DNA from: Halobacteroidaceae bacterium | GTDB taxonomy: Bacteria > Bacillota > Halanaerobiia > B1SED10-174 | Reading direction: 5' to 3' | NCBI GenBank assembly: GCA_003551665.1 | Contig: PUNE01000146.1 | Location: 1-64,000, forward strand | DNA length: 64,000 bases | Part shown: positions 1 to 64,000 of the stretch, in pieces | How the letters are laid out: each line of letters begins with the position of its first letter | Position numbering within the stretch: the stretch's first letter is position 1 | Translations under genes and position numbers: made by a program | The notes under the pieces: model-generated | What the model saw: only the letters and a program-made list of their open reading frames with translations | Databases searched by the model: none | Told to the model about the DNA's origin: nothing

Positions 1-188
1 CACAGTCCTCCTTAATATTTGGCTTTACTTGTTTACCCCATCAAAAAGATATTACGCTTCCCTCCCGTTTGAATCCTTTTTTCAATTCTTACCTCCCAGG
101 CAGTTGAACCTTTAGGTATACATAATTGAAGGGATTGAGGTTTTTTTACAGAAAAAAGTAATGATAACTGATAAGGAGGGGTTCCCCG

Positions 189-1565
189 ATGAAAAAATAT
201 GATGCGGTAATAATAGGATCAGGTCAGAGCGGAACACCGCTTGCTTTTAAACTGGCCAGCAAGGGGTGGAAAACAGCCCTGGTTGAAAGGAAAAACCCGG
301 GGGGTAGTTGCGTAAATTATGGTTGCACGCCAACCAAAACAATGCTTGCTTCGGCCCACAATGCCCACCTGGTTAAGAGGGCAGCCGATTTTGGAATTGA
401 AGTTGGAGAGCCTTCAATAAGGTGGGAAAAAATCAGGGAAAGAAAAGAAAGCATCGTCAAAGCCTTCCGGGGAGGAATAGAAAAAGGAATTAAAGAAACC
501 CCTGGCCTGGATTATATTCACGGGCAAGCCTCCTTTTCCGGGAAAAAAGAAGTCAGAGTAGAAACAGAGCAGGGCGAAAAAACCCTGACCGGAAAATACA
601 TAATCATTGATACAGGAACCCAGCCCACCATTCCTCCCATCAAGGGGATAGATGAAACACCGTATCTGACCAATTTAGATATTATGGACCTCCAGACTAT
701 CCCTGATCATTTACTTGTTATTGGAGGTGGATACGTTGGCCTTGAATTCGGCCAGATGTTTTCCAGGTTCGGCAGTAGGGTAACCATCCTGCAGAGGAAT
801 GAACAGCTTCTGCCCCGGGAAGATGAAGATGTTGCCGGGGAGGTAAGAGCAATAATGGAAAAAGAAGGTATTGCTGTTCACCTCAATTCCCAGGTTGAAA
901 AAGTTCAAAAAGAAAATGGAACAATTACTTTAACCTACTCCAATGAAAAGGGAAAAAGTGAGGTAACTGGTTCTCATCTCCTTGTTGCTGCAGGAAGAAC
1001 CCCCTCAACAGAAGAGCTCAACCTCAAGGTCAGCGGGATTAAAACAGACTCCCAAGGATTTATCAAAACTAACCAGTGGCTGGAAACAACCTGCCCCGGT
1101 GTTTATGCCATTGGCGACGTTAAAGGTGGTCCTGCTTTTACCCATATTTCCTATGACGATTTCCGCTTTCTCTACGCCAACCTGGTAGAAAAACAGAACC
1201 TACCGCTGGAAGAAAGGCTTGTTCCCTATACTGTTTTTATTGACCCCCAGCTGGGGCGAGTAGGGCTTACTGAACGAGAAGCCCAAAAAAGTGGCAGGGA
1301 ATTCCTCAAGGCAAAAGTTCCCATGTCTTCTGTCGCCCGGGCCCGGGAAATTGATGAAACAAAGGGGTTAATGAAAGCAATAATCGATAAAAAGACAGAG
1401 AAAATATTGGGTTTCACCATGCTTGGTTCCCAGGGAGGAGAAGTTATGGGAGCAGTCCAGATTGCAATGCTGGGCAACATCCCCTATACTACCCTGCGAG
1501 ATACTCCTTTTGCCCACCCCACCTTCGTGGAATCCCTGAACAACCTTTTTTCCTCCCTGGAATAA
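189..1565 (+). CDS. FAD-dependent pyridine nucleotide-disulfide oxidoreductase (dihydrolipoamide dehydrogenase / mercuric reductase-like)
   Basis: N-terminal GSGQSG FAD motif, redox CVNYGC motif, second GGGYVGLE nucleotide motif, C-terminal dimerisation region HPTFVESLNNLF; SD aaggagg upstream. Confidence 0.9.
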   Translation: MKKYDAVIIGSGQSGTPLAFKLASKGWKTALVERKNPGGSCVNYGCTPTKTMLASAHNAHLVKRAADFGIEVGEPSIRWEKIRERKESIVKAFRGGIEKGIKETPGLDYIHGQASFSGKKEVRVETEQGEKTLTGKYIIIDTGTQPTIPPIKGIDETPYLTNLDIMDLQTIPDHLLVIGGGYVGLEFGQMFSRFGSRVTILQRNEQLLPREDEDVAGEVRAIMEKEGIAVHLNSQVEKVQKENGTITLTYSNEKGKSEVTGSHLLVAAGRTPSTEELNLKVSGIKTDSQGFIKTNQWLETTCPGVYAIGDVKGGPAFTHISYDDFRFLYANLVEKQNLPLEERLVPYTVFIDPQLGRVGLTEREAQKSGREFLKAKVPMSSVARAREIDETKGLMKAIIDKKTEKILGFTMLGSQGGEVMGAVQIAMLGNIPYTTLRDTPFAHPTFVESLNNLFSSLE

Positions 1566-1599
1566 TCAAAACTTTAAATTCGTCAATGTTTTAAAAAAT

Positions 1600-1633
1600 C
1601 ATTAAAAAGAGGGTGCCTGCGCACCCTCTTTTA
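1600..1633. terminator. bidirectional intrinsic terminator between convergent genes
   Basis: AAAAGAGGGTGC-CTGC-GCACCCTCTTTT perfect hairpin flanked by A/T runs. Confidence 0.85.
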
Positions 1634-1635
1634 TC

Positions 1636-2844
1636 TTACCAGTCAAGTAGCCTTTTTTCACCTTCAAGACCTCGGATCCTGTCGACCTCCTGGGTTACCT
1701 CGATAACTCCCCGATATTCTCTCTCCTGGTTGAATAGGGGAAAATACTGGATGAAAATAAATTTTCCCCCCATCTGGATCCAGAATTCCGCCCGATCCTT
1801 GGTTCCGGCCCGGAATTCCTGCAAAATTTTCTCCACTATATCAACACTGTCAGGGGGATGACAGTCCTGTACTTTCCTGCCGATAATACCTGGACTGCGG
1901 GGAAAAACCCTTTCTTCTTTTGCCGAATAAAAACAAACCTCATCGTTTTCATCAACAAAAGTTATATCTACAGGCAGGTTTTTTATCATCATGTCCAGTT
2001 GTTCAGGAGTAAGAAAACCTCTACTCAATTCCACCATTTCTGGAGAAGTTTTTTCTCCCTCTGCTGGTTTCTCGGGCCTCCATTGATTTCCTGGAGTAAT
2101 AAAGGCAAACCCTATTTCTTCTTCTCCTTCCCTGACTCTTGCCCATTCCTTTTCTTCCAGCTTTTCCAGGGCCATGGGGAAAAGAATTTTTTCTTCCTTG
2201 TAAATCATATCCGCCATCTGTTGAAATGTCTCTCTACCAGCTTTTTCAAGCTCCCCATAATCGCTTTTTTCCAGGGCTTTTTTAATTACCCGGAATTTGT
2301 CCCTTATCTCATCGTGGATACCCCACATGACCTGGGATGGACCTTTAACTCCCTTTTGCTCCAGGAAAGGAAATAGCTGGTTTTCTTTACGAAGGTAGTG
2401 TTTTTCCACCTCCCGGAGCAGATCGAATTGCTTTTTTAGCTCCTCTTTTAGTTCTGCCTTCTCTTTTTTCACAGCCAGTTCATCCAGCAATGCTTTCCAC
2501 CTTTTCAGGACCTTTTCAATCTCCCTGTTTTCCTGCATGAAAGTGTGTACAGGATGCCCCGGAACCTCCTCGGGTGCTCTTTCCTGCTCGAGAGAATCTT
2601 TAAAAACCTGGACATGAACATCGCAAAGTTCTTGAATCTCCTCTGGAGGAAGTCCTTCTTCAATTAAAGCCTGCTCCATCTCCGATATTTCCTGGGCATT
2701 GACATTTTTTACAAGCTTTTGGAATTCTTCTCTGGCCTTTTCTACATTCTGCCCCCGATGGAGGTCCATAATGATCTTTTTAAGGATCTCCTGCCTTTGC
2801 TTTTTTTCTCCCGGATTTTCCCTCATTCTTTTTCCTCCTTCCAT
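1636..2844 (-). CDS. DUF438 / hemerythrin-like HHE / PAS domain protein
   Basis: N-terminal DUF438-like helical region, HHE-like segment (HTFMQENREIEKVLKRW...EKHYLRKENQLFPFLEQKG), C-terminal PAS-like segment. Confidence 0.8.
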   Translation of the reverse strand: MEGGKRMRENPGEKKQRQEILKKIIMDLHRGQNVEKAREEFQKLVKNVNAQEISEMEQALIEEGLPPEEIQELCDVHVQVFKDSLEQERAPEEVPGHPVHTFMQENREIEKVLKRWKALLDELAVKKEKAELKEELKKQFDLLREVEKHYLRKENQLFPFLEQKGVKGPSQVMWGIHDEIRDKFRVIKKALEKSDYGELEKAGRETFQQMADMIYKEEKILFPMALEKLEEKEWARVREGEEEIGFAFITPGNQWRPEKPAEGEKTSPEMVELSRGFLTPEQLDMMIKNLPVDITFVDENDEVCFYSAKEERVFPRSPGIIGRKVQDCHPPDSVDIVEKILQEFRAGTKDRAEFWIQMGGKFIFIQYFPLFNQEREYRGVIEVTQEVDRIRGLEGEKRLLDW

Positions 2845-2935
2845 TTTTCTTTGATTTGCCTAAATTATTATCGTTTTACTGGGATTTAAGCCCAAAACAA
2901 TCCCTTAAAAACCAAGAAAAAAACCTTCTTCCTGT

Positions 2936-4045
2936 CTATAGGGGCACCTGTTGGGTAATGCAGTGGATGTTACCGCCTCCCAGGATTATTTCCCGGGAAT
3001 GCACCCCAACAACTTTTCGTTCGGGATATAATTGCCCAAATAAATCAAGAGCTTTCTGGTCATTGGGGTCAGAAAAAGTTGGAACAATTACCGCACCATT
3101 GGCCAGGTAGTAATTCACATAAGAAGCCGGCAGGCGCCTATCAGAATTTTTTTCCATTGATGATCCAAAAAAATCAATGCCCTGCATTTCCTTTTCGGTA
3201 ATATAAAGCGGTCCGGGCTGAGGGATTTTGTGAACTTTTATTCTCCTGTTTCGAGCATCTCTGGATTTTTCCAATCGCTCCAGGGCTCGCCGGGAAATAT
3301 CATATTGAGGGTCATCGGTATCTTCGGTCCAGGTCAAAAGAACCTCTCCTGGCCTGACAAAACAGGCCAGATTATCAACATGCCCGTCGGTTGAATCAGC
3401 ATAAACTCCTTCCTCAAGCCAGATTATCTTCTGGACATTTAAATACTCAGCAAGAATTCTCTCAATATCTTCACGGGAAAAATCAGGGTTCCGGTTGGGA
3501 TTTAAAAGGCACTGTTCTGTCGTCAGACAGGTTCCTTCCCCGTCAACATGAATGGAACCGCCTTCCAGAATTATTGGTGCCTGGTAACAATCAGTCCCCT
3601 CTATTTCAGCAATCTTCCCGGCAATAAGTTCATCCTGGTCCCAGGGGAAATAGGCTCCGTCGTTAAGGCCCCCGTAAGAATTAAACCTCCAGTCAATTGC
3701 CCTGATTTCCTCTCCTCTTTTAACGAAGGTAGGCCCAGTATCCCTGACCCAGGAATCATTGCTGGAAATTTCTACTACCCTGATTCGGGAATCAAGGAGC
3801 GCCCGCGCATTTTTATATTGGCCCCGGGAAACCCCGACTGTGACCGGTTCAAATCTATTAATGGTTTCCGCAACCCGGGCAAAGGCTTTCTGGGCTGGTT
3901 TGGCACCCAGCCTCCAGTTATCCGGTCTTTCCGGCCAGAGAATCCAACAGCCCCGGTGGGGCTCAAATTCTCCGGGCATCCCAAAACCCTCTTCAGAAGG
4001 TTTTGATTGAAGATATTCTACCAAAAGGCTCCCTCCTTCTTTCAA
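2936..4045 (-). CDS. aguA: agmatine deiminase
   Basis: MPGEFEPHRGCWILWPERPDNWR, NDSWVRDTGPTFV, C-terminal LGGGNIHCITQQ typical of peptidyl-arginine/agmatine deiminases. Confidence 0.92.
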   Translation of the reverse strand: MKEGGSLLVEYLQSKPSEEGFGMPGEFEPHRGCWILWPERPDNWRLGAKPAQKAFARVAETINRFEPVTVGVSRGQYKNARALLDSRIRVVEISSNDSWVRDTGPTFVKRGEEIRAIDWRFNSYGGLNDGAYFPWDQDELIAGKIAEIEGTDCYQAPIILEGGSIHVDGEGTCLTTEQCLLNPNRNPDFSREDIERILAEYLNVQKIIWLEEGVYADSTDGHVDNLACFVRPGEVLLTWTEDTDDPQYDISRRALERLEKSRDARNRRIKVHKIPQPGPLYITEKEMQGIDFFGSSMEKNSDRRLPASYVNYYLANGAVIVPTFSDPNDQKALDLFGQLYPERKVVGVHSREIILGGGNIHCITQQVPL

Positions 4046-4110
4046 TTACTGATTTGATTTCTCCATTTTCTGGTTAAATCCTCTGCAAAAAATTGCTGTA
4101 GATAAAAGGA

Positions 4111-4132
4111 AAAACCGGGATATAATCCCGGC
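4111..4132 (-). terminator. intrinsic terminator downstream of radical SAM gene
   Basis: CCGGGAT/ATCCCGG hairpin followed by T-rich tract on minus strand. Confidence 0.7.
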
Positions 4133-5479
4133 TTATGTTTCAGCTAATCGCTGGGCTTTTTCTTTTTCTGCTGTTTCCCGCCAGCGAGCCGAAATTTTAT
4201 CCAGATGGTTGGCAATTTCGCCCTTAATCACATGTTCAGCATCCTCATGAGTCGGCTTGGCCCCACTTTCAGCGACAACTTCCCTTAAAATATGAGGGTG
4301 GTCAATAATGGGGCATGGCATCAGGTGGTTTTCACTGTAGGGATGCCTTTTCTGCATGGCCTTAAAGAGTGGATTCTGCAGAACTTCTTCCAGACTCTTG
4401 TCTCTAATATTATCAGTTGCAAAGTGGGCAAATGCGCAGGGTTCCACGTCCCCTGCAGCATTGATATGGAAAAATAGCCTGCCTCCGGCTATGCAGCCCT
4501 GGGTAGCCTCGCCATCATTCCAGAAATCTGCAATAAGTACGGGTTTTTCACTTCTCAACCTTCCCACCTTGTATATTAGATCTCTTCGCTGTTCTGCCGA
4601 AAGCATCAGATTTGTATCTGCATCCCTGCCAACGGGAATATAGTGGAAGCTCCACATGTAGACTGCTCCTTCATCTACAAGCCAGTCAATATAATCATCG
4701 CTAAATAAAATGTCCACATTCTCACTGGTTGCAGTAACAGAAGCACCAAAGTAAATACCGTTTTCCCGCATCAGGGACATTGCCTTTCTGATTTTTTGGA
4801 AGGTCCCCTTGCCCCTCCTGGCATCGGTTTCTTTTTCCCAACCTTCAAGGCTGAAGGCTGGAGAAATATTAGCCATTTCACCCATGCGGCGGGCTTTTTC
4901 CTCATCAATCAGGGTTCCATTGGTGTAGGCCATAAAGGCCATGTCCTGATGTTCAGAAATGATATCAAGCAGGTGGGGGTAGGCAAAAGGTTCTCCCCCG
5001 GAAAGCACTACCCAGTAAATCCCAAGTTCTTTGGCCTCTCGTAATATCCTATCAAATAATTCCGGTTCAAGGCTGTCAGCCTTGCTGTAATCCCCGGCCC
5101 AGCAGCCAGGGCAACTTAAATTACAGGCCGCAGTCGGATCAACAAGAATTAGAGACGGAACGGCTACACCAAGTTCTTTCCCCTTTTCCACCCTTATTCT
5201 CTGTCCTTCAAGCATTCCGTTGCCCACCCAGTTAATCATAAACTTGGAAATCATGCGGGGATTTTTAGAAAGACGACGGGCCTGTTCCTTTACCAGGTCA
5301 TTATCCTTGAAATGTTCTCGCAAAAGGCGGATTTTTCTCTTTTGTTCCTGGTCGAAAGCAAGCCTTTCTGCAAAATCAATAAGGACAAAAAGGTTCTTTT
5401 CCGGATCTTTGGCCAGGTAATTCACTGCTTTATCCAGGGCCAGTTCCCGGGCAGCTTTTTTTACGGCTTGGTAAGCCAT
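4133..5479 (-). CDS. radical SAM protein with SPASM-like C-terminal region
   Basis: CNLSCPGCW radical SAM motif, GGEPF, C-terminal Cys-rich GDVEPCAFAHF. Confidence 0.88.
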   Translation of the reverse strand: MAYQAVKKAARELALDKAVNYLAKDPEKNLFVLIDFAERLAFDQEQKRKIRLLREHFKDNDLVKEQARRLSKNPRMISKFMINWVGNGMLEGQRIRVEKGKELGVAVPSLILVDPTAACNLSCPGCWAGDYSKADSLEPELFDRILREAKELGIYWVVLSGGEPFAYPHLLDIISEHQDMAFMAYTNGTLIDEEKARRMGEMANISPAFSLEGWEKETDARRGKGTFQKIRKAMSLMRENGIYFGASVTATSENVDILFSDDYIDWLVDEGAVYMWSFHYIPVGRDADTNLMLSAEQRRDLIYKVGRLRSEKPVLIADFWNDGEATQGCIAGGRLFFHINAAGDVEPCAFAHFATDNIRDKSLEEVLQNPLFKAMQKRHPYSENHLMPCPIIDHPHILREVVAESGAKPTHEDAEHVIKGEIANHLDKISARWRETAEKEKAQRLAET

Positions 5480-5639
5480 GTGGTTCCCTCCTTCAATTTT
5501 TAACCCCAGTCAAAAATTTCCCAGGAAAGCACACCTTACGAACCATTATTATTAAAGATTTCAAATTATTGCTATTTCGATTTTACTAAAATTTACTTCG
5601 GTCGTCAAATTCCCCCCTTTTTTTCGGTTTGAAGGCTGC

Positions 5640-5975
5640 TTAGTTCCTCTGGCTGGTAATCTGTGATGTGGAGTTCTCTTCGGCTATATCGGAAACCGGT
5701 TGGAAAATTTCTTCTTTCAAAAGCCTCTCCAATGCTGCAAACCCTTCTCTATCAAGTGAATAATAACCCCAGCGGCCCTCCCTTCTTACTTTTACCAGTC
5801 CTACCTGCCTTAAAACTCTCAGGTGATGAGAAATTGCGGCCTGGGATAATTCAAATTCTTCGATTATTTCACAGACACACTTTTCTCCTTCTGTCAAAAA
5901 CTTGATTATTTTTAAGCGCCCCTTTTCCCCCAGCGCACTGAATAAATCTGCTAAATTTTCCATGATAACCTCCAA
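5640..5975 (-). CDS. ArsR/SmtB family transcriptional regulator
   Basis: Winged helix: LFSALGEKGRLKIIKFL...CVCEIIEEFELSQAAISHHLRVLRQVGLV. Confidence 0.9.
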   Translation of the reverse strand: MEVIMENLADLFSALGEKGRLKIIKFLTEGEKCVCEIIEEFELSQAAISHHLRVLRQVGLVKVRREGRWGYYSLDREGFAALERLLKEEIFQPVSDIAEENSTSQITSQRN

Positions 5976-6087
5976 ACATTATATTGCAATATGACGATAT
6001 ATTATTTTATCATCCCTACCTGGCTTCTGTCAATTATATCCCGTGTTCAGGGAGATTAGCCCCGGCACTCTTGGGTATCTATAAACA

Positions 6088-6112
6088 GGCCCCGGCATAA
6101 CCGGGGCCTTTA
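6088..6112 (-). terminator. intrinsic terminator downstream of Lrp-like gene
   Basis: GGCCCCGG-cataa-CCGGGGCC hairpin. Confidence 0.7.
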
Positions 6113-6115
6113 ACC

Positions 6116-6625
6116 TCAAATATTGATTGTTAGATCTGACTTAAAACACCTCAAAAGCAACTGGCATTCAACATCTTCAATTCCCTCGATTAAATAAACC
6201 TGTTCCTGGAGAAATTCATTTAATTTCTCAGTGCTTTCAAGAAAAGCATGGGCCTGAACTGCTGCAGAACCGGTTTTCTGGTAAATGGCTTTAATTTCAT
6301 CTTTTGCATCCAGTTCAGAGATTACATTCTGGATTTTATCAGGCTCAACTTCAATCTCCAGAAAAGCCGGAACAGGATAACCAACCTTGGAAGCGTCAAC
6401 TACGGTGGTAAACTGGGTAATAATCCCCTCTTTAATCATGTTATTAATCCTCTCCCGTACGGCAACCCGGGAAAGATGGATTTTTCTTGCAAGTTCGGCA
6501 TACGAAATTCGGCTATCTTCAGTCAGGTATTCAAGGATTTTCCGGTTAACCTCATCCAATCCGCGAAAACGCAATGCTAATCCCCCCTCTAAACAATTGT
6601 TGGACAGAATCCCATTACTCCACAT
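6116..6625 (-). CDS. Lrp/AsnC family transcriptional regulator
   Basis: LDEVNRKILEYLTEDSRISYAELARKIHLSRVAVRERINNM HTH plus RAM-like C-terminus. Confidence 0.9.
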   Translation of the reverse strand: MWSNGILSNNCLEGGLALRFRGLDEVNRKILEYLTEDSRISYAELARKIHLSRVAVRERINNMIKEGIITQFTTVVDASKVGYPVPAFLEIEVEPDKIQNVISELDAKDEIKAIYQKTGSAAVQAHAFLESTEKLNEFLQEQVYLIEGIEDVECQLLLRCFKSDLTINI

Positions 6626-6627
6626 TG

Positions 6628-8520
6628 CTAAAGCTCATCGACAAACTCCCCCAAATCCAGTTCATAAAGCCTTTCAGGAAGAGGCCTCCCGGTTTCCGGA
6701 TCCCAACCCATCATCCCGTACCGCATTTCCCGAGCCTTTTCAAACTGCTCCTTGTTGATTCCTCCTTTTCCCCGCAGGGCACCTTCTTCAAAATCCTTAA
6801 AAAATCTTGCTGGCAGGCGGTCATCTTTAACCGAAAGCCCTTCCCGCATATTGAAAATTCGAGCCAGGTGGATTGTTCTTTCCCCCGCCTTTAAAAGTTC
6901 CCACAGGGAGACGGGCCAGCCGGTAATTGCCCTGACCAGGTCCACCATCATTTCCAGTGGTATGGGGCCTCTGGGCACAAAGCCAAAGGTACAAAAACCC
7001 AGCATATCAATGAGCCGCCAGTACAGGTCCATGTAGTAAAATAACCTTACCTTCTCCGGCCCAAGGCTCAGAGGATCAACTGCCTGGAATATTCCCAGGC
7101 CAGAGGCTTCTTTAATTCCAGGTCCATCTGCTGAGGCAAAAACAGTATCGTGAGGACCTACAAGGTGATCTGCTCCGTAATCGGCAAGTGCGTAACCCAG
7201 CCCAACCCCGGTTTTTGCCCTGGGGTCATGCAAGGGAACTTCCTGCCCCTTTACTTCCATCAAAAATTCCTCTTCTTCGAGGCCCATTTCCCGGGCAAGA
7301 CGTTTACTTCCCATTGCCATTTTTTCCCCTATACCCTGCCTGTTGACTATTTTTTTAATGAGTGGAATTAAAACATCGCCATTCCCAAACCTAACATCAA
7401 GTCCATCACATTCTTCCGGGGTAACGAGACCTCTTTCCACTGCTTCCATAAGCCAGCCAACTGTCATTCCCAGGGATATCGTATCCAGTGCATAGCGGTT
7501 GCACAATTCATTGGCCTTGGCCAACAAATAGGGATCCGCAATTTCCAGGATAGACCCCAGGGCCCCGACAGTTTCAAATTCAGGACCACCAAAACGTGGA
7601 TCTACCTGGTATTTGTCAGTATTGACTTCTGCCCGCCTTTTACAGCGAATGGGACAGGCAAAACAACCCTTGGATTCAATGTAAATGGTTTCATGCAGGT
7701 TTTCTGCAGAAATCTTTTCTCCGCCCCAGAAAATACTCCGGGTCCAATTGCGGGTTGGCAGAACCCCCATTTCCTGGAAAGCTCGAACAAGAGGAAGGGT
7801 CCCGTGCCGACGTAACAGTTCCCCAGCAGGTTTTTTTAGCCCTTCTGTAGCAGTCCAGGCATTTATCTCTTTTACTCTTTCGGGTTTGCTTACCGGAACT
7901 TCCTTCGTCCCCCGGACCACTAAGGCCTTTAAGTGTTTGGAACCCATTACTGCTCCCAGACCATTGCGGCCATTAAAGTGGGCCAGTTCATTAACAATAT
8001 TGGCATATAGAACCCCGTTTTCTCCAGCAGGCCCGATTTGTAAGACCCTTGCCCGGTTATCATCAAGCTCGTTTCGAATTAAAGCCTGAGTTTCTCCCGT
8101 TTCCTTTCCCCAGAGGTGGCTTGCCTTTTTAATTTCCACGGATCCATCCTTAATCCAGACATAAACGGGTTCAGGGGCTTTACCCAGGACAAAAACCGCC
8201 GAAAAACCAGCTTTATTAAGTTCGGGAGCCCAGTAACCTCCAGCCTCGCTTTCCCCGAAAGCTCCGGTTAGTGGAGACTTGGCACAGACTATAACCCTGG
8301 GCATTGCAGGACCCCTTGCTCCGGAAATAACACTCGTTGCAACCACAAGAATATTTTCCGGGGAAAGAGGATCGGTTTTGGGTTTCTGGTTTTTCAACAA
8401 ATAGGGTAGGGCCCAGCCCCTCCCCCCCAGGAATTTCCGGCAGAAAACCCCATCGGGTTCTTCTTCCCAGGTTTTGGATCTGGAAAGGTCAATGAATAAA
8501 AACCGGTTCTTCTTTGCCAT
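6628..8520 (-). CDS. aor: aldehyde ferredoxin oxidoreductase (tungsten/molybdenum) family
   Basis: LGGRGWALPYLL, GENGVLYANIVNELAHFNGRNGLGAVMGSKHLKALVVRG, CFACPIRCKR cluster motif. Confidence 0.93.
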   Translation of the reverse strand: MAKKNRFLFIDLSRSKTWEEEPDGVFCRKFLGGRGWALPYLLKNQKPKTDPLSPENILVVATSVISGARGPAMPRVIVCAKSPLTGAFGESEAGGYWAPELNKAGFSAVFVLGKAPEPVYVWIKDGSVEIKKASHLWGKETGETQALIRNELDDNRARVLQIGPAGENGVLYANIVNELAHFNGRNGLGAVMGSKHLKALVVRGTKEVPVSKPERVKEINAWTATEGLKKPAGELLRRHGTLPLVRAFQEMGVLPTRNWTRSIFWGGEKISAENLHETIYIESKGCFACPIRCKRRAEVNTDKYQVDPRFGGPEFETVGALGSILEIADPYLLAKANELCNRYALDTISLGMTVGWLMEAVERGLVTPEECDGLDVRFGNGDVLIPLIKKIVNRQGIGEKMAMGSKRLAREMGLEEEEFLMEVKGQEVPLHDPRAKTGVGLGYALADYGADHLVGPHDTVFASADGPGIKEASGLGIFQAVDPLSLGPEKVRLFYYMDLYWRLIDMLGFCTFGFVPRGPIPLEMMVDLVRAITGWPVSLWELLKAGERTIHLARIFNMREGLSVKDDRLPARFFKDFEEGALRGKGGINKEQFEKAREMRYGMMGWDPETGRPLPERLYELDLGEFVDEL

Positions 8521-8526
8521 CCTCCT

Positions 8527-8763
8527 CTAGCCTCCAACTGATAATGGTAAGATCGTTATTTCATCCCCATCCTGCAGAGTAATTTTCCTTTCGGCTGGTC
8601 TTCCATTGAGTAAGATTGTATAATAACCAGGTCCACCCGCAAGGGGAAGTGTTTCCAGAAAATCTCCTAAACCGGTTCCGGAAGGCATTTCCATTTCAGG
8701 CGGCATTCTCTCCTCAGTTCCCCGCCAATCACGAATTTTAATCCTGACCGAATGACCCGACAT
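8527..8763 (-). CDS. MoaD/ThiS-family small sulfur carrier-like protein
   Basis: Short ubiquitin-like protein ending in ...LQDGDEITILPLSVGG with terminal GG. Confidence 0.85.
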   Translation of the reverse strand: MSGHSVRIKIRDWRGTEERMPPEMEMPSGTGLGDFLETLPLAGGPGYYTILLNGRPAERKITLQDGDEITILPLSVGG

Positions 8764-8924
8764 AATTTTAATCTCCTCAGTCTCAATTGATTTTTCCAGT
8801 ACCTCTCTTTTTCAAAAAATTCTTTTTCCCCCCCTAAAATCCTGCAAAAAATTTAATAATCTCGAAATTTTCCGTCAAAAAGAACGATAAATAGGAGCTT
8901 CTTTTCCCTACTGTTTGTTCTGTT

Positions 8925-9887
8925 TTAACCAGAAATTTCAAGCACAACTTTTTTTACGCCTTTTCGCGAGGCATATTTAACACCTTCCCTGCCCCGAGAA
9001 AGGGGAAATTTCTTTTCCACCATTTTTTCGAGCGGGAGAGATTTCCCCTTTAATAAACGCAATGCCGGCGGGAACGGTCCGCAACGGGAACCCACAACGG
9101 TTATTTCTCCTGTCACCAGTGAGGCCATATCCAGGCTTATTTTTCCTTTAACCGTACTTTTCAATACAATGGTTCCCCTGGGGCTTACCAGTTCCTGAGC
9201 AAGCTGCAGTCCATTGGTTTTTCCGGTACATTCAATAACGAAATCAACTTTATCCCCAAAATCTTCGGCAATGAAGCCCTTAATTCCTAGGGAAGCAACA
9301 ACTTCCATTTTATCCCGGTGATGCCCCAGGATCACAGGTTGCAATCCGGACTCAACCAGGACCATGGCCAGGAGCAACCCCAGTCTCCCATCCCCCAAAA
9401 CCGCTACACTGCAGGAAGGAGGGATATGGACCTGTTCCAAAACCTGAAATCCGGCAGCCAGGGGTTCGGTAAAAACCGCTTCTTCGTTAGTGATCACCTC
9501 GGGAACGGGGAAAACATTTTCCCGAGGCAGTGCCAGGAATTCCGCAAAAGCCCCCGGCCTCTGGCGAATCCCTAAAACCCTTCTTTCCTGGCAGTGGTTT
9601 TTAATTCCCTTCCGGCAATAATAACAATCACCACAACCAATATTTATTTCCCCAACAACTCGTTTCCCCTCCAGTTCTCCAAGGGGGTCTTTTTCCACAG
9701 TCCCCACAAATTCATGTCCCAAAATTCCCGAAAAAGGAATGTATCCTCTGGTCATTTCCAGGTCGGTACTGCATATCCCCGCAAGATTTACCCTGATCAA
9801 AACCTCTCCTGGCTGCAGGTCCGGCATCTCTACTTCTTTCAATAATATTTCCCCATTTTCCAGGACCAGTGCCCTAATTACTATCAC
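8925..9887 (-). CDS. zinc-dependent alcohol dehydrogenase family protein (GTG start)
   Basis: GHEFVGTVE, CGDCYYCRKGIKNHC structural Zn site, VAVLGDGRLGLL Rossmann motif. Confidence 0.88.
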   Translation of the reverse strand: MIVIRALVLENGEILLKEVEMPDLQPGEVLIRVNLAGICSTDLEMTRGYIPFSGILGHEFVGTVEKDPLGELEGKRVVGEINIGCGDCYYCRKGIKNHCQERRVLGIRQRPGAFAEFLALPRENVFPVPEVITNEEAVFTEPLAAGFQVLEQVHIPPSCSVAVLGDGRLGLLLAMVLVESGLQPVILGHHRDKMEVVASLGIKGFIAEDFGDKVDFVIECTGKTNGLQLAQELVSPRGTIVLKSTVKGKISLDMASLVTGEITVVGSRCGPFPPALRLLKGKSLPLEKMVEKKFPLSRGREGVKYASRKGVKKVVLEISG

Positions 9888-10932
9888 CCCCTGGTTTGAT
9901 CCGGGTAAGCCCCTCAGTGTATGGAGCCCTGATTATCCCCTTTTCAGTAATAATTCCGCTGATATTTTGGGCAGGAGTAACATCAAAGGCCGGATTGAAA
10001 ACATCAACTCCCTCCGGGGCAATGGGCTTACCCTCCCAGTGAGTTATCTCGGCTGGATCTCTTTCTTCAATTTCTATCTCCTGGCCGCTTTTCAGGTCAA
10101 AATCAATTGTGGATACCGGTGCTGCAATATAAAAAGGTATTTCAAAAGCCCTGGCCAGCACTGAAAGCATAAAGGTCCCTATTTTGTTGGCTGTATCCCC
10201 ATTACCAGCAATTCGGTCAGCTCCCACCACAATCACATCAACCTTGCCTTCCCGCATCAGGACAGCTGCTGTACTGTCAACAATAAGCGTGGCAGGAATT
10301 CCCTCTTCTTTCAACTCAAAGGCGTTTAACCTGGCCCCCTGGAGTCGGGGGCGGGTTTCATCAACAAATACACTTATTTCTTTTCCTGCGCTGTGAGCTG
10401 CCCTGATTACCCCAAGTGCAGTTCCATAGCCCACTGTAGCCAGGGCTCCAGTGTTGCAGTGAGTTAAAACTCCTGCCCCCTGGGGGATGATTTCCTGCCC
10501 AATATCCCCCAGTTTTTTGTTGATCTCTACATCTTCCCGGGCAATATCCCTGGCCGCAGAAAGCAATTTTTGCAGGAGTTCATCCCGGGGCAGATCAAGA
10601 TTGCTGGTTAATACCTTTTTCATTCTGCGTATTCCCCAGATTAAATTGACTGCAGTTGGCCTGGAATTACCCAATTCCTGCAGGGCCTTTTCCAGTTCTT
10701 TCACGAATATATCCCCCTCCAGTTCCCGAAGTTCTCGGGCAGCAAGGTAAACTCCATGGGCTGCAGCAGCTCCAATGGCCGGAGCTCCCCGCACAACCAT
10801 TTCTTTTATTGCAAAGATTACCTGCTGGTAATTTTCCGCCCGAAAATATTCAATTTGCTGGGGAATTTTGCGTTGATCAATAAGTTTAAGACAGTTTTCT
10901 TCCAACAACATGGTATCCCATTTCAATTCCAT
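9874..10932 (-). CDS. mtnA: S-methyl-5-thioribose-1-phosphate isomerase
   Basis: VVRGAPAIGAAAAHG, THCNTGALATVGYGTALG, VVGADRIAGNGDTANKIGT typical of MtnA/eIF2B-like family. Confidence 0.92.
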   Translation of the reverse strand: MELKWDTMLLEENCLKLIDQRKIPQQIEYFRAENYQQVIFAIKEMVVRGAPAIGAAAAHGVYLAARELRELEGDIFVKELEKALQELGNSRPTAVNLIWGIRRMKKVLTSNLDLPRDELLQKLLSAARDIAREDVEINKKLGDIGQEIIPQGAGVLTHCNTGALATVGYGTALGVIRAAHSAGKEISVFVDETRPRLQGARLNAFELKEEGIPATLIVDSTAAVLMREGKVDVIVVGADRIAGNGDTANKIGTFMLSVLARAFEIPFYIAAPVSTIDFDLKSGQEIEIEERDPAEITHWEGKPIAPEGVDVFNPAFDVTPAQNISGIITEKGIIRAPYTEGLTRIKPGGDSN

Positions 10933-11973
10933 TCCTCCCCTGGTTTTTTTATTAAATCATTCCGCAAAACTAAACCTATTCTTAAATAACCCCAACGACG
11001 GGGCTTATATTCGCCTGGAAAAAGCCGGCTTAATATTATTTTGGTAGAGCAACTAAAAAGGATAATTCTTTTCTACCCACCTCAGGGGCCGGGAATTGTA
11101 GAGGATAATAGGGGTTGGGTCCCGGTGATACCATCAGTCGGGGAAATCCTGCAACCCCTAAGTGGGTCCTTATTGCCAGGATATCCCCCAACCCTTCCTG
11201 TTGCAGAATTTCACCGAAAACCGGGTCCGGCCCAAAACCAGAATCCAAAGCCAAACTCCGGGAGTAAAAGAAGGGCAACTGCCCGAAAAATATCATGCCT
11301 AAGGGTATCAACATAATTCCCTTTTTCCAGGGATTATCATTCTCCAGTTACCCTTCTTTTTCTTCCCCCGGGCTTATCAAAAACTGGTTTTAAGGCTGAT
11401 GGGCTCGCAATTCAAGCAAAACCCCAAAAACTCATCGGGTAAATTCTTTTCCTTACTTAATTTCTGTTCTCATGCAAGGAGAACATTTTTTTCCTTAAAA
11501 AATCTCCAGTTCAGTCTATCTTTTTCCTTCTATTTAAAAAATCCATTTCCTTCCTTTCCAGGGAAAGGAAAAAACAGAAAGATTCCCTACCTTCTGCCAT
11601 GAAGGCAAATTTTTTGCCTGGCAGTCGTTTTCTCCTGGCCTTCTCCGGCTATAGCCTTTATCTACAGAATGCTCATTCCCATTTCCTGAAATCCAAACTT
11701 TTTCCCATGACCCTGCCTAAGAGTGTTAATTTATTTGGCAATGGAATGGCCCTGAGCAATGACCCGAAAACCGGGGCTGGACCAATCCAGCGCAGATCTC
11801 CCCTCTGGATCTCTGCTCCCCTAGGTTCCAGTTCTATCAAACTTAACTGGCATTTTTGGTGCAGGTGCTGCCGGGGTAAAACTTCTGGACCAAGCCAGAA
11901 AGAACTTTTTGCCATCGTCGCCGGACTTTTTGTTGCCGCATTTTTTTATAAACAAGGATTTACCAACAAAACC

Positions 11974-12003
11974 GCGGAGGCCCTATCTGCTCCGCGGTTT
12001 ATA
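11974..12003. terminator. strong hairpin terminator downstream of xth
   Basis: AAACCGCGGAG ... CTCCGCGGTTT perfect 11-bp arms. Confidence 0.75.
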
Positions 12004-12046
12004 ATTCCTTTATTTGCTTTTTTAAAACCCCACACCTCTGCTTCTA

Positions 12047-12811
12047 TCAAACAAGTTTTATTCCAATGGGGCAGTGATCTGATCCATAAACCTCAGGCAG
12101 AATGAAGGCATCTTTTAATCTGTCTTTTAAATTTTGGCTGATAATAAAATAATCTATCCGCCAGCCAACATTCCTTTCCCGGGCCCTGGTTTTAAGATCC
12201 CACCAGGAATAATTCTCACCTTTTTGGTTAAAAACCCGAAATGTATCTATAAAACCGGCCTGCAGTAGCCTGTCAATCCATTCTCTTTCTTCGGGAAGAA
12301 AACCAGATGTTTTTTCATTTTCTTTGGGGCGGGCCAGGTCAATTTCCCGGTGTGCAGTATTTACATCGCCGCAGATTATAATCTTTTCCCCCTGTTGCAA
12401 AAGCATGCGGACTTTTTCCAGGAAGGACTCATAAAAATCCATTTTATAGCGCAGCCTTTCCCGGGAAGCCTTCCCATTGGGGAAATAAATATTGTAGAGA
12501 AGAAAATCAGGATAACGGGCCAAAATTACCCGCCCTTCATCGTCAAATTTCTCATCCCCAAAAGAATAATTAACCTCCCGAGGCTCCTGGCGGGAGTACA
12601 AAGCCACTCCACTGTAACCTTTTCGCTCGGGCTGGGAAAAGTATGAATGAAACCCGGGGATGTTTTTTATCTTTTTAGAAAGCTGTTCTTCATGGGCCTT
12701 GGTTTCCTGAAGGCAGATAATATCCGCCTGATTATTGCAGACCCAGTCCCAGTAACCCTTTCTTTCAACCGCTCTTATTCCATTGACATTCCAGGAAAGC
12801 AACTCCATCAA
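12047..12811 (-). CDS. xth: exodeoxyribonuclease III
   Basis: SWNVNGIRA, CLQETKA, CGDVNTAHREIDLARPK, GSDHCPIGI motifs. Confidence 0.93.
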   Translation of the reverse strand: MMELLSWNVNGIRAVERKGYWDWVCNNQADIICLQETKAHEEQLSKKIKNIPGFHSYFSQPERKGYSGVALYSRQEPREVNYSFGDEKFDDEGRVILARYPDFLLYNIYFPNGKASRERLRYKMDFYESFLEKVRMLLQQGEKIIICGDVNTAHREIDLARPKENEKTSGFLPEEREWIDRLLQAGFIDTFRVFNQKGENYSWWDLKTRARERNVGWRIDYFIISQNLKDRLKDAFILPEVYGSDHCPIGIKLV

Positions 12812-12892
12812 ATTCCTCCTTTGTAAAATCAGTACTATTCTAATTCAAACTGAATTTTTCCACACTTTTTCTGGTCTTTTCGCTGATGATGC

Positions 12893-13654
12893 TTACCCCA
12901 CCCCTGAAACATTTTGGATAACTCGGGGCAATTCCTGCAGGGACTGAGCCCGGTAGCTAACACCGGGATATTCATTTTTGCGGTCCAGGAAAACTGTTTT
13001 CATTCCCATCCGGCGAGGACCGCAATAATCACAGGAAAAATTATCTCCAACAAAAACGACCTCCTCCGCTTCTGCTCCAGCCCTTTTCAATGCCTCCAAA
13101 TATATAATTGGATGTGGTTTCTGCCATCCGACACCGATGGAGGTTACCACAAAAGAAAATGAAGACCTGATGTGGAAATAACTTAAAAGTTCCTCAATTC
13201 CCCCGGGTTTTTTGAAGTTGGAAACCACCCCCAGAGAGAATTCCTTTCTTAGCATTGCCAGTAATTCAGGCAGTTCTTTCTCCACAAAGCAGTTTTCCCG
13301 ATAATTCTTCCAATAATTCCCCAGGAGGATCTTGACCATTTTTTCTATTTCCCTGCGCCCTGCATTTTCAAAAACTCTAGCTACCATTGTTTTAAAGCGC
13401 TCCTGCAGGCTGAATTCCTCCAGTGGGCGGAATTGATCCTGCAGGATCCTGCTAACCTCCTGGTATTCTTCCAGGAAAAAGGTGAAGTCTCCCCAGTACT
13501 TTTCCAGGCCTGAACCGCAATAAGCCCAGGAGGCATACATGCCCTGGTCTGGAACTTTTTTCACGTCAATTATTGTTTCCATGCAGTCGAAAAAAATCCA
13601 TCTTAATTCAGTCACCTGTCCTAACCCCCGGAACAATTTTCTTTCTTTTTTCAA
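12893..13654 (-). CDS. HAD superfamily hydrolase
   Basis: LGVVSNFKKPGGIEELL, WQKPHPIIYLEALKRAG, FVGDNFSCDYCGPRRMGM motifs; N-terminal FFDCMETIID motif. Confidence 0.82.
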   Translation of the reverse strand: MKKERKLFRGLGQVTELRWIFFDCMETIIDVKKVPDQGMYASWAYCGSGLEKYWGDFTFFLEEYQEVSRILQDQFRPLEEFSLQERFKTMVARVFENAGRREIEKMVKILLGNYWKNYRENCFVEKELPELLAMLRKEFSLGVVSNFKKPGGIEELLSYFHIRSSFSFVVTSIGVGWQKPHPIIYLEALKRAGAEAEEVVFVGDNFSCDYCGPRRMGMKTVFLDRKNEYPGVSYRAQSLQELPRVIQNVSGVG

Positions 13655-13666
13655 GATCTGGATTTT

Positions 13667-14725
13667 TTAATCCAGAACTATTAAATCTTTAATTTTCTCA
13701 ACAGTTGCTGGCCCTATACCCTTTACCTCCTGGATTTCGGAATAACTGGAGAAAGGACCATGTTCTTTCCTGTACTGGATTATTCTCTCCGCAAGGACAG
13801 GGCCAATTCCCGGTAATTCTTCCAGTTCTTCCTGGTCCGCTTCATTGATGTTAATAAGGTCAGTTTCACCATTAACTTCCTCTATTCTTTCTTTTTCAGT
13901 TTCTACCCAGTAATCCTCCCCATCAGTACCCACAACAATATTTCCATCAAGGTCATTTCTGAAAAACCTGATCCCTTCTCTGTCCAAAAGTTCCACCACT
14001 TCATCGTGGGGATGTCCATACCGGTTGTCCTCACCAACCTGAGCTACTGCTATCTCTGGAGAAACCTCTTCCAGGAAAAAGGGATTGGTAGAAGTGCTAC
14101 TGCCGTGGTGGCCAAGCTTGAGGATTGTGGACTCAAGGGGAAGTCCTGATTCGACCATTTCGCGTTCTGCCCTTTCTTCAGCATCACCGGTAAAAACAAA
14201 GGATACCTCCCCAAATTCAAGCCGTAAAACTATTGAGGCATTATTCAGGCTGTACTTATCCACATCTTCATCGGGATGGAGGACAAGAAATTCCAGATCA
14301 CCTATATGCAGTTTTTCTCCCCTGCGGGGTGTAGAATAGGGGATGTCTAAATCGTAAATTAACTGCAGATAATTCTCGTAAGTAAGGGTAGTATGGACCC
14401 TGCCACTGTCATAAATCTTTTTCACAGGGAAATTTTCTAAAACCGCCGGAAGCCCTCCAATATGGTCTGCATGGGGATGGGTGGAAAAAATTGCATCAAT
14501 TTCCCTGACATTTTGCTGTTTTAAATAGGAGACCACTACTTCCCCAACCCAATCCCACCTGTCTCCCCCGTCAATTAAAACGCTGGCAATCTCACTCTGA
14601 ATAAAAATTGCGTCACCCTGGCCTACATCAATGAAATGCACCAGTAGTTCTTCAGCAGAGATTCCAGCGGAAAAAACGAGTGTGAGGATTATTAAACCAA
14701 TTAGTAAAAATCCCCACCGCTTCAT
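13667..14725 (-). CDS. ComEC/Rec2-like MBL-fold hydrolase with C-terminal helix-hairpin-helix (ComEA-like) domain, secreted
   Basis: Signal-like N-terminus, FIDVGQGDAIFIQ, STHPHADHIGG, LKLGHHGSSTSTN, and LININEADQEELEELPGIGPVLAERIIQYR HhH. Confidence 0.9.
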   Translation of the reverse strand: MKRWGFLLIGLIILTLVFSAGISAEELLVHFIDVGQGDAIFIQSEIASVLIDGGDRWDWVGEVVVSYLKQQNVREIDAIFSTHPHADHIGGLPAVLENFPVKKIYDSGRVHTTLTYENYLQLIYDLDIPYSTPRRGEKLHIGDLEFLVLHPDEDVDKYSLNNASIVLRLEFGEVSFVFTGDAEERAEREMVESGLPLESTILKLGHHGSSTSTNPFFLEEVSPEIAVAQVGEDNRYGHPHDEVVELLDREGIRFFRNDLDGNIVVGTDGEDYWVETEKERIEEVNGETDLININEADQEELEELPGIGPVLAERIIQYRKEHGPFSSYSEIQEVKGIGPATVEKIKDLIVLD

Positions 14726-14869
14726 TATATCCCCCCTTTTTTTCCCTCTTTTTTGACCTTATTCTACTTTTTCCGACCTTTTTCCTGTCAGGTTTTTCCC
14801 AGAGGTACGAAAAAACAAAAAGGGCGTTTTAGGGCCACGGTTAATCCCTTCCCGCATTTACAACCCCTA

Positions 14870-15229
14870 GGAGGATCCCTGCTGCTGGAAGAAGATTACC
14901 ATAATAATTTTGTTTTCTATTACGGGAACCGATCACGTTTTGATCAAGGCTCCCTTTGCGAAAACCTGAAAAACATCTTATAAGAGCGGGCTTCCCCGGG
15001 CTCAGGTTCAAGCAAACCCGGACCCATTCCCGTCTTTATCCTGCTGACTGAAGTCGCAGACCCCAAAAACATCCAGGAGCGGGTGGGGCGTGCTTCTGTA
15101 ACAACCTTGCTGGACATTTACCCCCACACTTTTCCCCCTTCTCAGAGAGAAATTGCGGACCTTGTATCAAGAGCAATCGAAAAGAATGTCGCCAAATTGT
15201 CGCCACTTCACGAAAAAAAGGAAAAATAA
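14870..15229 (+). pseudogene. decayed tyrosine recombinase (phage-type integrase) C-terminal remnant
   Basis: Successive frames read LLLEEDYHNNFVFYYGN..., then KSGLP/LRFKQTRTHSRLYPAD, then EVADPKNIQERVGRASVTTLLDIYPHTFPPSQREIADLVSRAIEKNVAKLSPLHEKKEK*. These resemble the GLP-(L/I)RFHDLRHTHAS-(x)-DPKxIQERLGHxSxTTTLDIYSH region of integrases, broken by frameshifts and stops. Confidence 0.8.
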
Positions 15230-15248
15230 GGGATAAAAAAGCACAAAA

Positions 15249-15277
15249 AAGCCCCGGGCTTAAATGCCAGGGGCTTA
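15249..15277 (-). terminator. terminator downstream of tRNA-Sec
   Basis: AAGCCCC...GGGGCTT hairpin followed by T run on minus strand. Confidence 0.7.
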
Positions 15278-15291
15278 TTGTTTATCAAGGT

Positions 15292-15386
15292 TGGCGGGAG
15301 CATGTGGGAATCGAACCCACCGCGGACCAACTAGCCCGCCATTGGATTTGAAGTCCAAGGGAGACACCAGTCCTCCAACTGCTCCC
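15292..15386 (-). tRNA. selC: tRNA-Sec (anticodon UCA)
   Basis: Minus strand GGGAGCAGTTGGAGGACTGGTGTCTCCCTTGGACTTCAAATCCAATGGCGGGCTAGTTGGTCCGCGGTGGGTTCGATTCCCACATGCTCCCGCCA: long variable arm, TCA anticodon, encoded CCA. Confidence 0.95.
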
Positions 15387-15428
15387 ACAAATAGGTTATT
15401 ACTTTTCCCGTCCCTTGTCAATACTAAG

Positions 15429-16574
15429 TTAAAATTTTTCTGCATTTTCCAATGCTTCATGGAGCTTTTCCTCCAGTTCAAGGTCCTCTTCAATTTCTTC
15501 AATGTCCGAAAGGACAGGCCGGGTTACCGGGTGTGTGGGAACAAAAACCTGGCAGCAGTCCTCGTAGGGCTGAATGGAAATATCATATGAACCTATTTCC
15601 TGCGCCCGGCTAATTATTTCCTGTTTATCAAGGCCAATTAGCGGCCGGAGAACCGGAACTTCTGCCAGGACATCGGTCGAATGCAGGCTTTCTATGGTCT
15701 GGCTGGCAACCTGGCCCAGGCTTTCCCCGGTTATTATACATTTATCGCCCTGTTTTTCAGCCAGTCTGTTTGCCAGGCGAATCATCGTTCTCCGCATAAT
15801 TATTGTCAGGTAATCACCAGGCACTTTCTGAATGAGTTCTTCCTGGATAGGAGTAAAATTTATATTATAAAGAGATCTTTTCAATCCCCATTTGCCAAGA
15901 ACTTCAACCAGTTCTTTTACTTTTTCCAGGCTCCGTTCATTGGTATAGGGCGGGCTGAAAAAATGCAGCGGAAGAACGTCAATTCCCCTTTTCAGCATCA
16001 TCCAGCCTGCAACAGGGCTGTCAATTCCTCCAGAAAGGAGAAGAATACCCCGGCCCCCGGTTCCCACGGGCAGTCCTCCCGGGCCGGGGTTGTCTGCCAG
16101 GTAAACAAAGGCTTTTCTTCTGATTTCCACCCTGACCCTTAATTCAGGCTGGTGGACATCAACCTTCAACCCGGGAAACCTCTTCAAAAGTTGGGCCCCA
16201 ATATCCCGGCTGATTTCCATGGAGTTCAGATAAAAGGATTTGTTGGCCCGCTTGGTTTCAACCTTGAAAGTAGTTTTCTCACCCAGGTCCAGCTTCGAAA
16301 TTAAGTCAGCGGCGGCTCCAGCAATATCCTCCATGTCCAGTTCCACCTCGCGAGCAGGCGAAGCTCCTACCAGGCCAAAAACCCTCTGCAGGATTTTTAC
16401 TGCCTCTTCCTCATCACCCTCAGGGTGGAAAAAAAGACGGCCGTGGGCCGAAGAAAGTTCTCCCCTGCTTTTTAACATTCTCCGAATATTTTCTTTTAGT
16501 TTCTTAATAAAAAAGGACCGGTTGTGCCCTTTAAGCCCCAGCTCTCCGTATCTCAAGAGGATCAGATCAGACAT
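15429..16574 (-). CDS. thiI: tRNA 4-thiouridine synthetase ThiI
   Basis: RYGELGLKGHNRSFF, LLSGGIDSPVAGWMMLKRG PP-loop, ITGESLGQVASQT, EDCCQVFVP. Confidence 0.95.
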   Translation of the reverse strand: MSDLILLRYGELGLKGHNRSFFIKKLKENIRRMLKSRGELSSAHGRLFFHPEGDEEEAVKILQRVFGLVGASPAREVELDMEDIAGAAADLISKLDLGEKTTFKVETKRANKSFYLNSMEISRDIGAQLLKRFPGLKVDVHQPELRVRVEIRRKAFVYLADNPGPGGLPVGTGGRGILLLSGGIDSPVAGWMMLKRGIDVLPLHFFSPPYTNERSLEKVKELVEVLGKWGLKRSLYNINFTPIQEELIQKVPGDYLTIIMRRTMIRLANRLAEKQGDKCIITGESLGQVASQTIESLHSTDVLAEVPVLRPLIGLDKQEIISRAQEIGSYDISIQPYEDCCQVFVPTHPVTRPVLSDIEEIEEDLELEEKLHEALENAEKF

Positions 16575-17712
16575 TTCCCATCACCTTCTCCAGTCTTTTT
16601 ATTACCCGGATCATCCTTTTTACAGCTTCTCTGGACTGTTCCAGCTTAATATCTTCAAGGAAGCTAAACCGTAAGGCTGATTCCAAAATTTCTTTTTCCA
16701 GGCCAAGGTTCTGCAGAACGTAACTGGTTTCTTTATTCCTGCTGGAACAGGCCGAACCGGCAGAAACAAAAACCCCCTGTTCAGAAAAGGCCTGGAGCAG
16801 GACCTGGGCTGGCAGACCGGGAAATGAAAGGCTCAAAATGTGCGGTGCCCCCTCTCCAGATTCCGGCCCAATCCGAACAACCCCTGGCCATTTTTCTTTA
16901 ATCCCCTGGAAAAAATCTTCCCTGGTCTCTCGCAATGCCCTTAATCCTTCTTCTCCAGGCAGGAGAGTTGCCGCAACACCCATTCCGGCAATGCCGGGGG
17001 TGTTTTCCGTTCCGGAACGCACCCCTTCCTCCTGCCCTCCTCCCTGCAGGACCGGTTGTAGAAGCTCTGGTTTCTTTATATAAAGGGCCCCTACACCCTT
17101 CGGCCCCCTGCTTTTATGGGCACTTAGGGTAAGAGAATCAACCTGGAGTTTTTGGACAGAAAGAGGAATTTTTCCCCAGGCCTGGACTGCATCCGTATGG
17201 ATCAAAGCTTTTGGGGCTTTTTCCCGGATGTTCTTAATTACCTCCTCCATTGGCTGAATTGTCCCGATCTCATTGTTAACCAGGGCCAGGCTTACCAGTC
17301 TTGTTTCCGGACCGAGCACTTTTTTTAACTCATCAAGGTCTATTTTTCCTCCTGAATCCACCCCGAGGTAATTAACCTTTTGCCCCTGCCTCTCCAGGCT
17401 ATTGAAGGTTTCCAATACAGAAGGATGTTCAATTTTGGTAGTAATTGAGGTCCCCCTGGTCCTTGTTAGCCCCTGGATTGCGAGGTTGTTGGCCTCGGTG
17501 CCTCCGGATGTAAAAAAAATCTGGCTGGGGTGGGCCCCAATACTTTCTGCAACGCGGGCCCGGGCCAGTTTAACTTCCTTTTCCGCCTTAACTCCGAGAC
17601 AATGGAGAGAAGAGGGATTACCAAATTCTTCGGTCATCATCCTGTTTACAGCTTCTGCGACTTCTTCCCTAACCGGGGTAGTAGACGCAGCATCCAGGTA
17701 AATATACTCCAC
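16567..17712 (-). CDS. cysteine desulfurase (NifS/IscS family)
   Basis: YLDAASTTPV, FTSGGTEANNLAI, HTDAVQAWGKIP, SLSAHKSRGPKGVGAL-type PLP lysine region (TLSAHKSRGPKGVGALYI), SAGSACSS. Confidence 0.94.
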   Translation of the reverse strand: MEYIYLDAASTTPVREEVAEAVNRMMTEEFGNPSSLHCLGVKAEKEVKLARARVAESIGAHPSQIFFTSGGTEANNLAIQGLTRTRGTSITTKIEHPSVLETFNSLERQGQKVNYLGVDSGGKIDLDELKKVLGPETRLVSLALVNNEIGTIQPMEEVIKNIREKAPKALIHTDAVQAWGKIPLSVQKLQVDSLTLSAHKSRGPKGVGALYIKKPELLQPVLQGGGQEEGVRSGTENTPGIAGMGVAATLLPGEEGLRALRETREDFFQGIKEKWPGVVRIGPESGEGAPHILSLSFPGLPAQVLLQAFSEQGVFVSAGSACSSRNKETSYVLQNLGLEKEILESALRFSFLEDIKLEQSREAVKRMIRVIKRLEKVMGNV

Positions 17713-17769
17713 TGGCTAAACCCCCTTTACAAAAAAAGGCCCCTGAACAGGGCCCTGCCTAAAAATTTT

Positions 17770-17845
17770 GGTACCCTTGGCAGGAATCGAACCTGCGCAC
17801 CTGGATCCGGAGTCCAGTGCTCTATCCACTGAGCTACAAGGGCAC
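17770..17845 (-). tRNA. tRNA-Arg (anticodon CCG)
   Basis: Minus strand GTGCCCTTGTAGCTCAGTGGATAGAGCACTGGACTCCGGATCCAGGTGCGCAGGTTCGATTCCTGCCAAGGGTAC; cloverleaf with CCG in anticodon loop. Confidence 0.95.
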
Positions 17846-17911
17846 CTTACTCTTTATATAGTTTGGCACAATTAAGTTTAAATGTCAAGGGTCCTGTTCC
17901 CGCCAGGGGTT

Positions 17912-19720
17912 TTAAAACTCCATTGCTGAAACAAACCTGGCCTGGAACTCTGGTTTGACTGATAACTCTACATAGCGGGTAATTTCCTTGATTTTCCTGG
18001 ACTGTTTCTCCAGATCCTTATTTAATAGGGCCAGTTTTGCTCCAGCACCTGCAGCATTTCCTATCCGTAGAACTTTTTCTTCCAGGACCGGAGGAAGCAT
18101 GTTAATGGCAGCTGCACTGGCAGGGTTGAGATAATTTCCAAAACCACCTGCCAGGAAAACAGTTCCTATTTCTTCGAGTTCGAGACCCACCTCTTCCATC
18201 AAAATGCTGATTCCTGCTGCGATGGCGCCCTTGGCCAGCTGAACTTCCCTGATATCTTTCTGGGCAAGAATTATTTCCCTCCCGCTTTCACTATCTCCAG
18301 GACCAACCACCCGGAAAGCCGGGCTACCATTATACTCGGTCATGAAACTTTGCTTCCAGGAGGTCATTTCCTCAGGGGGATAAAATGCTCCAGTGGGTTT
18401 GATAAACTCCCAACGGCGCAGTTCAGCAACAATATCTAAAAGCCCCGAACCACAGATTCCCCTGGCGGGTTTTCTGTCGATGGTTTTGTAGCTGGCTTCA
18501 TTTCCCTCTTCAAGACTGAACTCAGAAACTGCTCCTGCCGTCCCGGCCATACCACAGGTAATATTGGCACCTTCAAAGGCAGGCCCGGCAGCAGTGGAGC
18601 ACCCAACTATTCCCCTGCGATTTCCCAGCACAATTTCCCCGTTAGTGCCGATATCAATCAGCATGTTGGGAGAACCCTTCAGGGAATGAAAATCAACAGC
18701 AAGCATATCGGCTATCACGTCGGCACCGATATAGCCCGAAATAGAAGGTAAAAGATGAATCTCTCCCCGGGAATTAATCTCCAGGTCCAATTCTCCAGGA
18801 CCAAACTTAACCGGGTCTGCGAAAACCGGAATATAGGGTATTCGAGCAATTGAATCTGCATTGATCCCCGTCAGGGTGTGCAGCATAATTGTATTACCCA
18901 CAATTACCGTTGTTAGAATACTTTCTTTCTGTATTTCATTTCTTTCACATAGCCGGGCTATTCCGCTGTTTATCCCCTCAAGTAAAATTTCCTGGAGTTG
19001 TTGCACGCCATCCTTATTTTGAATACTGTGGTTAACCCGTGAAATTACATCTGCACCAAAACGACGCTGGGGGTTATAAAACGTCTGGACATCAACCTCT
19101 TCCCCTGAATTCAGGTCCAAAAGGTATACAACCACAACTGTTGTTCCTATATCTATGGCCAGGCCAAAAAATTTATCTGTGGTATCCCCGGGTTCAAATC
19201 CCACGATCTCCCCCGCCCGGGAAAGCACCGTTATGGGTTTCTTTTTATTAACCAGGTCCAGTTCTTTCAGGGCCTGGAGGGTAATGGTTTCTGTTCCCAG
19301 TTCATCATGAACCCTCCGGGCAAAATCCCGAGGGTCTTCAAGAACGGGTTTTTCCAGGTGGATTAAACCCTTTTTATAGGCCGGTTTTATTTCCGTCTCG
19401 GTAACCACTCCAGTAGTCAGCCCTGTTATTTCACCATCTTCATCCAGAACAATTTCGATATCTGAACCAACAGAAAACTGGCAGGAAAGGCGGTGCCCTT
19501 CCTGCAGTTCCTGGGGAGACAGAACTTTTTTATCGGAACGGTTCGGTTCAGGGAGCCCTCCTGTTATTTTCACCTTACATTTCCCGCAAACCCCTCGCCC
19601 GCCGCAGAAGGGATTGATATCAAACCCTTCATCAACCAGCAGTTTCATCAGGTTGCTTTCCTTTTCAACTTTAAATTCTGTTGCTTTTCCTTTGGCGTGA
19701 ACTACTATTTTGCAATCCAG
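17912..19720 (-). CDS. RACo-like reductive activator of corrinoid proteins (2Fe-2S ferredoxin + ASKHA/DUF4445 domain); probable CTG start at 19720
   Basis: ORF track starts at 19648 inside the ferredoxin domain. In-frame upstream codons read LDCKIVVHAKGKATEFKVEKESNL, preceded by SD-like AGGGGGG. CGGRGVCGKCKV 2Fe-2S motif; AIDIGTTVVVVYLLDL, CSTAAGPAFEGANITCGM, GGFGNYLNP. Confidence 0.88.
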   Translation of the reverse strand: MDCKIVVHAKGKATEFKVEKESNLMKLLVDEGFDINPFCGGRGVCGKCKVKITGGLPEPNRSDKKVLSPQELQEGHRLSCQFSVGSDIEIVLDEDGEITGLTTGVVTETEIKPAYKKGLIHLEKPVLEDPRDFARRVHDELGTETITLQALKELDLVNKKKPITVLSRAGEIVGFEPGDTTDKFFGLAIDIGTTVVVVYLLDLNSGEEVDVQTFYNPQRRFGADVISRVNHSIQNKDGVQQLQEILLEGINSGIARLCERNEIQKESILTTVIVGNTIMLHTLTGINADSIARIPYIPVFADPVKFGPGELDLEINSRGEIHLLPSISGYIGADVIADMLAVDFHSLKGSPNMLIDIGTNGEIVLGNRRGIVGCSTAAGPAFEGANITCGMAGTAGAVSEFSLEEGNEASYKTIDRKPARGICGSGLLDIVAELRRWEFIKPTGAFYPPEEMTSWKQSFMTEYNGSPAFRVVGPGDSESGREIILAQKDIREVQLAKGAIAAGISILMEEVGLELEEIGTVFLAGGFGNYLNPASAAAINMLPPVLEEKVLRIGNAAGAGAKLALLNKDLEKQSRKIKEITRYVELSVKPEFQARFVSAMEF

Positions 19721-19745
19721 AGGTGACCCCCCCTAAAAACACATT

Positions 19746-20291
19746 TTAACGACTCCTACCCAGTTCCCCCTCTATGGCCCGAAAAGCCTTGTAATTATAG
19801 AGAACGCGAAGCAGGTAGGCATAGATGGGAACGCTAAAAAGCTGGCTGAAAAAGTTGGGTACCATTGTGGAAACGACCGGGATTCCAAAAAGCATCTCCA
19901 GGAAAACCGGAACCAGAATTACATTGGTAGTAAGCTGCCCCACTCCAATTGCCAGGAGAAAAACCCAGAGCATTTTTTTGCCACCAAAAAGGTGGAAAAC
20001 AATCCAGCCCGGAATTATTCCCGTCAGGGCAGCGGTCAGGGTAAAATGAGGCATATAGGCTCCCTGGGGGTTCATAAAGTAGCCAATAACATCGCCAATA
20101 GCACCTACAGCGCCTCCCGCCAGGGGCCCCATGGTTACACCGGCAATTATTATGGGCAGTCCTCCAAAGCCAATCCGGACTCCTGCTACTCCGGCCATAG
20201 GGATCTGGATACTCAGAAACCTTTGCAGAACAATGGTTAGAGCGATTAAGAAGGCAAGATAAACAAGCTTTCTAGTAGGAAAATCTTTCAT
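19746..20291 (-). CDS. folT: ECF transporter S component, folate family
   Basis: Multi-TM small protein; LVYLAFLIALTIVLQRFLSI, GFGGLPIIIAGVTMGPLAGGAVGAIGDVIGYF; preceded by THF riboswitch-like leader. Confidence 0.88.
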   Translation of the reverse strand: MKDFPTRKLVYLAFLIALTIVLQRFLSIQIPMAGVAGVRIGFGGLPIIIAGVTMGPLAGGAVGAIGDVIGYFMNPQGAYMPHFTLTAALTGIIPGWIVFHLFGGKKMLWVFLLAIGVGQLTTNVILVPVFLEMLFGIPVVSTMVPNFFSQLFSVPIYAYLLRVLYNYKAFRAIEGELGRSR

Positions 20292-20350
20292 TTTTTAAAT
20301 CCCCTCTCTTTGGCCAAGCAGATTTAACCACCAAAGAGAAGGCCTCTTTG

Positions 20351-20452
20351 GCTAGCGGACGCGGTGACCATACCGCAGCTATCCTCGGACAGCATTTCGT
20401 CCTGGGGCAACGTCCCATCCCCAGGCACTATTACGCATGGCACCTACTCTGC
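20351..20452 (-). promoter_or_regulatory. tetrahydrofolate (THF) riboswitch
   Basis: Minus strand AGAGTAGGTGCCATGCGTAATAGTGCCTGGGGATGGGACGTTGCCCCAGGACGAAATGCTGTCCGAGGATAGCTGCGGTATGGTCACCGCGTCCGCT matches the THF riboswitch pattern (GAGUAGgugnnnnGCGUnAAGUGccnGGGAUGGGACGUUGcc..GGACGAAA...GCGGnnnnnCACCGCnUCCGCU) as I recall it. Confidence 0.9.
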
Positions 20453-20542
20453 CTGGTAATTTATTTTTGTTGCAGGTTCTTGATTATCAGTTTACAACAA
20501 AACTGCTCCAAATGCAAAAATTAATAATCATTCCCTTTAAGC

Positions 20543-21964
20543 TCAAACAATCCCATCTAAAAAGGCTAATAGTTGCTTATCAACATCTCTGTCCAGTTCA
20601 GGAGCCTGGTATTCTTCAATAATTTTCTTGTACCGTTTCGCTGCTCTGCCCACAATATCGGGAAGAGGCCGGTCGCTCATGTAGCGGGCTCTTAAGCCAA
20701 TATCCGGCTGGCGGAGTTCTTTCATATGGCGATAGGTATGATCAGTGGACAGGTAATGCCCACCGCTGCCCACATCTAAAATGGTTGTTTTCCCAAGGTA
20801 TTCCTCGTCCACCTTTATTCCCCCGGCATATTCTCTGGCCATACCACAGATTTCATCATCAATGATAAATTTTTCAAAGCACATTGTCATGTAATTTTCC
20901 AGAAGCCCCGCAGAGTGAAGTACAAAATTAAATCCACTGCATACCGTGGTCAAAAAAACCATCATCGATTCGTAACCGCTCTGGGCATCGGGAATAATTG
21001 AATCGGTAAGACAACCTCCACCCCTCGAGGGGATATTATAAAAACGGGCCAGCTGGGCTGTTCCGCCAAACATCTTTGCAGTTTCCGGACTGCCAATTGC
21101 CAGGTTCCCGGTTTTCAGATCAACCATGCTGGAGGCCGAGCCATAAATTACAGGGGCCCCTGGGTTTACAAGCTGGGCCAGGGCAATGCCGGCAATAATT
21201 TCTGTATTTTGCTGGACCAGGGCCGCCGCTATTGTGGAGGGAGCTGTGGTTCCTGTCATACTTAAAGAAGAAATAATTGTGGGCTGGTTGTAACGAGCAT
21301 AAACCATAAGAGCCTCGGTCATCCTGTTATCAAATTGCAGGGGGCTATTGGTATTAATAAGGGAAACCAGTACAGGGTGGGATTTAACATAATCCTCTCC
21401 CCCGTAAATAATAGAGGCCATTTCCACACTATCCCTTGCTTTTTTGGTTCCCATTGCGCTCCCCATCAGTACTTTGTCGGTATACTTAACCCCGGTATAG
21501 ATCATCCTGGCGTGCCTGATCTTATCGGGGATATCCGCTGGTTCAACCAGAACGCCACCAACAACATCTATGTTCTCACTGGCTCCAGCCAGTTTGGTAA
21601 AATCAATATAATCCTGGAAGGTTGACCCTCGCCTTTTTCCAGTCTCCATGTCCATGACAAAAGGCGACCCATATCCCGGAGCAAGAACCGTATTATTATT
21701 TCCAATGGTTACCTTCCTGTCTGGATTACGGGAGTGCATATCGAAACTGGAAGGGGCAATCCTCAGCTGTTCTTCCACCAGCTTCCTGGGAATATAAACG
21801 TTTTTACCTTCAACCCGGGCGCCATTATTTTTGAATATTTCCCGGGCTTCTTCGTTATGAAACTCGATTCCCTCCTTTTGCAAAACCTCGAGAGAAATTT
21901 CATGGATCCTTTCTATATCCTCCTTGCTCATCACATCCACCGGACCCAGATTACGGACTATCAT
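20543..21964 (-). CDS. MttB superfamily corrinoid methyltransferase (no in-frame UAG)
   Basis: LEVLQKEGIEFHNEEAREIFKNNGARVEGKNVYIP, NTNSPLQFDNRMTEALM, GGGCLTDSIIPDAQSGYESMM, YLSTDHTYRHM; open reading frame uninterrupted. Confidence 0.9.
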   Translation of the reverse strand: MIVRNLGPVDVMSKEDIERIHEISLEVLQKEGIEFHNEEAREIFKNNGARVEGKNVYIPRKLVEEQLRIAPSSFDMHSRNPDRKVTIGNNNTVLAPGYGSPFVMDMETGKRRGSTFQDYIDFTKLAGASENIDVVGGVLVEPADIPDKIRHARMIYTGVKYTDKVLMGSAMGTKKARDSVEMASIIYGGEDYVKSHPVLVSLINTNSPLQFDNRMTEALMVYARYNQPTIISSLSMTGTTAPSTIAAALVQQNTEIIAGIALAQLVNPGAPVIYGSASSMVDLKTGNLAIGSPETAKMFGGTAQLARFYNIPSRGGGCLTDSIIPDAQSGYESMMVFLTTVCSGFNFVLHSAGLLENYMTMCFEKFIIDDEICGMAREYAGGIKVDEEYLGKTTILDVGSGGHYLSTDHTYRHMKELRQPDIGLRARYMSDRPLPDIVGRAAKRYKKIIEEYQAPELDRDVDKQLLAFLDGIV

Positions 21965-22044
21965 GGGCTAAACCCCCTTGCGGTTTTTTTGCTCTTTGAG
22001 TTGAGGGGCCCCGGGAAGGAGCCCCTTTTTTTTATGGCAGCAAA

Positions 22045-22893
22045 CTAAAATTCAGCAGGCATCTGTTCTAATTGCTTAAGGTCGAAAACCGGCCCATCTT
22101 TACACACGTAATAACGCCCTATATTACACCGCCCACACTTTCCCAGTCCGCAGGACATCTTCATCTCCAGGGTGGTAATGATATCCGCTGGATGGATGCC
22201 CGAATTTTTCAGTTCTTCGGTAATAAACCTGATCATAATCGGTGGACCGCAGGTGAAATAAACTGTATCAGGTTGGTTCAGGTCCAGTTCTTCGTTTAAT
22301 AATTCGTGGGGATAGCCCACACAATGCACCCAGCCCTCACACTCCTCGTCAATTGTATACTTGACCATTGTATTGGGAGAATTTTCCCAGGAGGAAAAAT
22401 CGTACTTGTACAGCATATCCTCGGGGGATCGGAAGGCAAGGAGCATTTGAACACGCCCGTATTGATCCCTGTTCTTATCGTCCAGGACATAATTTATGAG
22501 GGACCTCAGCGGAGCAAGACCGATACCTCCTGCAAGAAAAACCAGGTTTTTGCCCTTGACCTCTTCAAAGGGGAAATTGTTTCCATAAGGTCCCCGAACA
22601 CCAATCTGGTCCCCTTCCCGCATATTGTGAATAGCTTCGGTTACAAGACCGGTTTCCTTAATGGAAATATCGAAGTAATCTTCTTCCGTAGGGGACGATG
22701 CAAACCCAAAGGGGGCTTCTCCAAGTCCGAAAACTGTCAGCTCAACAAACTGCCCGGGGAGAAACTTAAACTTTTTCCTGACTTCTTCATCCAGGAGTCT
22801 GATCCGGAATGTTTTAATATTCAGGTTTGACCCTGTTTCCTGGGTTACCTTTATTATCTCTCCCCTGTGGGGCAAAAGATATTTATCCACCAC
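22045..22893 (-). CDS. flxA: FAD/NAD(P)-binding oxidoreductase subunit (FlxA / AsrB / hydrogenase gamma-like)
   Basis: FKFLPGQFVELTVFGLGEAPF, GGIGLAPLRSLI, CGPPIMIRF, C-terminal MSCGLGKCGRCNIG 2Fe-2S site. Confidence 0.82.
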   Translation of the reverse strand: MVDKYLLPHRGEIIKVTQETGSNLNIKTFRIRLLDEEVRKKFKFLPGQFVELTVFGLGEAPFGFASSPTEEDYFDISIKETGLVTEAIHNMREGDQIGVRGPYGNNFPFEEVKGKNLVFLAGGIGLAPLRSLINYVLDDKNRDQYGRVQMLLAFRSPEDMLYKYDFSSWENSPNTMVKYTIDEECEGWVHCVGYPHELLNEELDLNQPDTVYFTCGPPIMIRFITEELKNSGIHPADIITTLEMKMSCGLGKCGRCNIGRYYVCKDGPVFDLKQLEQMPAEF

Positions 22894-23920
22894 TCTTCAC
22901 CCCCTCTTCATCTTTGAGGTGTTTTTCTGCGGTTTTAAGAATAACCCGCAAATCAATATTAACCGGGCACTGGCTTATACACCGCCCACAGGCCGAACAG
23001 GCTGGAACGCCCTCAAAGTTATGGGGGTGATAGGAGAATTTGTGCATTATTCTCTGCCGGGTTCGCTGGTCCTGGGTTTCCCGGGGATTATGCCCCGATC
23101 CGTGCTTGGTAAATAACGGGAACATGCAGGAATCCCAGGTTCTCCACTTGTCTATCTCTTCCTCTCTCTTTTCCCAGAAAAACCCGAAACAGAAACAAGT
23201 GGGACAATAATAGGTGCAGACACCGCAGCCCAGACAATTAGCAGCAACTTCCTTCCAAAAAGGAGCATTGAAAGCCACGAGTTCTGGAAAGGGAATGGGC
23301 ACTTCAATTCCAATTTTGGTATCCTCAAATCCTGACTGCCAGTCCTTTTTCAATCTTTCCAGTTCCTCTGAGTTACCGTCGGGCAGGTCAGCAAAAAACT
23401 CTTCCAGCTCTCCTGCACGGACATCAAACCAGAGCCGTTCTCCATCGTCGTACATATAAACCGGAATATTTTCCGCATCCAGAGGATCTATGCCCAGGGA
23501 ATCGCAGAAACAGTTCTCCTGTCTTTTGCTGCACCCCAGCCCAAACATCACGGTATTTTCCAGCCTTTTTTCAAAGTAAGTGTCCGTGAAGTCATTATCC
23601 AGGAAAACTGGTTTAAGGATGTCAATGGCCTTCAGATCGCAAGAACGAACCCCGAATATTAGTGTTTTTCGATCTCCGGTTTCAAATACTTGTTCGCCGC
23701 TTTTTTCTTCCCCCAGTCTTTCATTCTGGGGAAGAAAGAACTTCTTCGGGGGGGTATCGGGCTGTCGGTCAAGGAAGATCTCATCAAAATCCTCAACCTG
23801 GTGATATTCCACACGCTCCTTTTTGCCATATTGGCGAATTACCGGCGCAATAATTCGAAACTTGTCGTTCAGTTTTTCCAGCAATTTCCCCAGTTCATTT
23901 TTCCCAATTACTTTTAACAC
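22883..23920 (-). CDS. flxB: 4Fe-4S protein (FlxB / AsrA-like)
   Basis: FGVRSCDLKAIDI, CLGCGVCTYYCPTCFCF, CSACGRCISQCPVNIDLR. Confidence 0.78.
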   Translation of the reverse strand: MLKVIGKNELGKLLEKLNDKFRIIAPVIRQYGKKERVEYHQVEDFDEIFLDRQPDTPPKKFFLPQNERLGEEKSGEQVFETGDRKTLIFGVRSCDLKAIDILKPVFLDNDFTDTYFEKRLENTVMFGLGCSKRQENCFCDSLGIDPLDAENIPVYMYDDGERLWFDVRAGELEEFFADLPDGNSEELERLKKDWQSGFEDTKIGIEVPIPFPELVAFNAPFWKEVAANCLGCGVCTYYCPTCFCFGFFWEKREEEIDKWRTWDSCMFPLFTKHGSGHNPRETQDQRTRQRIMHKFSYHPHNFEGVPACSACGRCISQCPVNIDLRVILKTAEKHLKDEEGVKSGG

Positions 23921-23936
23921 TGCCGCTCACCCCCTC

Positions 23937-24779
23937 CTAATCCAGAAATCCCTGTTCGCTATCATCAAGCCTGTAAGTAGCGAACAAAGTTTTTTCTTCA
24001 GGATTCAGACCTGGTTCAAACTGGAAAACATCCCTGGCTGCCCTGTAAAGGTGCTTGGTGAGGGCTCGCATATTGATGCCCTCCGGGCAGGCTATTTCAC
24101 AGGCTCCACAGTTGATACACCTTCCTGCCATATGCATCGCCCGCATCAGGTGAAAGGTAAAGTTGTCCCGTTTGCCAATGCTGCTACCAACCCACTGAGG
24201 CTGGTTGCTGTCAACAAAACATTCATCACAGGCGCAGACAAAACATGCTTCCCGGCAGGCATAACAGCGTATGCAGCGGGAAAATTCTTTCTGGAAATAC
24301 TCAAACCTTTCCTCAGGGCTCATGTCTTCCAGTTCGTCCGCAATTTCCACTTCAATTTCTTCCTCCCTTGGTTGTCCAATTTCCAGGTCAACCACAACGG
24401 GATTGCGGACACCACACTCTTCGCAGGCATCATTTTCCTCCAGGCCCTCACAATCATTGATGCCGATGATAAAGATATCTTCTCGCTTAATCAGTTCCTC
24501 GGCAAGGTAGACCGTTATTGCCCTTGTATCACACGGTTTGGCCACAATCCCTGTCTTACTGCCCTTGTAATCCAGAAGGTACTTGGCCAGCATCATATCG
24601 CATTCTGGAGTAAACAGCAATTCTTCGGCCCTTTCGGGCTCGGTAACAAATATCGGTGTTATTTCGCCGGTAAATACTCCGCGCCCAAAACCGATAATTC
24701 TTTCCACTTTTCCCTGGGAGAGGAGTTTTTTGGCTTCTTCCTGGATATTTTTGCTGATTTCAGAGTATTTACTCTCCAC
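23937..24779 (-). CDS. flxC: 4Fe-4S ferredoxin-domain protein (FlxC-like); likely GTG start at 24779 rather than ORF-track start 24881
   Basis: GVFTGEITPIFV, GIVAKPCDTRAITVYLAEELIKRED, CIRCYACREACFVCACDECF, CINCGACEIACPEGINMRAL; GTG overlaps the end of the upstream mvhD-like gene. Confidence 0.75.
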   Translation of the reverse strand: MESKYSEISKNIQEEAKKLLSQGKVERIIGFGRGVFTGEITPIFVTEPERAEELLFTPECDMMLAKYLLDYKGSKTGIVAKPCDTRAITVYLAEELIKREDIFIIGINDCEGLEENDACEECGVRNPVVVDLEIGQPREEEIEVEIADELEDMSPEERFEYFQKEFSRCIRCYACREACFVCACDECFVDSNQPQWVGSSIGKRDNFTFHLMRAMHMAGRCINCGACEIACPEGINMRALTKHLYRAARDVFQFEPGLNPEEKTLFATYRLDDSEQGFLD

Positions 24780-25233
24780 TGGCCATCTCCTCCTCTCTGC
24801 GGGCAAAACCCCTGCCATCAAAACCTTCCCAGGGGCCAACCTCTTTGATCCGGTTAACCACCCGCTCAACAATGGCAGCAAACCTCTTTCCTTCTGAAGC
24901 AGAACACCAGGTAAAATTAACTCTTTCCTCGGCTATTCCGGCGTACTGCATTAATTCTTTTAACATCAAAAACCTTCGGCGGGCATAATAGTTCCCGTCC
25001 AGGTAATGACAGTCTCCAGGGTGGCACCCGGAAACCAGGATCCCATCAGCTCCTGAGTTAAAGGCCCTGATCAAAAGGAAGGGATCAATCCGGCCCGAAC
25101 AGGGAACCCTGATCACCCTGATTTGCGGTGGATACTGCATTCTGCTGCTTCCTGCAAGATCTGCTGCAGCATAACTGCACCAGTTGCATAAAAAGGCCAG
25201 AATTTTAGGTTCAAAGTCTTCCTTCGCAGTCAT
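24769..25233 (-). CDS. flxD: MvhD/FlxD-like iron-sulfur protein
   Basis: FLCNWCSYAAADLAGSSRMQYPPQIRVIRVPCSGRID, GCHPGDCHYLDGNYYARRR. Confidence 0.9.
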   Translation of the reverse strand: MTAKEDFEPKILAFLCNWCSYAAADLAGSSRMQYPPQIRVIRVPCSGRIDPFLLIRAFNSGADGILVSGCHPGDCHYLDGNYYARRRFLMLKELMQYAGIAEERVNFTWCSASEGKRFAAIVERVVNRIKEVGPWEGFDGRGFARREEEMASGE

Positions 25234-28200
25234 TTACAATCCCTCCCCTTTTAGCGGAGCGGGTTCGCGGTCCGCAAAAATCGCTTCCATTTCTTCCACG
25301 ATTTCCTGGTTGCTGAAACCATGCAGGTCTGCTGCATGAGGCCTGCACACGGAAGCACAGCTTCCGCAACCCTTGCAGAGGATCTTATTTACCTCGGCCT
25401 TACCCGTCCACTCGCTGATATCAATTGCCTGGTAAGGACAGACCTCAATGCAGTTCCTGCAGCTCATGCACAGGTCCGGGTCAATTTCCGCCACCATGGC
25501 TTCAGTAAGAAGGTATTCCCTGACCAGGACTACCGCCGCTCTGCCTGCTGCTGCCCGGGCCTGGGAAATAGATTCACTGAGGTTTTTGGGCCCGTGGGCC
25601 AGGCCACAGAGGTAAACCCCGTCGGTAGCAAAGTCAACGGGCATAAGTTTTACGTGCGCTTCCAGGAAAAAACCATCCTCATTGAGGGGTACCTTTAACT
25701 GTTTGCTCAGCACGTCACTGTTCTCCCGGGCAACAATTGCCTTAGAAAGAACGAGGAGGTCAGCCTCTTCTTCTTTTTCCACTCCAACAACCGGGTCCCG
25801 GTAGGAAATTTTTATTTTTCCGTTTTTATCTTCTACCACCGGTTTTTCTTCGAGGTCAAACCGTACGAACTTAACTCCCAACTGCCGGGCCTTACGGTAA
25901 TTATCCTCGTAATAACCGTAGGTTCTGATATCCCTGTAGAGGATGGTAATATCCATTTCCGGATATCTTTCCTTCAGGTATATGGCATTACTCACTGCCT
26001 GGTTGCAACAGATCCGACTGCAATATTCCCTGGGTTCCTCCCTGGAACCAACACACTGGATCATGAATACCCTGTTCAGGTCTTCGGGAATACTCTTTTC
26101 CCTGATTTTTTCTTCAAGTTGCAGTTGAGAAAGGACCTTTTCGTGCTGCCCGCCGAGGTACTCTTCAGTTTCCAGTTCTGCTGCACCCGTGGCTACTACA
26201 ACAACACCACCTTCAATCTCTTTTTGAGATCCCTCTTTTCCCTTTTCGGGGTCCAGGGTTAGCTTGAAGTTTCCGACATAGCCATCGACCTTGCTGACAC
26301 TGTAACCGGTAAAGGTTTCAATGAAATCATTGGCCAAAACCTTTTCCCGGAGTTCCTCAACAATCCGGCTGGCCGGACGCCCTTCAGGGGTAAACAGGAG
26401 TTTATTGGCATTGCCCCCGAGCTCATTTTCTTTCTCCACAAGAACCACAGGAAAGCCAATATCAGCAAGCTGCAGGGCGGCGGTCATTCCAGAAACTCCT
26501 CCGCCAATAACAAACCCTTTATTGAGTTTATCCACCCGACTTCGCTCAAGAGCCCGGGTTTTTTTGGCCTTGGCCACTGCACCTTTTATCAGGTCCAGGG
26601 CCTTTCGGGTTGCTTTTTCTTTTTCTTCCCTGTGGACCCAGGAATTCTGATCCCGGATATTGGTCATAACCAAAAGGTATGGATTCAAACCACCCCAGGC
26701 AACTGCCTGGCGGAAAAGGGTTTCATGAGTCCGGGGGGTACAGGAAGCCACAACTACCCGGTTCAGGTTTTTCTCCTTGATCCTATCACCGATCATTTCC
26801 AGATTATCAGGGGAGCAGAGGTACTTAATTTCTTCAGAATGCTCCACAAAAGGAAGGTGTTCTGATTGTTCCGTTACACGGGGAACATCCACAACCCCGC
26901 CAATATTATTCCCGCAGTGACAGACAAAAACCCCAATTCGAACGGGTTCATTATCCACAAAGCGGTAACTGATCTCCTTTTTTTCCTTTTCTTTTTCTTT
27001 AGGGGATTCCCCATCCCGTCTGGCGATTATGGCTGCCTGGGCAGCTGCCCCGCTGGCCTCAATTACTGATTCCGGTATATCCTTGGGCCCCGCAGCCACT
27101 CCACAGGTAAAAATCCCTTTGCAACTTGTTGCCAGGGGGTCCAGTTCATCCGTGGCCGCAAATCCGTACTTGTTAACCCGGATTTTCAATCTCTTCATCA
27201 TTTCGGTAACCTGGGAATTTGGTTTCAAACCTACCCCCAGCACGACCAGGTCATACTTTTCTTCAGAAAAACGACCTTCTTCGTCGAGTCCCTTTACTAT
27301 TATCTGTCGGGTATCCGAATCTTCTTCCACCCGGGCAACCCTGCTGCGCCGGAAATTAACACCCTTTGTGGCTTCGGCCGTGTTGTAATAACGCTCAAAA
27401 CCCTTTCCATAAGCCCGGACATCCATATAGTAAAGATCAATGGCTTCTATTGCCTCGGAATGCTCCCTGGTTACCAGGGCCTGCTTTATCGAATACATAC
27501 AACACACTGCAGAGCAGTAGTTGCAGTCAGTGCGAACATCACGGGAACCAGCGCAGTGGATAAAGGCAATTTTTTTGGCCTCTTCCCCATCGGTAATCCT
27601 TTGAATGTGGCCTTCTGTCGGTCCTGAAGCACTGAGGTAACGTTCATATTCCAGGCTGGTAATTACATTGGGGTGGCGAAGATAGCCATATTCACCTACC
27701 ATTTCTCCCTGGAAAGCATCGTACCCAGCAGCATAGATTACAGCCGCCACAGAAAGCTCAGTTTCTTCAGGTTTTTGTTTGTAATCAATGGCCTTTTTGT
27801 CGCAGATCTTTTCACAGATACCACACCGGTCTTTATTCAGTTTCAGGCAGTGTTCAGGATCAATTGTTACTACATTGGGCACTCCCTGGTCGTAGTATTT
27901 GTATATTCCCTTGCGTTTGACGAGCCCCTCATTGTATTCATCCAGAACCTTTACGGGGCACTTTTCAATACATTCTCCACAACCGGTACAGGCATCCTCA
28001 ATTACATAGCGGGGATTTTTTCGAACCCTGACCTTGAAATCCCCCTCTTTGCCCTGGATATCAAGCACATCAGTATAGGTGTATGTGGTGACCATCTCGT
28101 GGTTATAACAGTCGCTTATTTTCGGCGCAAGAATACAGGTCGAACAGTCATTTGTGGGAAAGGTTTTATCCAGTTGGGCCATCCGCCCCCCTAGGCTGGG

Positions 28201-28317
28201 AGAATTTTCAACAAGGTAAACTGGTACCCCCATTTCCCCAAGGTCGAAGGCGGCCTGGATTCCAGCTATACCTCCTCCGATTACCATAACCGGTTTAGCC
28301 ATCTTTTTCACCACCAC
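25234..28317 (-). CDS. hdrA: long HdrA-like (two FAD/HdrA modules with ferredoxin domains)
   Basis: 1027 aa; VIGGGIAGIQAAFDLGEMG, CSTCILAPKISDC, CTGCGECIEKCPVKV, VFVCHCGNNIGGVVDV, second FVIGGGVSGMTAALQLADIG, C-terminal CMSCRNCIEVCPYQAI and CKGCGSCASVCRPHA. Confidence 0.93.
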   Translation of the reverse strand: MVVKKMAKPVMVIGGGIAGIQAAFDLGEMGVPVYLVENSPSLGGRMAQLDKTFPTNDCSTCILAPKISDCYNHEMVTTYTYTDVLDIQGKEGDFKVRVRKNPRYVIEDACTGCGECIEKCPVKVLDEYNEGLVKRKGIYKYYDQGVPNVVTIDPEHCLKLNKDRCGICEKICDKKAIDYKQKPEETELSVAAVIYAAGYDAFQGEMVGEYGYLRHPNVITSLEYERYLSASGPTEGHIQRITDGEEAKKIAFIHCAGSRDVRTDCNYCSAVCCMYSIKQALVTREHSEAIEAIDLYYMDVRAYGKGFERYYNTAEATKGVNFRRSRVARVEEDSDTRQIIVKGLDEEGRFSEEKYDLVVLGVGLKPNSQVTEMMKRLKIRVNKYGFAATDELDPLATSCKGIFTCGVAAGPKDIPESVIEASGAAAQAAIIARRDGESPKEKEKEKKEISYRFVDNEPVRIGVFVCHCGNNIGGVVDVPRVTEQSEHLPFVEHSEEIKYLCSPDNLEMIGDRIKEKNLNRVVVASCTPRTHETLFRQAVAWGGLNPYLLVMTNIRDQNSWVHREEKEKATRKALDLIKGAVAKAKKTRALERSRVDKLNKGFVIGGGVSGMTAALQLADIGFPVVLVEKENELGGNANKLLFTPEGRPASRIVEELREKVLANDFIETFTGYSVSKVDGYVGNFKLTLDPEKGKEGSQKEIEGGVVVVATGAAELETEEYLGGQHEKVLSQLQLEEKIREKSIPEDLNRVFMIQCVGSREEPREYCSRICCNQAVSNAIYLKERYPEMDITILYRDIRTYGYYEDNYRKARQLGVKFVRFDLEEKPVVEDKNGKIKISYRDPVVGVEKEEEADLLVLSKAIVARENSDVLSKQLKVPLNEDGFFLEAHVKLMPVDFATDGVYLCGLAHGPKNLSESISQARAAAGRAAVVLVREYLLTEAMVAEIDPDLCMSCRNCIEVCPYQAIDISEWTGKAEVNKILCKGCGSCASVCRPHAADLHGFSNQEIVEEMEAIFADREPAPLKGEGL

Positions 28318-28738
28318 TGGTCAGTTCTGAAATTACATCTTTGAGCTCCTTTTTCTTTTCGTGGTGTTCTTGAAGGACCTGCAGGCGATATTCCCAAAGG
28401 GCCTGGTCCACATTTTCGATGTCTTTCAGCATTTCCGGGGGATAATATTGGTTTTCAACTGCCATTTCTCTTAATACCCTGAGGATATCAGCAAATTTCA
28501 CATTCTGCGGACAGTGGGCAACACACCTGTGGCATTGAATACACTTCCACAGTTCTCTGCTCTCGAGAACTTCCTTTTTCTGCCCCATGGTTACCCTGCT
28601 GATTATCAGCCTGGGGTTAAATTCCTGGTCCAGTTCGCTAATGGGGCAGGTGGCAGTACAGCTTCCACAACTGTAGCAGAGATAAATATTTTCCCCTCCG
28701 GGGCGACCCGCAACCTCTTTTCTAAAATTAGCCTCCAT
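28295..28738 (-). CDS. hdrC: HdrC-like 4Fe-4S subunit
   Basis: CYSCGSCTATCPISELDQEFNPRLIISRVTMG, CIQCHRCVAHCPQNVKFADILRVLR. Confidence 0.88.
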   Translation of the reverse strand: MEANFRKEVAGRPGGENIYLCYSCGSCTATCPISELDQEFNPRLIISRVTMGQKKEVLESRELWKCIQCHRCVAHCPQNVKFADILRVLREMAVENQYYPPEMLKDIENVDQALWEYRLQVLQEHHEKKKELKDVISELTSGGEKDG

Positions 28739-28740
28739 CT

Positions 28741-29664
28741 TTATTCCACCTCCGGTCTGGGGTACAGGCCTGCTCTCTCGATGATTTCGGGGGTGATTTT
28801 TTCCCAGCCCACCGGCATCAGGTGTATCCCCCGAACCCCTTCAACTTTCCTGACCCTCTCAATTATTTCAATTGCTACCCGGACTCCTTCTTCTTCAGGA
28901 TCCTCGCATTTTTCCATCCTTTCAATCAGGGAGTCGGGAACGTCCATACCCGCGACATCTGTTTTCATCATCCGCAGGGCTTTTACTGACTTGGCCGGTA
29001 GAATACCCGCCATAATATATACCTTTTCGTGGATTCCCCTTTTGCGGACTTCCTCCATCCAGTATTCAAACTTTTCCAGGTTATAAATAGCCTGGGTCTG
29101 GATAAACTGTGCACCCGCTTCTATCTTTTTCTCCACCTTCATCATCTGCATTTCAAAAGGATCTCCGAAGGGGTTTGCTGCAGCTCCAATAAACATTCTG
29201 GGAGGTACTTTCATCTCTTTACCGTTCAGCAAAACCCCATTGTGCACCATGTCGTGGACAGCACGAATTAATTGAACACTGTCCAGGTCAAAAACATTTT
29301 TCGAACCCGGATCCATGCCAAAACTCTGGTGGTCACCGGTCAGGCAGAGAACATTATTTAGACCCAGGGAACTTGCCCCCAGGATATCGCTCTGCAGGCC
29401 GATCCTGTTTCTGTCCCGGGTGGTAGCCTGGATTATCATTTCCAGGCCTTCTTCTTTTGCAAAATGAGCTGCAACAATACTTGACATCCTAACAATGGCA
29501 GTCTGATTGTCGGTTACGTTGACCCCATCTACATAACCAACCAGTTTCTGGGCCTTTTTTTTGATAAATTCAACGTTGGCCCCAATCGGAGGGCCGAGTT
29601 CACTGCACACTACAAAGTGGCCCGCTTCTAACTTTTTCTGTAACAGGGACATTGGTTCACTCAT
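28741..29664 (-). CDS. metF: methylenetetrahydrofolate reductase
   Basis: VCSELGPPIGANVEFIKKKAQKL, VTDNQTAIVRMSSI, NVLCLTGDHQSFG, FIGAAANPFGDPFEMQMMKVEKKIEAGAQFIQTQAIYNL. Confidence 0.92.
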   Translation of the reverse strand: MSEPMSLLQKKLEAGHFVVCSELGPPIGANVEFIKKKAQKLVGYVDGVNVTDNQTAIVRMSSIVAAHFAKEEGLEMIIQATTRDRNRIGLQSDILGASSLGLNNVLCLTGDHQSFGMDPGSKNVFDLDSVQLIRAVHDMVHNGVLLNGKEMKVPPRMFIGAAANPFGDPFEMQMMKVEKKIEAGAQFIQTQAIYNLEKFEYWMEEVRKRGIHEKVYIMAGILPAKSVKALRMMKTDVAGMDVPDSLIERMEKCEDPEEEGVRVAIEIIERVRKVEGVRGIHLMPVGWEKITPEIIERAGLYPRPEVE

Positions 29665-30349
29665 CGTAATACTCCTTATTGGTTAATTTTCTGGGGCCGC
29701 CGTCCCGGTAAGGCTGCCAGTCTTTGGGGTCTTCATAGACCAGCAGTTTTTCCAGAAGTCCTATATCCTTCAGGCGATTATAAATCAGTTCCCACCCGCA
29801 ATCAATATCATCATCGACTTCGCATTTTCCGTCCTGCGAACCACCACAGGGCCCATTTAAAAGGCTCTTGGAACACCGTGCAACGGGACAAACCCCTCCA
29901 AAACGATCCAGGACGCATTCACCACAGCCAATGCAGCGTTCGGCCCATTCCCCAACTGCCGTTGTCGCTCCATAGAACGAGGTGTTCAATCCAGGGTAGA
30001 CAATCTTCAGGGGATGCCTCTGAACAATATGCTGAACGCCAACGCCACAGGCCAGGGAAAGGATGATATCATGGTCCTCAATTTTTTCACCAATATCATC
30101 AATGAATTCGAAGTCACACTGGCGGGTTATGGTATCGGTAGAAATAGTTACCTTTTTCCCTTTTTTCCCGTAGTATAGTTTAAGCAGGTTGGCCAGGGCT
30201 TCTACTTCCCTTTCACCGCCAGCAAGACTTACGGTAACACAGGTTCCACATCCTGCAATCAGGAGGCTCTCCCAGTCTTCTCCAAGCATTTTAATTATTT
30301 CTTCAGCTTTTTTCTGCTGACCTACAATCATAGCTGTCCCTCCCTCCAC
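29657..30349 (-). CDS. metV: MetV-like methylenetetrahydrofolate reductase C-terminal-type zinc/iron-sulfur protein
   Basis: GCGTCVTVSLAGGEREVEAL, RCIGCGECVLDRFGGVCPVARCSKSLLNGPCGGSQDGKCEV. Confidence 0.9.
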   Translation of the reverse strand: MEGGTAMIVGQQKKAEEIIKMLGEDWESLLIAGCGTCVTVSLAGGEREVEALANLLKLYYGKKGKKVTISTDTITRQCDFEFIDDIGEKIEDHDIILSLACGVGVQHIVQRHPLKIVYPGLNTSFYGATTAVGEWAERCIGCGECVLDRFGGVCPVARCSKSLLNGPCGGSQDGKCEVDDDIDCGWELIYNRLKDIGLLEKLLVYEDPKDWQPYRDGGPRKLTNKEYYDE

Positions 30350-31668
30350 CTTTTTAGGAGGTTTGCCAGGTCCTGTTCCATGGGAGGAGATAACCTTTCA
30401 AACCGGACCCTGTCTTCACCAAGATCAAGACTGGCCAGGGTTTCATTGACTTCGTCAACTATCCGCTGCCCTCGTTGATCTCCTTCCAGATGTTTGCATG
30501 ATTCCTCAAAGCAACCCAGGATCAAAATCCTGTCTTCCGGTTCCTGAAGGGATCCATAGATTTCCTCTTTTTTTATGCTGCAGGAACAGGGAATTTCCCT
30601 GCTTATAAAACCGTCCATATTCTCTCGGGGCATTTTTTTCCGGGCAGTTTCGGCTGAATTCTCACACATCAAAACCTGAAGACCCCACTTTCTCTCCTCT
30701 TCTTCCTCTCCTCCTAAAGAAATTGCTCCTGCCGGGCAGTGAGAAATACAACCATTACAACCCCAGCAGGCATCCTTTAATATTTCCATGGAATCCTTCT
30801 CTTTATTTTCTTCCAGAGCGGCGTGGGGACAAACCCGGTAACAGGTGTAACACAGAATACATTTACGGTCGTCAACCTCCCGGTCTTCTTCAACCAGGGG
30901 TTCCAGGTTAAATTTAAAGGCCTCTATTTCTTCAAGAGTATATTTTATTTCTTCTTCAAACCCGGCAAGCCCATTTGGACTGCGGGCACCGCCAACTGCA
31001 TAAATACCCCGCCTTCCGGTGAGAGTCGGAGCAAGGTAAACATTTTCCGCCTGCAGATAACCCTCTTCCCCGGGAATGATCCTTAAAACCTGGGCCAGTT
31101 TTTCCAGTTCTGGAGCAGGTTTAAGAAGAGGAGCGGTGTAAATTTTGCCCTCTACTTCCATTGTTGCCCCACCTCTCTGGTAGGTTAACCTGTCGGGGGG
31201 TGAAATCTGCAACCTGTCCTCCTCGTACCGGAAAAAGGCCACTCCTGAACGCCTGGCTTCCTCGTATAACTGGTCAGTTCCCTCCGTAAAACGAAGGGAG
31301 CGGTAGAAATAATAAACCTGGCGGGAAGCATTATCCCTGATAGCCTGCAAAGCTTTTTCCAGGCCAATGCGGTTGACATAAGCCGGGGCAATTTCTTCAT
31401 GGTCCTGGATAAAAATCAGGTTTTTTTCTTGCTCCGGCTCCAGGTTCTCCCGAAAAACAGGAAGGTCGGCAAAACTCTGTTCCTGTTGGTGAGGGAGGTT
31501 AATAACAATGGCCCTGGTTTTTTCCTCGTGGACTTCCCCATTTACCCGGAAGCGAAGGAAAAACTCGCCAACCTTTCCCTTGCAGCTTGTTACAGCTTCG
31601 GGAGCAACCTGTAATTGTTTCAGGGAGGGAGTTTCAACACTATCACCAAGAAATATCACGTCATACAT
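30328..31668 (-). CDS. HdrA-like C-terminal half with ferredoxin domains and C-terminal MvhD-like domain
   Basis: CILCYTCYRVCPHAAL, CWGCNGCISHCPAGAISL, ILILGCFEESCKHLEGDQRGQ; ATGTATGA overlap with upstream gene. Confidence 0.8.
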   Translation of the reverse strand: MYDVIFLGDSVETPSLKQLQVAPEAVTSCKGKVGEFFLRFRVNGEVHEEKTRAIVINLPHQQEQSFADLPVFRENLEPEQEKNLIFIQDHEEIAPAYVNRIGLEKALQAIRDNASRQVYYFYRSLRFTEGTDQLYEEARRSGVAFFRYEEDRLQISPPDRLTYQRGGATMEVEGKIYTAPLLKPAPELEKLAQVLRIIPGEEGYLQAENVYLAPTLTGRRGIYAVGGARSPNGLAGFEEEIKYTLEEIEAFKFNLEPLVEEDREVDDRKCILCYTCYRVCPHAALEENKEKDSMEILKDACWGCNGCISHCPAGAISLGGEEEEERKWGLQVLMCENSAETARKKMPRENMDGFISREIPCSCSIKKEEIYGSLQEPEDRILILGCFEESCKHLEGDQRGQRIVDEVNETLASLDLGEDRVRFERLSPPMEQDLANLLKRWREGQL

Positions 31669-32719
31669 CTGCCTGCCCTCCTGACTCGCAAAGCTGTTTT
31701 TGTTTTAAAACCCGGTAAGCAACCCTTTTTCCATCACTAATTGTTGCAGCTATATCACGGGGACCCTTAATTGATCCTGCCAGAAAGATGCCGGTTTCTT
31801 CCTCATCTAAAAGGGGGTAGAGGAAGCCGTAGGTATCCAGCTGCATGTTGAAGAGCATAGACCAGCGTTCATTTGCTGCATTGGGATGAAGGCCTTCAGA
31901 AAGGACCAGAAGATCCACATCCAGAGTTTCCATCGCACCTTCCTGCTGGTTTTCATAAAGGATGCGCAGTCCATCATCGGTATTGCTGACGTCAATTGGT
32001 TTACAATTAACATATTTGATCCCCAGTTCGTCCAGCTCGGCAAAATTAACATCGAGGAAATATCCTGCTTCCTGGAGGTCAATGAAAAATATTGTAGCTT
32101 CCAGGTCCGGGTAAAAATGTTTTAGAACCCGGGCCATCCTGTAAGAATAACCGCAACAAATTTTGGAACAGTACCGGGCCTTTTCCTGAATACTCCGAGA
32201 ACCGTTGCACTGGATAAATGCAACCGAACGGGGAATTGAATCCAGCTGTAAAATATCTTCAGGCCTGGAATGATCCGCCCTGCGGCGCATGAACTCTTCA
32301 AGCTGACTTGCCCAGATGACCCTTGTGTCATCTGAAAATTCTGGAGTTCCTGTTTCCAGGTCTGACCATTTAATAAAACCCGTAGCCAGAATAATGTTTT
32401 CCAGGTTTTCAACTTCTACAAATTCTCCATCTTTCTCCACGCTAAGAGTATAATCCCCGGGTTTACCGGTCAGATCATTGACCATCCCCTGGTAGATTAT
32501 CTCAATTTGCGGAGATTGCTGTGCGGCAAGAATTGTTTCATCTACCAGACAAAGGTTGCATTTAATACATTTATCAACCGCTTTACAGCCATAGTCCTTA
32601 ATATTACCACCCAGCGTATCAGTTTTTTCAATAAGGGTGACTTTATTGCCGGCCCGGCCCAGTTCAACGGCCGCGGTGGTTCCGGCAATTCCGCCCCCAA
32701 TTACCGCGATTCTGCTCAT
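31661..32719 (-). CDS. FAD-dependent HdrA-like N-terminal half
   Basis: IAVIGGGIAGTTAAVELGRAGNKVTLIEKTDTLGGNI, CIKCNLCLVD, FIQCNGSRSIQEKARYCSKICCGYSY. Confidence 0.85.
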   Translation of the reverse strand: MSRIAVIGGGIAGTTAAVELGRAGNKVTLIEKTDTLGGNIKDYGCKAVDKCIKCNLCLVDETILAAQQSPQIEIIYQGMVNDLTGKPGDYTLSVEKDGEFVEVENLENIILATGFIKWSDLETGTPEFSDDTRVIWASQLEEFMRRRADHSRPEDILQLDSIPRSVAFIQCNGSRSIQEKARYCSKICCGYSYRMARVLKHFYPDLEATIFFIDLQEAGYFLDVNFAELDELGIKYVNCKPIDVSNTDDGLRILYENQQEGAMETLDVDLLVLSEGLHPNAANERWSMLFNMQLDTYGFLYPLLDEEETGIFLAGSIKGPRDIAATISDGKRVAYRVLKQKQLCESGGQADV

Positions 32720-32750
32720 TTTTCTCCTCCTTAGGCCTCGGTTACTCCGG

Positions 32751-33548
32751 TTACTTGGCCAGCTTGCCCTCCCGGGACGCTTTTATATAATTGGTTCCAT
32801 AGGGATCCCTGTTGAGGAGAACCTCGGTGGCCCGAACCAGGCTGACAAGGTAGTTATCAAGCGGGTCAACTATAGCTGAATCAAGTCCTCTTCCCATTGC
32901 CAGGACAATGAATGCCTGGTTAAGTAGAGCCCGTCCCGGAAGTCCATAGGAAATATTACTCAGACCACAGGTTATATGGGCTCCGGTTCCCATCCGGGTA
33001 ATTCCTTCAATGGTATCCAGAGCCTGCATTCCGTATTCCCCGTTTACCGCAATAGGCTTGATCAGGGGATCTAAAAAGACGTTTTCCAGGGGCACTCCAT
33101 CCCGGTCCAGGTCATTCAGAAGTTTTTCAGCAATACCCAGTCTTTCTTCTGCGGTTTCGGGCATCCCTTCGTCCCCCATGCATAGTGCAATTACCTTGGC
33201 ATTGTATTCTCTGACCAGGGGCATTATTTTACCATAACGTTCTTTTTCTGCAGTTATTGAATTAATCATTGGGGTTCCCTTGTGAGTCTTGATTGCAGCC
33301 TCCAGAGCTTCAGGGCTGGGGCTGTCAAGGGCAAGGGGTTTATCTACCACTTCCTGCACCTTTTCTACCAGCCAGAGGAGGTACTTGGTTTCCTGCTGAA
33401 CAAAAGCCCCTGCATTAACATCAATATAGTCAGCTCCACCTTCATCCTGCTTTTTGGCAATATCCTGGATATAATCGACATTACCCTCTTTCATGGCCTC
33501 GCGCATAACTTTTCTTGTAGAGTTAATCAGTTCGCCAATAATAATCAT
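32751..33548 (-). CDS. mtgA: methyltetrahydrofolate:corrinoid methyltransferase (MtgA/AcsE-like, pterin-binding TIM barrel)
   Basis: IIGELINSTRKVM, GADYIDVNAGAF, PLALDSPSPEALEAAI, NSITAEKERYGKI, FLDPLIKPIAVN, CGLSNISYGLPGRALLNQAFI. Confidence 0.92.
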   Translation of the reverse strand: MIIIGELINSTRKVMREAMKEGNVDYIQDIAKKQDEGGADYIDVNAGAFVQQETKYLLWLVEKVQEVVDKPLALDSPSPEALEAAIKTHKGTPMINSITAEKERYGKIMPLVREYNAKVIALCMGDEGMPETAEERLGIAEKLLNDLDRDGVPLENVFLDPLIKPIAVNGEYGMQALDTIEGITRMGTGAHITCGLSNISYGLPGRALLNQAFIVLAMGRGLDSAIVDPLDNYLVSLVRATEVLLNRDPYGTNYIKASREGKLAK

Positions 33549-33602
33549 TTCCTCTCATCACCGGATTTTTCCCGGCGATGATTTCACCTCCCTTAAAAGG
33601 TT

Positions 33603-34259
33603 TTAAAAAAGCTGTTCCCTTATAACCACTCTGCCAGGTTCCACCACCAGAAAATTTTCATCCCAGGGACCCATCACTAATTTTTTCAAAAATTCCGCAG
33701 ACCCAGAAATAATTTGCATTTTCAGATCCAAAAATTCCGCAACCCGGCGAGAATAATCAATATATTTTTCTGGATCTTCCAGGCCGGGGGTTTTGATAAA
33801 AACCAGCCTCTTGTAATTTTTGTATTCCTGTTCCATTACCCACAGGGCGTTTTCTCTGCCTACTCTTTCTTTGTAATCTTCAAACTGGGTCAGAGGATCT
33901 CCCCCATGTTCAATCCAGCCCCTACTCAAATAAATGGTCCCGGGTTCACCGAAGAATTCTTCATTGTAACGTTCGCGGGAACCAAGGAGCAGGGCAATAC
34001 AATCGTGAGCCCTGGGGATAACCAGTTTCTTGGTCCTGCTTTTCAACCCCAGGGTGCCATGGCTGCAAAGGCCATAACCAAGAAGAATACAGTCAAACTC
34101 ACCAGGGGTCTCATTGATTTTTTCCTGCAGGGTTTTCTGCAGTTTGTGCGGATGACGGTGGAGCCCGTACTCCAGAAACTCCATCTCCATATCCTCTGGA
34201 GCAAAAAGCTGGATTTCTGATTTTACTGTGGAACAGGCAATTATTTTTTTAATTTCCAT
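33603..34259 (-). CDS. DUF1638-like protein (start adjusted to MEIKKIIACS)
   Basis: MEIKKIIACSTVKSEIQ..., CILLGYGLCSHGTLGLKSRTKKLVIPRAHDCIALLLGSRERYNEEFF; ATG overlaps the stop of the upstream gene. Confidence 0.78.
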   Translation of the reverse strand: MEIKKIIACSTVKSEIQLFAPEDMEMEFLEYGLHRHPHKLQKTLQEKINETPGEFDCILLGYGLCSHGTLGLKSRTKKLVIPRAHDCIALLLGSRERYNEEFFGEPGTIYLSRGWIEHGGDPLTQFEDYKERVGRENALWVMEQEYKNYKRLVFIKTPGLEDPEKYIDYSRRVAEFLDLKMQIISGSAEFLKKLVMGPWDENFLVVEPGRVVIREQLF

Positions 34260-36255
34260 CACCCCAGGGCCGGCCGACAGCCGAGAATTCAATAATTGTC
34301 TCAATAAAGAGCCGGTTTTGTTCCTCTTCCCCCTCAGGAACAAAACCGTACAGATTGGTGAACTTATCTTCCCGGTGCTCCACTATCTCAATATCTGAAG
34401 CTCCCGAGTTCTCTGCTTTTTTATGCACGTGCTCTCTCCCTATCTTCCGCCCATACTGGACGGCTTCCTCCATTTCTAAGAACCCCTCCCGGCCACCGGG
34501 GGTGTAAACAAGGAAACCCCCGTGCTCCCCGGGTTTAACCACTATCTGGGTTCTCTCTATGACCTTACCGCTGACCGTTCCCACCGCATTTGCCACTTCA
34601 GCTGCTTCCGGGAGGCTGAGTGGAGCGTTGAGCCTTTCGGCAATCTGGGGGAAGTACGCTGCCACAGGAGCTCCCACAGCAATGAGGGGTATGTTCACCC
34701 GGGTGGAAAATTCGATCAACCCTTTTTCGTCTTCATCTTTTGAAAACAACTTCTTTAAAAAAAACCTGCCTCCGCTGTCTTCAAGGGATCCATTTTCTTC
34801 CTTGCACCCGACAAGAACTTCGACGAGCAATGAAGAAACCTGGAAGTAAATTTTTTCTAAAACTGCTTCCATGAAATCTTCCGGGGCTTTTGACATACGG
34901 CGAGCCATAATATTAATGCCAATTCTCGCAGCCTCTTTGTTCCAGCGGTCAAACTCTCCAGAAACATGGAGTAAATCCGTAGGGGTAAGAGAAGCCCGGT
35001 GAAGAGAGCCCACATTTACCAGCCGCCGCCAGGGGATAATTTCCGGGTCTTTTTGCAATCGACGACCAAGGTGGAAAAGGGTATGGGGGTTTTCTTTCAG
35101 TAATTCCAGCATGAGCTTCTCGGTTTCACTCAAATCCAGATTAACCGGGTCCTTGATATACACAAGGATCACAGTTGGCTGGTTTTCAATGGGAAAATAC
35201 ACTTCCTCCCAGATCTCCTTCAACTCGTCGAGTAGTTGAGGATACCTGTCTACTGCCCAGGCCAGGGGAAATACCCGCTGGGGCCCAATGGAAAGTTCTC
35301 CAGAACTTGAAACTTTTATCAGGCTGTCTCCACCGAGCCCTTCCGTAGTTATATCGGCCGCCTTAACCCTGGTCATCCAGCCACCAACACGGGCACCCTT
35401 CTGGTTGAGGGCGGGACGCCCCTCCTGGAGTATCGCTACATCGGTTGTTGTGCCACCCATGTCCACAACAACGCCTTCTTCCAGCCCTGTTAAAGCCATT
35501 GCTCCAATAATACTGGCTGCTGGTCCGGAAAGAAGGGTTTCAACGGGGCGTTCCCGGGCCATTTTTTCACTGATAAGAGTCCCGTCTCCTTTGACTACCA
35601 TCAGGGGAGCTTTTATCCCTCGATTTTGGATATTTTCTTTTACCGCATCAATAAGATTGGTAATCAGAGAAATCAGGCGGGCATTGAAAACGGCTGTAAC
35701 GGTTCTTTCCCGAAATCCAAGGTCAGAGGAAAGCTGATGCCCGCTTACCACAGGGCATCCGGTAATCTCAGAAATCAGGCGAGACACCTGAATTTCCTGC
35801 TTGGGGTTGCGGACGCTCATGTAGCCTGAAACTGCAAAAGCTTCGACTTTTCCTTCCAGAGATTTTACAGCTTCTTCAGCTTCCTGCAGATCAACCTCCC
35901 GGGTTATCCTGCCCCGGACATTGCAGCCTCCGCTGATGCTCGCATGATGGGGGGTGGGCAGGGGGCCTTCAGGTGAAAACCCAATTTGAATTAACCCGAC
36001 TTCAGCCCCCTGCCCCTCAACAATGGCATTGGTTGCCAGGGTAGTGGATAGCGAAATCATTTTGATTTCATCTAATTTATAATCTTCCGGCCACTGGTCC
36101 AAAAGCCCCTGCAGGCAATTGTCTATGGCCAGATTCAAATCATGCCTTGTTGTAACTACCTTGGTTTTGCAGAGGATCCTTCTTTCATCAAGTTCCCAGA
36201 TTACTCCGTCGGTGAAAGTTCCTCCTGTGTCAATTCCCAATGCCAGGTTTGCCAT
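34249..36255 (-). CDS. hydantoinase/oxoprolinase (HyuA-like) family protein, ASKHA-type
   Basis: LGIDTGGTFTDGVIWE, SLSTTLATNAIVEGQGAEVGLI, GGCNVRGRITREVDLQEAEEAV, VVDMGGTTTDVAIL. Confidence 0.88.
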   Translation of the reverse strand: MANLALGIDTGGTFTDGVIWELDERRILCKTKVVTTRHDLNLAIDNCLQGLLDQWPEDYKLDEIKMISLSTTLATNAIVEGQGAEVGLIQIGFSPEGPLPTPHHASISGGCNVRGRITREVDLQEAEEAVKSLEGKVEAFAVSGYMSVRNPKQEIQVSRLISEITGCPVVSGHQLSSDLGFRERTVTAVFNARLISLITNLIDAVKENIQNRGIKAPLMVVKGDGTLISEKMARERPVETLLSGPAASIIGAMALTGLEEGVVVDMGGTTTDVAILQEGRPALNQKGARVGGWMTRVKAADITTEGLGGDSLIKVSSSGELSIGPQRVFPLAWAVDRYPQLLDELKEIWEEVYFPIENQPTVILVYIKDPVNLDLSETEKLMLELLKENPHTLFHLGRRLQKDPEIIPWRRLVNVGSLHRASLTPTDLLHVSGEFDRWNKEAARIGINIMARRMSKAPEDFMEAVLEKIYFQVSSLLVEVLVGCKEENGSLEDSGGRFFLKKLFSKDEDEKGLIEFSTRVNIPLIAVGAPVAAYFPQIAERLNAPLSLPEAAEVANAVGTVSGKVIERTQIVVKPGEHGGFLVYTPGGREGFLEMEEAVQYGRKIGREHVHKKAENSGASDIEIVEHREDKFTNLYGFVPEGEEEQNRLFIETIIEFSAVGRPWGDGN

Positions 36256-36283
36256 CCCCTGACTCCTCCTCTGTTTTTTACTT

Positions 36284-37738
36284 CTAAGCCTTCAGCTTCT
36301 TCTCAGAGTCAACTACGATCTGCCTGATTTTCTCTTCAACATCCTTGGGTAATGGGTCTGGTTTGTGGGTTTCCAGGATATTAAGGACTTTATCGTTGCT
36401 TCTCTGGAAGAGATTCTTTTCTCCGTCTTTTACCCAGTTTTCATAAATCTGACGCTGGAACAATTCGGGGTAATAGGTTTCAGTTTTATAGTGTTTCATG
36501 GTATGTTCCTGGGCCAGGTAGTGCCCACCATGACCAACCTTGTCGATTACATCCAGGGCCAGAGTTTCCTCATTAACTTCAATTCCCCTGGTTATTCTGC
36601 GAGCAAATCCGATCAACTCATCGCAGATTGTGAGATATTCCAGGGATGCTGTATTTCCATGTTCGATGTAGCCAACGTCGTGGTTCAGGTTAGCACCTGA
36701 CATGGATGTAGTGAGGATGGAAATAGCTCCTTCGATTGCTGCCTGCTCATCAACAACCTTGGAATCCGTGCAGCCGCAGGTTCCAAACATGGGAATGTCA
36801 ATGTAGCGGGAAATATCCGCAAGACCAGCCTGCAGTAGGTGGAATTCCGGTGCTCCATAAGCAAACACTGTTGTTTTCATATCCATTATGGTGAAAACTC
36901 CGCCCATAATGAAGGGGCTTCCTTCGCTTGTTTCCTGGTTGAGAACAAGCCCGCTCAAACTTTCAGCAAGCCCTGTTGCAAGACCCCCTGCCATTGTAAT
37001 GGGAACGGTTCCTCCAAACATGGGGCAGGGTGTATATACAACGGGGAGCCTTTTCTTGGCACCGAGAACAAGTTTCTGGGCAGAATCTCCGGGATGCTGG
37101 AGGGGAGAAATTGGCTCGGCGTAAAGTGTCATGAAGGGGTTGCGTTGAAGTTCTTTTTCTCCTCCGGCTATTATTTCACACATCTTAATTATGTCAGAAT
37201 AGCCCTCAACGTCTATAGCGGTAATTACAATTGGTTTTGAGGTATTCAGCACCATGGCTTCAAACTGGTGCCGGTCATAAATTTCCTGGGGAACGTCCTG
37301 GACAATTCCCAGGGACATTATAAAGTCAATATTGGGGAGGGCGTCGAGAACCTTGGAGGCCATTGTAACAGTTTTCTTGCTGGTTGGAATCCGGTTGTTG
37401 GTATAGGGGTCGATAAAGAATGGAGTATCTGAGCCCGAGCCAAAATAGGCGTTATGCCCCTCCATTTCCATTACCCTTTCTCCGGTTCTGCTGTTACAGA
37501 GGGTTACTTTGGAAGGAACCGAACGCAGGGCTTTTTCTACAAGTTTTACCGGAATCCTGACCCTTTTACCGTCAACATGACATCCTGCCTTCTCCATTAT
37601 TTCCAGTGATTCTTTATCGTGATAGACTACACCTGTTCTTTCCAGAATCTCCATGGCCGCTCCCAGTATATGCTTGCACTGGTCATCTGAGAGGACCTGA
37701 AGGTCAGCAGATGCATTTATTCCGTAATTACTTCTCAT
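36284..37738 (-). CDS. MttB superfamily corrinoid methyltransferase (no in-frame UAG)
   Basis: AMEILERTGVVYHDKESLEIMEKAGCHVDGKRVRIP, YAEPISPLQHPGDSAQKLV, CGCTDSKVVDEQAAIEGAISI, HYLAQEHTMKHYKTETYYPELFQR. Confidence 0.92.
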   Translation of the reverse strand: MRSNYGINASADLQVLSDDQCKHILGAAMEILERTGVVYHDKESLEIMEKAGCHVDGKRVRIPVKLVEKALRSVPSKVTLCNSRTGERVMEMEGHNAYFGSGSDTPFFIDPYTNNRIPTSKKTVTMASKVLDALPNIDFIMSLGIVQDVPQEIYDRHQFEAMVLNTSKPIVITAIDVEGYSDIIKMCEIIAGGEKELQRNPFMTLYAEPISPLQHPGDSAQKLVLGAKKRLPVVYTPCPMFGGTVPITMAGGLATGLAESLSGLVLNQETSEGSPFIMGGVFTIMDMKTTVFAYGAPEFHLLQAGLADISRYIDIPMFGTCGCTDSKVVDEQAAIEGAISILTTSMSGANLNHDVGYIEHGNTASLEYLTICDELIGFARRITRGIEVNEETLALDVIDKVGHGGHYLAQEHTMKHYKTETYYPELFQRQIYENWVKDGEKNLFQRSNDKVLNILETHKPDPLPKDVEEKIRQIVVDSEKKLKA

Positions 37739-37762
37739 ACTGCCACCTCTCCTTTCCTCTTT

Positions 37763-38398
37763 TTAGCGGCCCACCAGTTCGATGGCCAGATCTTTAGCCG
37801 ACGCGGCATCAGGTGCCCATCCATCGGCGCCAATTTCATCTGAAAAATCGGAAGTAACCGGGGCTCCCCCAACAATGATTTTAACCGAATCACGCAGTCC
37901 TTCTTCCTGCAAAATCTCGATAGTATCTTTCATAGCCAGCATGGTCGTTGTCAGGAGCGCGCTCATACCAACTATGTCCGGCTTGTGCTCTCTAACAGCC
38001 TCAGCAAATTTTTCTGGAGCAACGTCCATTCCCAGGTCGATAACTTCCATACCGCCGCTTTCCATCATCATTCCTACCAGGTTCTTACCAATATCGTGGA
38101 GGTCACCGGCAACTGTTCCCAGGACTACCTTGCCAGCAGAAGTCACTTCCCCTTCTACCAGAAGGGGTTTTACAAGGTCCATTCCAGAATTCATGGCCCG
38201 TGCAGCCATCAATACCTCGGGAACGTACATATCTCCTTCTTTGAATCTCTGGCCAACAACGTTCATTCCTTTGATTAAACCCTCGTTGATAATATCTGCA
38301 GGCTTTGAACCTTCATCAATAGCCTTCTGGGTTAATTCAGTGGCTCTTTCCACGTTACACTCGATAATAGCATTTTGCAGGGCTTCAAAATCTGCCAT
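37763..38398 (-). CDS. corrinoid (B12-binding) protein, MttC/MtgC-like
   Basis: GTVAGDLHDIGKNLVGMMMESGGMEVIDLGMDV (DxHxxG), VGGAPVTSDFSDEIGADGWAPDAASA. Confidence 0.94.
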   Translation of the reverse strand: MADFEALQNAIIECNVERATELTQKAIDEGSKPADIINEGLIKGMNVVGQRFKEGDMYVPEVLMAARAMNSGMDLVKPLLVEGEVTSAGKVVLGTVAGDLHDIGKNLVGMMMESGGMEVIDLGMDVAPEKFAEAVREHKPDIVGMSALLTTTMLAMKDTIEILQEEGLRDSVKIIVGGAPVTSDFSDEIGADGWAPDAASAKDLAIELVGR

Positions 38399-38413
38399 TA
38401 TTAATCTCCCCCT

Positions 38414-39925
38414 TTATTTCTTTTTGGCCTTTTTGGCCTTTTGCGCTTCACGCTCTTCAGCCTTTTCAACAACCGCGTCAATTTCTTTTTTGACCTTTTC
38501 AGAAAGAGGCTTGACCTGATGTTCTTTGAGGATTGAGTGGAGTTTTTCCCGAACTTTGTCCCCCATACTCGCTCCTCCAGCCTTTTTCTGCCATCCATCA
38601 TGACGCATCCTGTTGATCAGGGTTGGGAACCATGTTTCTTTTTTAAAGTTATCCATGGTATGGGGTTCACCGAGGAAATGCCCCCCGGGACCAACCTTAT
38701 CCACTACATCCAGGGCCAGGGTTTCTTTGTTGATTTCAATCCCCCGCATGAATCTCTTGACCATAGAAATTATTTCATCATCCATCACCAGTTGTTCCAG
38801 GGAACCAGTTGAGCCTGACCCCGTGTAACCACAATCATGGACCAGGTTCGCCCCTGAAAGAGCTGCCATAAGTATGCTCATTGCAGCTTCGCCAGCAGCC
38901 TGCCCATCAAGGAGGTGAGCATCGGTGCATCCTGCAGTACCGAATACCGGAATCTTCATATGGTGGGCAACTTCGGCAATTCCAGCCTGCATGGTGTGAA
39001 ATTCGGGGCTGCCATAGCTGAAAACAGTTGATTTCATGTCCATGATGGCATATACCCCGCCCATGATAATGGGAGTACCGGGTCTTACCAGCTGAGAAAC
39101 AATAATCCCCACCAGACTCTCTGCAACGCCAAGGACCAGGGTCCCGGCAAGGGTTGCCGGTGCTGTTGCACCTGACATTACACAGGGAGTATAAACGATG
39201 GGGATTTTATTTTTGGCTGCAAAAACAGCCTTGGCTATGGCTTCCTCTGAATGCAAAAGAGGTGAGCTTGGTTCAGAATAAAGGGCTAAAAACGGCCTTT
39301 GTTGAAGATTTTCCAGACCTCCAACAACTGCCGCAGCAATATCAGTTATGTCCTGGTACTGATCAATATCAAACCCCCAGTGGACAATGGGCTTATTGGT
39401 GTTGGATACCAGGGCTCTAAAAGCGTGGACATCAGAAAGTGTGTCGGTTACGCCGGTTGGAGTTCCAAGGTCCTGGACAAAATTAATATTGGGCAGGGCA
39501 TCGCAAACTTTTGCAACATTCTCAGTATCGCTAATAACCGGGCGGCGCCTTTCCCCCGTATAGGGATCGCGGTGGAAAGTATTGGTCGGGCCTGGCCCGT
39601 AGTAGGTTTTGTTGTCGTGGAGAACTAAAGCCTTATTGCCGAGCTGGTCGTAAAGGGTTATCCTCGAAGGAGCAGAGCGAACTGCCCATTCACTCAATCC
39701 TACAGGTATCCTTACCCTGTTACCATCAACCCAACAACCACCCTTTTTTAGTATTTCCAGTGACTCTTCATCGAAGATCTTTGCCCCGGTTCTTTCCAGA
39801 ACTTCTGTCGCTGCAGAAAAAATCTCTTCTCTCTGGGCATCGCTTAGAAGTCTGAATTTTGGGGTTTGATTAACCTTGTAACGGGACTTAACGAAATTTC
39901 CCATTATACCCTCTCCTTTCCTCAA
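38414..39925 (-). CDS. MttB superfamily corrinoid methyltransferase (no in-frame UAG)
   Basis: ATEVLERTGAKIFDEESLEILKKGGCWVDGNRVRIP, YSEPSSPLLHSEEAIAKAV, AGCTDAHLLDGQAAGEAAMSI, HFLGEPHTMDNFKKETWFPTLINR. Confidence 0.92.
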   Translation of the reverse strand: MRKGEGIMGNFVKSRYKVNQTPKFRLLSDAQREEIFSAATEVLERTGAKIFDEESLEILKKGGCWVDGNRVRIPVGLSEWAVRSAPSRITLYDQLGNKALVLHDNKTYYGPGPTNTFHRDPYTGERRRPVISDTENVAKVCDALPNINFVQDLGTPTGVTDTLSDVHAFRALVSNTNKPIVHWGFDIDQYQDITDIAAAVVGGLENLQQRPFLALYSEPSSPLLHSEEAIAKAVFAAKNKIPIVYTPCVMSGATAPATLAGTLVLGVAESLVGIIVSQLVRPGTPIIMGGVYAIMDMKSTVFSYGSPEFHTMQAGIAEVAHHMKIPVFGTAGCTDAHLLDGQAAGEAAMSILMAALSGANLVHDCGYTGSGSTGSLEQLVMDDEIISMVKRFMRGIEINKETLALDVVDKVGPGGHFLGEPHTMDNFKKETWFPTLINRMRHDGWQKKAGGASMGDKVREKLHSILKEHQVKPLSEKVKKEIDAVVEKAEEREAQKAKKAKKK

Positions 39926-39926
39926 G

Positions 39927-40595
39927 TTAACGACCTACTAGTTCCATGGCCAGATCTTTGGCCGATGCTGCATCAGGTGCCCAGCCGTCGGCACCAATTT
40001 CATCGGAAAAATCAGATGTTACCGGCGCCCCTCCAACAATAATTTTCACCGAATCCCGTAACCCCTCCTCCTGCAGAATTTCAATTGTGTCCTTCATGGC
40101 CAGCATGGTGGTGGTTAGAAGAGCACTCATTCCAACTACGTCCGGTTTATGTTCCCTGACCGCTTCGGCAAATTTCTCCGGGGCAACATCCATTCCCAGG
40201 TCGATAACCTCCATGCCTCCGCTTTCCATCATCATCCCAACAAGGTTCTTTCCAATATCGTGCAGATCACCCGCTACTGTTCCCAGAACTACCTTGCCTG
40301 CTGTGGATACCTCTCCCTCTACCAGCAGGGGCTTGCAGATATCCATCCCAGAATTCATTGCCCGAGCAGCCATTAATACCTCAGGGACATACATATCCCC
40401 TTCTTTAAATCTCTGTCCTACAACATTCATGCCTTTAATCAAACCATTGTTAATAACATCTGCAGGGCTTGCCCCTTCATCAATGACCTTTTGGGTTAAA
40501 TCAGTGGTCCGTTCAACATTACATTCGATAATCGCATTTTGTAAAGCTTCAAAATCCGCCATGGTTCCCTCCTCCTTGTTTTTTGCCCAAACCAT
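39927..40595 (-). CDS. corrinoid (B12-binding) protein, MttC/MtgC-like; paralogue of 37763..38398; likely starts at MADFEALQ
   Basis: Nearly identical translated sequence to 37763..38398, DLHDIG B12 motif. Confidence 0.94.
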   Translation of the reverse strand: MVWAKNKEEGTMADFEALQNAIIECNVERTTDLTQKVIDEGASPADVINNGLIKGMNVVGQRFKEGDMYVPEVLMAARAMNSGMDICKPLLVEGEVSTAGKVVLGTVAGDLHDIGKNLVGMMMESGGMEVIDLGMDVAPEKFAEAVREHKPDVVGMSALLTTTMLAMKDTIEILQEEGLRDSVKIIVGGAPVTSDFSDEIGADGWAPDAASAKDLAMELVGR

Positions 40596-40840
40596 TTCTT
40601 TACTTCTCCCAAACCAAAAATTATTAACCAGATTTGCTCTTTAACCTGAAAAATGGGCGATTATTTTCGGGAATTGATTCCCAACTCATCCCCCATCCCC
40701 AAAAGGGGAAACAGGACCAAAAAAGCTATTTTCACCTCCTCTACTTCCCCCAGGGGGGGGTTTGCAGAATAACTTTATTTCTTATTATCACTTAAACCCT
40801 GCAATACTTTTCATTCTTAAAGTGCCCTGTCAATATTAAA

Positions 40841-40857
40841 CTGCAAAAAGCGTACCA
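40841..40857 (-). promoter_or_regulatory. sigma-54 (-24/-12) promoter for methyltransferase operon
   Basis: Minus strand TGGTACGCTTTTTGCAG, GG-N10-GC, close to TGGCACG-N4-TTGCA; lies between the sigma-54 activator gene and the first corrinoid gene. Confidence 0.8.
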
Positions 40858-40926
40858 CCCCCTCCTTAATTCCTTCTCAACCCTTTACTGGCCAGCTATT
40901 CCTCTTTTTTGATATGTGAAGGAAAA

Positions 40927-40982
40927 AAAGAAAATGAGATTAAAGGAGTTTTTTAGTTTCCTTCTTTCTCATTTTTAGAATT
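40927..40982 (-). terminator. terminator-like hairpin downstream of sigma-54 activator gene
   Basis: Minus strand AAAATGAGAAAGAAGGA...TCCTTTAATCTCATTTTCTTTTTTT. Confidence 0.6.
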
Positions 40983-41068
40983 TTTTGCGGAATTAATTCT
41001 GGTTTTTTAGTATCTCAATGGTTTCCGCCGATTATTCAATTTTTCTCAATTTGATATTTTTTCTCAGA

Positions 41069-42955
41069 TTAAGAAATTCGGAGCTCTTTTAATTTTCTGT
41101 ACAGGGTAGCCCGGCTGATACCGAGGGCTGCTGCTGCCTTTTCTTTTCCCTCTGTTGAATAACCAAACTTCTGCAGGGCTTTGCTGATTGCATCCATCTC
41201 CAGAGCGTTTAGGGTGGGTATCGGGCCCACTTCCTCTCCTCTGCGGAAATTAAGGAGTCTCTCGGGTAAGCTTCTCAGAGAAATCTCCGGCCCTGTTTCA
41301 ATATTCACGGCATATTCAATAGCATTTTCCAGTTCCCGAATATTCCCCGGCCAGGGGTATTCCAGGAACATTTTCCTGGCTCCTTCCTGAAAATCATTAA
41401 TATTTTTCCCGAGCTGTGTGGAATAGAGGTCCAGGAAATAATGCATCAGCAGGTTAATATCTTCTTTACGCTGCCGCAAGGGAGGGATATAAAAGGGGAT
41501 AACATTTAGCCGGTAAAAAAGATCTTCCCGGAAAAGGCCTTCTTCAATAAGCTTTTCCAGGTCCTGGTTGGTAGCAGCAATTATCCGGACATCCACATCC
41601 TTTGTGCTTACTCCACCTACCCTTTCTATCTGCCTGGTTTCAATAACCTGCAGCAGGTCCACCTGAAAACTCAGGGGCATATCTCCGATTTCATCCAGGA
41701 AGATAGTCCCTTCGTTGGCCAGTTCAAACTTTCCAGGCTTCCCACCTTTTTTGGCACCTGTAAAGGCCCCTTCATCATAACCAAAGAGTTCTGATTCCAG
41801 AAGGGAATCAGGTATTGCAGCACAGTTAACAGTAACGAAAGGCTTTCCCTTGCGGTGGCTTTCTTCGTGGATGGCCCGGGCAAAAAGACTTTTCCCGGTC
41901 CCTGTTTCCCCCTGGATGAAAATTGTGGAATCAGTATTGCAAACTCTCCGCATTCTATTTTTTATTTCGATTAAATCCTGGCTGGTTCCTTTAATTGCAT
42001 CCAGAGTACCCTTTTTCTCTTCACTAATAATCTTGCTGGCCAGTTTTCTGATCTCCTCGCCCTTGCGGAAAGAAATAACCGAACCCTTAATCTCTTCTTC
42101 CTGGTAAATAGGGGTAATGCTGCAGAATAATTTCAGTTCCCTGTTCCCATCAAGTTCCAGAGAAATCTCCTTTTCATAATAATCGCTTCCCGGATCTTCC
42201 TGGAAATGAATTAAAGGGTCGAAATCCGGGAATACAGAGGATACATGCTGTCCCGTTTTATCACCATTAAGGGAGAGGATTTTGCGGGCAGATCCGTTAA
42301 TATTAATTATTTCACCCCTTGCATCCAGGGCAATTATCCCTTCATGAACCGAATTAATTACGGTCTCGAACTGGTTGGCCAGGGTGGTTACCTGCCCGCG
42401 CATTCTTTTTTCATTCAGGGTAGTTACAATAAAGCTGGTTACATTGTTCAGGAAATTAAGCTTTTTATCAAAATCATCAAGCAGGATTTTTTTCTGCGCT
42501 TCGTTTAAAGCAAGAAGGGAAACTGTACCTATTTTCCCCCCATTGTGGAAAATTGGGCGCATTGCAAAGGCAACCACCGAACATTTATCAGAGTAATCAC
42601 ACTGTTCACAGTAATGGCTCTGTTTGGTATCTTCAATCAGGATGTGGCTGTCCACCCAGGACTGAATTACCCGGTCTGTCGTGCAGTCCTCATTGTAAAC
42701 CACACCCACCTCTTTTTTATACCAGCCCGTTCCGGCAATTACTTCCAGGTTATTATCAATGATAGCCAGTTCAACATCCAAAACAGCAGCAAAAGCATCG
42801 GAAACCTGCTGTAAAAAACCTTTGATATCTTTGAGCTTTTCCATGGGATCCTTCCTTTCCGGAAACCTGGTAAAATATTCTTTCTCGTTTTGATTATAAC
42901 AAAACCCCAGGCCAGAAACAACCCTTCTCATATTGCGAAAAATAATACAAATCAC
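41069..42955 (-). CDS. sigma-54-dependent transcriptional activator (Cys-rich GAF-like sensor + PAS + AAA+ + Fis HTH); likely start MEKLKDIKGF near 42843
   Basis: GETGTGKSLFARAIHEES, ESELFGYDEGAFTGAKKGGKPGKFELANEGTIFLDEIGDMP, C-terminal AAAALGISRATLYRKLKEL. Confidence 0.93.
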   Translation of the reverse strand: MICIIFRNMRRVVSGLGFCYNQNEKEYFTRFPERKDPMEKLKDIKGFLQQVSDAFAAVLDVELAIIDNNLEVIAGTGWYKKEVGVVYNEDCTTDRVIQSWVDSHILIEDTKQSHYCEQCDYSDKCSVVAFAMRPIFHNGGKIGTVSLLALNEAQKKILLDDFDKKLNFLNNVTSFIVTTLNEKRMRGQVTTLANQFETVINSVHEGIIALDARGEIININGSARKILSLNGDKTGQHVSSVFPDFDPLIHFQEDPGSDYYEKEISLELDGNRELKLFCSITPIYQEEEIKGSVISFRKGEEIRKLASKIISEEKKGTLDAIKGTSQDLIEIKNRMRRVCNTDSTIFIQGETGTGKSLFARAIHEESHRKGKPFVTVNCAAIPDSLLESELFGYDEGAFTGAKKGGKPGKFELANEGTIFLDEIGDMPLSFQVDLLQVIETRQIERVGGVSTKDVDVRIIAATNQDLEKLIEEGLFREDLFYRLNVIPFYIPPLRQRKEDINLLMHYFLDLYSTQLGKNINDFQEGARKMFLEYPWPGNIRELENAIEYAVNIETGPEISLRSLPERLLNFRRGEEVGPIPTLNALEMDAISKALQKFGYSTEGKEKAAAALGISRATLYRKLKELRIS

Positions 42956-43017
42956 AATGCCAACTCTTTTTTTATCCGGGAAGGATTTGAAGAAAATTTC
43001 AATAACTATTTAAGGAG

Positions 43018-44277
43018 TTGAAGAGACAGTTTAACCACAACTTTTCCCAGCACCCCGGAAAGAAGGTGTTAAATATGCAGCATCGGCCCAGAAATTTCTT
43101 TTTAACTTTAGGCGTCTGCTTTTTTATATATTTTAATTTTTTCTCCTTCCAGGTCATAACCCCCCAGTACCTTACTGACCTTGGGGGCACTGGTTTTCAG
43201 GCCGGCCTGCAAAACTCGTTCTTTTTTATTGCCGGGATCCTAATGCGCCTTTACTTTGGCCCCCTCGCCGATAGCCGGGGCAGAAAAATCCCCATTCTCA
43301 TTGGTTCTTTTGTTTTTGCCACAACTCCACTTTTATTCCTTGTAAGCAATACCATACCCATGATATTTTTGGCCCGCTTCTACCAGGCCATCGGACTGGC
43401 AGCTTTCTTTTCCAGTGGGACATCCCTAATCAGCGATATTGCACCTCCTGCCAGAATGGGAACCTACATGGGATCCTACAGATTTACGGCAACCATGGCC
43501 CTTGTGGTGGGACCGGGAATTTCTATTGCCCTGATTAATAATTTTGGCTATCCAGCCCAGTTCATATTCAGTTTTTTTATCGGAATTATTTCCCTGGGAC
43601 TGGGGGCCCTATTAATCCCCCCCGCCCTAAAAAATGAAAAAGTCTCCACCAATCCGCTGCATCAGCTGAAAACTGTCGCTCAAAATAAGCTGCTCTGGTT
43701 GATTTACCTGGGAGCAGCCGTAGTTGCTTTCAGCTATGGAACCCTCTTGACCTTTGGCTCTATCTATTTTGGCCGGGCAACTGATGTAGCAAATCCAGGA
43801 TTGTATTTTACAATTTTCGCTCTACTGGGAATGCTGGGTAACATTTCTGCAGGAAGCATTTCCGACAGGATTGGGCGAAAAGCTGTTGTAACTCCTTCTC
43901 TGACTCTCCTGGGTCTCGGTATTTTCATCCTCTATTTTCTCCCCAATATTCCAGCTCTTTTGTGGGTAAGCAGCGTTATTACCGGCCTTGGTTATGGAGG
44001 CTCGATTACCGCGATTTTCACCTGGATAACTGACGTCACAGAACAAAAAGCCCGGGCAACTGCCCTGGCTTTTCAGGAAAGTGCTTTGGACATTGCATAT
44101 GCTTCAGGGTCCTTTTTCTTCGGAATTTCAATTTCCTTTTTGGATTACGGTCCTTCCTTTAGCCTGATCGGGGTAATTACCCTGATCACGGCAGGCTTTT
44201 TCCTGATTACAGGTAAGTCCAAAGCCAGAAAACCCTCTCCCCAGGTAGCAGGAAAGGATTGCGAAAAAACCCAGTAA
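43018..44277 (+). CDS. MFS transporter (likely start ATG at 43075)
   Basis: About 12 TM segments; GPLADSRGRKIPILIGS and GSISDRIGRKAVVTPS MFS loop motifs; SD GAAAGAAGG before ATG 43075. Confidence 0.88.
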   Translation: MKRQFNHNFSQHPGKKVLNMQHRPRNFFLTLGVCFFIYFNFFSFQVITPQYLTDLGGTGFQAGLQNSFFFIAGILMRLYFGPLADSRGRKIPILIGSFVFATTPLLFLVSNTIPMIFLARFYQAIGLAAFFSSGTSLISDIAPPARMGTYMGSYRFTATMALVVGPGISIALINNFGYPAQFIFSFFIGIISLGLGALLIPPALKNEKVSTNPLHQLKTVAQNKLLWLIYLGAAVVAFSYGTLLTFGSIYFGRATDVANPGLYFTIFALLGMLGNISAGSISDRIGRKAVVTPSLTLLGLGIFILYFLPNIPALLWVSSVITGLGYGGSITAIFTWITDVTEQKARATALAFQESALDIAYASGSFFFGISISFLDYGPSFSLIGVITLITAGFFLITGKSKARKPSPQVAGKDCEKTQ

Positions 44278-45285
44278 TTATTCCTCCGGGGTTCTGCTTT
44301 CTGTTGGCAGATCTTCAGGATTGAGGTCTTTTATATCTTTCTTTGTCTCTGTCATTTTGCGATAAACGTTTTCAAAATCGATGCGGTAATTGAATTCCAC
44401 CTCGGAACGGGCCCTTTCTTCCTTGATATCGAGATTCCTGATAATCAGGAGCTCTTCCCGCATTTTGGAACCCTGCAGAAGTGGTAACCCCGAAGGCGCC
44501 CAGACCCCACTTCCGCCCCAGAAAAGAATACCGCTCCTATCGTGGGAACCCACCCCGTTGACTCCGATACTCCAGGTCTGGTTGTAAGCAGCCTTGGAGG
44601 AATTCATCAGGTCCCATAAAAAACCATAATAGTTATCCGTGCGAACGTTCATCTGCGGATAATCCCGGATAGCGTGTGAACGCCAGGCAGCAACGGTAAT
44701 AATTGCGTCGACATCATCGGTGAAGGCATACTGTCTCGCCAGTTCAACAAAGCAAAGGTCATAACAGGTTAAAAATCCAAAGCGTCCCCAGTGAGTGTCA
44801 ATGGTCAACCTTTTATCGCTGCCACCTCGGAAATATTTTTTTTCCAGGGGTGTCAGAAAAATCTTGTCGTAAGTCAGGCTGTGATCCTTAAAATCATAAT
44901 CAGGGTGGAGGATAAAAGATGAGTTAAACAGGTCGTCTCCTTTCCGAAAAACATTGTTAAAAAAAATATATTCCAGACCATGTTTGTTGGTCGAAAGACT
45001 GTCTTTAATATTGTCAAACCAGGGGGCATTCTGTCCTGTTTCTCCCTCAAGGAGATGATCCCACACTTCTCCATCCTCGGACTCCCATATATATCCGGTC
45101 AGACTTAATTCGGGGAAAATTATTATATTTACCTCTTTTTTGTGACCTATCTCAATTACTTCCTCAATCTTGGCCATATTCTGACGGATATCAGTAGTCA
45201 GGTTGATGTTGGCCAGCAAGACCGAAGGCCTTTCCTCGAGGTCACAATAAGTCCTTTCCACAATCCTGGTAATCAAAAGTTCCAC
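44278..45285 (-). CDS. carbon-nitrogen hydrolase (nitrilase superfamily)
   Basis: IIIFPELSLTGY (Glu), YDKIFLTPLEKKYF (Lys), FGFLTCYDLCFVELAR (Cys). Confidence 0.85.
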   Translation of the reverse strand: MELLITRIVERTYCDLEERPSVLLANINLTTDIRQNMAKIEEVIEIGHKKEVNIIIFPELSLTGYIWESEDGEVWDHLLEGETGQNAPWFDNIKDSLSTNKHGLEYIFFNNVFRKGDDLFNSSFILHPDYDFKDHSLTYDKIFLTPLEKKYFRGGSDKRLTIDTHWGRFGFLTCYDLCFVELARQYAFTDDVDAIITVAAWRSHAIRDYPQMNVRTDNYYGFLWDLMNSSKAAYNQTWSIGVNGVGSHDRSGILFWGGSGVWAPSGLPLLQGSKMREELLIIRNLDIKEERARSEVEFNYRIDFENVYRKMTETKKDIKDLNPEDLPTESRTPEE

Positions 45286-45358
45286 TCCCTTTCCCCGTTT
45301 AAATGATTTATTTTACTATTCCAATTCGAAAAAGGCCCCGGTTTAACCTTCCTCAACC

Positions 45359-45392
45359 CCAAAAAATCCCCTGAATTAAACGGGGATTTTTT
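45359..45392 (-). terminator. intrinsic terminator after BCCT gene
   Basis: AAAAAATCCCC-tgaattaaac-GGGGATTTTTT hairpin. Confidence 0.75.
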
Positions 45393-47019
45393 AGCTTTTT
45401 TCGCTTCTCCCAATCTTCCCTTCTCTTTTGAGATCTTTGAGGGCCTCGCCAACCCTCTCTTTATCCCCAGGCAGGGAACCCTCTTTCATTTCTCCATACA
45501 GGGATTTAAAAAGACAGAAAACCATAAGAAGCATGAGAAACATGAAGGGGAAGCCCCCAATTATTGAAGCAGTCTGCAGGGCCTTCAGCCCTCCGGTAAA
45601 AAGCAGTATGGAAGCAATTGCTCCTTCAATTATTCCCCACGTAGCCCGGAGCTGATAGGGGGGATTCAGCATCCCTCCCGAGGTCAGCATTCCATTGACA
45701 TAGGTTCCTGAATCAGAGGAAGTGATAAAGAAAATTGCAACCAGAAACATCCCGACAAAAATTAAAACTGAAGAACCAGGCAAAAGTTCCAGGGCCGCAA
45801 AAAACCCGGCAGCTTCATTTCTTGCCACGGCATCTGCAATCCCGCCAACTCCAAAATGTTCATTGTAAAGAGCAGAACCTCCAAAAATGCTGAACCAGAC
45901 AATGCTGACCATTGTCGGGACCAGCAAAACGCCCACAACAAAAGTCCTCAGGGTTCGCCCCCTTGATACACGGGCAATGAAGGTACCAACAAAAGGTGCC
46001 CACGCCAGCCACCAGGCCCAGTAAAATACTGTCCAGACATCCCTCCAGCCCTCGGTTCCCGCCCCGGCAGCATCAATCCCAAAAGACATCTGGATAACAT
46101 TCTGCAGGTACTCTCCCGTGGAGTGAGTTAAAAGGTTGAGAATGAAAAGGGTTGGTCCCAGAAAAAATACCAGAACCAATAACCCCAGGGCCAGGAAAAT
46201 GTTGAGCCTGCTCAGGTTTTTTATTCCCCTATCAATTCCCGTCACAGTCGAGGCTACCGCTGCCACTGTTATAACCACAACAATTCCTACCCACAATCTT
46301 TCAGTACTTTCTATCCCAAATAAGGTTTCAAAACCCGATCCTATCTGCATGGCACCCAGGCCAAGGGAGGTGGCCAGACCAAACATGGTCGCAAATACTC
46401 CGATTACATTGACCAAAACTCCCCAACCACCTGAAATTCCTTTCTTCCCCAGGATCGGCTCCAGGGTTGAACTGAGCATCATGGGAAGACCTTTACGAAA
46501 ACTGAAATAAGCAAGGGAACCGGCGACAACAGCATAGATCGCCCAGGGATGAAAACCCCAGTGAAAAATAGAATAGCGCATGGCCTGATGCACTGCCTCT
46601 GCAGTATAGGGTTCGCCCGATGGAGGCCAGATATAATGAGAAACGGGTTCGGAAACACCCCAGAAAATCAAGCCAATCCCCATTCCGCAGCTGAAAAGCA
46701 TGGCAAACCAGGTAATTAAAGGATATTGCGGTTTTTCGTCATCCTTTCCCAGTCGAATACTTCCCAGCGGACTTATCATCAAAAACACAATGAGAATCAA
46801 GAAAATGCTCACAAAGAATATAAAGCTCCACCCAAAATATTCCACAAAGAACGAAAAAATTGCATCCATCCATGTTTCCATGGTCTGGGGTAGAACAATC
46901 CCAAAAACCACAAAAGCAACGGTAATAACAATAGCCAGATAGAGAGCAGGATTGTTTAATATGTTCCCTCTTCGGTCCTGGACATGTTTTCCATTCATAT
47001 TCGGGACCACCTCCCCCAA
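45391..47019 (-). CDS. BCCT family betaine/carnitine/choline transporter
   Basis: 12-TM; LFSCGMGIGLIFWGVSEPVSHY, HWGFHPWAIYAVV, FYWAWWLAWAPFVGTFIARVSRGRT. Confidence 0.95.
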   Translation of the reverse strand: MGEVVPNMNGKHVQDRRGNILNNPALYLAIVITVAFVVFGIVLPQTMETWMDAIFSFFVEYFGWSFIFFVSIFLILIVFLMISPLGSIRLGKDDEKPQYPLITWFAMLFSCGMGIGLIFWGVSEPVSHYIWPPSGEPYTAEAVHQAMRYSIFHWGFHPWAIYAVVAGSLAYFSFRKGLPMMLSSTLEPILGKKGISGGWGVLVNVIGVFATMFGLATSLGLGAMQIGSGFETLFGIESTERLWVGIVVVITVAAVASTVTGIDRGIKNLSRLNIFLALGLLVLVFFLGPTLFILNLLTHSTGEYLQNVIQMSFGIDAAGAGTEGWRDVWTVFYWAWWLAWAPFVGTFIARVSRGRTLRTFVVGVLLVPTMVSIVWFSIFGGSALYNEHFGVGGIADAVARNEAAGFFAALELLPGSSVLIFVGMFLVAIFFITSSDSGTYVNGMLTSGGMLNPPYQLRATWGIIEGAIASILLFTGGLKALQTASIIGGFPFMFLMLLMVFCLFKSLYGEMKEGSLPGDKERVGEALKDLKREGKIGRSEKS

Positions 47020-47071
47020 AATTTTTAGTCTTAAATCCTCCCCAAAAACACTCTTTTTCCAGAACTCTTTA

Positions 47072-47110
47072 AAAAATCCCCCCGGCCCTTAAACCGGGGG
47101 GATTTAAAGT
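47072..47110 (-). terminator. intrinsic terminator after second BCCT gene
   Basis: AATCCCCCCGG-ccctt-aaaCCGGGGGGATT hairpin. Confidence 0.75.
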
Positions 47111-47130
47111 TACCTTGGAACATTTTCTTT

Positions 47131-48738
47131 TTAGAGTTTGTCAGTTTTCCCTTCTGCTTTGAGATCCTTGATGGCTTCATATATTCTCGCCCTTTCAACC
47201 GGTAAAGAACCGGCCTGCATCTCTCCGTAGAGAGCCTTAAAGAGGCAATATACCATCAGGATCATCACCAGCATGAAGGGGAAGCCACCCACAATAGAAG
47301 CCGTCTGCAGGGCAGAAAGCCCTCCTGTAAAGAGGAGAATTCCGGCTATCGCTCCCTCAACAACTCCCCAGGTTACCCGGAGCTGATAGGGAGGATTGAG
47401 CATACCCCGGGAGGTTAACATACCGTTAACGTAGGTTCCCGAGTCAGACGACGTGATAAAGAAGATAGCTACAGAAATCATACCGACAAAAATAAGCAAG
47501 GTAGAGGCAGGCAAAAGGGTTAAGGCCTCAAAGAAACCTGCCGCCTCACTCTCGGCAACGGCATCAGCGATACCTCCCGCACCGAAGTGCTCTTCATGTA
47601 GAGCTGCCCCTCCAAAAACGCTAAACCAGACCAGGCTTACCAGGGTCGGGACTAAAAGAACGCCAACAACAAAGGTCCGGATGGTGCGACCCCGAGAAAC
47701 ACGGGCAATGAAGGTCCCCACGAAGGGAGCCCAGGCAATCCACCAGGCCCAGTAGAATATCGTCCAGGCCCCGTACCATCCCTCGGCACCCTCACCTGCA
47801 GCATCAAGTCCGAAGGACATGTGCACAATGTTTTGTAAGTATTCTCCTGTTGTGTGAGTAAGCAGGTTAAGGATGAATAGGGTTGGCCCAATCAGGAAAA
47901 CAAGGACCATCAGGATTATAGCAATAACAATGTTAATACGGCTCAGGTTCTTAATACCTCTATCAATACCGGTTATTGTGGAAATAACTGCGGCTGCAGT
48001 TACTACAATAACAATAAGTACCCAGGATGTTTCAGTGCTGGCAATTCCAAACAATCTCTCCAGCCCGTTGCCAATCTGCATTGCTCCCAGGCCTAGGGAG
48101 GTAGCCAGTCCAAACAGGGTTGCAAAAACCCCGATAACATTTACCAGAATACCCCAGCCACCGTCGATTCCCTTTTTACCCAGAATTGGCTCCAGGGTTG
48201 AACTCAGCATCATGGGCAGACCTTTACGGTAACTGAAGTAAGAGAGAGCACCCGCAACTACAGCGTAGATTGCCCAGGGGTGGAAGCCCCAGTGGAAAAT
48301 TGAATAGCGCATGGCCACGTGGATTGTACCCGCCTCATAGGCCTCGCCAAAAGGTGGCCACATGTAGTGCCACATTGGCTCAGAAACACCCCAGAAAAGC
48401 AGGCCAATACCCATACCACAGCTGAACAGCATGGCAAACCAGGTAAAGAGAGGATATTGGGGTTTCTCGTCATCCTTACCCAGCTTGATGCCACCAAGGG
48501 GACTGACCATCAGGAATATTATCAGAATCAAGAATATACTGGTGAAGAGTATAAAACTCCAGCCGAGGTACTCGACCATCCAATCGAAGACTGAACCCAT
48601 CCAGGATTCTGCAGTTTCAGTAAAAAATATTCCAAAGAGAACAAAAGCTACAGTAATGATCAGGGCAATGTAAAAAGTGGGGTTATTTAAAATACTTCCT
48701 CCCTGATCTTGGACCAGTTCTTTTTCCTCCACTTGCAC
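47131..48738 (-). CDS. BCCT family betaine/carnitine/choline transporter (tandem paralogue)
   Basis: LFSCGMGIGLLFWGVSEPMWHY, FYWAWWIAWAPFVGTFIARVSRGRT; collinear with 45391..47019. Confidence 0.95.
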   Translation of the reverse strand: MQVEEKELVQDQGGSILNNPTFYIALIITVAFVLFGIFFTETAESWMGSVFDWMVEYLGWSFILFTSIFLILIIFLMVSPLGGIKLGKDDEKPQYPLFTWFAMLFSCGMGIGLLFWGVSEPMWHYMWPPFGEAYEAGTIHVAMRYSIFHWGFHPWAIYAVVAGALSYFSYRKGLPMMLSSTLEPILGKKGIDGGWGILVNVIGVFATLFGLATSLGLGAMQIGNGLERLFGIASTETSWVLIVIVVTAAAVISTITGIDRGIKNLSRINIVIAIILMVLVFLIGPTLFILNLLTHTTGEYLQNIVHMSFGLDAAGEGAEGWYGAWTIFYWAWWIAWAPFVGTFIARVSRGRTIRTFVVGVLLVPTLVSLVWFSVFGGAALHEEHFGAGGIADAVAESEAAGFFEALTLLPASTLLIFVGMISVAIFFITSSDSGTYVNGMLTSRGMLNPPYQLRVTWGVVEGAIAGILLFTGGLSALQTASIVGGFPFMLVMILMVYCLFKALYGEMQAGSLPVERARIYEAIKDLKAEGKTDKL

Positions 48739-49321
48739 AACCTCCTTTTATAATTTTTAAATTTTTTTGGGAAAGGAAAAACTATCCCAATAACCCGGTT
48801 TTCTCCCGTTCAACACCCCCTTTTTGCACTCTTGCAGAGCCAATTTTTCTTTTTCCAATTAGGGTTTGTTTTGGGCTACAACAACTGGTTTATCAGGATA
48901 GCAAGAGGTCTGCATGAAATTCAGCTGATTTTGAATTTTAACTCAATTTCCAATGCTGGCAAAAATTAAACTTTGTCCCGAACAGAAACCTTTACAGGTG
49001 TCGCTAGTTATTCCTTTAATAAGTTAAATAAATATTCAAAAAAATTACCTTCCAACCAAACTATGGAAACCAGAATAAATGGCGGCCAGGAAATTAGGTG
49101 GAAGTTCCGCATTGTCAAATTCTATTTCGCCACTCCAGAAATTTTATAATTCCTTCGGTAGCATTTCGCCTTTTTGTTTCTACCCTCTTATTAACAATTC
49201 CTTCTTTTAATTGAAATCAATTTTTCCCCTTGGTTTTTATTTTGATTTTAAAAAAGAGAAAAAACCCTATTTGAAAAGGTTTTTTCTAAATAAAAAAAAA
49301 TTTGATTTTTTCTTCACCTGG

Positions 49322-49372
49322 AAAAAAATCCTTTCCCATAATTTTACAGGAAAGGATTTTTTCTCCTGATTT
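49322..49372 (-). terminator. intrinsic terminator downstream of tryptophanase-like gene
   Basis: AAAAAATCCTTTCC ... GGAAAGGATTTTTT 14-bp arms. Confidence 0.8.
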
Positions 49373-49401
49373 AAAAGCAATTTTGCCTTCCAAGTTTAAA
49401 A

Positions 49402-50790
49402 TTACGCACGGGCAAACCTGGCGGTGAAATGACGAAGAATTTTGGGCTCATACGCAAACCTGACGCCCTTAATTTTTTCGCGCCTGGCATCAAGCCTCCT
49501 GAAGGCCTCCACAACAAAATCCATGTGGTTATCAGTATAGGTCCTCCTGGGGACGGTCAGACGTAAAAGATCAAGATCAGGCATTATATTTTCTCCCGTT
49601 TCGGGATGCCTGCCTGCAAGAATAGTCCCTACCTCCACAGCCCGGACTCCACTTTCCAGGTAGAGTTCAATGGATAGGGCCTGGGAGGGGAACTGCTCCT
49701 GGGGAATATGGGATAGCCAGGTTTTGCCATCCACAAAAACTGCGTGTCCCCCGACCGGTTTTTGAATTGGTACTCCAGCAGCAATCAATTTTTTCCCCAG
49801 CCTTTCCACCTGCCCCACTCTCTGGGCAAGGTAGGCTTCTTCCTGAACTTCATAAAGACCTCGAGCCATTGCTTCCATGTCTCTTCCTGCCAGGCCCCCA
49901 TAGGTGACAAAGCCTTCAAGGGGAACCAGCCTTTCTCTTGCCTGCTGGAAAAGTTCCTCCTGACCTTCGGCAAAGGCAAGCAACCCTCCAATATTTACCA
50001 GTCCATCTTTTTTAGCGCTTATTGTGCAACCATCAGCAAGACAGAAAAATTCCCGAATTATTTCCCCAATAGATTTTTCTGCCTGGCCCTGTTCACGTTT
50101 TTTTACAAAATAGGCATTTTCGGAAAATCTCGCTGCATCCAAAAAAAGAGGCAGGGCGTATTTATTCGCAATTTCCCTGACTTTTTGCATATTACCCAGG
50201 GAAACAGGCTGTCCTCCACCACTGTTGCAGGTTATGGTCATCAGGATAAAAGAAATCTGTTCTTTACCCTTTTCTTCGATGAAATTAACCAGGGCTTCTA
50301 TGTCCATATCTCCCTTGAAAGGGTATTCGGAATTAAGGTCGTAGGCTTCCTGCCTGACCAGGTTTACACCCCGACCCCCGGCCATTTCAATATGAGCTTT
50401 TGTTGTATCAAAATGCATGTTCCCGGGGACATATTTGTTCTTTTCAATTAAAAGGGGAAAAAGCACATTTTCTGCTCCTCTTCCCTGGTGGGTTGGCAGA
50501 AAAAAAGGATAGCCAAAGATATCCCTCACCGCTTTTTCCAGGTTATAATAATTTCTGCTTCCTGCGTATGACTCATCACCAACCATCATCCCTGCCCACT
50601 GGTTATCACTCATGGCACCGGTTCCACTGTCAGTTAAAAGGTCAATAAAAACTTCATCACTTTTCAGTAAGAACGGGTTTAGACCCGCCCTATCCAGAGC
50701 CTGTTCCCTTTCAGATCTTGATAATCGACGAATTGGTTCAACAACTTTAATCCGGTAGGGTTCAGCCTGGGGCCAGTTTGATTCTCCCAT
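49402..50790 (-). CDS. tnaA: tryptophanase / tyrosine phenol-lyase family beta-eliminating lyase
   Basis: AEPYRIKVVEPIRR, IDLLTDSGTGAMSDNQWAGMMVGDESYAGSRNYY, PTHQGRGAENV, ISAKKDGLVNIGGLL, YEPKILRHFTARF. Confidence 0.9.
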   Translation of the reverse strand: MGESNWPQAEPYRIKVVEPIRRLSRSEREQALDRAGLNPFLLKSDEVFIDLLTDSGTGAMSDNQWAGMMVGDESYAGSRNYYNLEKAVRDIFGYPFFLPTHQGRGAENVLFPLLIEKNKYVPGNMHFDTTKAHIEMAGGRGVNLVRQEAYDLNSEYPFKGDMDIEALVNFIEEKGKEQISFILMTITCNSGGGQPVSLGNMQKVREIANKYALPLFLDAARFSENAYFVKKREQGQAEKSIGEIIREFFCLADGCTISAKKDGLVNIGGLLAFAEGQEELFQQARERLVPLEGFVTYGGLAGRDMEAMARGLYEVQEEAYLAQRVGQVERLGKKLIAAGVPIQKPVGGHAVFVDGKTWLSHIPQEQFPSQALSIELYLESGVRAVEVGTILAGRHPETGENIMPDLDLLRLTVPRRTYTDNHMDFVVEAFRRLDARREKIKGVRFAYEPKILRHFTARFARA

Positions 50791-50861
50791 TAACTAGTCC
50801 CTCCTCTAATATTTACTCACCTTATTCTTTCCACCCCAACACCCGGACTTCCTTTAAAAAA

Positions 50862-50899
50862 GTTAAACCGATGCCGGCGGGAACCAGCATCGGTTTAAC
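50862..50899 (-). terminator. intrinsic terminator downstream of C39-like gene
   Basis: GTTAAACCGATGC ... GCATCGGTTTAAC 13-bp perfect arms with T run on minus strand. Confidence 0.85.
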
Positions 50900-50909
50900 C
50901 AGGAGGGAA

Positions 50910-51821
50910 TCAATGAGAGAATAAAATATAAACAATGTGGTTCCAGGCCCGTTCAAATTCATCCCGCCGGTAAAGACGGCGAACCGTCTCAGCATCCGGT
51001 GCAGCAGGATCATTGGTAACCACATATTCTTCGCCATCTCTTACAGTAAAACCGGTAATTACAACCAGGTGTCCGTTACTTTTTTCCTGGGGAGCACCCT
51101 TTAGCTCTCCTTTTCCGTATGCAATGCTGGCAATCATGGGGGTACCCGCGGCCAGCCACTCCCGAACCTCACCCATTCCTGTTGCCCTGTGGACAAAAGC
51201 CGACAAACCAACGCTGCCTGCAAAAGCAGTGTTAAAAGACCAATTGCCGTAAATTTCTGGGCCATAATCGAATACTCCCGCAGCAACATCAAGGGTGGCA
51301 ATATCCCTTCCATAGTAAGCAAAAACCATCGCCAAACAGGTCGGGCTACATATAACCCTGCGGTCAGGAGAAGGCTGGATCATTTGCGATCTGGGGGGAA
51401 CCTGAATTTCTCCAGTCCATTCTGATTTTACCTCGGGCATAACTTCTTCCCTGTTCCAGAAGGTGGCTCCAACCATGTCCAGCCGGGGCTTTTGGCCCTG
51501 GGTATCTGAAATGGCTTCAACCCCCAGCTCAAAAGCCTCGCATTTCGTATCAGCAAGGAGGGTGTCAACCTCCATCCGGTAGTTCCCTCGACGTGGACTG
51601 GTTGTGCTGGAGGAAATATTCCTGCCCCACTTGGCCCACTCCATCCAGGGTTCCCATTCCCCCCCGGGAAACCTGACCCGTAACCTCAAAACAAAATAGC
51701 TCTGTCCGGGAGTTTCGCCATTCCAGAACATTACAAGGCGGTTGAATTCAACGTTTTCCCTCTGCAGGGGAGCGCTTAAGTCACCACCTGAAAAGACCAC
51801 TGTGTTTTTTGCGCTGATCAA
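50910..51821 (-). CDS. C39-like cysteine peptidase family protein, no obvious signal peptide
   Basis: VPPRSQMIQPSPDRRVICSPTCLAMVFAYYGRD, NGHLVVITGF, VTNDPAAPDAETVRRLYRRDEFERAW. Confidence 0.8.
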   Translation of the reverse strand: MISAKNTVVFSGGDLSAPLQRENVEFNRLVMFWNGETPGQSYFVLRLRVRFPGGEWEPWMEWAKWGRNISSSTTSPRRGNYRMEVDTLLADTKCEAFELGVEAISDTQGQKPRLDMVGATFWNREEVMPEVKSEWTGEIQVPPRSQMIQPSPDRRVICSPTCLAMVFAYYGRDIATLDVAAGVFDYGPEIYGNWSFNTAFAGSVGLSAFVHRATGMGEVREWLAAGTPMIASIAYGKGELKGAPQEKSNGHLVVITGFTVRDGEEYVVTNDPAAPDAETVRRLYRRDEFERAWNHIVYILFSH

Positions 51822-53392
51822 AACCCCGACCTCCCCCGTCGCAAAACTTTGCCGGTGAAGACATTATCCTGCTTTCCTTCCTCCAGGACAATTTTTCCAT
51901 TAACCATAACATATTCAATACCAATAGGAGATTGGAAAGGTTCTGTAAAGGTGGACGTGTCAACAACCCGTTCGGGATCAAAAACCGTAATATCAGCAGC
52001 AAATCCTTCCCTTAATAATCCCCTGTTCCAAAGTCCAAGTCTCCAGGCAGGCATTCCGGTCATCTTAAAGACCGCCTTTTCCAGGGGTAGAGCCCCCTGT
52101 TCCCTTACGTAGTAACCCAGCACCCGGGGGAAAGTCCCGAAATTTCTTGGATGGGGCCTTCCTTCCCTATCTGTTACAGCACTTCCGTCAGAACCCACCA
52201 TGGAAAGAGGATTTTTGAGGACTTCCTGGACATCTTCCTCACACATTCCAAAACGGATCATGGTGGCCTCAGCTTCACTTTCCATAACCAGGTATATCAG
52301 GGCGTCTGATCCGTGCATTTCCAGCTGTTGAGCAATCTCGGAAATTCTCATCCCCTCGAATTTTTTGAGCTTTCCCTCGGGAAGGAAGGAAACCATTATT
52401 TTGGCAAACTCTTCCTCGGGCTCACTGCGATTAAGTCCTTCCCGCACCCGACAGTAAAAATCTTCATTTTTGAGGTTATCCAGCATTTTTCCAGTACCAC
52501 CGTTATGGGCCCAGGAAGGAAGCAGGGCGCTGAGTGAAGTGGAGGTGGCAATATAGGGGTAAACATCGCAAGAAATATCTATTCCCCTATCACGCAGTTC
52601 CTGCATGTAGGCCAGGGTTTCCTTTACTGCTCCCCAGTTTTTTTCCCCGCCTACTTTATGGTGAGAGACCTGGACTGCAACACCAGATTTTCGCCCTACT
52701 TCCCCACTTTCCTGAACCGATTCCAGCAAACGATTACTTTCATTCCGCATATGGGTTGCATAAATACCCCCATAGTTTGCAACAATTTTACCCAGGGCCT
52801 GAAATTCCCCGGCATTACCGTAACAGGAAGGAGCATACAAAAGTCCGCTGCTAAAACCAAAAGCCCCTTCTTTCATACATTCTGCAAGAATTTTTTTCAT
52901 TTCTTCAATCTCTCCAGGAGTAGCCTCCCTTTCTTCATTACCAATCACGCATTTTCTAAGGGCTCCATGGCCAACAAGCCCGCCAATATTGGTGGCAGGT
53001 CTGGCTTTTTCCAGGGCCTCCAGATATTCCCCATAGCCAGACCAGGATAATTCAATACCCTTTTTACCCAGAGAATTTTTGAAGTCCTCGGCAGCAACCC
53101 CATAAGCCGGAGCAACTGAAAAACCACAATTTCCAACTATTTCTGTTGTAACCCCCTGTTCTATCTTGCTCTTGCCCAGGTTATTTAACATGTAGATGGT
53201 ATCCGAATGGGTGTGAATATCAATGAAACCGGGGGCAATTACACCACCCTGAACATCAATAATCCGGTCCGCTCTTTCCTCAATTTTCCCCATCCCCTCG
53301 ATTATTCCATCTCTAATTAAAACATTTCCGTAAAAAAAGGGAGCTCCAGTTCCATCGATAATTTTTCCATTTTTAAACAGGATTGAACTCAA
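51818..53392 (-). CDS. N-acyl-D-amino-acid deacylase (D-aminoacylase, amidohydrolase superfamily)
   Basis: GGVIAPGFIDIHTHSD, GNCGFSVAP, THMRNES, QVSHHKVGG, VGSDGSAVTDREGRPHPRNFGTFPRVLGYYVRE. Confidence 0.92.
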   Translation of the reverse strand: MSSILFKNGKIIDGTGAPFFYGNVLIRDGIIEGMGKIEERADRIIDVQGGVIAPGFIDIHTHSDTIYMLNNLGKSKIEQGVTTEIVGNCGFSVAPAYGVAAEDFKNSLGKKGIELSWSGYGEYLEALEKARPATNIGGLVGHGALRKCVIGNEEREATPGEIEEMKKILAECMKEGAFGFSSGLLYAPSCYGNAGEFQALGKIVANYGGIYATHMRNESNRLLESVQESGEVGRKSGVAVQVSHHKVGGEKNWGAVKETLAYMQELRDRGIDISCDVYPYIATSTSLSALLPSWAHNGGTGKMLDNLKNEDFYCRVREGLNRSEPEEEFAKIMVSFLPEGKLKKFEGMRISEIAQQLEMHGSDALIYLVMESEAEATMIRFGMCEEDVQEVLKNPLSMVGSDGSAVTDREGRPHPRNFGTFPRVLGYYVREQGALPLEKAVFKMTGMPAWRLGLWNRGLLREGFAADITVFDPERVVDTSTFTEPFQSPIGIEYVMVNGKIVLEEGKQDNVFTGKVLRRGRSGF

Positions 53393-53411
53393 TTATCTGG
53401 CTCCTTTCGTT

Positions 53412-54317
53412 TTAGACTAGTCGGGAAATTAATTCATTCTGATCCCCGGCAAGGAAAAAAACCGGAGGTATTTCCAGCATGGTATAAGCCCCGGGCTGCA
53501 TTTTCATGGTTGCCCGGCCAGATGAAACCATTACCTGTCCGGTTACAGCAGGGTTGGTTACCCGGATATCATAAGAAAACATCTGGTTGTGAGTTTTGCC
53601 TGCAATCCCCTTGCGATTTATCCGAACGCCGTGCCCCACATCGACCAGCTCGCTTACATTATCCGTGTCTTCAATAAAAGTCTCCCCGTTGGAAAAATAA
53701 GGGTCCTGCAGAATTTCTGATGATATATCCTCAAAACTGGTCCCCGGGTAACGCTGAATATAAACCATTCGCCTGTGAATCCCGGTATCAACGGGAATGG
53801 TGATGACCAGGGCGTCCTCTACACCCGCAATTTCTTTTACTGCACAGGTATGGCCCATGCTCATTCCCGGGCCAAAGTTGGTGTAGGTCAGCCCCCGGGG
53901 AGCCATCATTTCCAGGGTTGCCCGGACTATGGAATCCGTTCCCGGGTCCCAGCCTGCGGCGATTATTGCTGCCTGTCCTTTTTCTATTGCCACCCGGTTT
54001 AAATCTTCTTTAAGTTTAAGCAGTTCGTTTCCATGTAAATCAAAACTATCAACAATGTTCAGACCCTTGGACATTACCTCCCGGGCAACTTCCGGCACCT
54101 TCCGGGTGGGAATGGCCAAAATGGCCACATCGGCTTCCTCAATATCGTCAATTTTATCGGACACCAAAGTCTCTCTGTTTTCTTCCCTGCATTTATCTAT
54201 TGCTTCAGGGCGTTCGATGATACCCTTTAACTCCATATCAGGGGCAACTTCAACTGCTGAAACCGCTCCTTTCCCTACATTGCCATAGCCAATTACCACC
54301 ACTCCGATTTTTTTCAT
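53412..54317 (-). CDS. ddh: meso-diaminopimelate dehydrogenase family
   Basis: VVIGYGNVGKGAVSAV, AAGWDPGTDSIVRATLEMMAPRGLTYTNFGPGMSMGHTCAVKEI. Confidence 0.88.
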   Translation of the reverse strand: MKKIGVVVIGYGNVGKGAVSAVEVAPDMELKGIIERPEAIDKCREENRETLVSDKIDDIEEADVAILAIPTRKVPEVAREVMSKGLNIVDSFDLHGNELLKLKEDLNRVAIEKGQAAIIAAGWDPGTDSIVRATLEMMAPRGLTYTNFGPGMSMGHTCAVKEIAGVEDALVITIPVDTGIHRRMVYIQRYPGTSFEDISSEILQDPYFSNGETFIEDTDNVSELVDVGHGVRINRKGIAGKTHNQMFSYDIRVTNPAVTGQVMVSSGRATMKMQPGAYTMLEIPPVFFLAGDQNELISRLV

Positions 54318-54362
54318 CCTGATCCCTCCATCAACAAAAAAGGTTCTTTTGCCTGAATATAG

Positions 54363-54379
54363 AGCAAATTCCGTGCCAC
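54363..54379 (-). promoter_or_regulatory. sigma-54 (-24/-12) promoter upstream of ddh operon
   Basis: Minus strand TGGCACGGAATTTGCT, full match to TGGCACG-N4-TTGC(A/T), GG-N10-GC. Confidence 0.88.
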
Positions 54380-54585
54380 CTCCGGTTCAAGTTTGATAAG
54401 GCGAAAGTTTTGGTCCTGACCAAGGCTGGTGGTTTTGTTGCCCTGACTCTCTAAACAAAAACCCGGGGAAATTTTGATTCAAATGTTTTGTTGTCCTCCC
54501 CCTTGTTTAAAATATCAACATTTAATTAATGGGACCAATTATTTCCTCAAAAATATTATCAAAAGATTACTCATTAAGGAATTAT

Positions 54586-54601
54586 TGGCACGATTCCTGC
54601 A
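54586..54601 (+). promoter_or_regulatory. sigma-54 (-24/-12) promoter upstream of membrane-protein pair
   Basis: TGGCACGATTCCTGCA, GG-N10-GC, one mismatch to consensus. Confidence 0.75.
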
Positions 54602-54698
54602 CTATTTTTTATTAACCTTTTCCGGAAAAAATTTTTTTTCCTAATAGAAAGGAAAGACAAAATTATTCAGGAAAATAGACTATACTCTATAAATTTAA

Positions 54699-55460
54699 TT
54701 GGAGGCCTTTGTTATGATGATGGATCTTCTTCTTTTGCAGATAACATTCATTCTCTGTTATCTTATTCTTTTTTTCCCCCAATTAATTCGCTTTTCTCCC
54801 GAAAAAGCACGCCTCTTCAGGTGGGTTATAATTTCCTTAATGGTGATTAACGGCTTTCTGGGGCTTTCTTTTGTGTCCCGGCAGAAGGAACTTACCCTTC
54901 AGGAAATTGCTATTAGCGGGACCGGGGTTTTAATTTTCCTTACCCTTCTCTTTTCCACCGCTTTTATTTTTCTGGAATTCTGGCCAAAAAAAATTCGAAA
55001 ATTTAAACCCTTAATTATTTTAGTTCTGCTTATTCCCGGTCTTTTTTTCATCATTACATCCAGCAGTTATAATTTTCCATATACCGACTATAGGCTGGAA
55101 CCACCAGAAAAACCTCCAGGAAATATCCAAACCCTTGATGTTATTGATTATGAAATCAAAAGGGTAGTTCCTTATCTTTATTCCTCAATTTATTATAAGA
55201 TAGACATAACTTTTTACCACCAGGAAGAGAAAATCCAAAGGAAAGAGTGGCCAGTTCGCCTGGAGACTGTCCGGGGGAGCGAGCCCCTGTTGGAAGCAAT
55301 TATTATCCCTGAAAACAGGGAAGGTTTTTTAGCCGGGTTTTATCAGCCAGTTCTGATTATCGACACCCGGGAGTACCTTGTTCTTATGGGGGATTATCCC
55401 GAACGTTTTGCTTATAGCAGGGAAATGCAACGCAACATAAATACCTTCATGGGATGGTGA
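54699..55460 (+). CDS. membrane protein of unknown function (about 4 predicted TM helices, then a soluble domain)
   Basis: Long hydrophobic segments (LLLLQITFILCYLILFFPQLI; FIFLEFWPKK; LIILVLLIPGLFFIIT); no family recognised; sigma-54 promoter upstream. Confidence 0.6.
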   Translation: MEAFVMMMDLLLLQITFILCYLILFFPQLIRFSPEKARLFRWVIISLMVINGFLGLSFVSRQKELTLQEIAISGTGVLIFLTLLFSTAFIFLEFWPKKIRKFKPLIILVLLIPGLFFIITSSSYNFPYTDYRLEPPEKPPGNIQTLDVIDYEIKRVVPYLYSSIYYKIDITFYHQEEKIQRKEWPVRLETVRGSEPLLEAIIIPENREGFLAGFYQPVLIIDTREYLVLMGDYPERFAYSREMQRNINTFMGW

Positions 55461-55467
55461 TAGAAAA

Positions 55468-55764
55468 ATGGAAGCACTGGCTCTTTTTATTGGCGGAATT
55501 ATCCTCGCTATTTTCCGTTATTTATTCTGGATAACCCATGAATACGGTACACCTTTCCTAATTTTGTTATTAATTATCGGAATACTTGGAATCCGTTCTA
55601 TTGTCCTTTCTTTCAGTTCACTTCATTTTTTTGTGCAATGGAAAAGAAAAAAACTGTACCGGTACTGGACAACCTCGTACGAACTGTTTCAGGATTGTCT
55701 GCGGGGTTTATTATGGTGTTTTTCCCTTCTGGTCGTTTACCTGGGCATTTCTTTCTGGCTTTAA
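55468..55764 (+). CDS. small membrane protein of unknown function
   Basis: 98 aa with 3 hydrophobic segments, 7 nt downstream of the previous ORF. Confidence 0.55.
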   Translation: MEALALFIGGIILAIFRYLFWITHEYGTPFLILLLIIGILGIRSIVLSFSSLHFFVQWKRKKLYRYWTTSYELFQDCLRGLLWCFSLLVVYLGISFWL

Positions 55765-55813
55765 AAACCTTAAACCAATCTTAATCTTCCATTTTCCAGT
55801 ATATTACCCAATA

Positions 55814-55841
55814 AAAAAGGAGCCGTTTGGCTCCTTTTTTA
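55814..55841. terminator. bidirectional intrinsic terminator between convergent genes
   Basis: AAAAAAGGAGCC-GTTT-GGCTCCTTTTTT perfect hairpin. Confidence 0.9.
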
Positions 55842-56930
55842 ACGTTCTTCAACAATATAGACAATTCCCCGCCAGGCGTTCTCGAATTGGTCAGCTCTGT
55901 AAAGGCGACGGACGCTGTCCTCATCAGGAGCAGCAGGGTCATTCACTATTGCATACAATTCCCCATCTTTTTCTTTAAACCCTACCACAACAACAAGGTG
56001 TCCACCAGTTGAATCCATCGGGGCATTATCCAGTTCTCCAGCACCAAAAGTAATTGAAGCGATAACTGGAACACCTCGTGCTATTTGTTCTTTGATTTCA
56101 TTCAGCCCCTGGTAATAATCAACGTAAGCTCGGTAGCCAAGGCTGCCTGCAAAGGCCACATTGAATGACCAGTTTCCATAGATATTTTCACCATCATCAT
56201 GGCTGTAACTGGCAACTTCCGCTGAAGGCAGGTCAGTCCCCAGCATTTCCAGGACCATCGCCAGCGAAACAGGACTGCAAATTCTGCCCCGAATTGCCTG
56301 GTCCTCTACCATCTGGGACCGCTGGGGAACATCCAGTTCTCGCAAATATTCCTCTGGTTCAGCGGCTGTGGGATAGGGTTCTTCCCTGTCATAGGCAGTA
56401 CCACCGAGGCCTTGCAGAACAGGAGTATTTTCACCATCACTTACAAGTATTGCCCTCACCTTATATTCCTGGGCTTTATCTTCATGCAATATCTCAAAAA
56501 TATCTATATTAATCCTGTAAGGATACCCATCGTTCCAATCAGAAAAAGAAATAGAGCGGGATTCAGTGTTTTTACCCCAGATTCCCAGAACCTGCCAGTC
56601 ACTCCACTCTTCTCCAGCAATTAAAACATTTACCTCTACTACAACATAGGTTTCACCAGGAGTAAGCACATTCCAGGAAGGAACCATGCTCGTAAAGGGG
56701 TGAGTTGTTTGAATTATGGGACTGGTGAAGGTTCCTTCACTTACATAACCCTCTCCATCATGTTGCAATTCCAGAGATCCCGGGTAATCCTCGGAAAAAA
56801 CCAGCCCTTCCAGTTCTCCTGTATGCCAGTCTTCTTCCCCTTCAAAGAAGATAAAGTTTGCAGCAGCAAGCCCGGAAAAAGAAACCAGAAAGAAGATTAA
56901 TGAAAGGACAATACATCTGCTTTTAAGCAT
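55839..56930 (-). CDS. secreted C39-like cysteine peptidase family protein
   Basis: Signal peptide CIVLSLIFFLVSFSGLAAA; VPQRSQMVEDQAIRGRICSPVSLAMVLEMLG, GGHLVVVVGF, VNDPAAPDEDSVRRLYRADQFENAW. Confidence 0.82.
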   Translation of the reverse strand: MLKSRCIVLSLIFFLVSFSGLAAANFIFFEGEEDWHTGELEGLVFSEDYPGSLELQHDGEGYVSEGTFTSPIIQTTHPFTSMVPSWNVLTPGETYVVVEVNVLIAGEEWSDWQVLGIWGKNTESRSISFSDWNDGYPYRINIDIFEILHEDKAQEYKVRAILVSDGENTPVLQGLGGTAYDREEPYPTAAEPEEYLRELDVPQRSQMVEDQAIRGRICSPVSLAMVLEMLGTDLPSAEVASYSHDDGENIYGNWSFNVAFAGSLGYRAYVDYYQGLNEIKEQIARGVPVIASITFGAGELDNAPMDSTGGHLVVVVGFKEKDGELYAIVNDPAAPDEDSVRRLYRADQFENAWRGIVYIVEER

Positions 56931-56947
56931 TTTTTACCTCCTTAGCT

Positions 56948-57958
56948 TTATCCCCCACCTTTAAGTCGGGGATCAAGAATATCCCTCAACCCATCGCCCA
57001 AAAGGTTGAAGCCCATTACTACAAGGAATATTGCAATTCCGGGGAATGTCATCTGCCACCAGCGACCCCGAATTATGGGTGATTGGGATCTCGCCTGGGC
57101 AATCATCCTTCCCCAGCTTATTTGAGGAGGCTGGGCTCCCAAACCAAGAAAACTCAGGGCTGCTTCACCAAGAATCGGTCCTGCTAAGCCGAGAGTGGCC
57201 ATAACAAGGAGCGGTGCAGCTGCATTGGGAAGAACGTGGCGGAACAAAATACGTCTATTTTTAGCCCCCAGGGCACGGCTTGCCTGGACAAAATCCCTTT
57301 CCCGCAGGGAAAGTGTTTCTGCCCGGGTAATTCGGGCTACACCAGTCCAACCCGTTACTGCCAGAGCAAAGAAGATATTTTCAATCCCCGGTCCTCTTAC
57401 AGCCATAATGCCTAAGGCCAGGAGTAAATCGGGGAAAACCACAAAACCATCTGCAATTCTCATTATTAAAGTATCGGTAAACTTACCCCCGGAGAACCCG
57501 GCAAGCAAACCAAGAGGAACACCGAGAATAAATCTTATCATAACTACCCCGACCCCAATCATCAATGATAAACGGGCCCCCATAATAATTCTGCTTAAAA
57601 TACACCTTCCGCCATGATCTGTTCCCAGGACATAAATTACTTCTTCTTCACTGAACATCAGGTCCGGGTCTTCCTGGGTATAATCAACCACCTGCCTGGT
57701 TACTTCACTCAAGGGAGGGAGGTGCCGATTGGGCAAATCCATTCTATAGGGATTGTGGGGAACAATCCAGGGAGCCAGGATGGCAGTGACAACAAATATC
57801 AGTATTACTATTGTACCGAATAAAGCAAGGGGACGTTCCCAGATTCCTTTTAATATTACTTTAAACTGTCTTTCCTGCTGTACTCCGCCCAGTTCTTGCA
57901 TTCTTTCCCGTTCTTTTTCTCTCAAACTTTTCACTCTCATTCCCTCCTTCCCCATCAA
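56948..57958 (-). CDS. dppC: ABC peptide transporter permease (DppC-like)
   Basis: LGTDHGGRCILSRIIMGARLSL, RDFVQASRALGAKNRRILFRHVLPNAAAPLLV. Confidence 0.92.
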   Translation of the reverse strand: MMGKEGMRVKSLREKERERMQELGGVQQERQFKVILKGIWERPLALFGTIVILIFVVTAILAPWIVPHNPYRMDLPNRHLPPLSEVTRQVVDYTQEDPDLMFSEEEVIYVLGTDHGGRCILSRIIMGARLSLMIGVGVVMIRFILGVPLGLLAGFSGGKFTDTLIMRIADGFVVFPDLLLALGIMAVRGPGIENIFFALAVTGWTGVARITRAETLSLRERDFVQASRALGAKNRRILFRHVLPNAAAPLLVMATLGLAGPILGEAALSFLGLGAQPPQISWGRMIAQARSQSPIIRGRWWQMTFPGIAIFLVVMGFNLLGDGLRDILDPRLKGGG

Positions 57959-58908
57959 TCATAACGAATCCTGGGATCAAGATAGGCGTACATTATATCT
58001 ATTATGACAATGTTTAGACAGAAAACCAGTCCATAAAACATCATAGTTCCCATAACCATTGGGATATCCCGCTCTATAAACCGCTCGAAGACCAGTCGGC
58101 CAACTCCCGGCCAGCTGAAAACTGTTTCCACAATTACTGAGCCCCCCAATAATTGCCCGATATTCAAACCAACAACGGTAATCACCGAGAGAACCCCATT
58201 GCGAAGGGCATGCTTATAAACGACCACTTTTTCGGAAAGACCTTTGGAACGGGCGGTTCGAATATAATCCTGGCGTAAAACTTCAAGCATACCAGAACGA
58301 AGCAAGCGCATGGTCAAAGTAGCGCCGGCAGTACCAAGAGTTATTGCAGGTAAAATTGAATGGGTGAAACTTTCCCAGTTATACAAAACTGCAAATGGAG
58401 GGCCCACCCGGCCATAAAGGGGCAAAATACCCCATAAAAAACCGACAAGATAGATCAGCATGAGTCCCATCCAGAAATTGGGAACACAAAGCCCAAAAAG
58501 AGCAATAACCCGACCGGCGTGGTCCAGTGGTGTGTTCTGGCGAACAGCGGATAATATTCCTATTGGTATGGCTAGGGCCATTGAAATAACTAAAGCCACC
58601 AAACTCAATTCAAAACTGGCCGGTATTCGACTTATTATTGTCGGTAAAACCTCCCGATTATCCCGTAAAGACCGTCCAAAATCCCCCTGCAAAATACCAC
58701 CCATCCACTCTACATACTGAACGGGAATCGGCCGATCCAAACCCATTACTCTCCGAAGGTGTTCGATATCCGCCTGCGTGGCATCTTCGCCAAGCATCAT
58801 GGCCACTGGATCGCCGGGCACCAGATGCATAAGGGAGAAAGTAATAATGGAGGCAATAAATAAGACGGGGATAACCTGGATTAATCTTCTAATAATATAG
58901 GTATTCAT
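57955..58908 (-). CDS. dppB: ABC peptide transporter permease (DppB-like)
   Basis: YIIRRLIQVIPVLFIASIITFSLMHLVPGDPVAMMLGEDA, RQDYIRTARSKGLSEKVVVYKHALRNG. Confidence 0.93.
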   Translation of the reverse strand: MNTYIIRRLIQVIPVLFIASIITFSLMHLVPGDPVAMMLGEDATQADIEHLRRVMGLDRPIPVQYVEWMGGILQGDFGRSLRDNREVLPTIISRIPASFELSLVALVISMALAIPIGILSAVRQNTPLDHAGRVIALFGLCVPNFWMGLMLIYLVGFLWGILPLYGRVGPPFAVLYNWESFTHSILPAITLGTAGATLTMRLLRSGMLEVLRQDYIRTARSKGLSEKVVVYKHALRNGVLSVITVVGLNIGQLLGGSVIVETVFSWPGVGRLVFERFIERDIPMVMGTMMFYGLVFCLNIVIIDIMYAYLDPRIRYD

Positions 58909-58929
58909 CTTAAGGACTTCCCCCTTTAA

Positions 58930-58965
58930 AAGAGGCGGGAGCCGGGGCCCCCGCCTTCTTTTCTG
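58930..58965 (-). terminator. hairpin downstream of substrate-binding protein gene (terminator or processing site)
   Basis: GGCGGG...CCCGCC GC-rich hairpin with T-rich 3' side on minus strand. Confidence 0.6.
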
Positions 58966-58995
58966 TTACTCGAATTTTCCCCAAATTATTACCTT

Positions 58996-60498
58996 TTAAT
59001 CACGGAGCCACATATGCTGGTAAACTCTGTAGCAATAATAGGGGTCAGTATCGAAGTTCTGGACTCTGGTGTTATAGGTTGATCTGTGGATACCGTGGAA
59101 GAGGAAGATAGCGGGTAATTCTTCTGCAAGGATTTCTTGAATTTCGTGGTAGTATTCTGTCCTTTCATCGATATCAAAGGTCCGGACTGCTTTTTCAGCC
59201 AGTTCGTCTACCCTGGGGTTAGAGTAACCGGCAATGTTCTGGTTGGTATCGCTCATGAACTGGCGGTTGATTCCTCTTTCGGGGTCAGTCTGGCGAGTCC
59301 AGGCCCGGTAGTGGAGTTGGAATTTATCCTGATTAACATCTTCAGTCAAAAGCCCCCATTCCATGGGTACCAGTTCGACATCAATCCCCACGAGACCTAA
59401 CTGGTCCTGGATAACCTCCATGGAAGCGACTGCACCGGAGGAACACTTCAGTTCTACGGTAATACCATCCTCGTATCCAGCTTCCCTCAGGAGGCGGACA
59501 GCTTTTCCAGGATTGTAAGGATAGGATCTTACATCCGGATTGTGGGCCCAAGAAATCGGGACGATAGGACCGGTGGCAACTTCCATTGCTCCGTGGAAGA
59601 TAGTGTCAATGATTTCCTGGCGGTTTATGGCATAAGAAATTGCCTGGCGAACCCTCTTGTCATCAAGGGGAGGTTCGTTCTGGTTAACTCCCAGGTAATA
59701 CCAGGAAGTTCCTGGTTTTTGAACAACATCAAGTTCTGGATGGTCTTCAACCATGTCCAGATCTTCGGTTGCAACTGCGAGTACATCCAGGTCTCCATCA
59801 AGGAAAGCCATCAGTGCAGTATCATAGTCCATGTTTAAAAATTCTACTTCATCAAGATATGGGCGGCCAGCATAGAAGTCTTCAAAGGCTTCAAAAACTA
59901 TCCTTTCATCTATACTCCACTCCTTGAACTTGAATGGACCTGCTCCAACAGGTTCGTAGGGGAAATCATCTTCACCCTTTTCTTCCCATGCGTGCTTGGG
60001 CACAATGGGGAAGAGGAGATTATACATCATGGGAGCAAATGGTTCGTAGAGGTTTATTTGAACAGTAAATTCATCAATCATTTCAACTGACTCAATATGA
60101 TCTCTGATCCCAGTATGCCAGTATGATGCAAAATCAGGATCCAGATTCTTTTCAAAAGTAAATACAACATCTTCAGCAGTAAGTTGTTCACCGTCGTGGA
60201 AATACATGTCCTCACGAATATTAAAAATCATCGTAGTATCATCGGGGTTTTCCCAGGATACTGCTGCATCCGGCTGGAATTCTCCATCAGGGTTAATTAC
60301 AAAAAGATATGCGTTGAACAGATAGGACATATCCCAGGCATAAGCCTGACCACCAAGCATAAAGGGGTTAAGGGTCATCGGGTCTTCAGCAGCCCTGACC
60401 TTTATTCTCCCCCCATACTGAGGCTCTTCAGCAATGGCAACACTGCTTGCAAGAACCAGGCACAGAGCTAAAATCAAAAACGTAATTATTCTCTTCAC
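58996..60498 (-). CDS. dppA: ABC peptide/nickel substrate-binding protein (SBP_bac_5)
   Basis: Signal peptide; YGGRIKVRAAEDPMTLNPFM, YFHDGEQLTAEDVVFTFEKNLDP, KRVRQAISYAINRQEIIDTIF. Confidence 0.92.
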   Translation of the reverse strand: MKRIITFLILALCLVLASSVAIAEEPQYGGRIKVRAAEDPMTLNPFMLGGQAYAWDMSYLFNAYLFVINPDGEFQPDAAVSWENPDDTTMIFNIREDMYFHDGEQLTAEDVVFTFEKNLDPDFASYWHTGIRDHIESVEMIDEFTVQINLYEPFAPMMYNLLFPIVPKHAWEEKGEDDFPYEPVGAGPFKFKEWSIDERIVFEAFEDFYAGRPYLDEVEFLNMDYDTALMAFLDGDLDVLAVATEDLDMVEDHPELDVVQKPGTSWYYLGVNQNEPPLDDKRVRQAISYAINRQEIIDTIFHGAMEVATGPIVPISWAHNPDVRSYPYNPGKAVRLLREAGYEDGITVELKCSSGAVASMEVIQDQLGLVGIDVELVPMEWGLLTEDVNQDKFQLHYRAWTRQTDPERGINRQFMSDTNQNIAGYSNPRVDELAEKAVRTFDIDERTEYYHEIQEILAEELPAIFLFHGIHRSTYNTRVQNFDTDPYYCYRVYQHMWLRD

Positions 60499-60623
60499 CT
60501 TTTTTCCTCCTTTAGATTAATTATTTCTCAAGGTCATTACCTACAGGACGGCCTCTCTAAAACAGAAGTTATCCCCCCCTTCTGGTTTAGGCCTTTCTCA
60601 TTGTTTACCGTATTTCTAAATTA

Positions 60624-60640
60624 TGCAATTTCTATGCCAA
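60624..60640 (-). promoter_or_regulatory. sigma-54 (-24/-12) promoter upstream of dpp-like operon
   Basis: Minus strand TTGGCATAGAAATTGCA, GG-N10-GC. Confidence 0.72.
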
Positions 60641-60776
60641 CGAACTTTTCCCAAATTATTGCCCCGAATAAGCCCTTTTTATAAATGCGTTTAAATTTTT
60701 GAACAAATTATTTTTTTGTTGTGCAAATACCGTTACAGCAATGTGATGAATTGTAGTTAATTATTTTCACCTATAA

Positions 60777-61601
60777 TCAAGCACTTGAACCACCAAGAGT
60801 TAACATTGCCCTGAAAACCTTGAAAACCGTAATCAGGTCCTGATGGGTATAAGCCAGGGTTGTGGGTCCCAATCTACTCACTTCCGGAACCAGCTGGGCT
60901 CCATCAGCCATAGAAGAACTTATCAATTCCAGCTCCAGACGGTAGGGGCTTTCCAGCCGGAAAGGTTTGAAGGTAGAAATATCTTTTACTGCTTTTTCAG
61001 CCTCTTTTTTTATCATTTCTCCAGCTTTTTTTGGGTGAATGCATTCAGCAGAATAACGGCTTAAACCTTTTTTCACTTCAACAGTATAAACTTTTTCAAA
61101 AAGATCTTCTGCTTCTCTGCAGACCGAATCGTCACCGGTTACAAGGAGTACCGGAGCATCAAATTCCCCTGCGACAAGGGCATTTACCCCAGTCTCTCCC
61201 AGTTCAACCCCGTTTATTTTCAACCTTCGCAGGACCCTTCCCGAATAGGAGTGGTCCATTATGCTGGCCCTGGTTCCCCGCCGGCCATGGTAACCAACAA
61301 GAAAGACCCCATCAACGTCATTGCTCAAACCCTGAACCATGCTGAGTTCCTTAAGGCTTCCTGTTATAAGGGTTGCATCCGGGTGGAGTAAATCGGGGAC
61401 GATGTTTCGCATCCCACCGTGGGAATCGTTAACCACAACTTTTTTGGCCCCGCCGGCGAACGCTCCTTCTATAGCATAATTCACCTCTTCAGTCATTATT
61501 TTTCGGGCCCAGTTGTAATCCTTTCCTGAACGGGAGTCAACCTGGTCCTCTGCAACAATTCCTGCAATTCCCTCCATGTCTGCTGAAATAAGTATTTTCA
61601 T
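60777..61601 (-). CDS. M55 family D-aminopeptidase (DppA peptidase-like)
   Basis: ILISADMEGIAGIV, NDSHGGMRNIVPDLLHPDATLITG, GVFLVGYHGRRGTRASIMDHSYS. Confidence 0.93.
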   Translation of the reverse strand: MKILISADMEGIAGIVAEDQVDSRSGKDYNWARKIMTEEVNYAIEGAFAGGAKKVVVNDSHGGMRNIVPDLLHPDATLITGSLKELSMVQGLSNDVDGVFLVGYHGRRGTRASIMDHSYSGRVLRRLKINGVELGETGVNALVAGEFDAPVLLVTGDDSVCREAEDLFEKVYTVEVKKGLSRYSAECIHPKKAGEMIKKEAEKAVKDISTFKPFRLESPYRLELELISSSMADGAQLVPEVSRLGPTTLAYTHQDLITVFKVFRAMLTLGGSSA

Positions 61602-61620
61602 GCTTGCCCTCCTTTTAGGA

Positions 61621-62886
61621 TTATTCTACATATTCAAATTCCATTGGCCCAATCCGCACAGTGTCTCCTTCCTGGATACCCTTTTCCTTTAATGCGTCAT
61701 AAAGGCCTTTTTTCTGCAAAAAATTCAATAGGTTCCTTACGCTTTCTTCGTTTTCAAAATCAATGGTTTGGATTTTCTTTTCTGCCTCACCCCCACTGAC
61801 CACAAATATTCCTTCCTCCTTTTTAATAGAAAAAGGAACTTCTTCGGAAAAAACAATTGCTTCTTCTGAGGGGGTATCAACTTCCGGTGGTGGAGCCTTC
61901 TGCAGCTCGCTGTACACTTCTCCCACCAGTTCTTCAATGCCTTCACCTGTAACAGCTGAAATTGTACATACCTTTAACCCTTCTGTTTCCAGACTATCTT
62001 TTACTTCTGCAATTTTTTCCCTGGTTTCAGCAAGGTCAGCCTTATTGACAGCAACAAGAGAATTCCTTTTGCTCAGGTCCCTTCGATAATTCTTCAATTC
62101 CTGGCGCACCTGTCTAAAAGCCTCAAGGGGTTCAACGCCGGAAAAGCCCGATCCATCTAAAACGTAAAGCAAAACTCTTGTTCTTTCAACGTGGCGAAGA
62201 AATTGGTGGCCCAGGCCCACACCTTTATGGGCTCCCTCTATCAGACCAGGAAGATCCGCCCAGACCATGCTCCTGTCCTTCCAGTCCACCACTCCCAGAA
62301 ATGGGGCCAGGGTTGTAAAAGGATAATCCGCAATTTTGGGTCGGGAATTGGAGACCTTTGAAAGAAGGGTTGATTTTCCTGCATTGGGAAGCCCTACAAG
62401 CCCTACCTCTGCCAGGAGTTTTAATTCCAGCCGGAGCAGTTTTTCTTCCCCTGGAGTCCCGAGTTCAGAATGGCGGGGGGCCTGTTTGGTAGAAGAAGCA
62501 AACCGAGCATTGCCCCGTCCTCCTTTTCCACCGCGAGCAGCAATATATTCCTCACCTTCTTTAGTGAGGTCAGAAAGCACCTTTTTTCTTTCTTCGTCAA
62601 TAACTACAGTACCCGGGGGAACTGCAATTACCATATCCTCTCCGTCTTTTCCGGTTCTGTTACCCCCCGCCCCAGAACCTCCACCATCAGCTTTAAAAAC
62701 CTTCCGGTGACGGAAAGGGGAGAGGGTGTTCAAACCCGGATCAACCTTAAAAATAACATGCCCGCCCCGACCTCCATCTCCTCCATCAGGGCCGCCACGG
62801 GGAACGTACTTTTCTCTCCGGAAACTGGTTATTCCATTTCCGCCTTTCCCACCAACTACAGTTATTCTAACTTCATCTAAAAACAA
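61621..62886 (-). CDS. obgE: GTPase ObgE/CgtA
   Basis: Glycine-rich N-terminal Obg domain, LVGLPNAGKSTLLSKVS, DLPGLIEGAHKGVGLGHQFLRH, C-terminal OCT domain. Confidence 0.97.
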   Translation of the reverse strand: MFLDEVRITVVGGKGGNGITSFRREKYVPRGGPDGGDGGRGGHVIFKVDPGLNTLSPFRHRKVFKADGGGSGAGGNRTGKDGEDMVIAVPPGTVVIDEERKKVLSDLTKEGEEYIAARGGKGGRGNARFASSTKQAPRHSELGTPGEEKLLRLELKLLAEVGLVGLPNAGKSTLLSKVSNSRPKIADYPFTTLAPFLGVVDWKDRSMVWADLPGLIEGAHKGVGLGHQFLRHVERTRVLLYVLDGSGFSGVEPLEAFRQVRQELKNYRRDLSKRNSLVAVNKADLAETREKIAEVKDSLETEGLKVCTISAVTGEGIEELVGEVYSELQKAPPPEVDTPSEEAIVFSEEVPFSIKKEEGIFVVSGGEAEKKIQTIDFENEESVRNLLNFLQKKGLYDALKEKGIQEGDTVRIGPMEFEYVE

Positions 62887-63037
62887 TGTTCTGCCTCCAA
62901 ATTAAAATGGAATTAAAAAAGGAGAGAAGTTCTCCAGTATAGAAGCATTTTTCAGTGCAGAAAAAATTTTTTATGGTCTATATACTTTCTACAAATCTTT
63001 TTCATTTTCCTTTAATAAAATTTAAGGAGGGTTTTTC

Positions 63038-63544
63038 ATGCAATACAGTTACAGGGGTTTTGAGCCTGAAGTTCACCAGAGCGTATACCTTGGGCCGGGA
63101 TGCAGAATCATTGGCAGGGTTCAAATTAATGAGGATGCTTCCATCTGGCCCAATGCAGTTCTTCGCGGAGACCTGGCCACAATATACATAGGTAAAGAGA
63201 GCAATATTCAGGATAACTGCACCCTGCACGTTGACAGTAACCAGGACCTGGTTATCGGAAACCGGGTAACCGTAGGCCACGGGGCTATTCTACATGGATG
63301 TACAATCGGAGATGATACTCTGGTGGGGATGGGAGCAATCATTCTGAATGGAGCAAAAATTGGAAAAAACTGCTTGATTGCTGCGGGAACCCTTATCCCC
63401 GAAGGCAAGGAAATCCCCTCGGGTAGCCTAGTTGTGGGAGCTCCGGGTAAAATTCTGCGGGAATTGAAAACCGAAGAAAAAGAAGGTCTGATCAGTTCCG
63501 CTAGAAGGTATGGGAAATTGAAAGATACTTACAGGGAAAATTAA
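63038..63544 (+). CDS. gamma-carbonic anhydrase family protein (left-handed beta helix)
   Basis: DASIWPNAVLRGDLATIYIGKESNIQDNCTLHVD, VGHGAILHGCTIGDDTLVGMGAIILNGAKIG. Confidence 0.92.
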   Translation: MQYSYRGFEPEVHQSVYLGPGCRIIGRVQINEDASIWPNAVLRGDLATIYIGKESNIQDNCTLHVDSNQDLVIGNRVTVGHGAILHGCTIGDDTLVGMGAIILNGAKIGKNCLIAAGTLIPEGKEIPSGSLVVGAPGKILRELKTEEKEGLISSARRYGKLKDTYREN

Positions 63545-63728
63545 ACAATGTATATTTCTTTTTAGCGAGATTTCCTCTTTGCTCTTAATTCATTTTGGGT
63601 TTGAAAACGAACAAAATGAGAGGTATTATATTATTTAAGGCCAAAATTTTGGGGCAAAAGAACCTTTTTCTATAACCCGATCCCAATCCTTCCCCGCCCT
63701 TCCGAAACCTTTTATAGGAGGTTCCAAA

Positions 63729-64000
63729 ATGAGAAAACTGCTTGTTTTTCCTCTAATTCTAGTTTTGGGCGCAGGAATTTTTTCTGGCTGCACCCCTGAA
63801 GAAGCATGGGCAGACGGAAGTTATGAGGCCAGTGCCGAAGGTTTCAACGATGATGTTCTCGTCGAGGTTGTTATCGCTGGCGGAATAATAACGGAAATTA
63901 ACATTCTTGAGCACGACGAAACAGAGGAATACGCCGAAGAAGCTTTTGATGAAGTTATTCCCGCTATCATTGAAGCCCAATCACCAGATGTGGACTCGGT
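63729..64000 (+). CDS. lipoprotein, possibly FMN-binding domain; truncated by window end
   Basis: MRKLLVFPLILVLGAGIFSGCTPEEAWADGSYEASAEGFNDDVLVEVVIAGGIITEINILEHDETEEYAEEAFDEVIPAIIEAQSPDVDS: lipobox FSGC and an FMN-binding-like pattern. Confidence 0.65.
   Translation, partial: MRKLLVFPLILVLGAGIFSGCTPEEAWADGSYEASAEGFNDDVLVEVVIAGGIITEINILEHDETEEYAEEAFDEVIPAIIEAQSPDVDS

Follow-up and report, generated by a model that had tools for sequence, protein, structure and literature searches.

A probable divergent pair of sigma-54 promoters between ddh and two membrane-protein genes in an uncultured bacterium

The spacer between ddh, a diaminopimelate dehydrogenase gene, and two membrane-protein genes raises the question of whether sigma-54 promoters lie in it facing both ways, and if so, which activator would serve them. 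A first-pass annotation of the window (the whole 64,000-nucleotide stretch of DNA analysed here) had proposed a divergent sigma-54 pair at this point, under the control of an activator encoded at 41069. We followed up this proposal by comparing five genomes overall, three of them for the ddh spacer, and by using a site score whose weights we set from the known sigma-54 consensus.

Two -24/-12 elements in the ddh spacer

The spacer occupies positions 54318-54713 and measures 396 bp, from the start of ddh at 54317 to the ATG of the first membrane-protein gene at 54714. We regard this ATG as the likely start because a GGAGG ribosome-binding site (54701-54705) precedes it; the first-pass annotation had given the spacer as 380 bp. 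A TTG at 54699 was also considered as the start and is unlikely, as it overlaps the ribosome-binding site. Both elements of the proposed pair could be read in the spacer, each facing outwards.

54363-54378, minus strand: sigma-54 -24/-12 promoter element of the ddh operon, TGGCACGGAATTTGCT, predicted transcription start at about 54352
54586-54601, plus strand: probable sigma-54 -24/-12 promoter element of the membrane-protein genes, TGGCACGATTCCTGCA, predicted start at about 54612

Their inner edges are separated by 207 bp, close to the 210 bp first estimated. The ddh-side element (minus strand, 54378 to 54363) matches TGGCACGN4TTGCW completely, as had been claimed for it, with GG at -24, GC at -12 and 10 bp between them, and it faces the ddh operon. 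The plus-side element is also near consensus, making a single departure, CTGCA for TTGCA, and retaining the GG/GC core with the correct spacing. No RNA family was found in the spacer. Elsewhere in the window a tetrahydrofolate riboswitch and a selenocysteine tRNA lie on the minus strand at 20350-20453 and 15296-15386, respectively. The genes on either side of the spacer are as follows.

53412-54317, minus strand: ddh, meso-diaminopimelate dehydrogenase (NCBIfam TIGR01921, 263.6 bits against a cut-off of 180.6, residues 1-301)
51818-53392, minus strand: D-aminoacylase-like amidohydrolase, second gene of the ddh operon (Pfam Amidohydro_3)
50910-51821, minus strand: C39-family peptidase, third gene of the ddh operon (Pfam PF13529)
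49402-50790, minus strand: tryptophanase / tyrosine phenol-lyase family enzyme (NF009709, 697.9 bits, cut-off 285)
54714-55460, plus strand: membrane protein of 248 aa, no Pfam or NCBIfam match, relatives in the genomes G001, G002 and G004
55468-55764, plus strand: small hydrophobic protein of 98 aa, no Pfam or NCBIfam match

The ddh product exceeds the curated TIGR01921 cut-off over its full length, which identifies it as the dehydrogenase, and the amidohydrolase encoded next to it is presumably a D-aminoacylase. The plus-side element does face two membrane proteins without a family match, as the first-pass annotation had it. A structural model of the larger one, with N-terminal helices and C-terminal strands, is of low confidence (mean pLDDT 57) and too poor to compare; counterparts of the 98-aa protein adjoin it in G002 and G004. 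An operon for oligopeptide uptake lies near the ddh cluster, as do genes for a second C39 peptidase and an M55 D-aminopeptidase, and this gene content suggests that the neighbourhood serves to exploit peptides, D-amino acids or fragments of the cell wall.

Chance expectation and conservation

We place both elements above chance because of the shuffle and genome-wide counts. Among 4000 dinucleotide-shuffled versions of the spacer, none had a minus-strand site to equal the ddh-side one, and one had a plus-strand site to equal the plus-side one. By pattern count the 2.87-Mb genome holds six exact matches to TGGCACGN5TGC, two of which fall in this spacer and are the only ones within the 64-kb window; a reversed-pattern control gave 46 matches at up to one mismatch, scaling to about 1.5 exact matches expected genome-wide. 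Three sites with a score of at least 0.93 were observed in the window, against a mean of 0.1 in shuffled windows. All nine sites scoring at least 0.90 in 184 kb of the genome were intergenic and faced a gene start, in a sample that is biased in that most stretches were picked for containing an activator, the unbiased part being the window with three of three. Two of the nine face the corrinoid gene at 39927-40595 and an ABC gene on C24, respectively. The genome-wide intergenic statistics come from pattern counts together with these selected stretches.

An orthologous ddh (85% identical) adjoins the same membrane-protein genes in G002 and G004, and the ddh-side element is kept in both of these relatives (TGGTACGAATTTTGCA in G002, TGGTACAAATTTTGCA in G004) with almost no change in its distance from ddh. 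The spacers of these two genomes, only about 175 bp long, do not align with the 396-bp spacer, and a search with the whole spacer as DNA found no homologous copy in six genomes. The ddh-side promoter is well supported as a working one because its element is conserved though the surrounding spacer has diverged, and we consider it near certain that this element is a sigma-54 promoter. The more distant homologues of ddh, those of Ignavibacteriales included, have no sigma-54 element before ddh and stand in a different gene neighbourhood.

No plus-strand element was found upstream of the same membrane-protein gene in G001, G002 or G004; in G001 this gene occurs without ddh beside it. As it is absent from all three relatives that keep the membrane-protein genes, the plus-side element is probably lineage-specific and, as far as can be seen, particular to this genome among those compared, which leaves room for it to function. 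It could be argued that only the ddh-side element works, and that the plus-strand match only resembles a promoter and has no function, the genes behind it using an ordinary one. The absence from the relatives would fit such an account, as would a -10-like TATACT that sits near the start codon, at about 54681-54686. However, a sigma-70 consensus scan upstream of the membrane-protein genes returned no promoter, and both the rarity of so good a site among shuffled spacers and the placement of all nine strong sites, partly biased as that sample is, speak against a look-alike. We find this account rather unlikely, and the plus-side element, statistically strong and well placed, is probably a sigma-54 promoter.

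A lysA-linked activator and its putative site

The genome encodes one sigma-54 (PF00309) and nine clear sigma-54 activators. A recurrent palindrome at the oligopeptide uptake (opp) operon of the window points to one of them.

60624-60639, minus strand: sigma-54 element of the opp (peptide uptake) operon, conserved in five of five genomes
60688-60705: palindrome of the TGTTCAA-N4-TTGAACA type, candidate activator site for opp, conserved in five of five genomes

Across the five genomes the palindrome lies 39-49 bp upstream of the -24 element. It has the form TGT-N12-ACA, and TGT-N10-12-ACA is the commonest form of activator site in Clostridiales, where the sites are mostly found 100-250 bp upstream and some activators are encoded apart from the genes they control (PMC6615313). 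The same type of palindrome also stands, in all five genomes and perfect in two, upstream of an operon beside lysA that encodes a C26 peptidase and an activator. This lysA-linked activator is a protein of 628 aa with PAS, AAA+ and Fis-type HTH regions, unlinked to the ddh locus. Its gene, which stands with that of the C26 peptidase (G000 C74, L131 3856-6571), has no sigma-54 promoter of its own nearby. Because the palindrome precedes the activator's own operon, and none of the other activators' promoter stretches examined held a good copy, we infer that TGTTYAA-N4-TTRAACA is the site of the lysA-linked activator.

In three relatives a second ddh operon is likewise preceded by an opp-type palindrome, of which this genome has a poorer copy. 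In five genomes a conserved sigma-54-like element stands upstream of the second diaminopimelate dehydrogenase gene (G000 C43, L075 5061-7036; L076-L079), and in at least three of them an ankyrin-repeat gene is situated between the two. Two further substrate-binding-protein operons of this genome (L150 1501-1855 and L154 1468-1571) carry opp-type palindromes upstream of sigma-54 elements, one of which is weaker (score 0.82). In G001 (C242, L074 10273-10290) an opp-type palindrome, TGTTCAGTCTGTTGGACA, occurs about 380 bp upstream of the membrane-protein gene, inside an unrelated reading frame. Separately, a TRAP-transporter operon (G000 C103, L133 1-8377) contains another D-aminoacylase-like gene, its own activator and a sigma-54 element at 6498-6513. 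On a short contig (G000 C94, L080 887-1144), three sigma-54-like matches that crowd together in the vicinity of an integrase-like gene face no clear gene and are probably due to chance or a repeat.

Candidate activator sites at the ddh locus

The opp site with its fixed spacing had no match in the ddh spacers, and a scan with variable spacing returned one weak candidate between the promoters. Three features of the locus were considered.

54504-54520: weak candidate activator site between the promoters, TGTTTAAAATATCAACA, TGT-N11-ACA, score 10.5
54056-54073: candidate activator site within the ddh coding sequence, TGTTCAGACCCTTGGACA, ranking second among the matches of the 64-kb window
54412-54425: inverted repeat TTGGTCCTGACCAA (TTGGTC-N2-GACCAA), 33 bp upstream of the ddh -24 element

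The site at 54504-54520 has a non-standard, shortened spacing and is equalled in 3.3% of shuffled spacers. Between 54390 and 54580, where the first-pass annotation had advised a search for shared activating sequences, it is the only match to the regulon-wide activator site, and a marginal one. The inverted repeat, together with a half-copy near 54529-54539, was tried as a set of shared activator sites and rejected; it is so short as to be expected by chance, and it is missing from the relatives. The repeat was also called terminator-like.

The site inside ddh is placed downstream of the ddh promoter, by about 290 bp; relative to the plus-strand promoter it is upstream, at about 510 bp. Its score is reached by 0.4% of shuffled ddh genes and sometimes by shuffles of the 64-kb window, and the corresponding codons of G004 (score 19.2) and G002 (21.9, perfect) carry a site too, making it present in three of three genomes. 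The site is coding DNA, and synonymous resampling gave scores of this order 3-8% of the time; the match could be a coding coincidence. That it acts as a two-way enhancer, downstream of the promoter for the ddh operon and upstream for the membrane-protein promoter, within a new peptide/diaminopimelate sigma-54 regulon, seems to us improbable.

Control of the two promoters

The reading we favour, with a probability of roughly 45%, is of two outward-facing sigma-54 promoters of different age. The ddh-side element would be the ancestral, conserved promoter of an operon for ddh, the D-aminoacylase-like protein, the C39 peptidase and a beta-eliminating lyase, and the plus-side element would probably be a genuine promoter that this lineage acquired for the two membrane proteins. 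At each of them sigma-54 RNA polymerase would stay silent until an ATP-driven activator loops over to it, the likeliest being the unlinked protein encoded beside lysA and the C26 peptidase gene rather than the 41069 protein. The palindrome assigned to this activator precedes peptide-uptake and diaminopimelate operons, and at the ddh locus it may be represented by the copy inside ddh and the weak copy between the promoters. We infer that transcription proceeds from both elements and serves the use of peptide or cell-wall fragments. Control of both promoters by one activator is possible, and we put it forward tentatively.

Both promoters may instead be real and answer to separate activators. The plus promoter is of separate origin and there are nine clear activators to draw on. 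In addition, G002 and G004 have in common a palindrome upstream of the ddh promoter, AAACTYGAAGTTT, which may be the site of another activator and is not seen in this genome. However, common control is the simpler arrangement given the shared spacer and the theme of peptide and D-amino-acid use in the cluster, and we consider separate control somewhat unlikely.

The activator originally put forward for the pair, and the sigma-54 element next to its gene, are the following.

41069-42955, minus strand: sigma-54 activator proposed by the first-pass annotation (Pfam Sigma54_activat, PAS, HTH_8)
40842-40857, minus strand: sigma-54 element adjoining this activator gene and facing a corrinoid/methyltransferase operon, TGGTACGCTTTTTGCA, identical in five of five genomes

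This protein, one of the nine activators, has PAS, AAA+ and Fis-type DNA-binding domains, and its orthologues in G001-G004 are 85-91% identical. Its gene belongs to the same conserved cluster as the spacer, at a distance of about 11 kb, and it is among the two activators that the three genomes with this ddh clearly share. Both points would suit control of both directions from the spacer. TGAGAAA repeats lie upstream of its adjoining element in all five genomes, and in the ddh spacers of three genomes the best matches to these repeats are equalled by 23-54% of shuffles, showing no enrichment. Because the repeats of its own promoter are lacking there, control by the 41069 protein is not supported, an argument that holds if the repeats are binding sites and is weakened if they are part of a terminator; we judge such control distinctly unlikely. 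The stretch at 40842-41068 of the window, between the activator gene and the corrinoid operon, holds the element and the repeats upstream of it, which include an inverted pair and could also be a terminator.

Comparison with known systems

The hydrogenase-3 promoters of E. coli are controlled by FhlA. Lutz et al. 1990 (cited in PMC3844500) are said to have described them as divergent and NtrA-dependent. The probable ddh pair is like them in consisting of divergent sigma-54 promoters. The divergent arrangement is already established in other bacteria, as zraP/zraSR and the sox genes demonstrate, and to these our analysis adds a probable pair in an uncultured bacterium with close relatives from soda-lake sediment (filed as Halobacteroidaceae). 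In Salmonella and E. coli, zraP and zraSR have divergent sigma-54 promoters under ZraR (PMC4987338), and the likeness extends to the placing of both promoters in one spacer. A single known activator, whose gene lies in one of the two units, serves both there, whereas the ddh spacer has no adjacent activator gene and sharing is a possibility. The soxB and soxC promoters of Bacillus thuringiensis share one SoxR site (PMC4941409) and likewise belong to opposing sigma-54 units at a Gram-positive catabolic locus. For these the shared site and the sigma-54 dependence have been tested, whereas the ddh spacer offers a weak candidate site predicted from sequence.

In B. subtilis a sequence in the rocG-rocABC region serves RocR as a downstream activating sequence and also as an upstream one (PMC4941409, PMC3844500), and its position downstream of a sigma-54 promoter is that of the candidate inside ddh relative to the ddh promoter. 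The roc genes run in the same direction with the site 1.5 kb downstream, whereas the ddh candidate is a stretch of coding DNA, again recognised by sequence. None of the groups in Table 1 of the Clostridiales survey (PMC6615313) is given ddh, D-aminoacylase or an opp operon as a target. Comparison of the genomes shifts the first activator candidate from the 41069 protein to the lysA-linked one, and the candidate sigma-54 regulon that results, joining oligopeptide uptake, two diaminopimelate dehydrogenases and a lysA-adjacent activator, is testable and the more useful outcome of this work. It resembles the sigma-54 regulons of Clostridiales (PMC6615313) both in its theme, the catabolism of amino acids and peptides, and in its TGT-N10-12-ACA sites.
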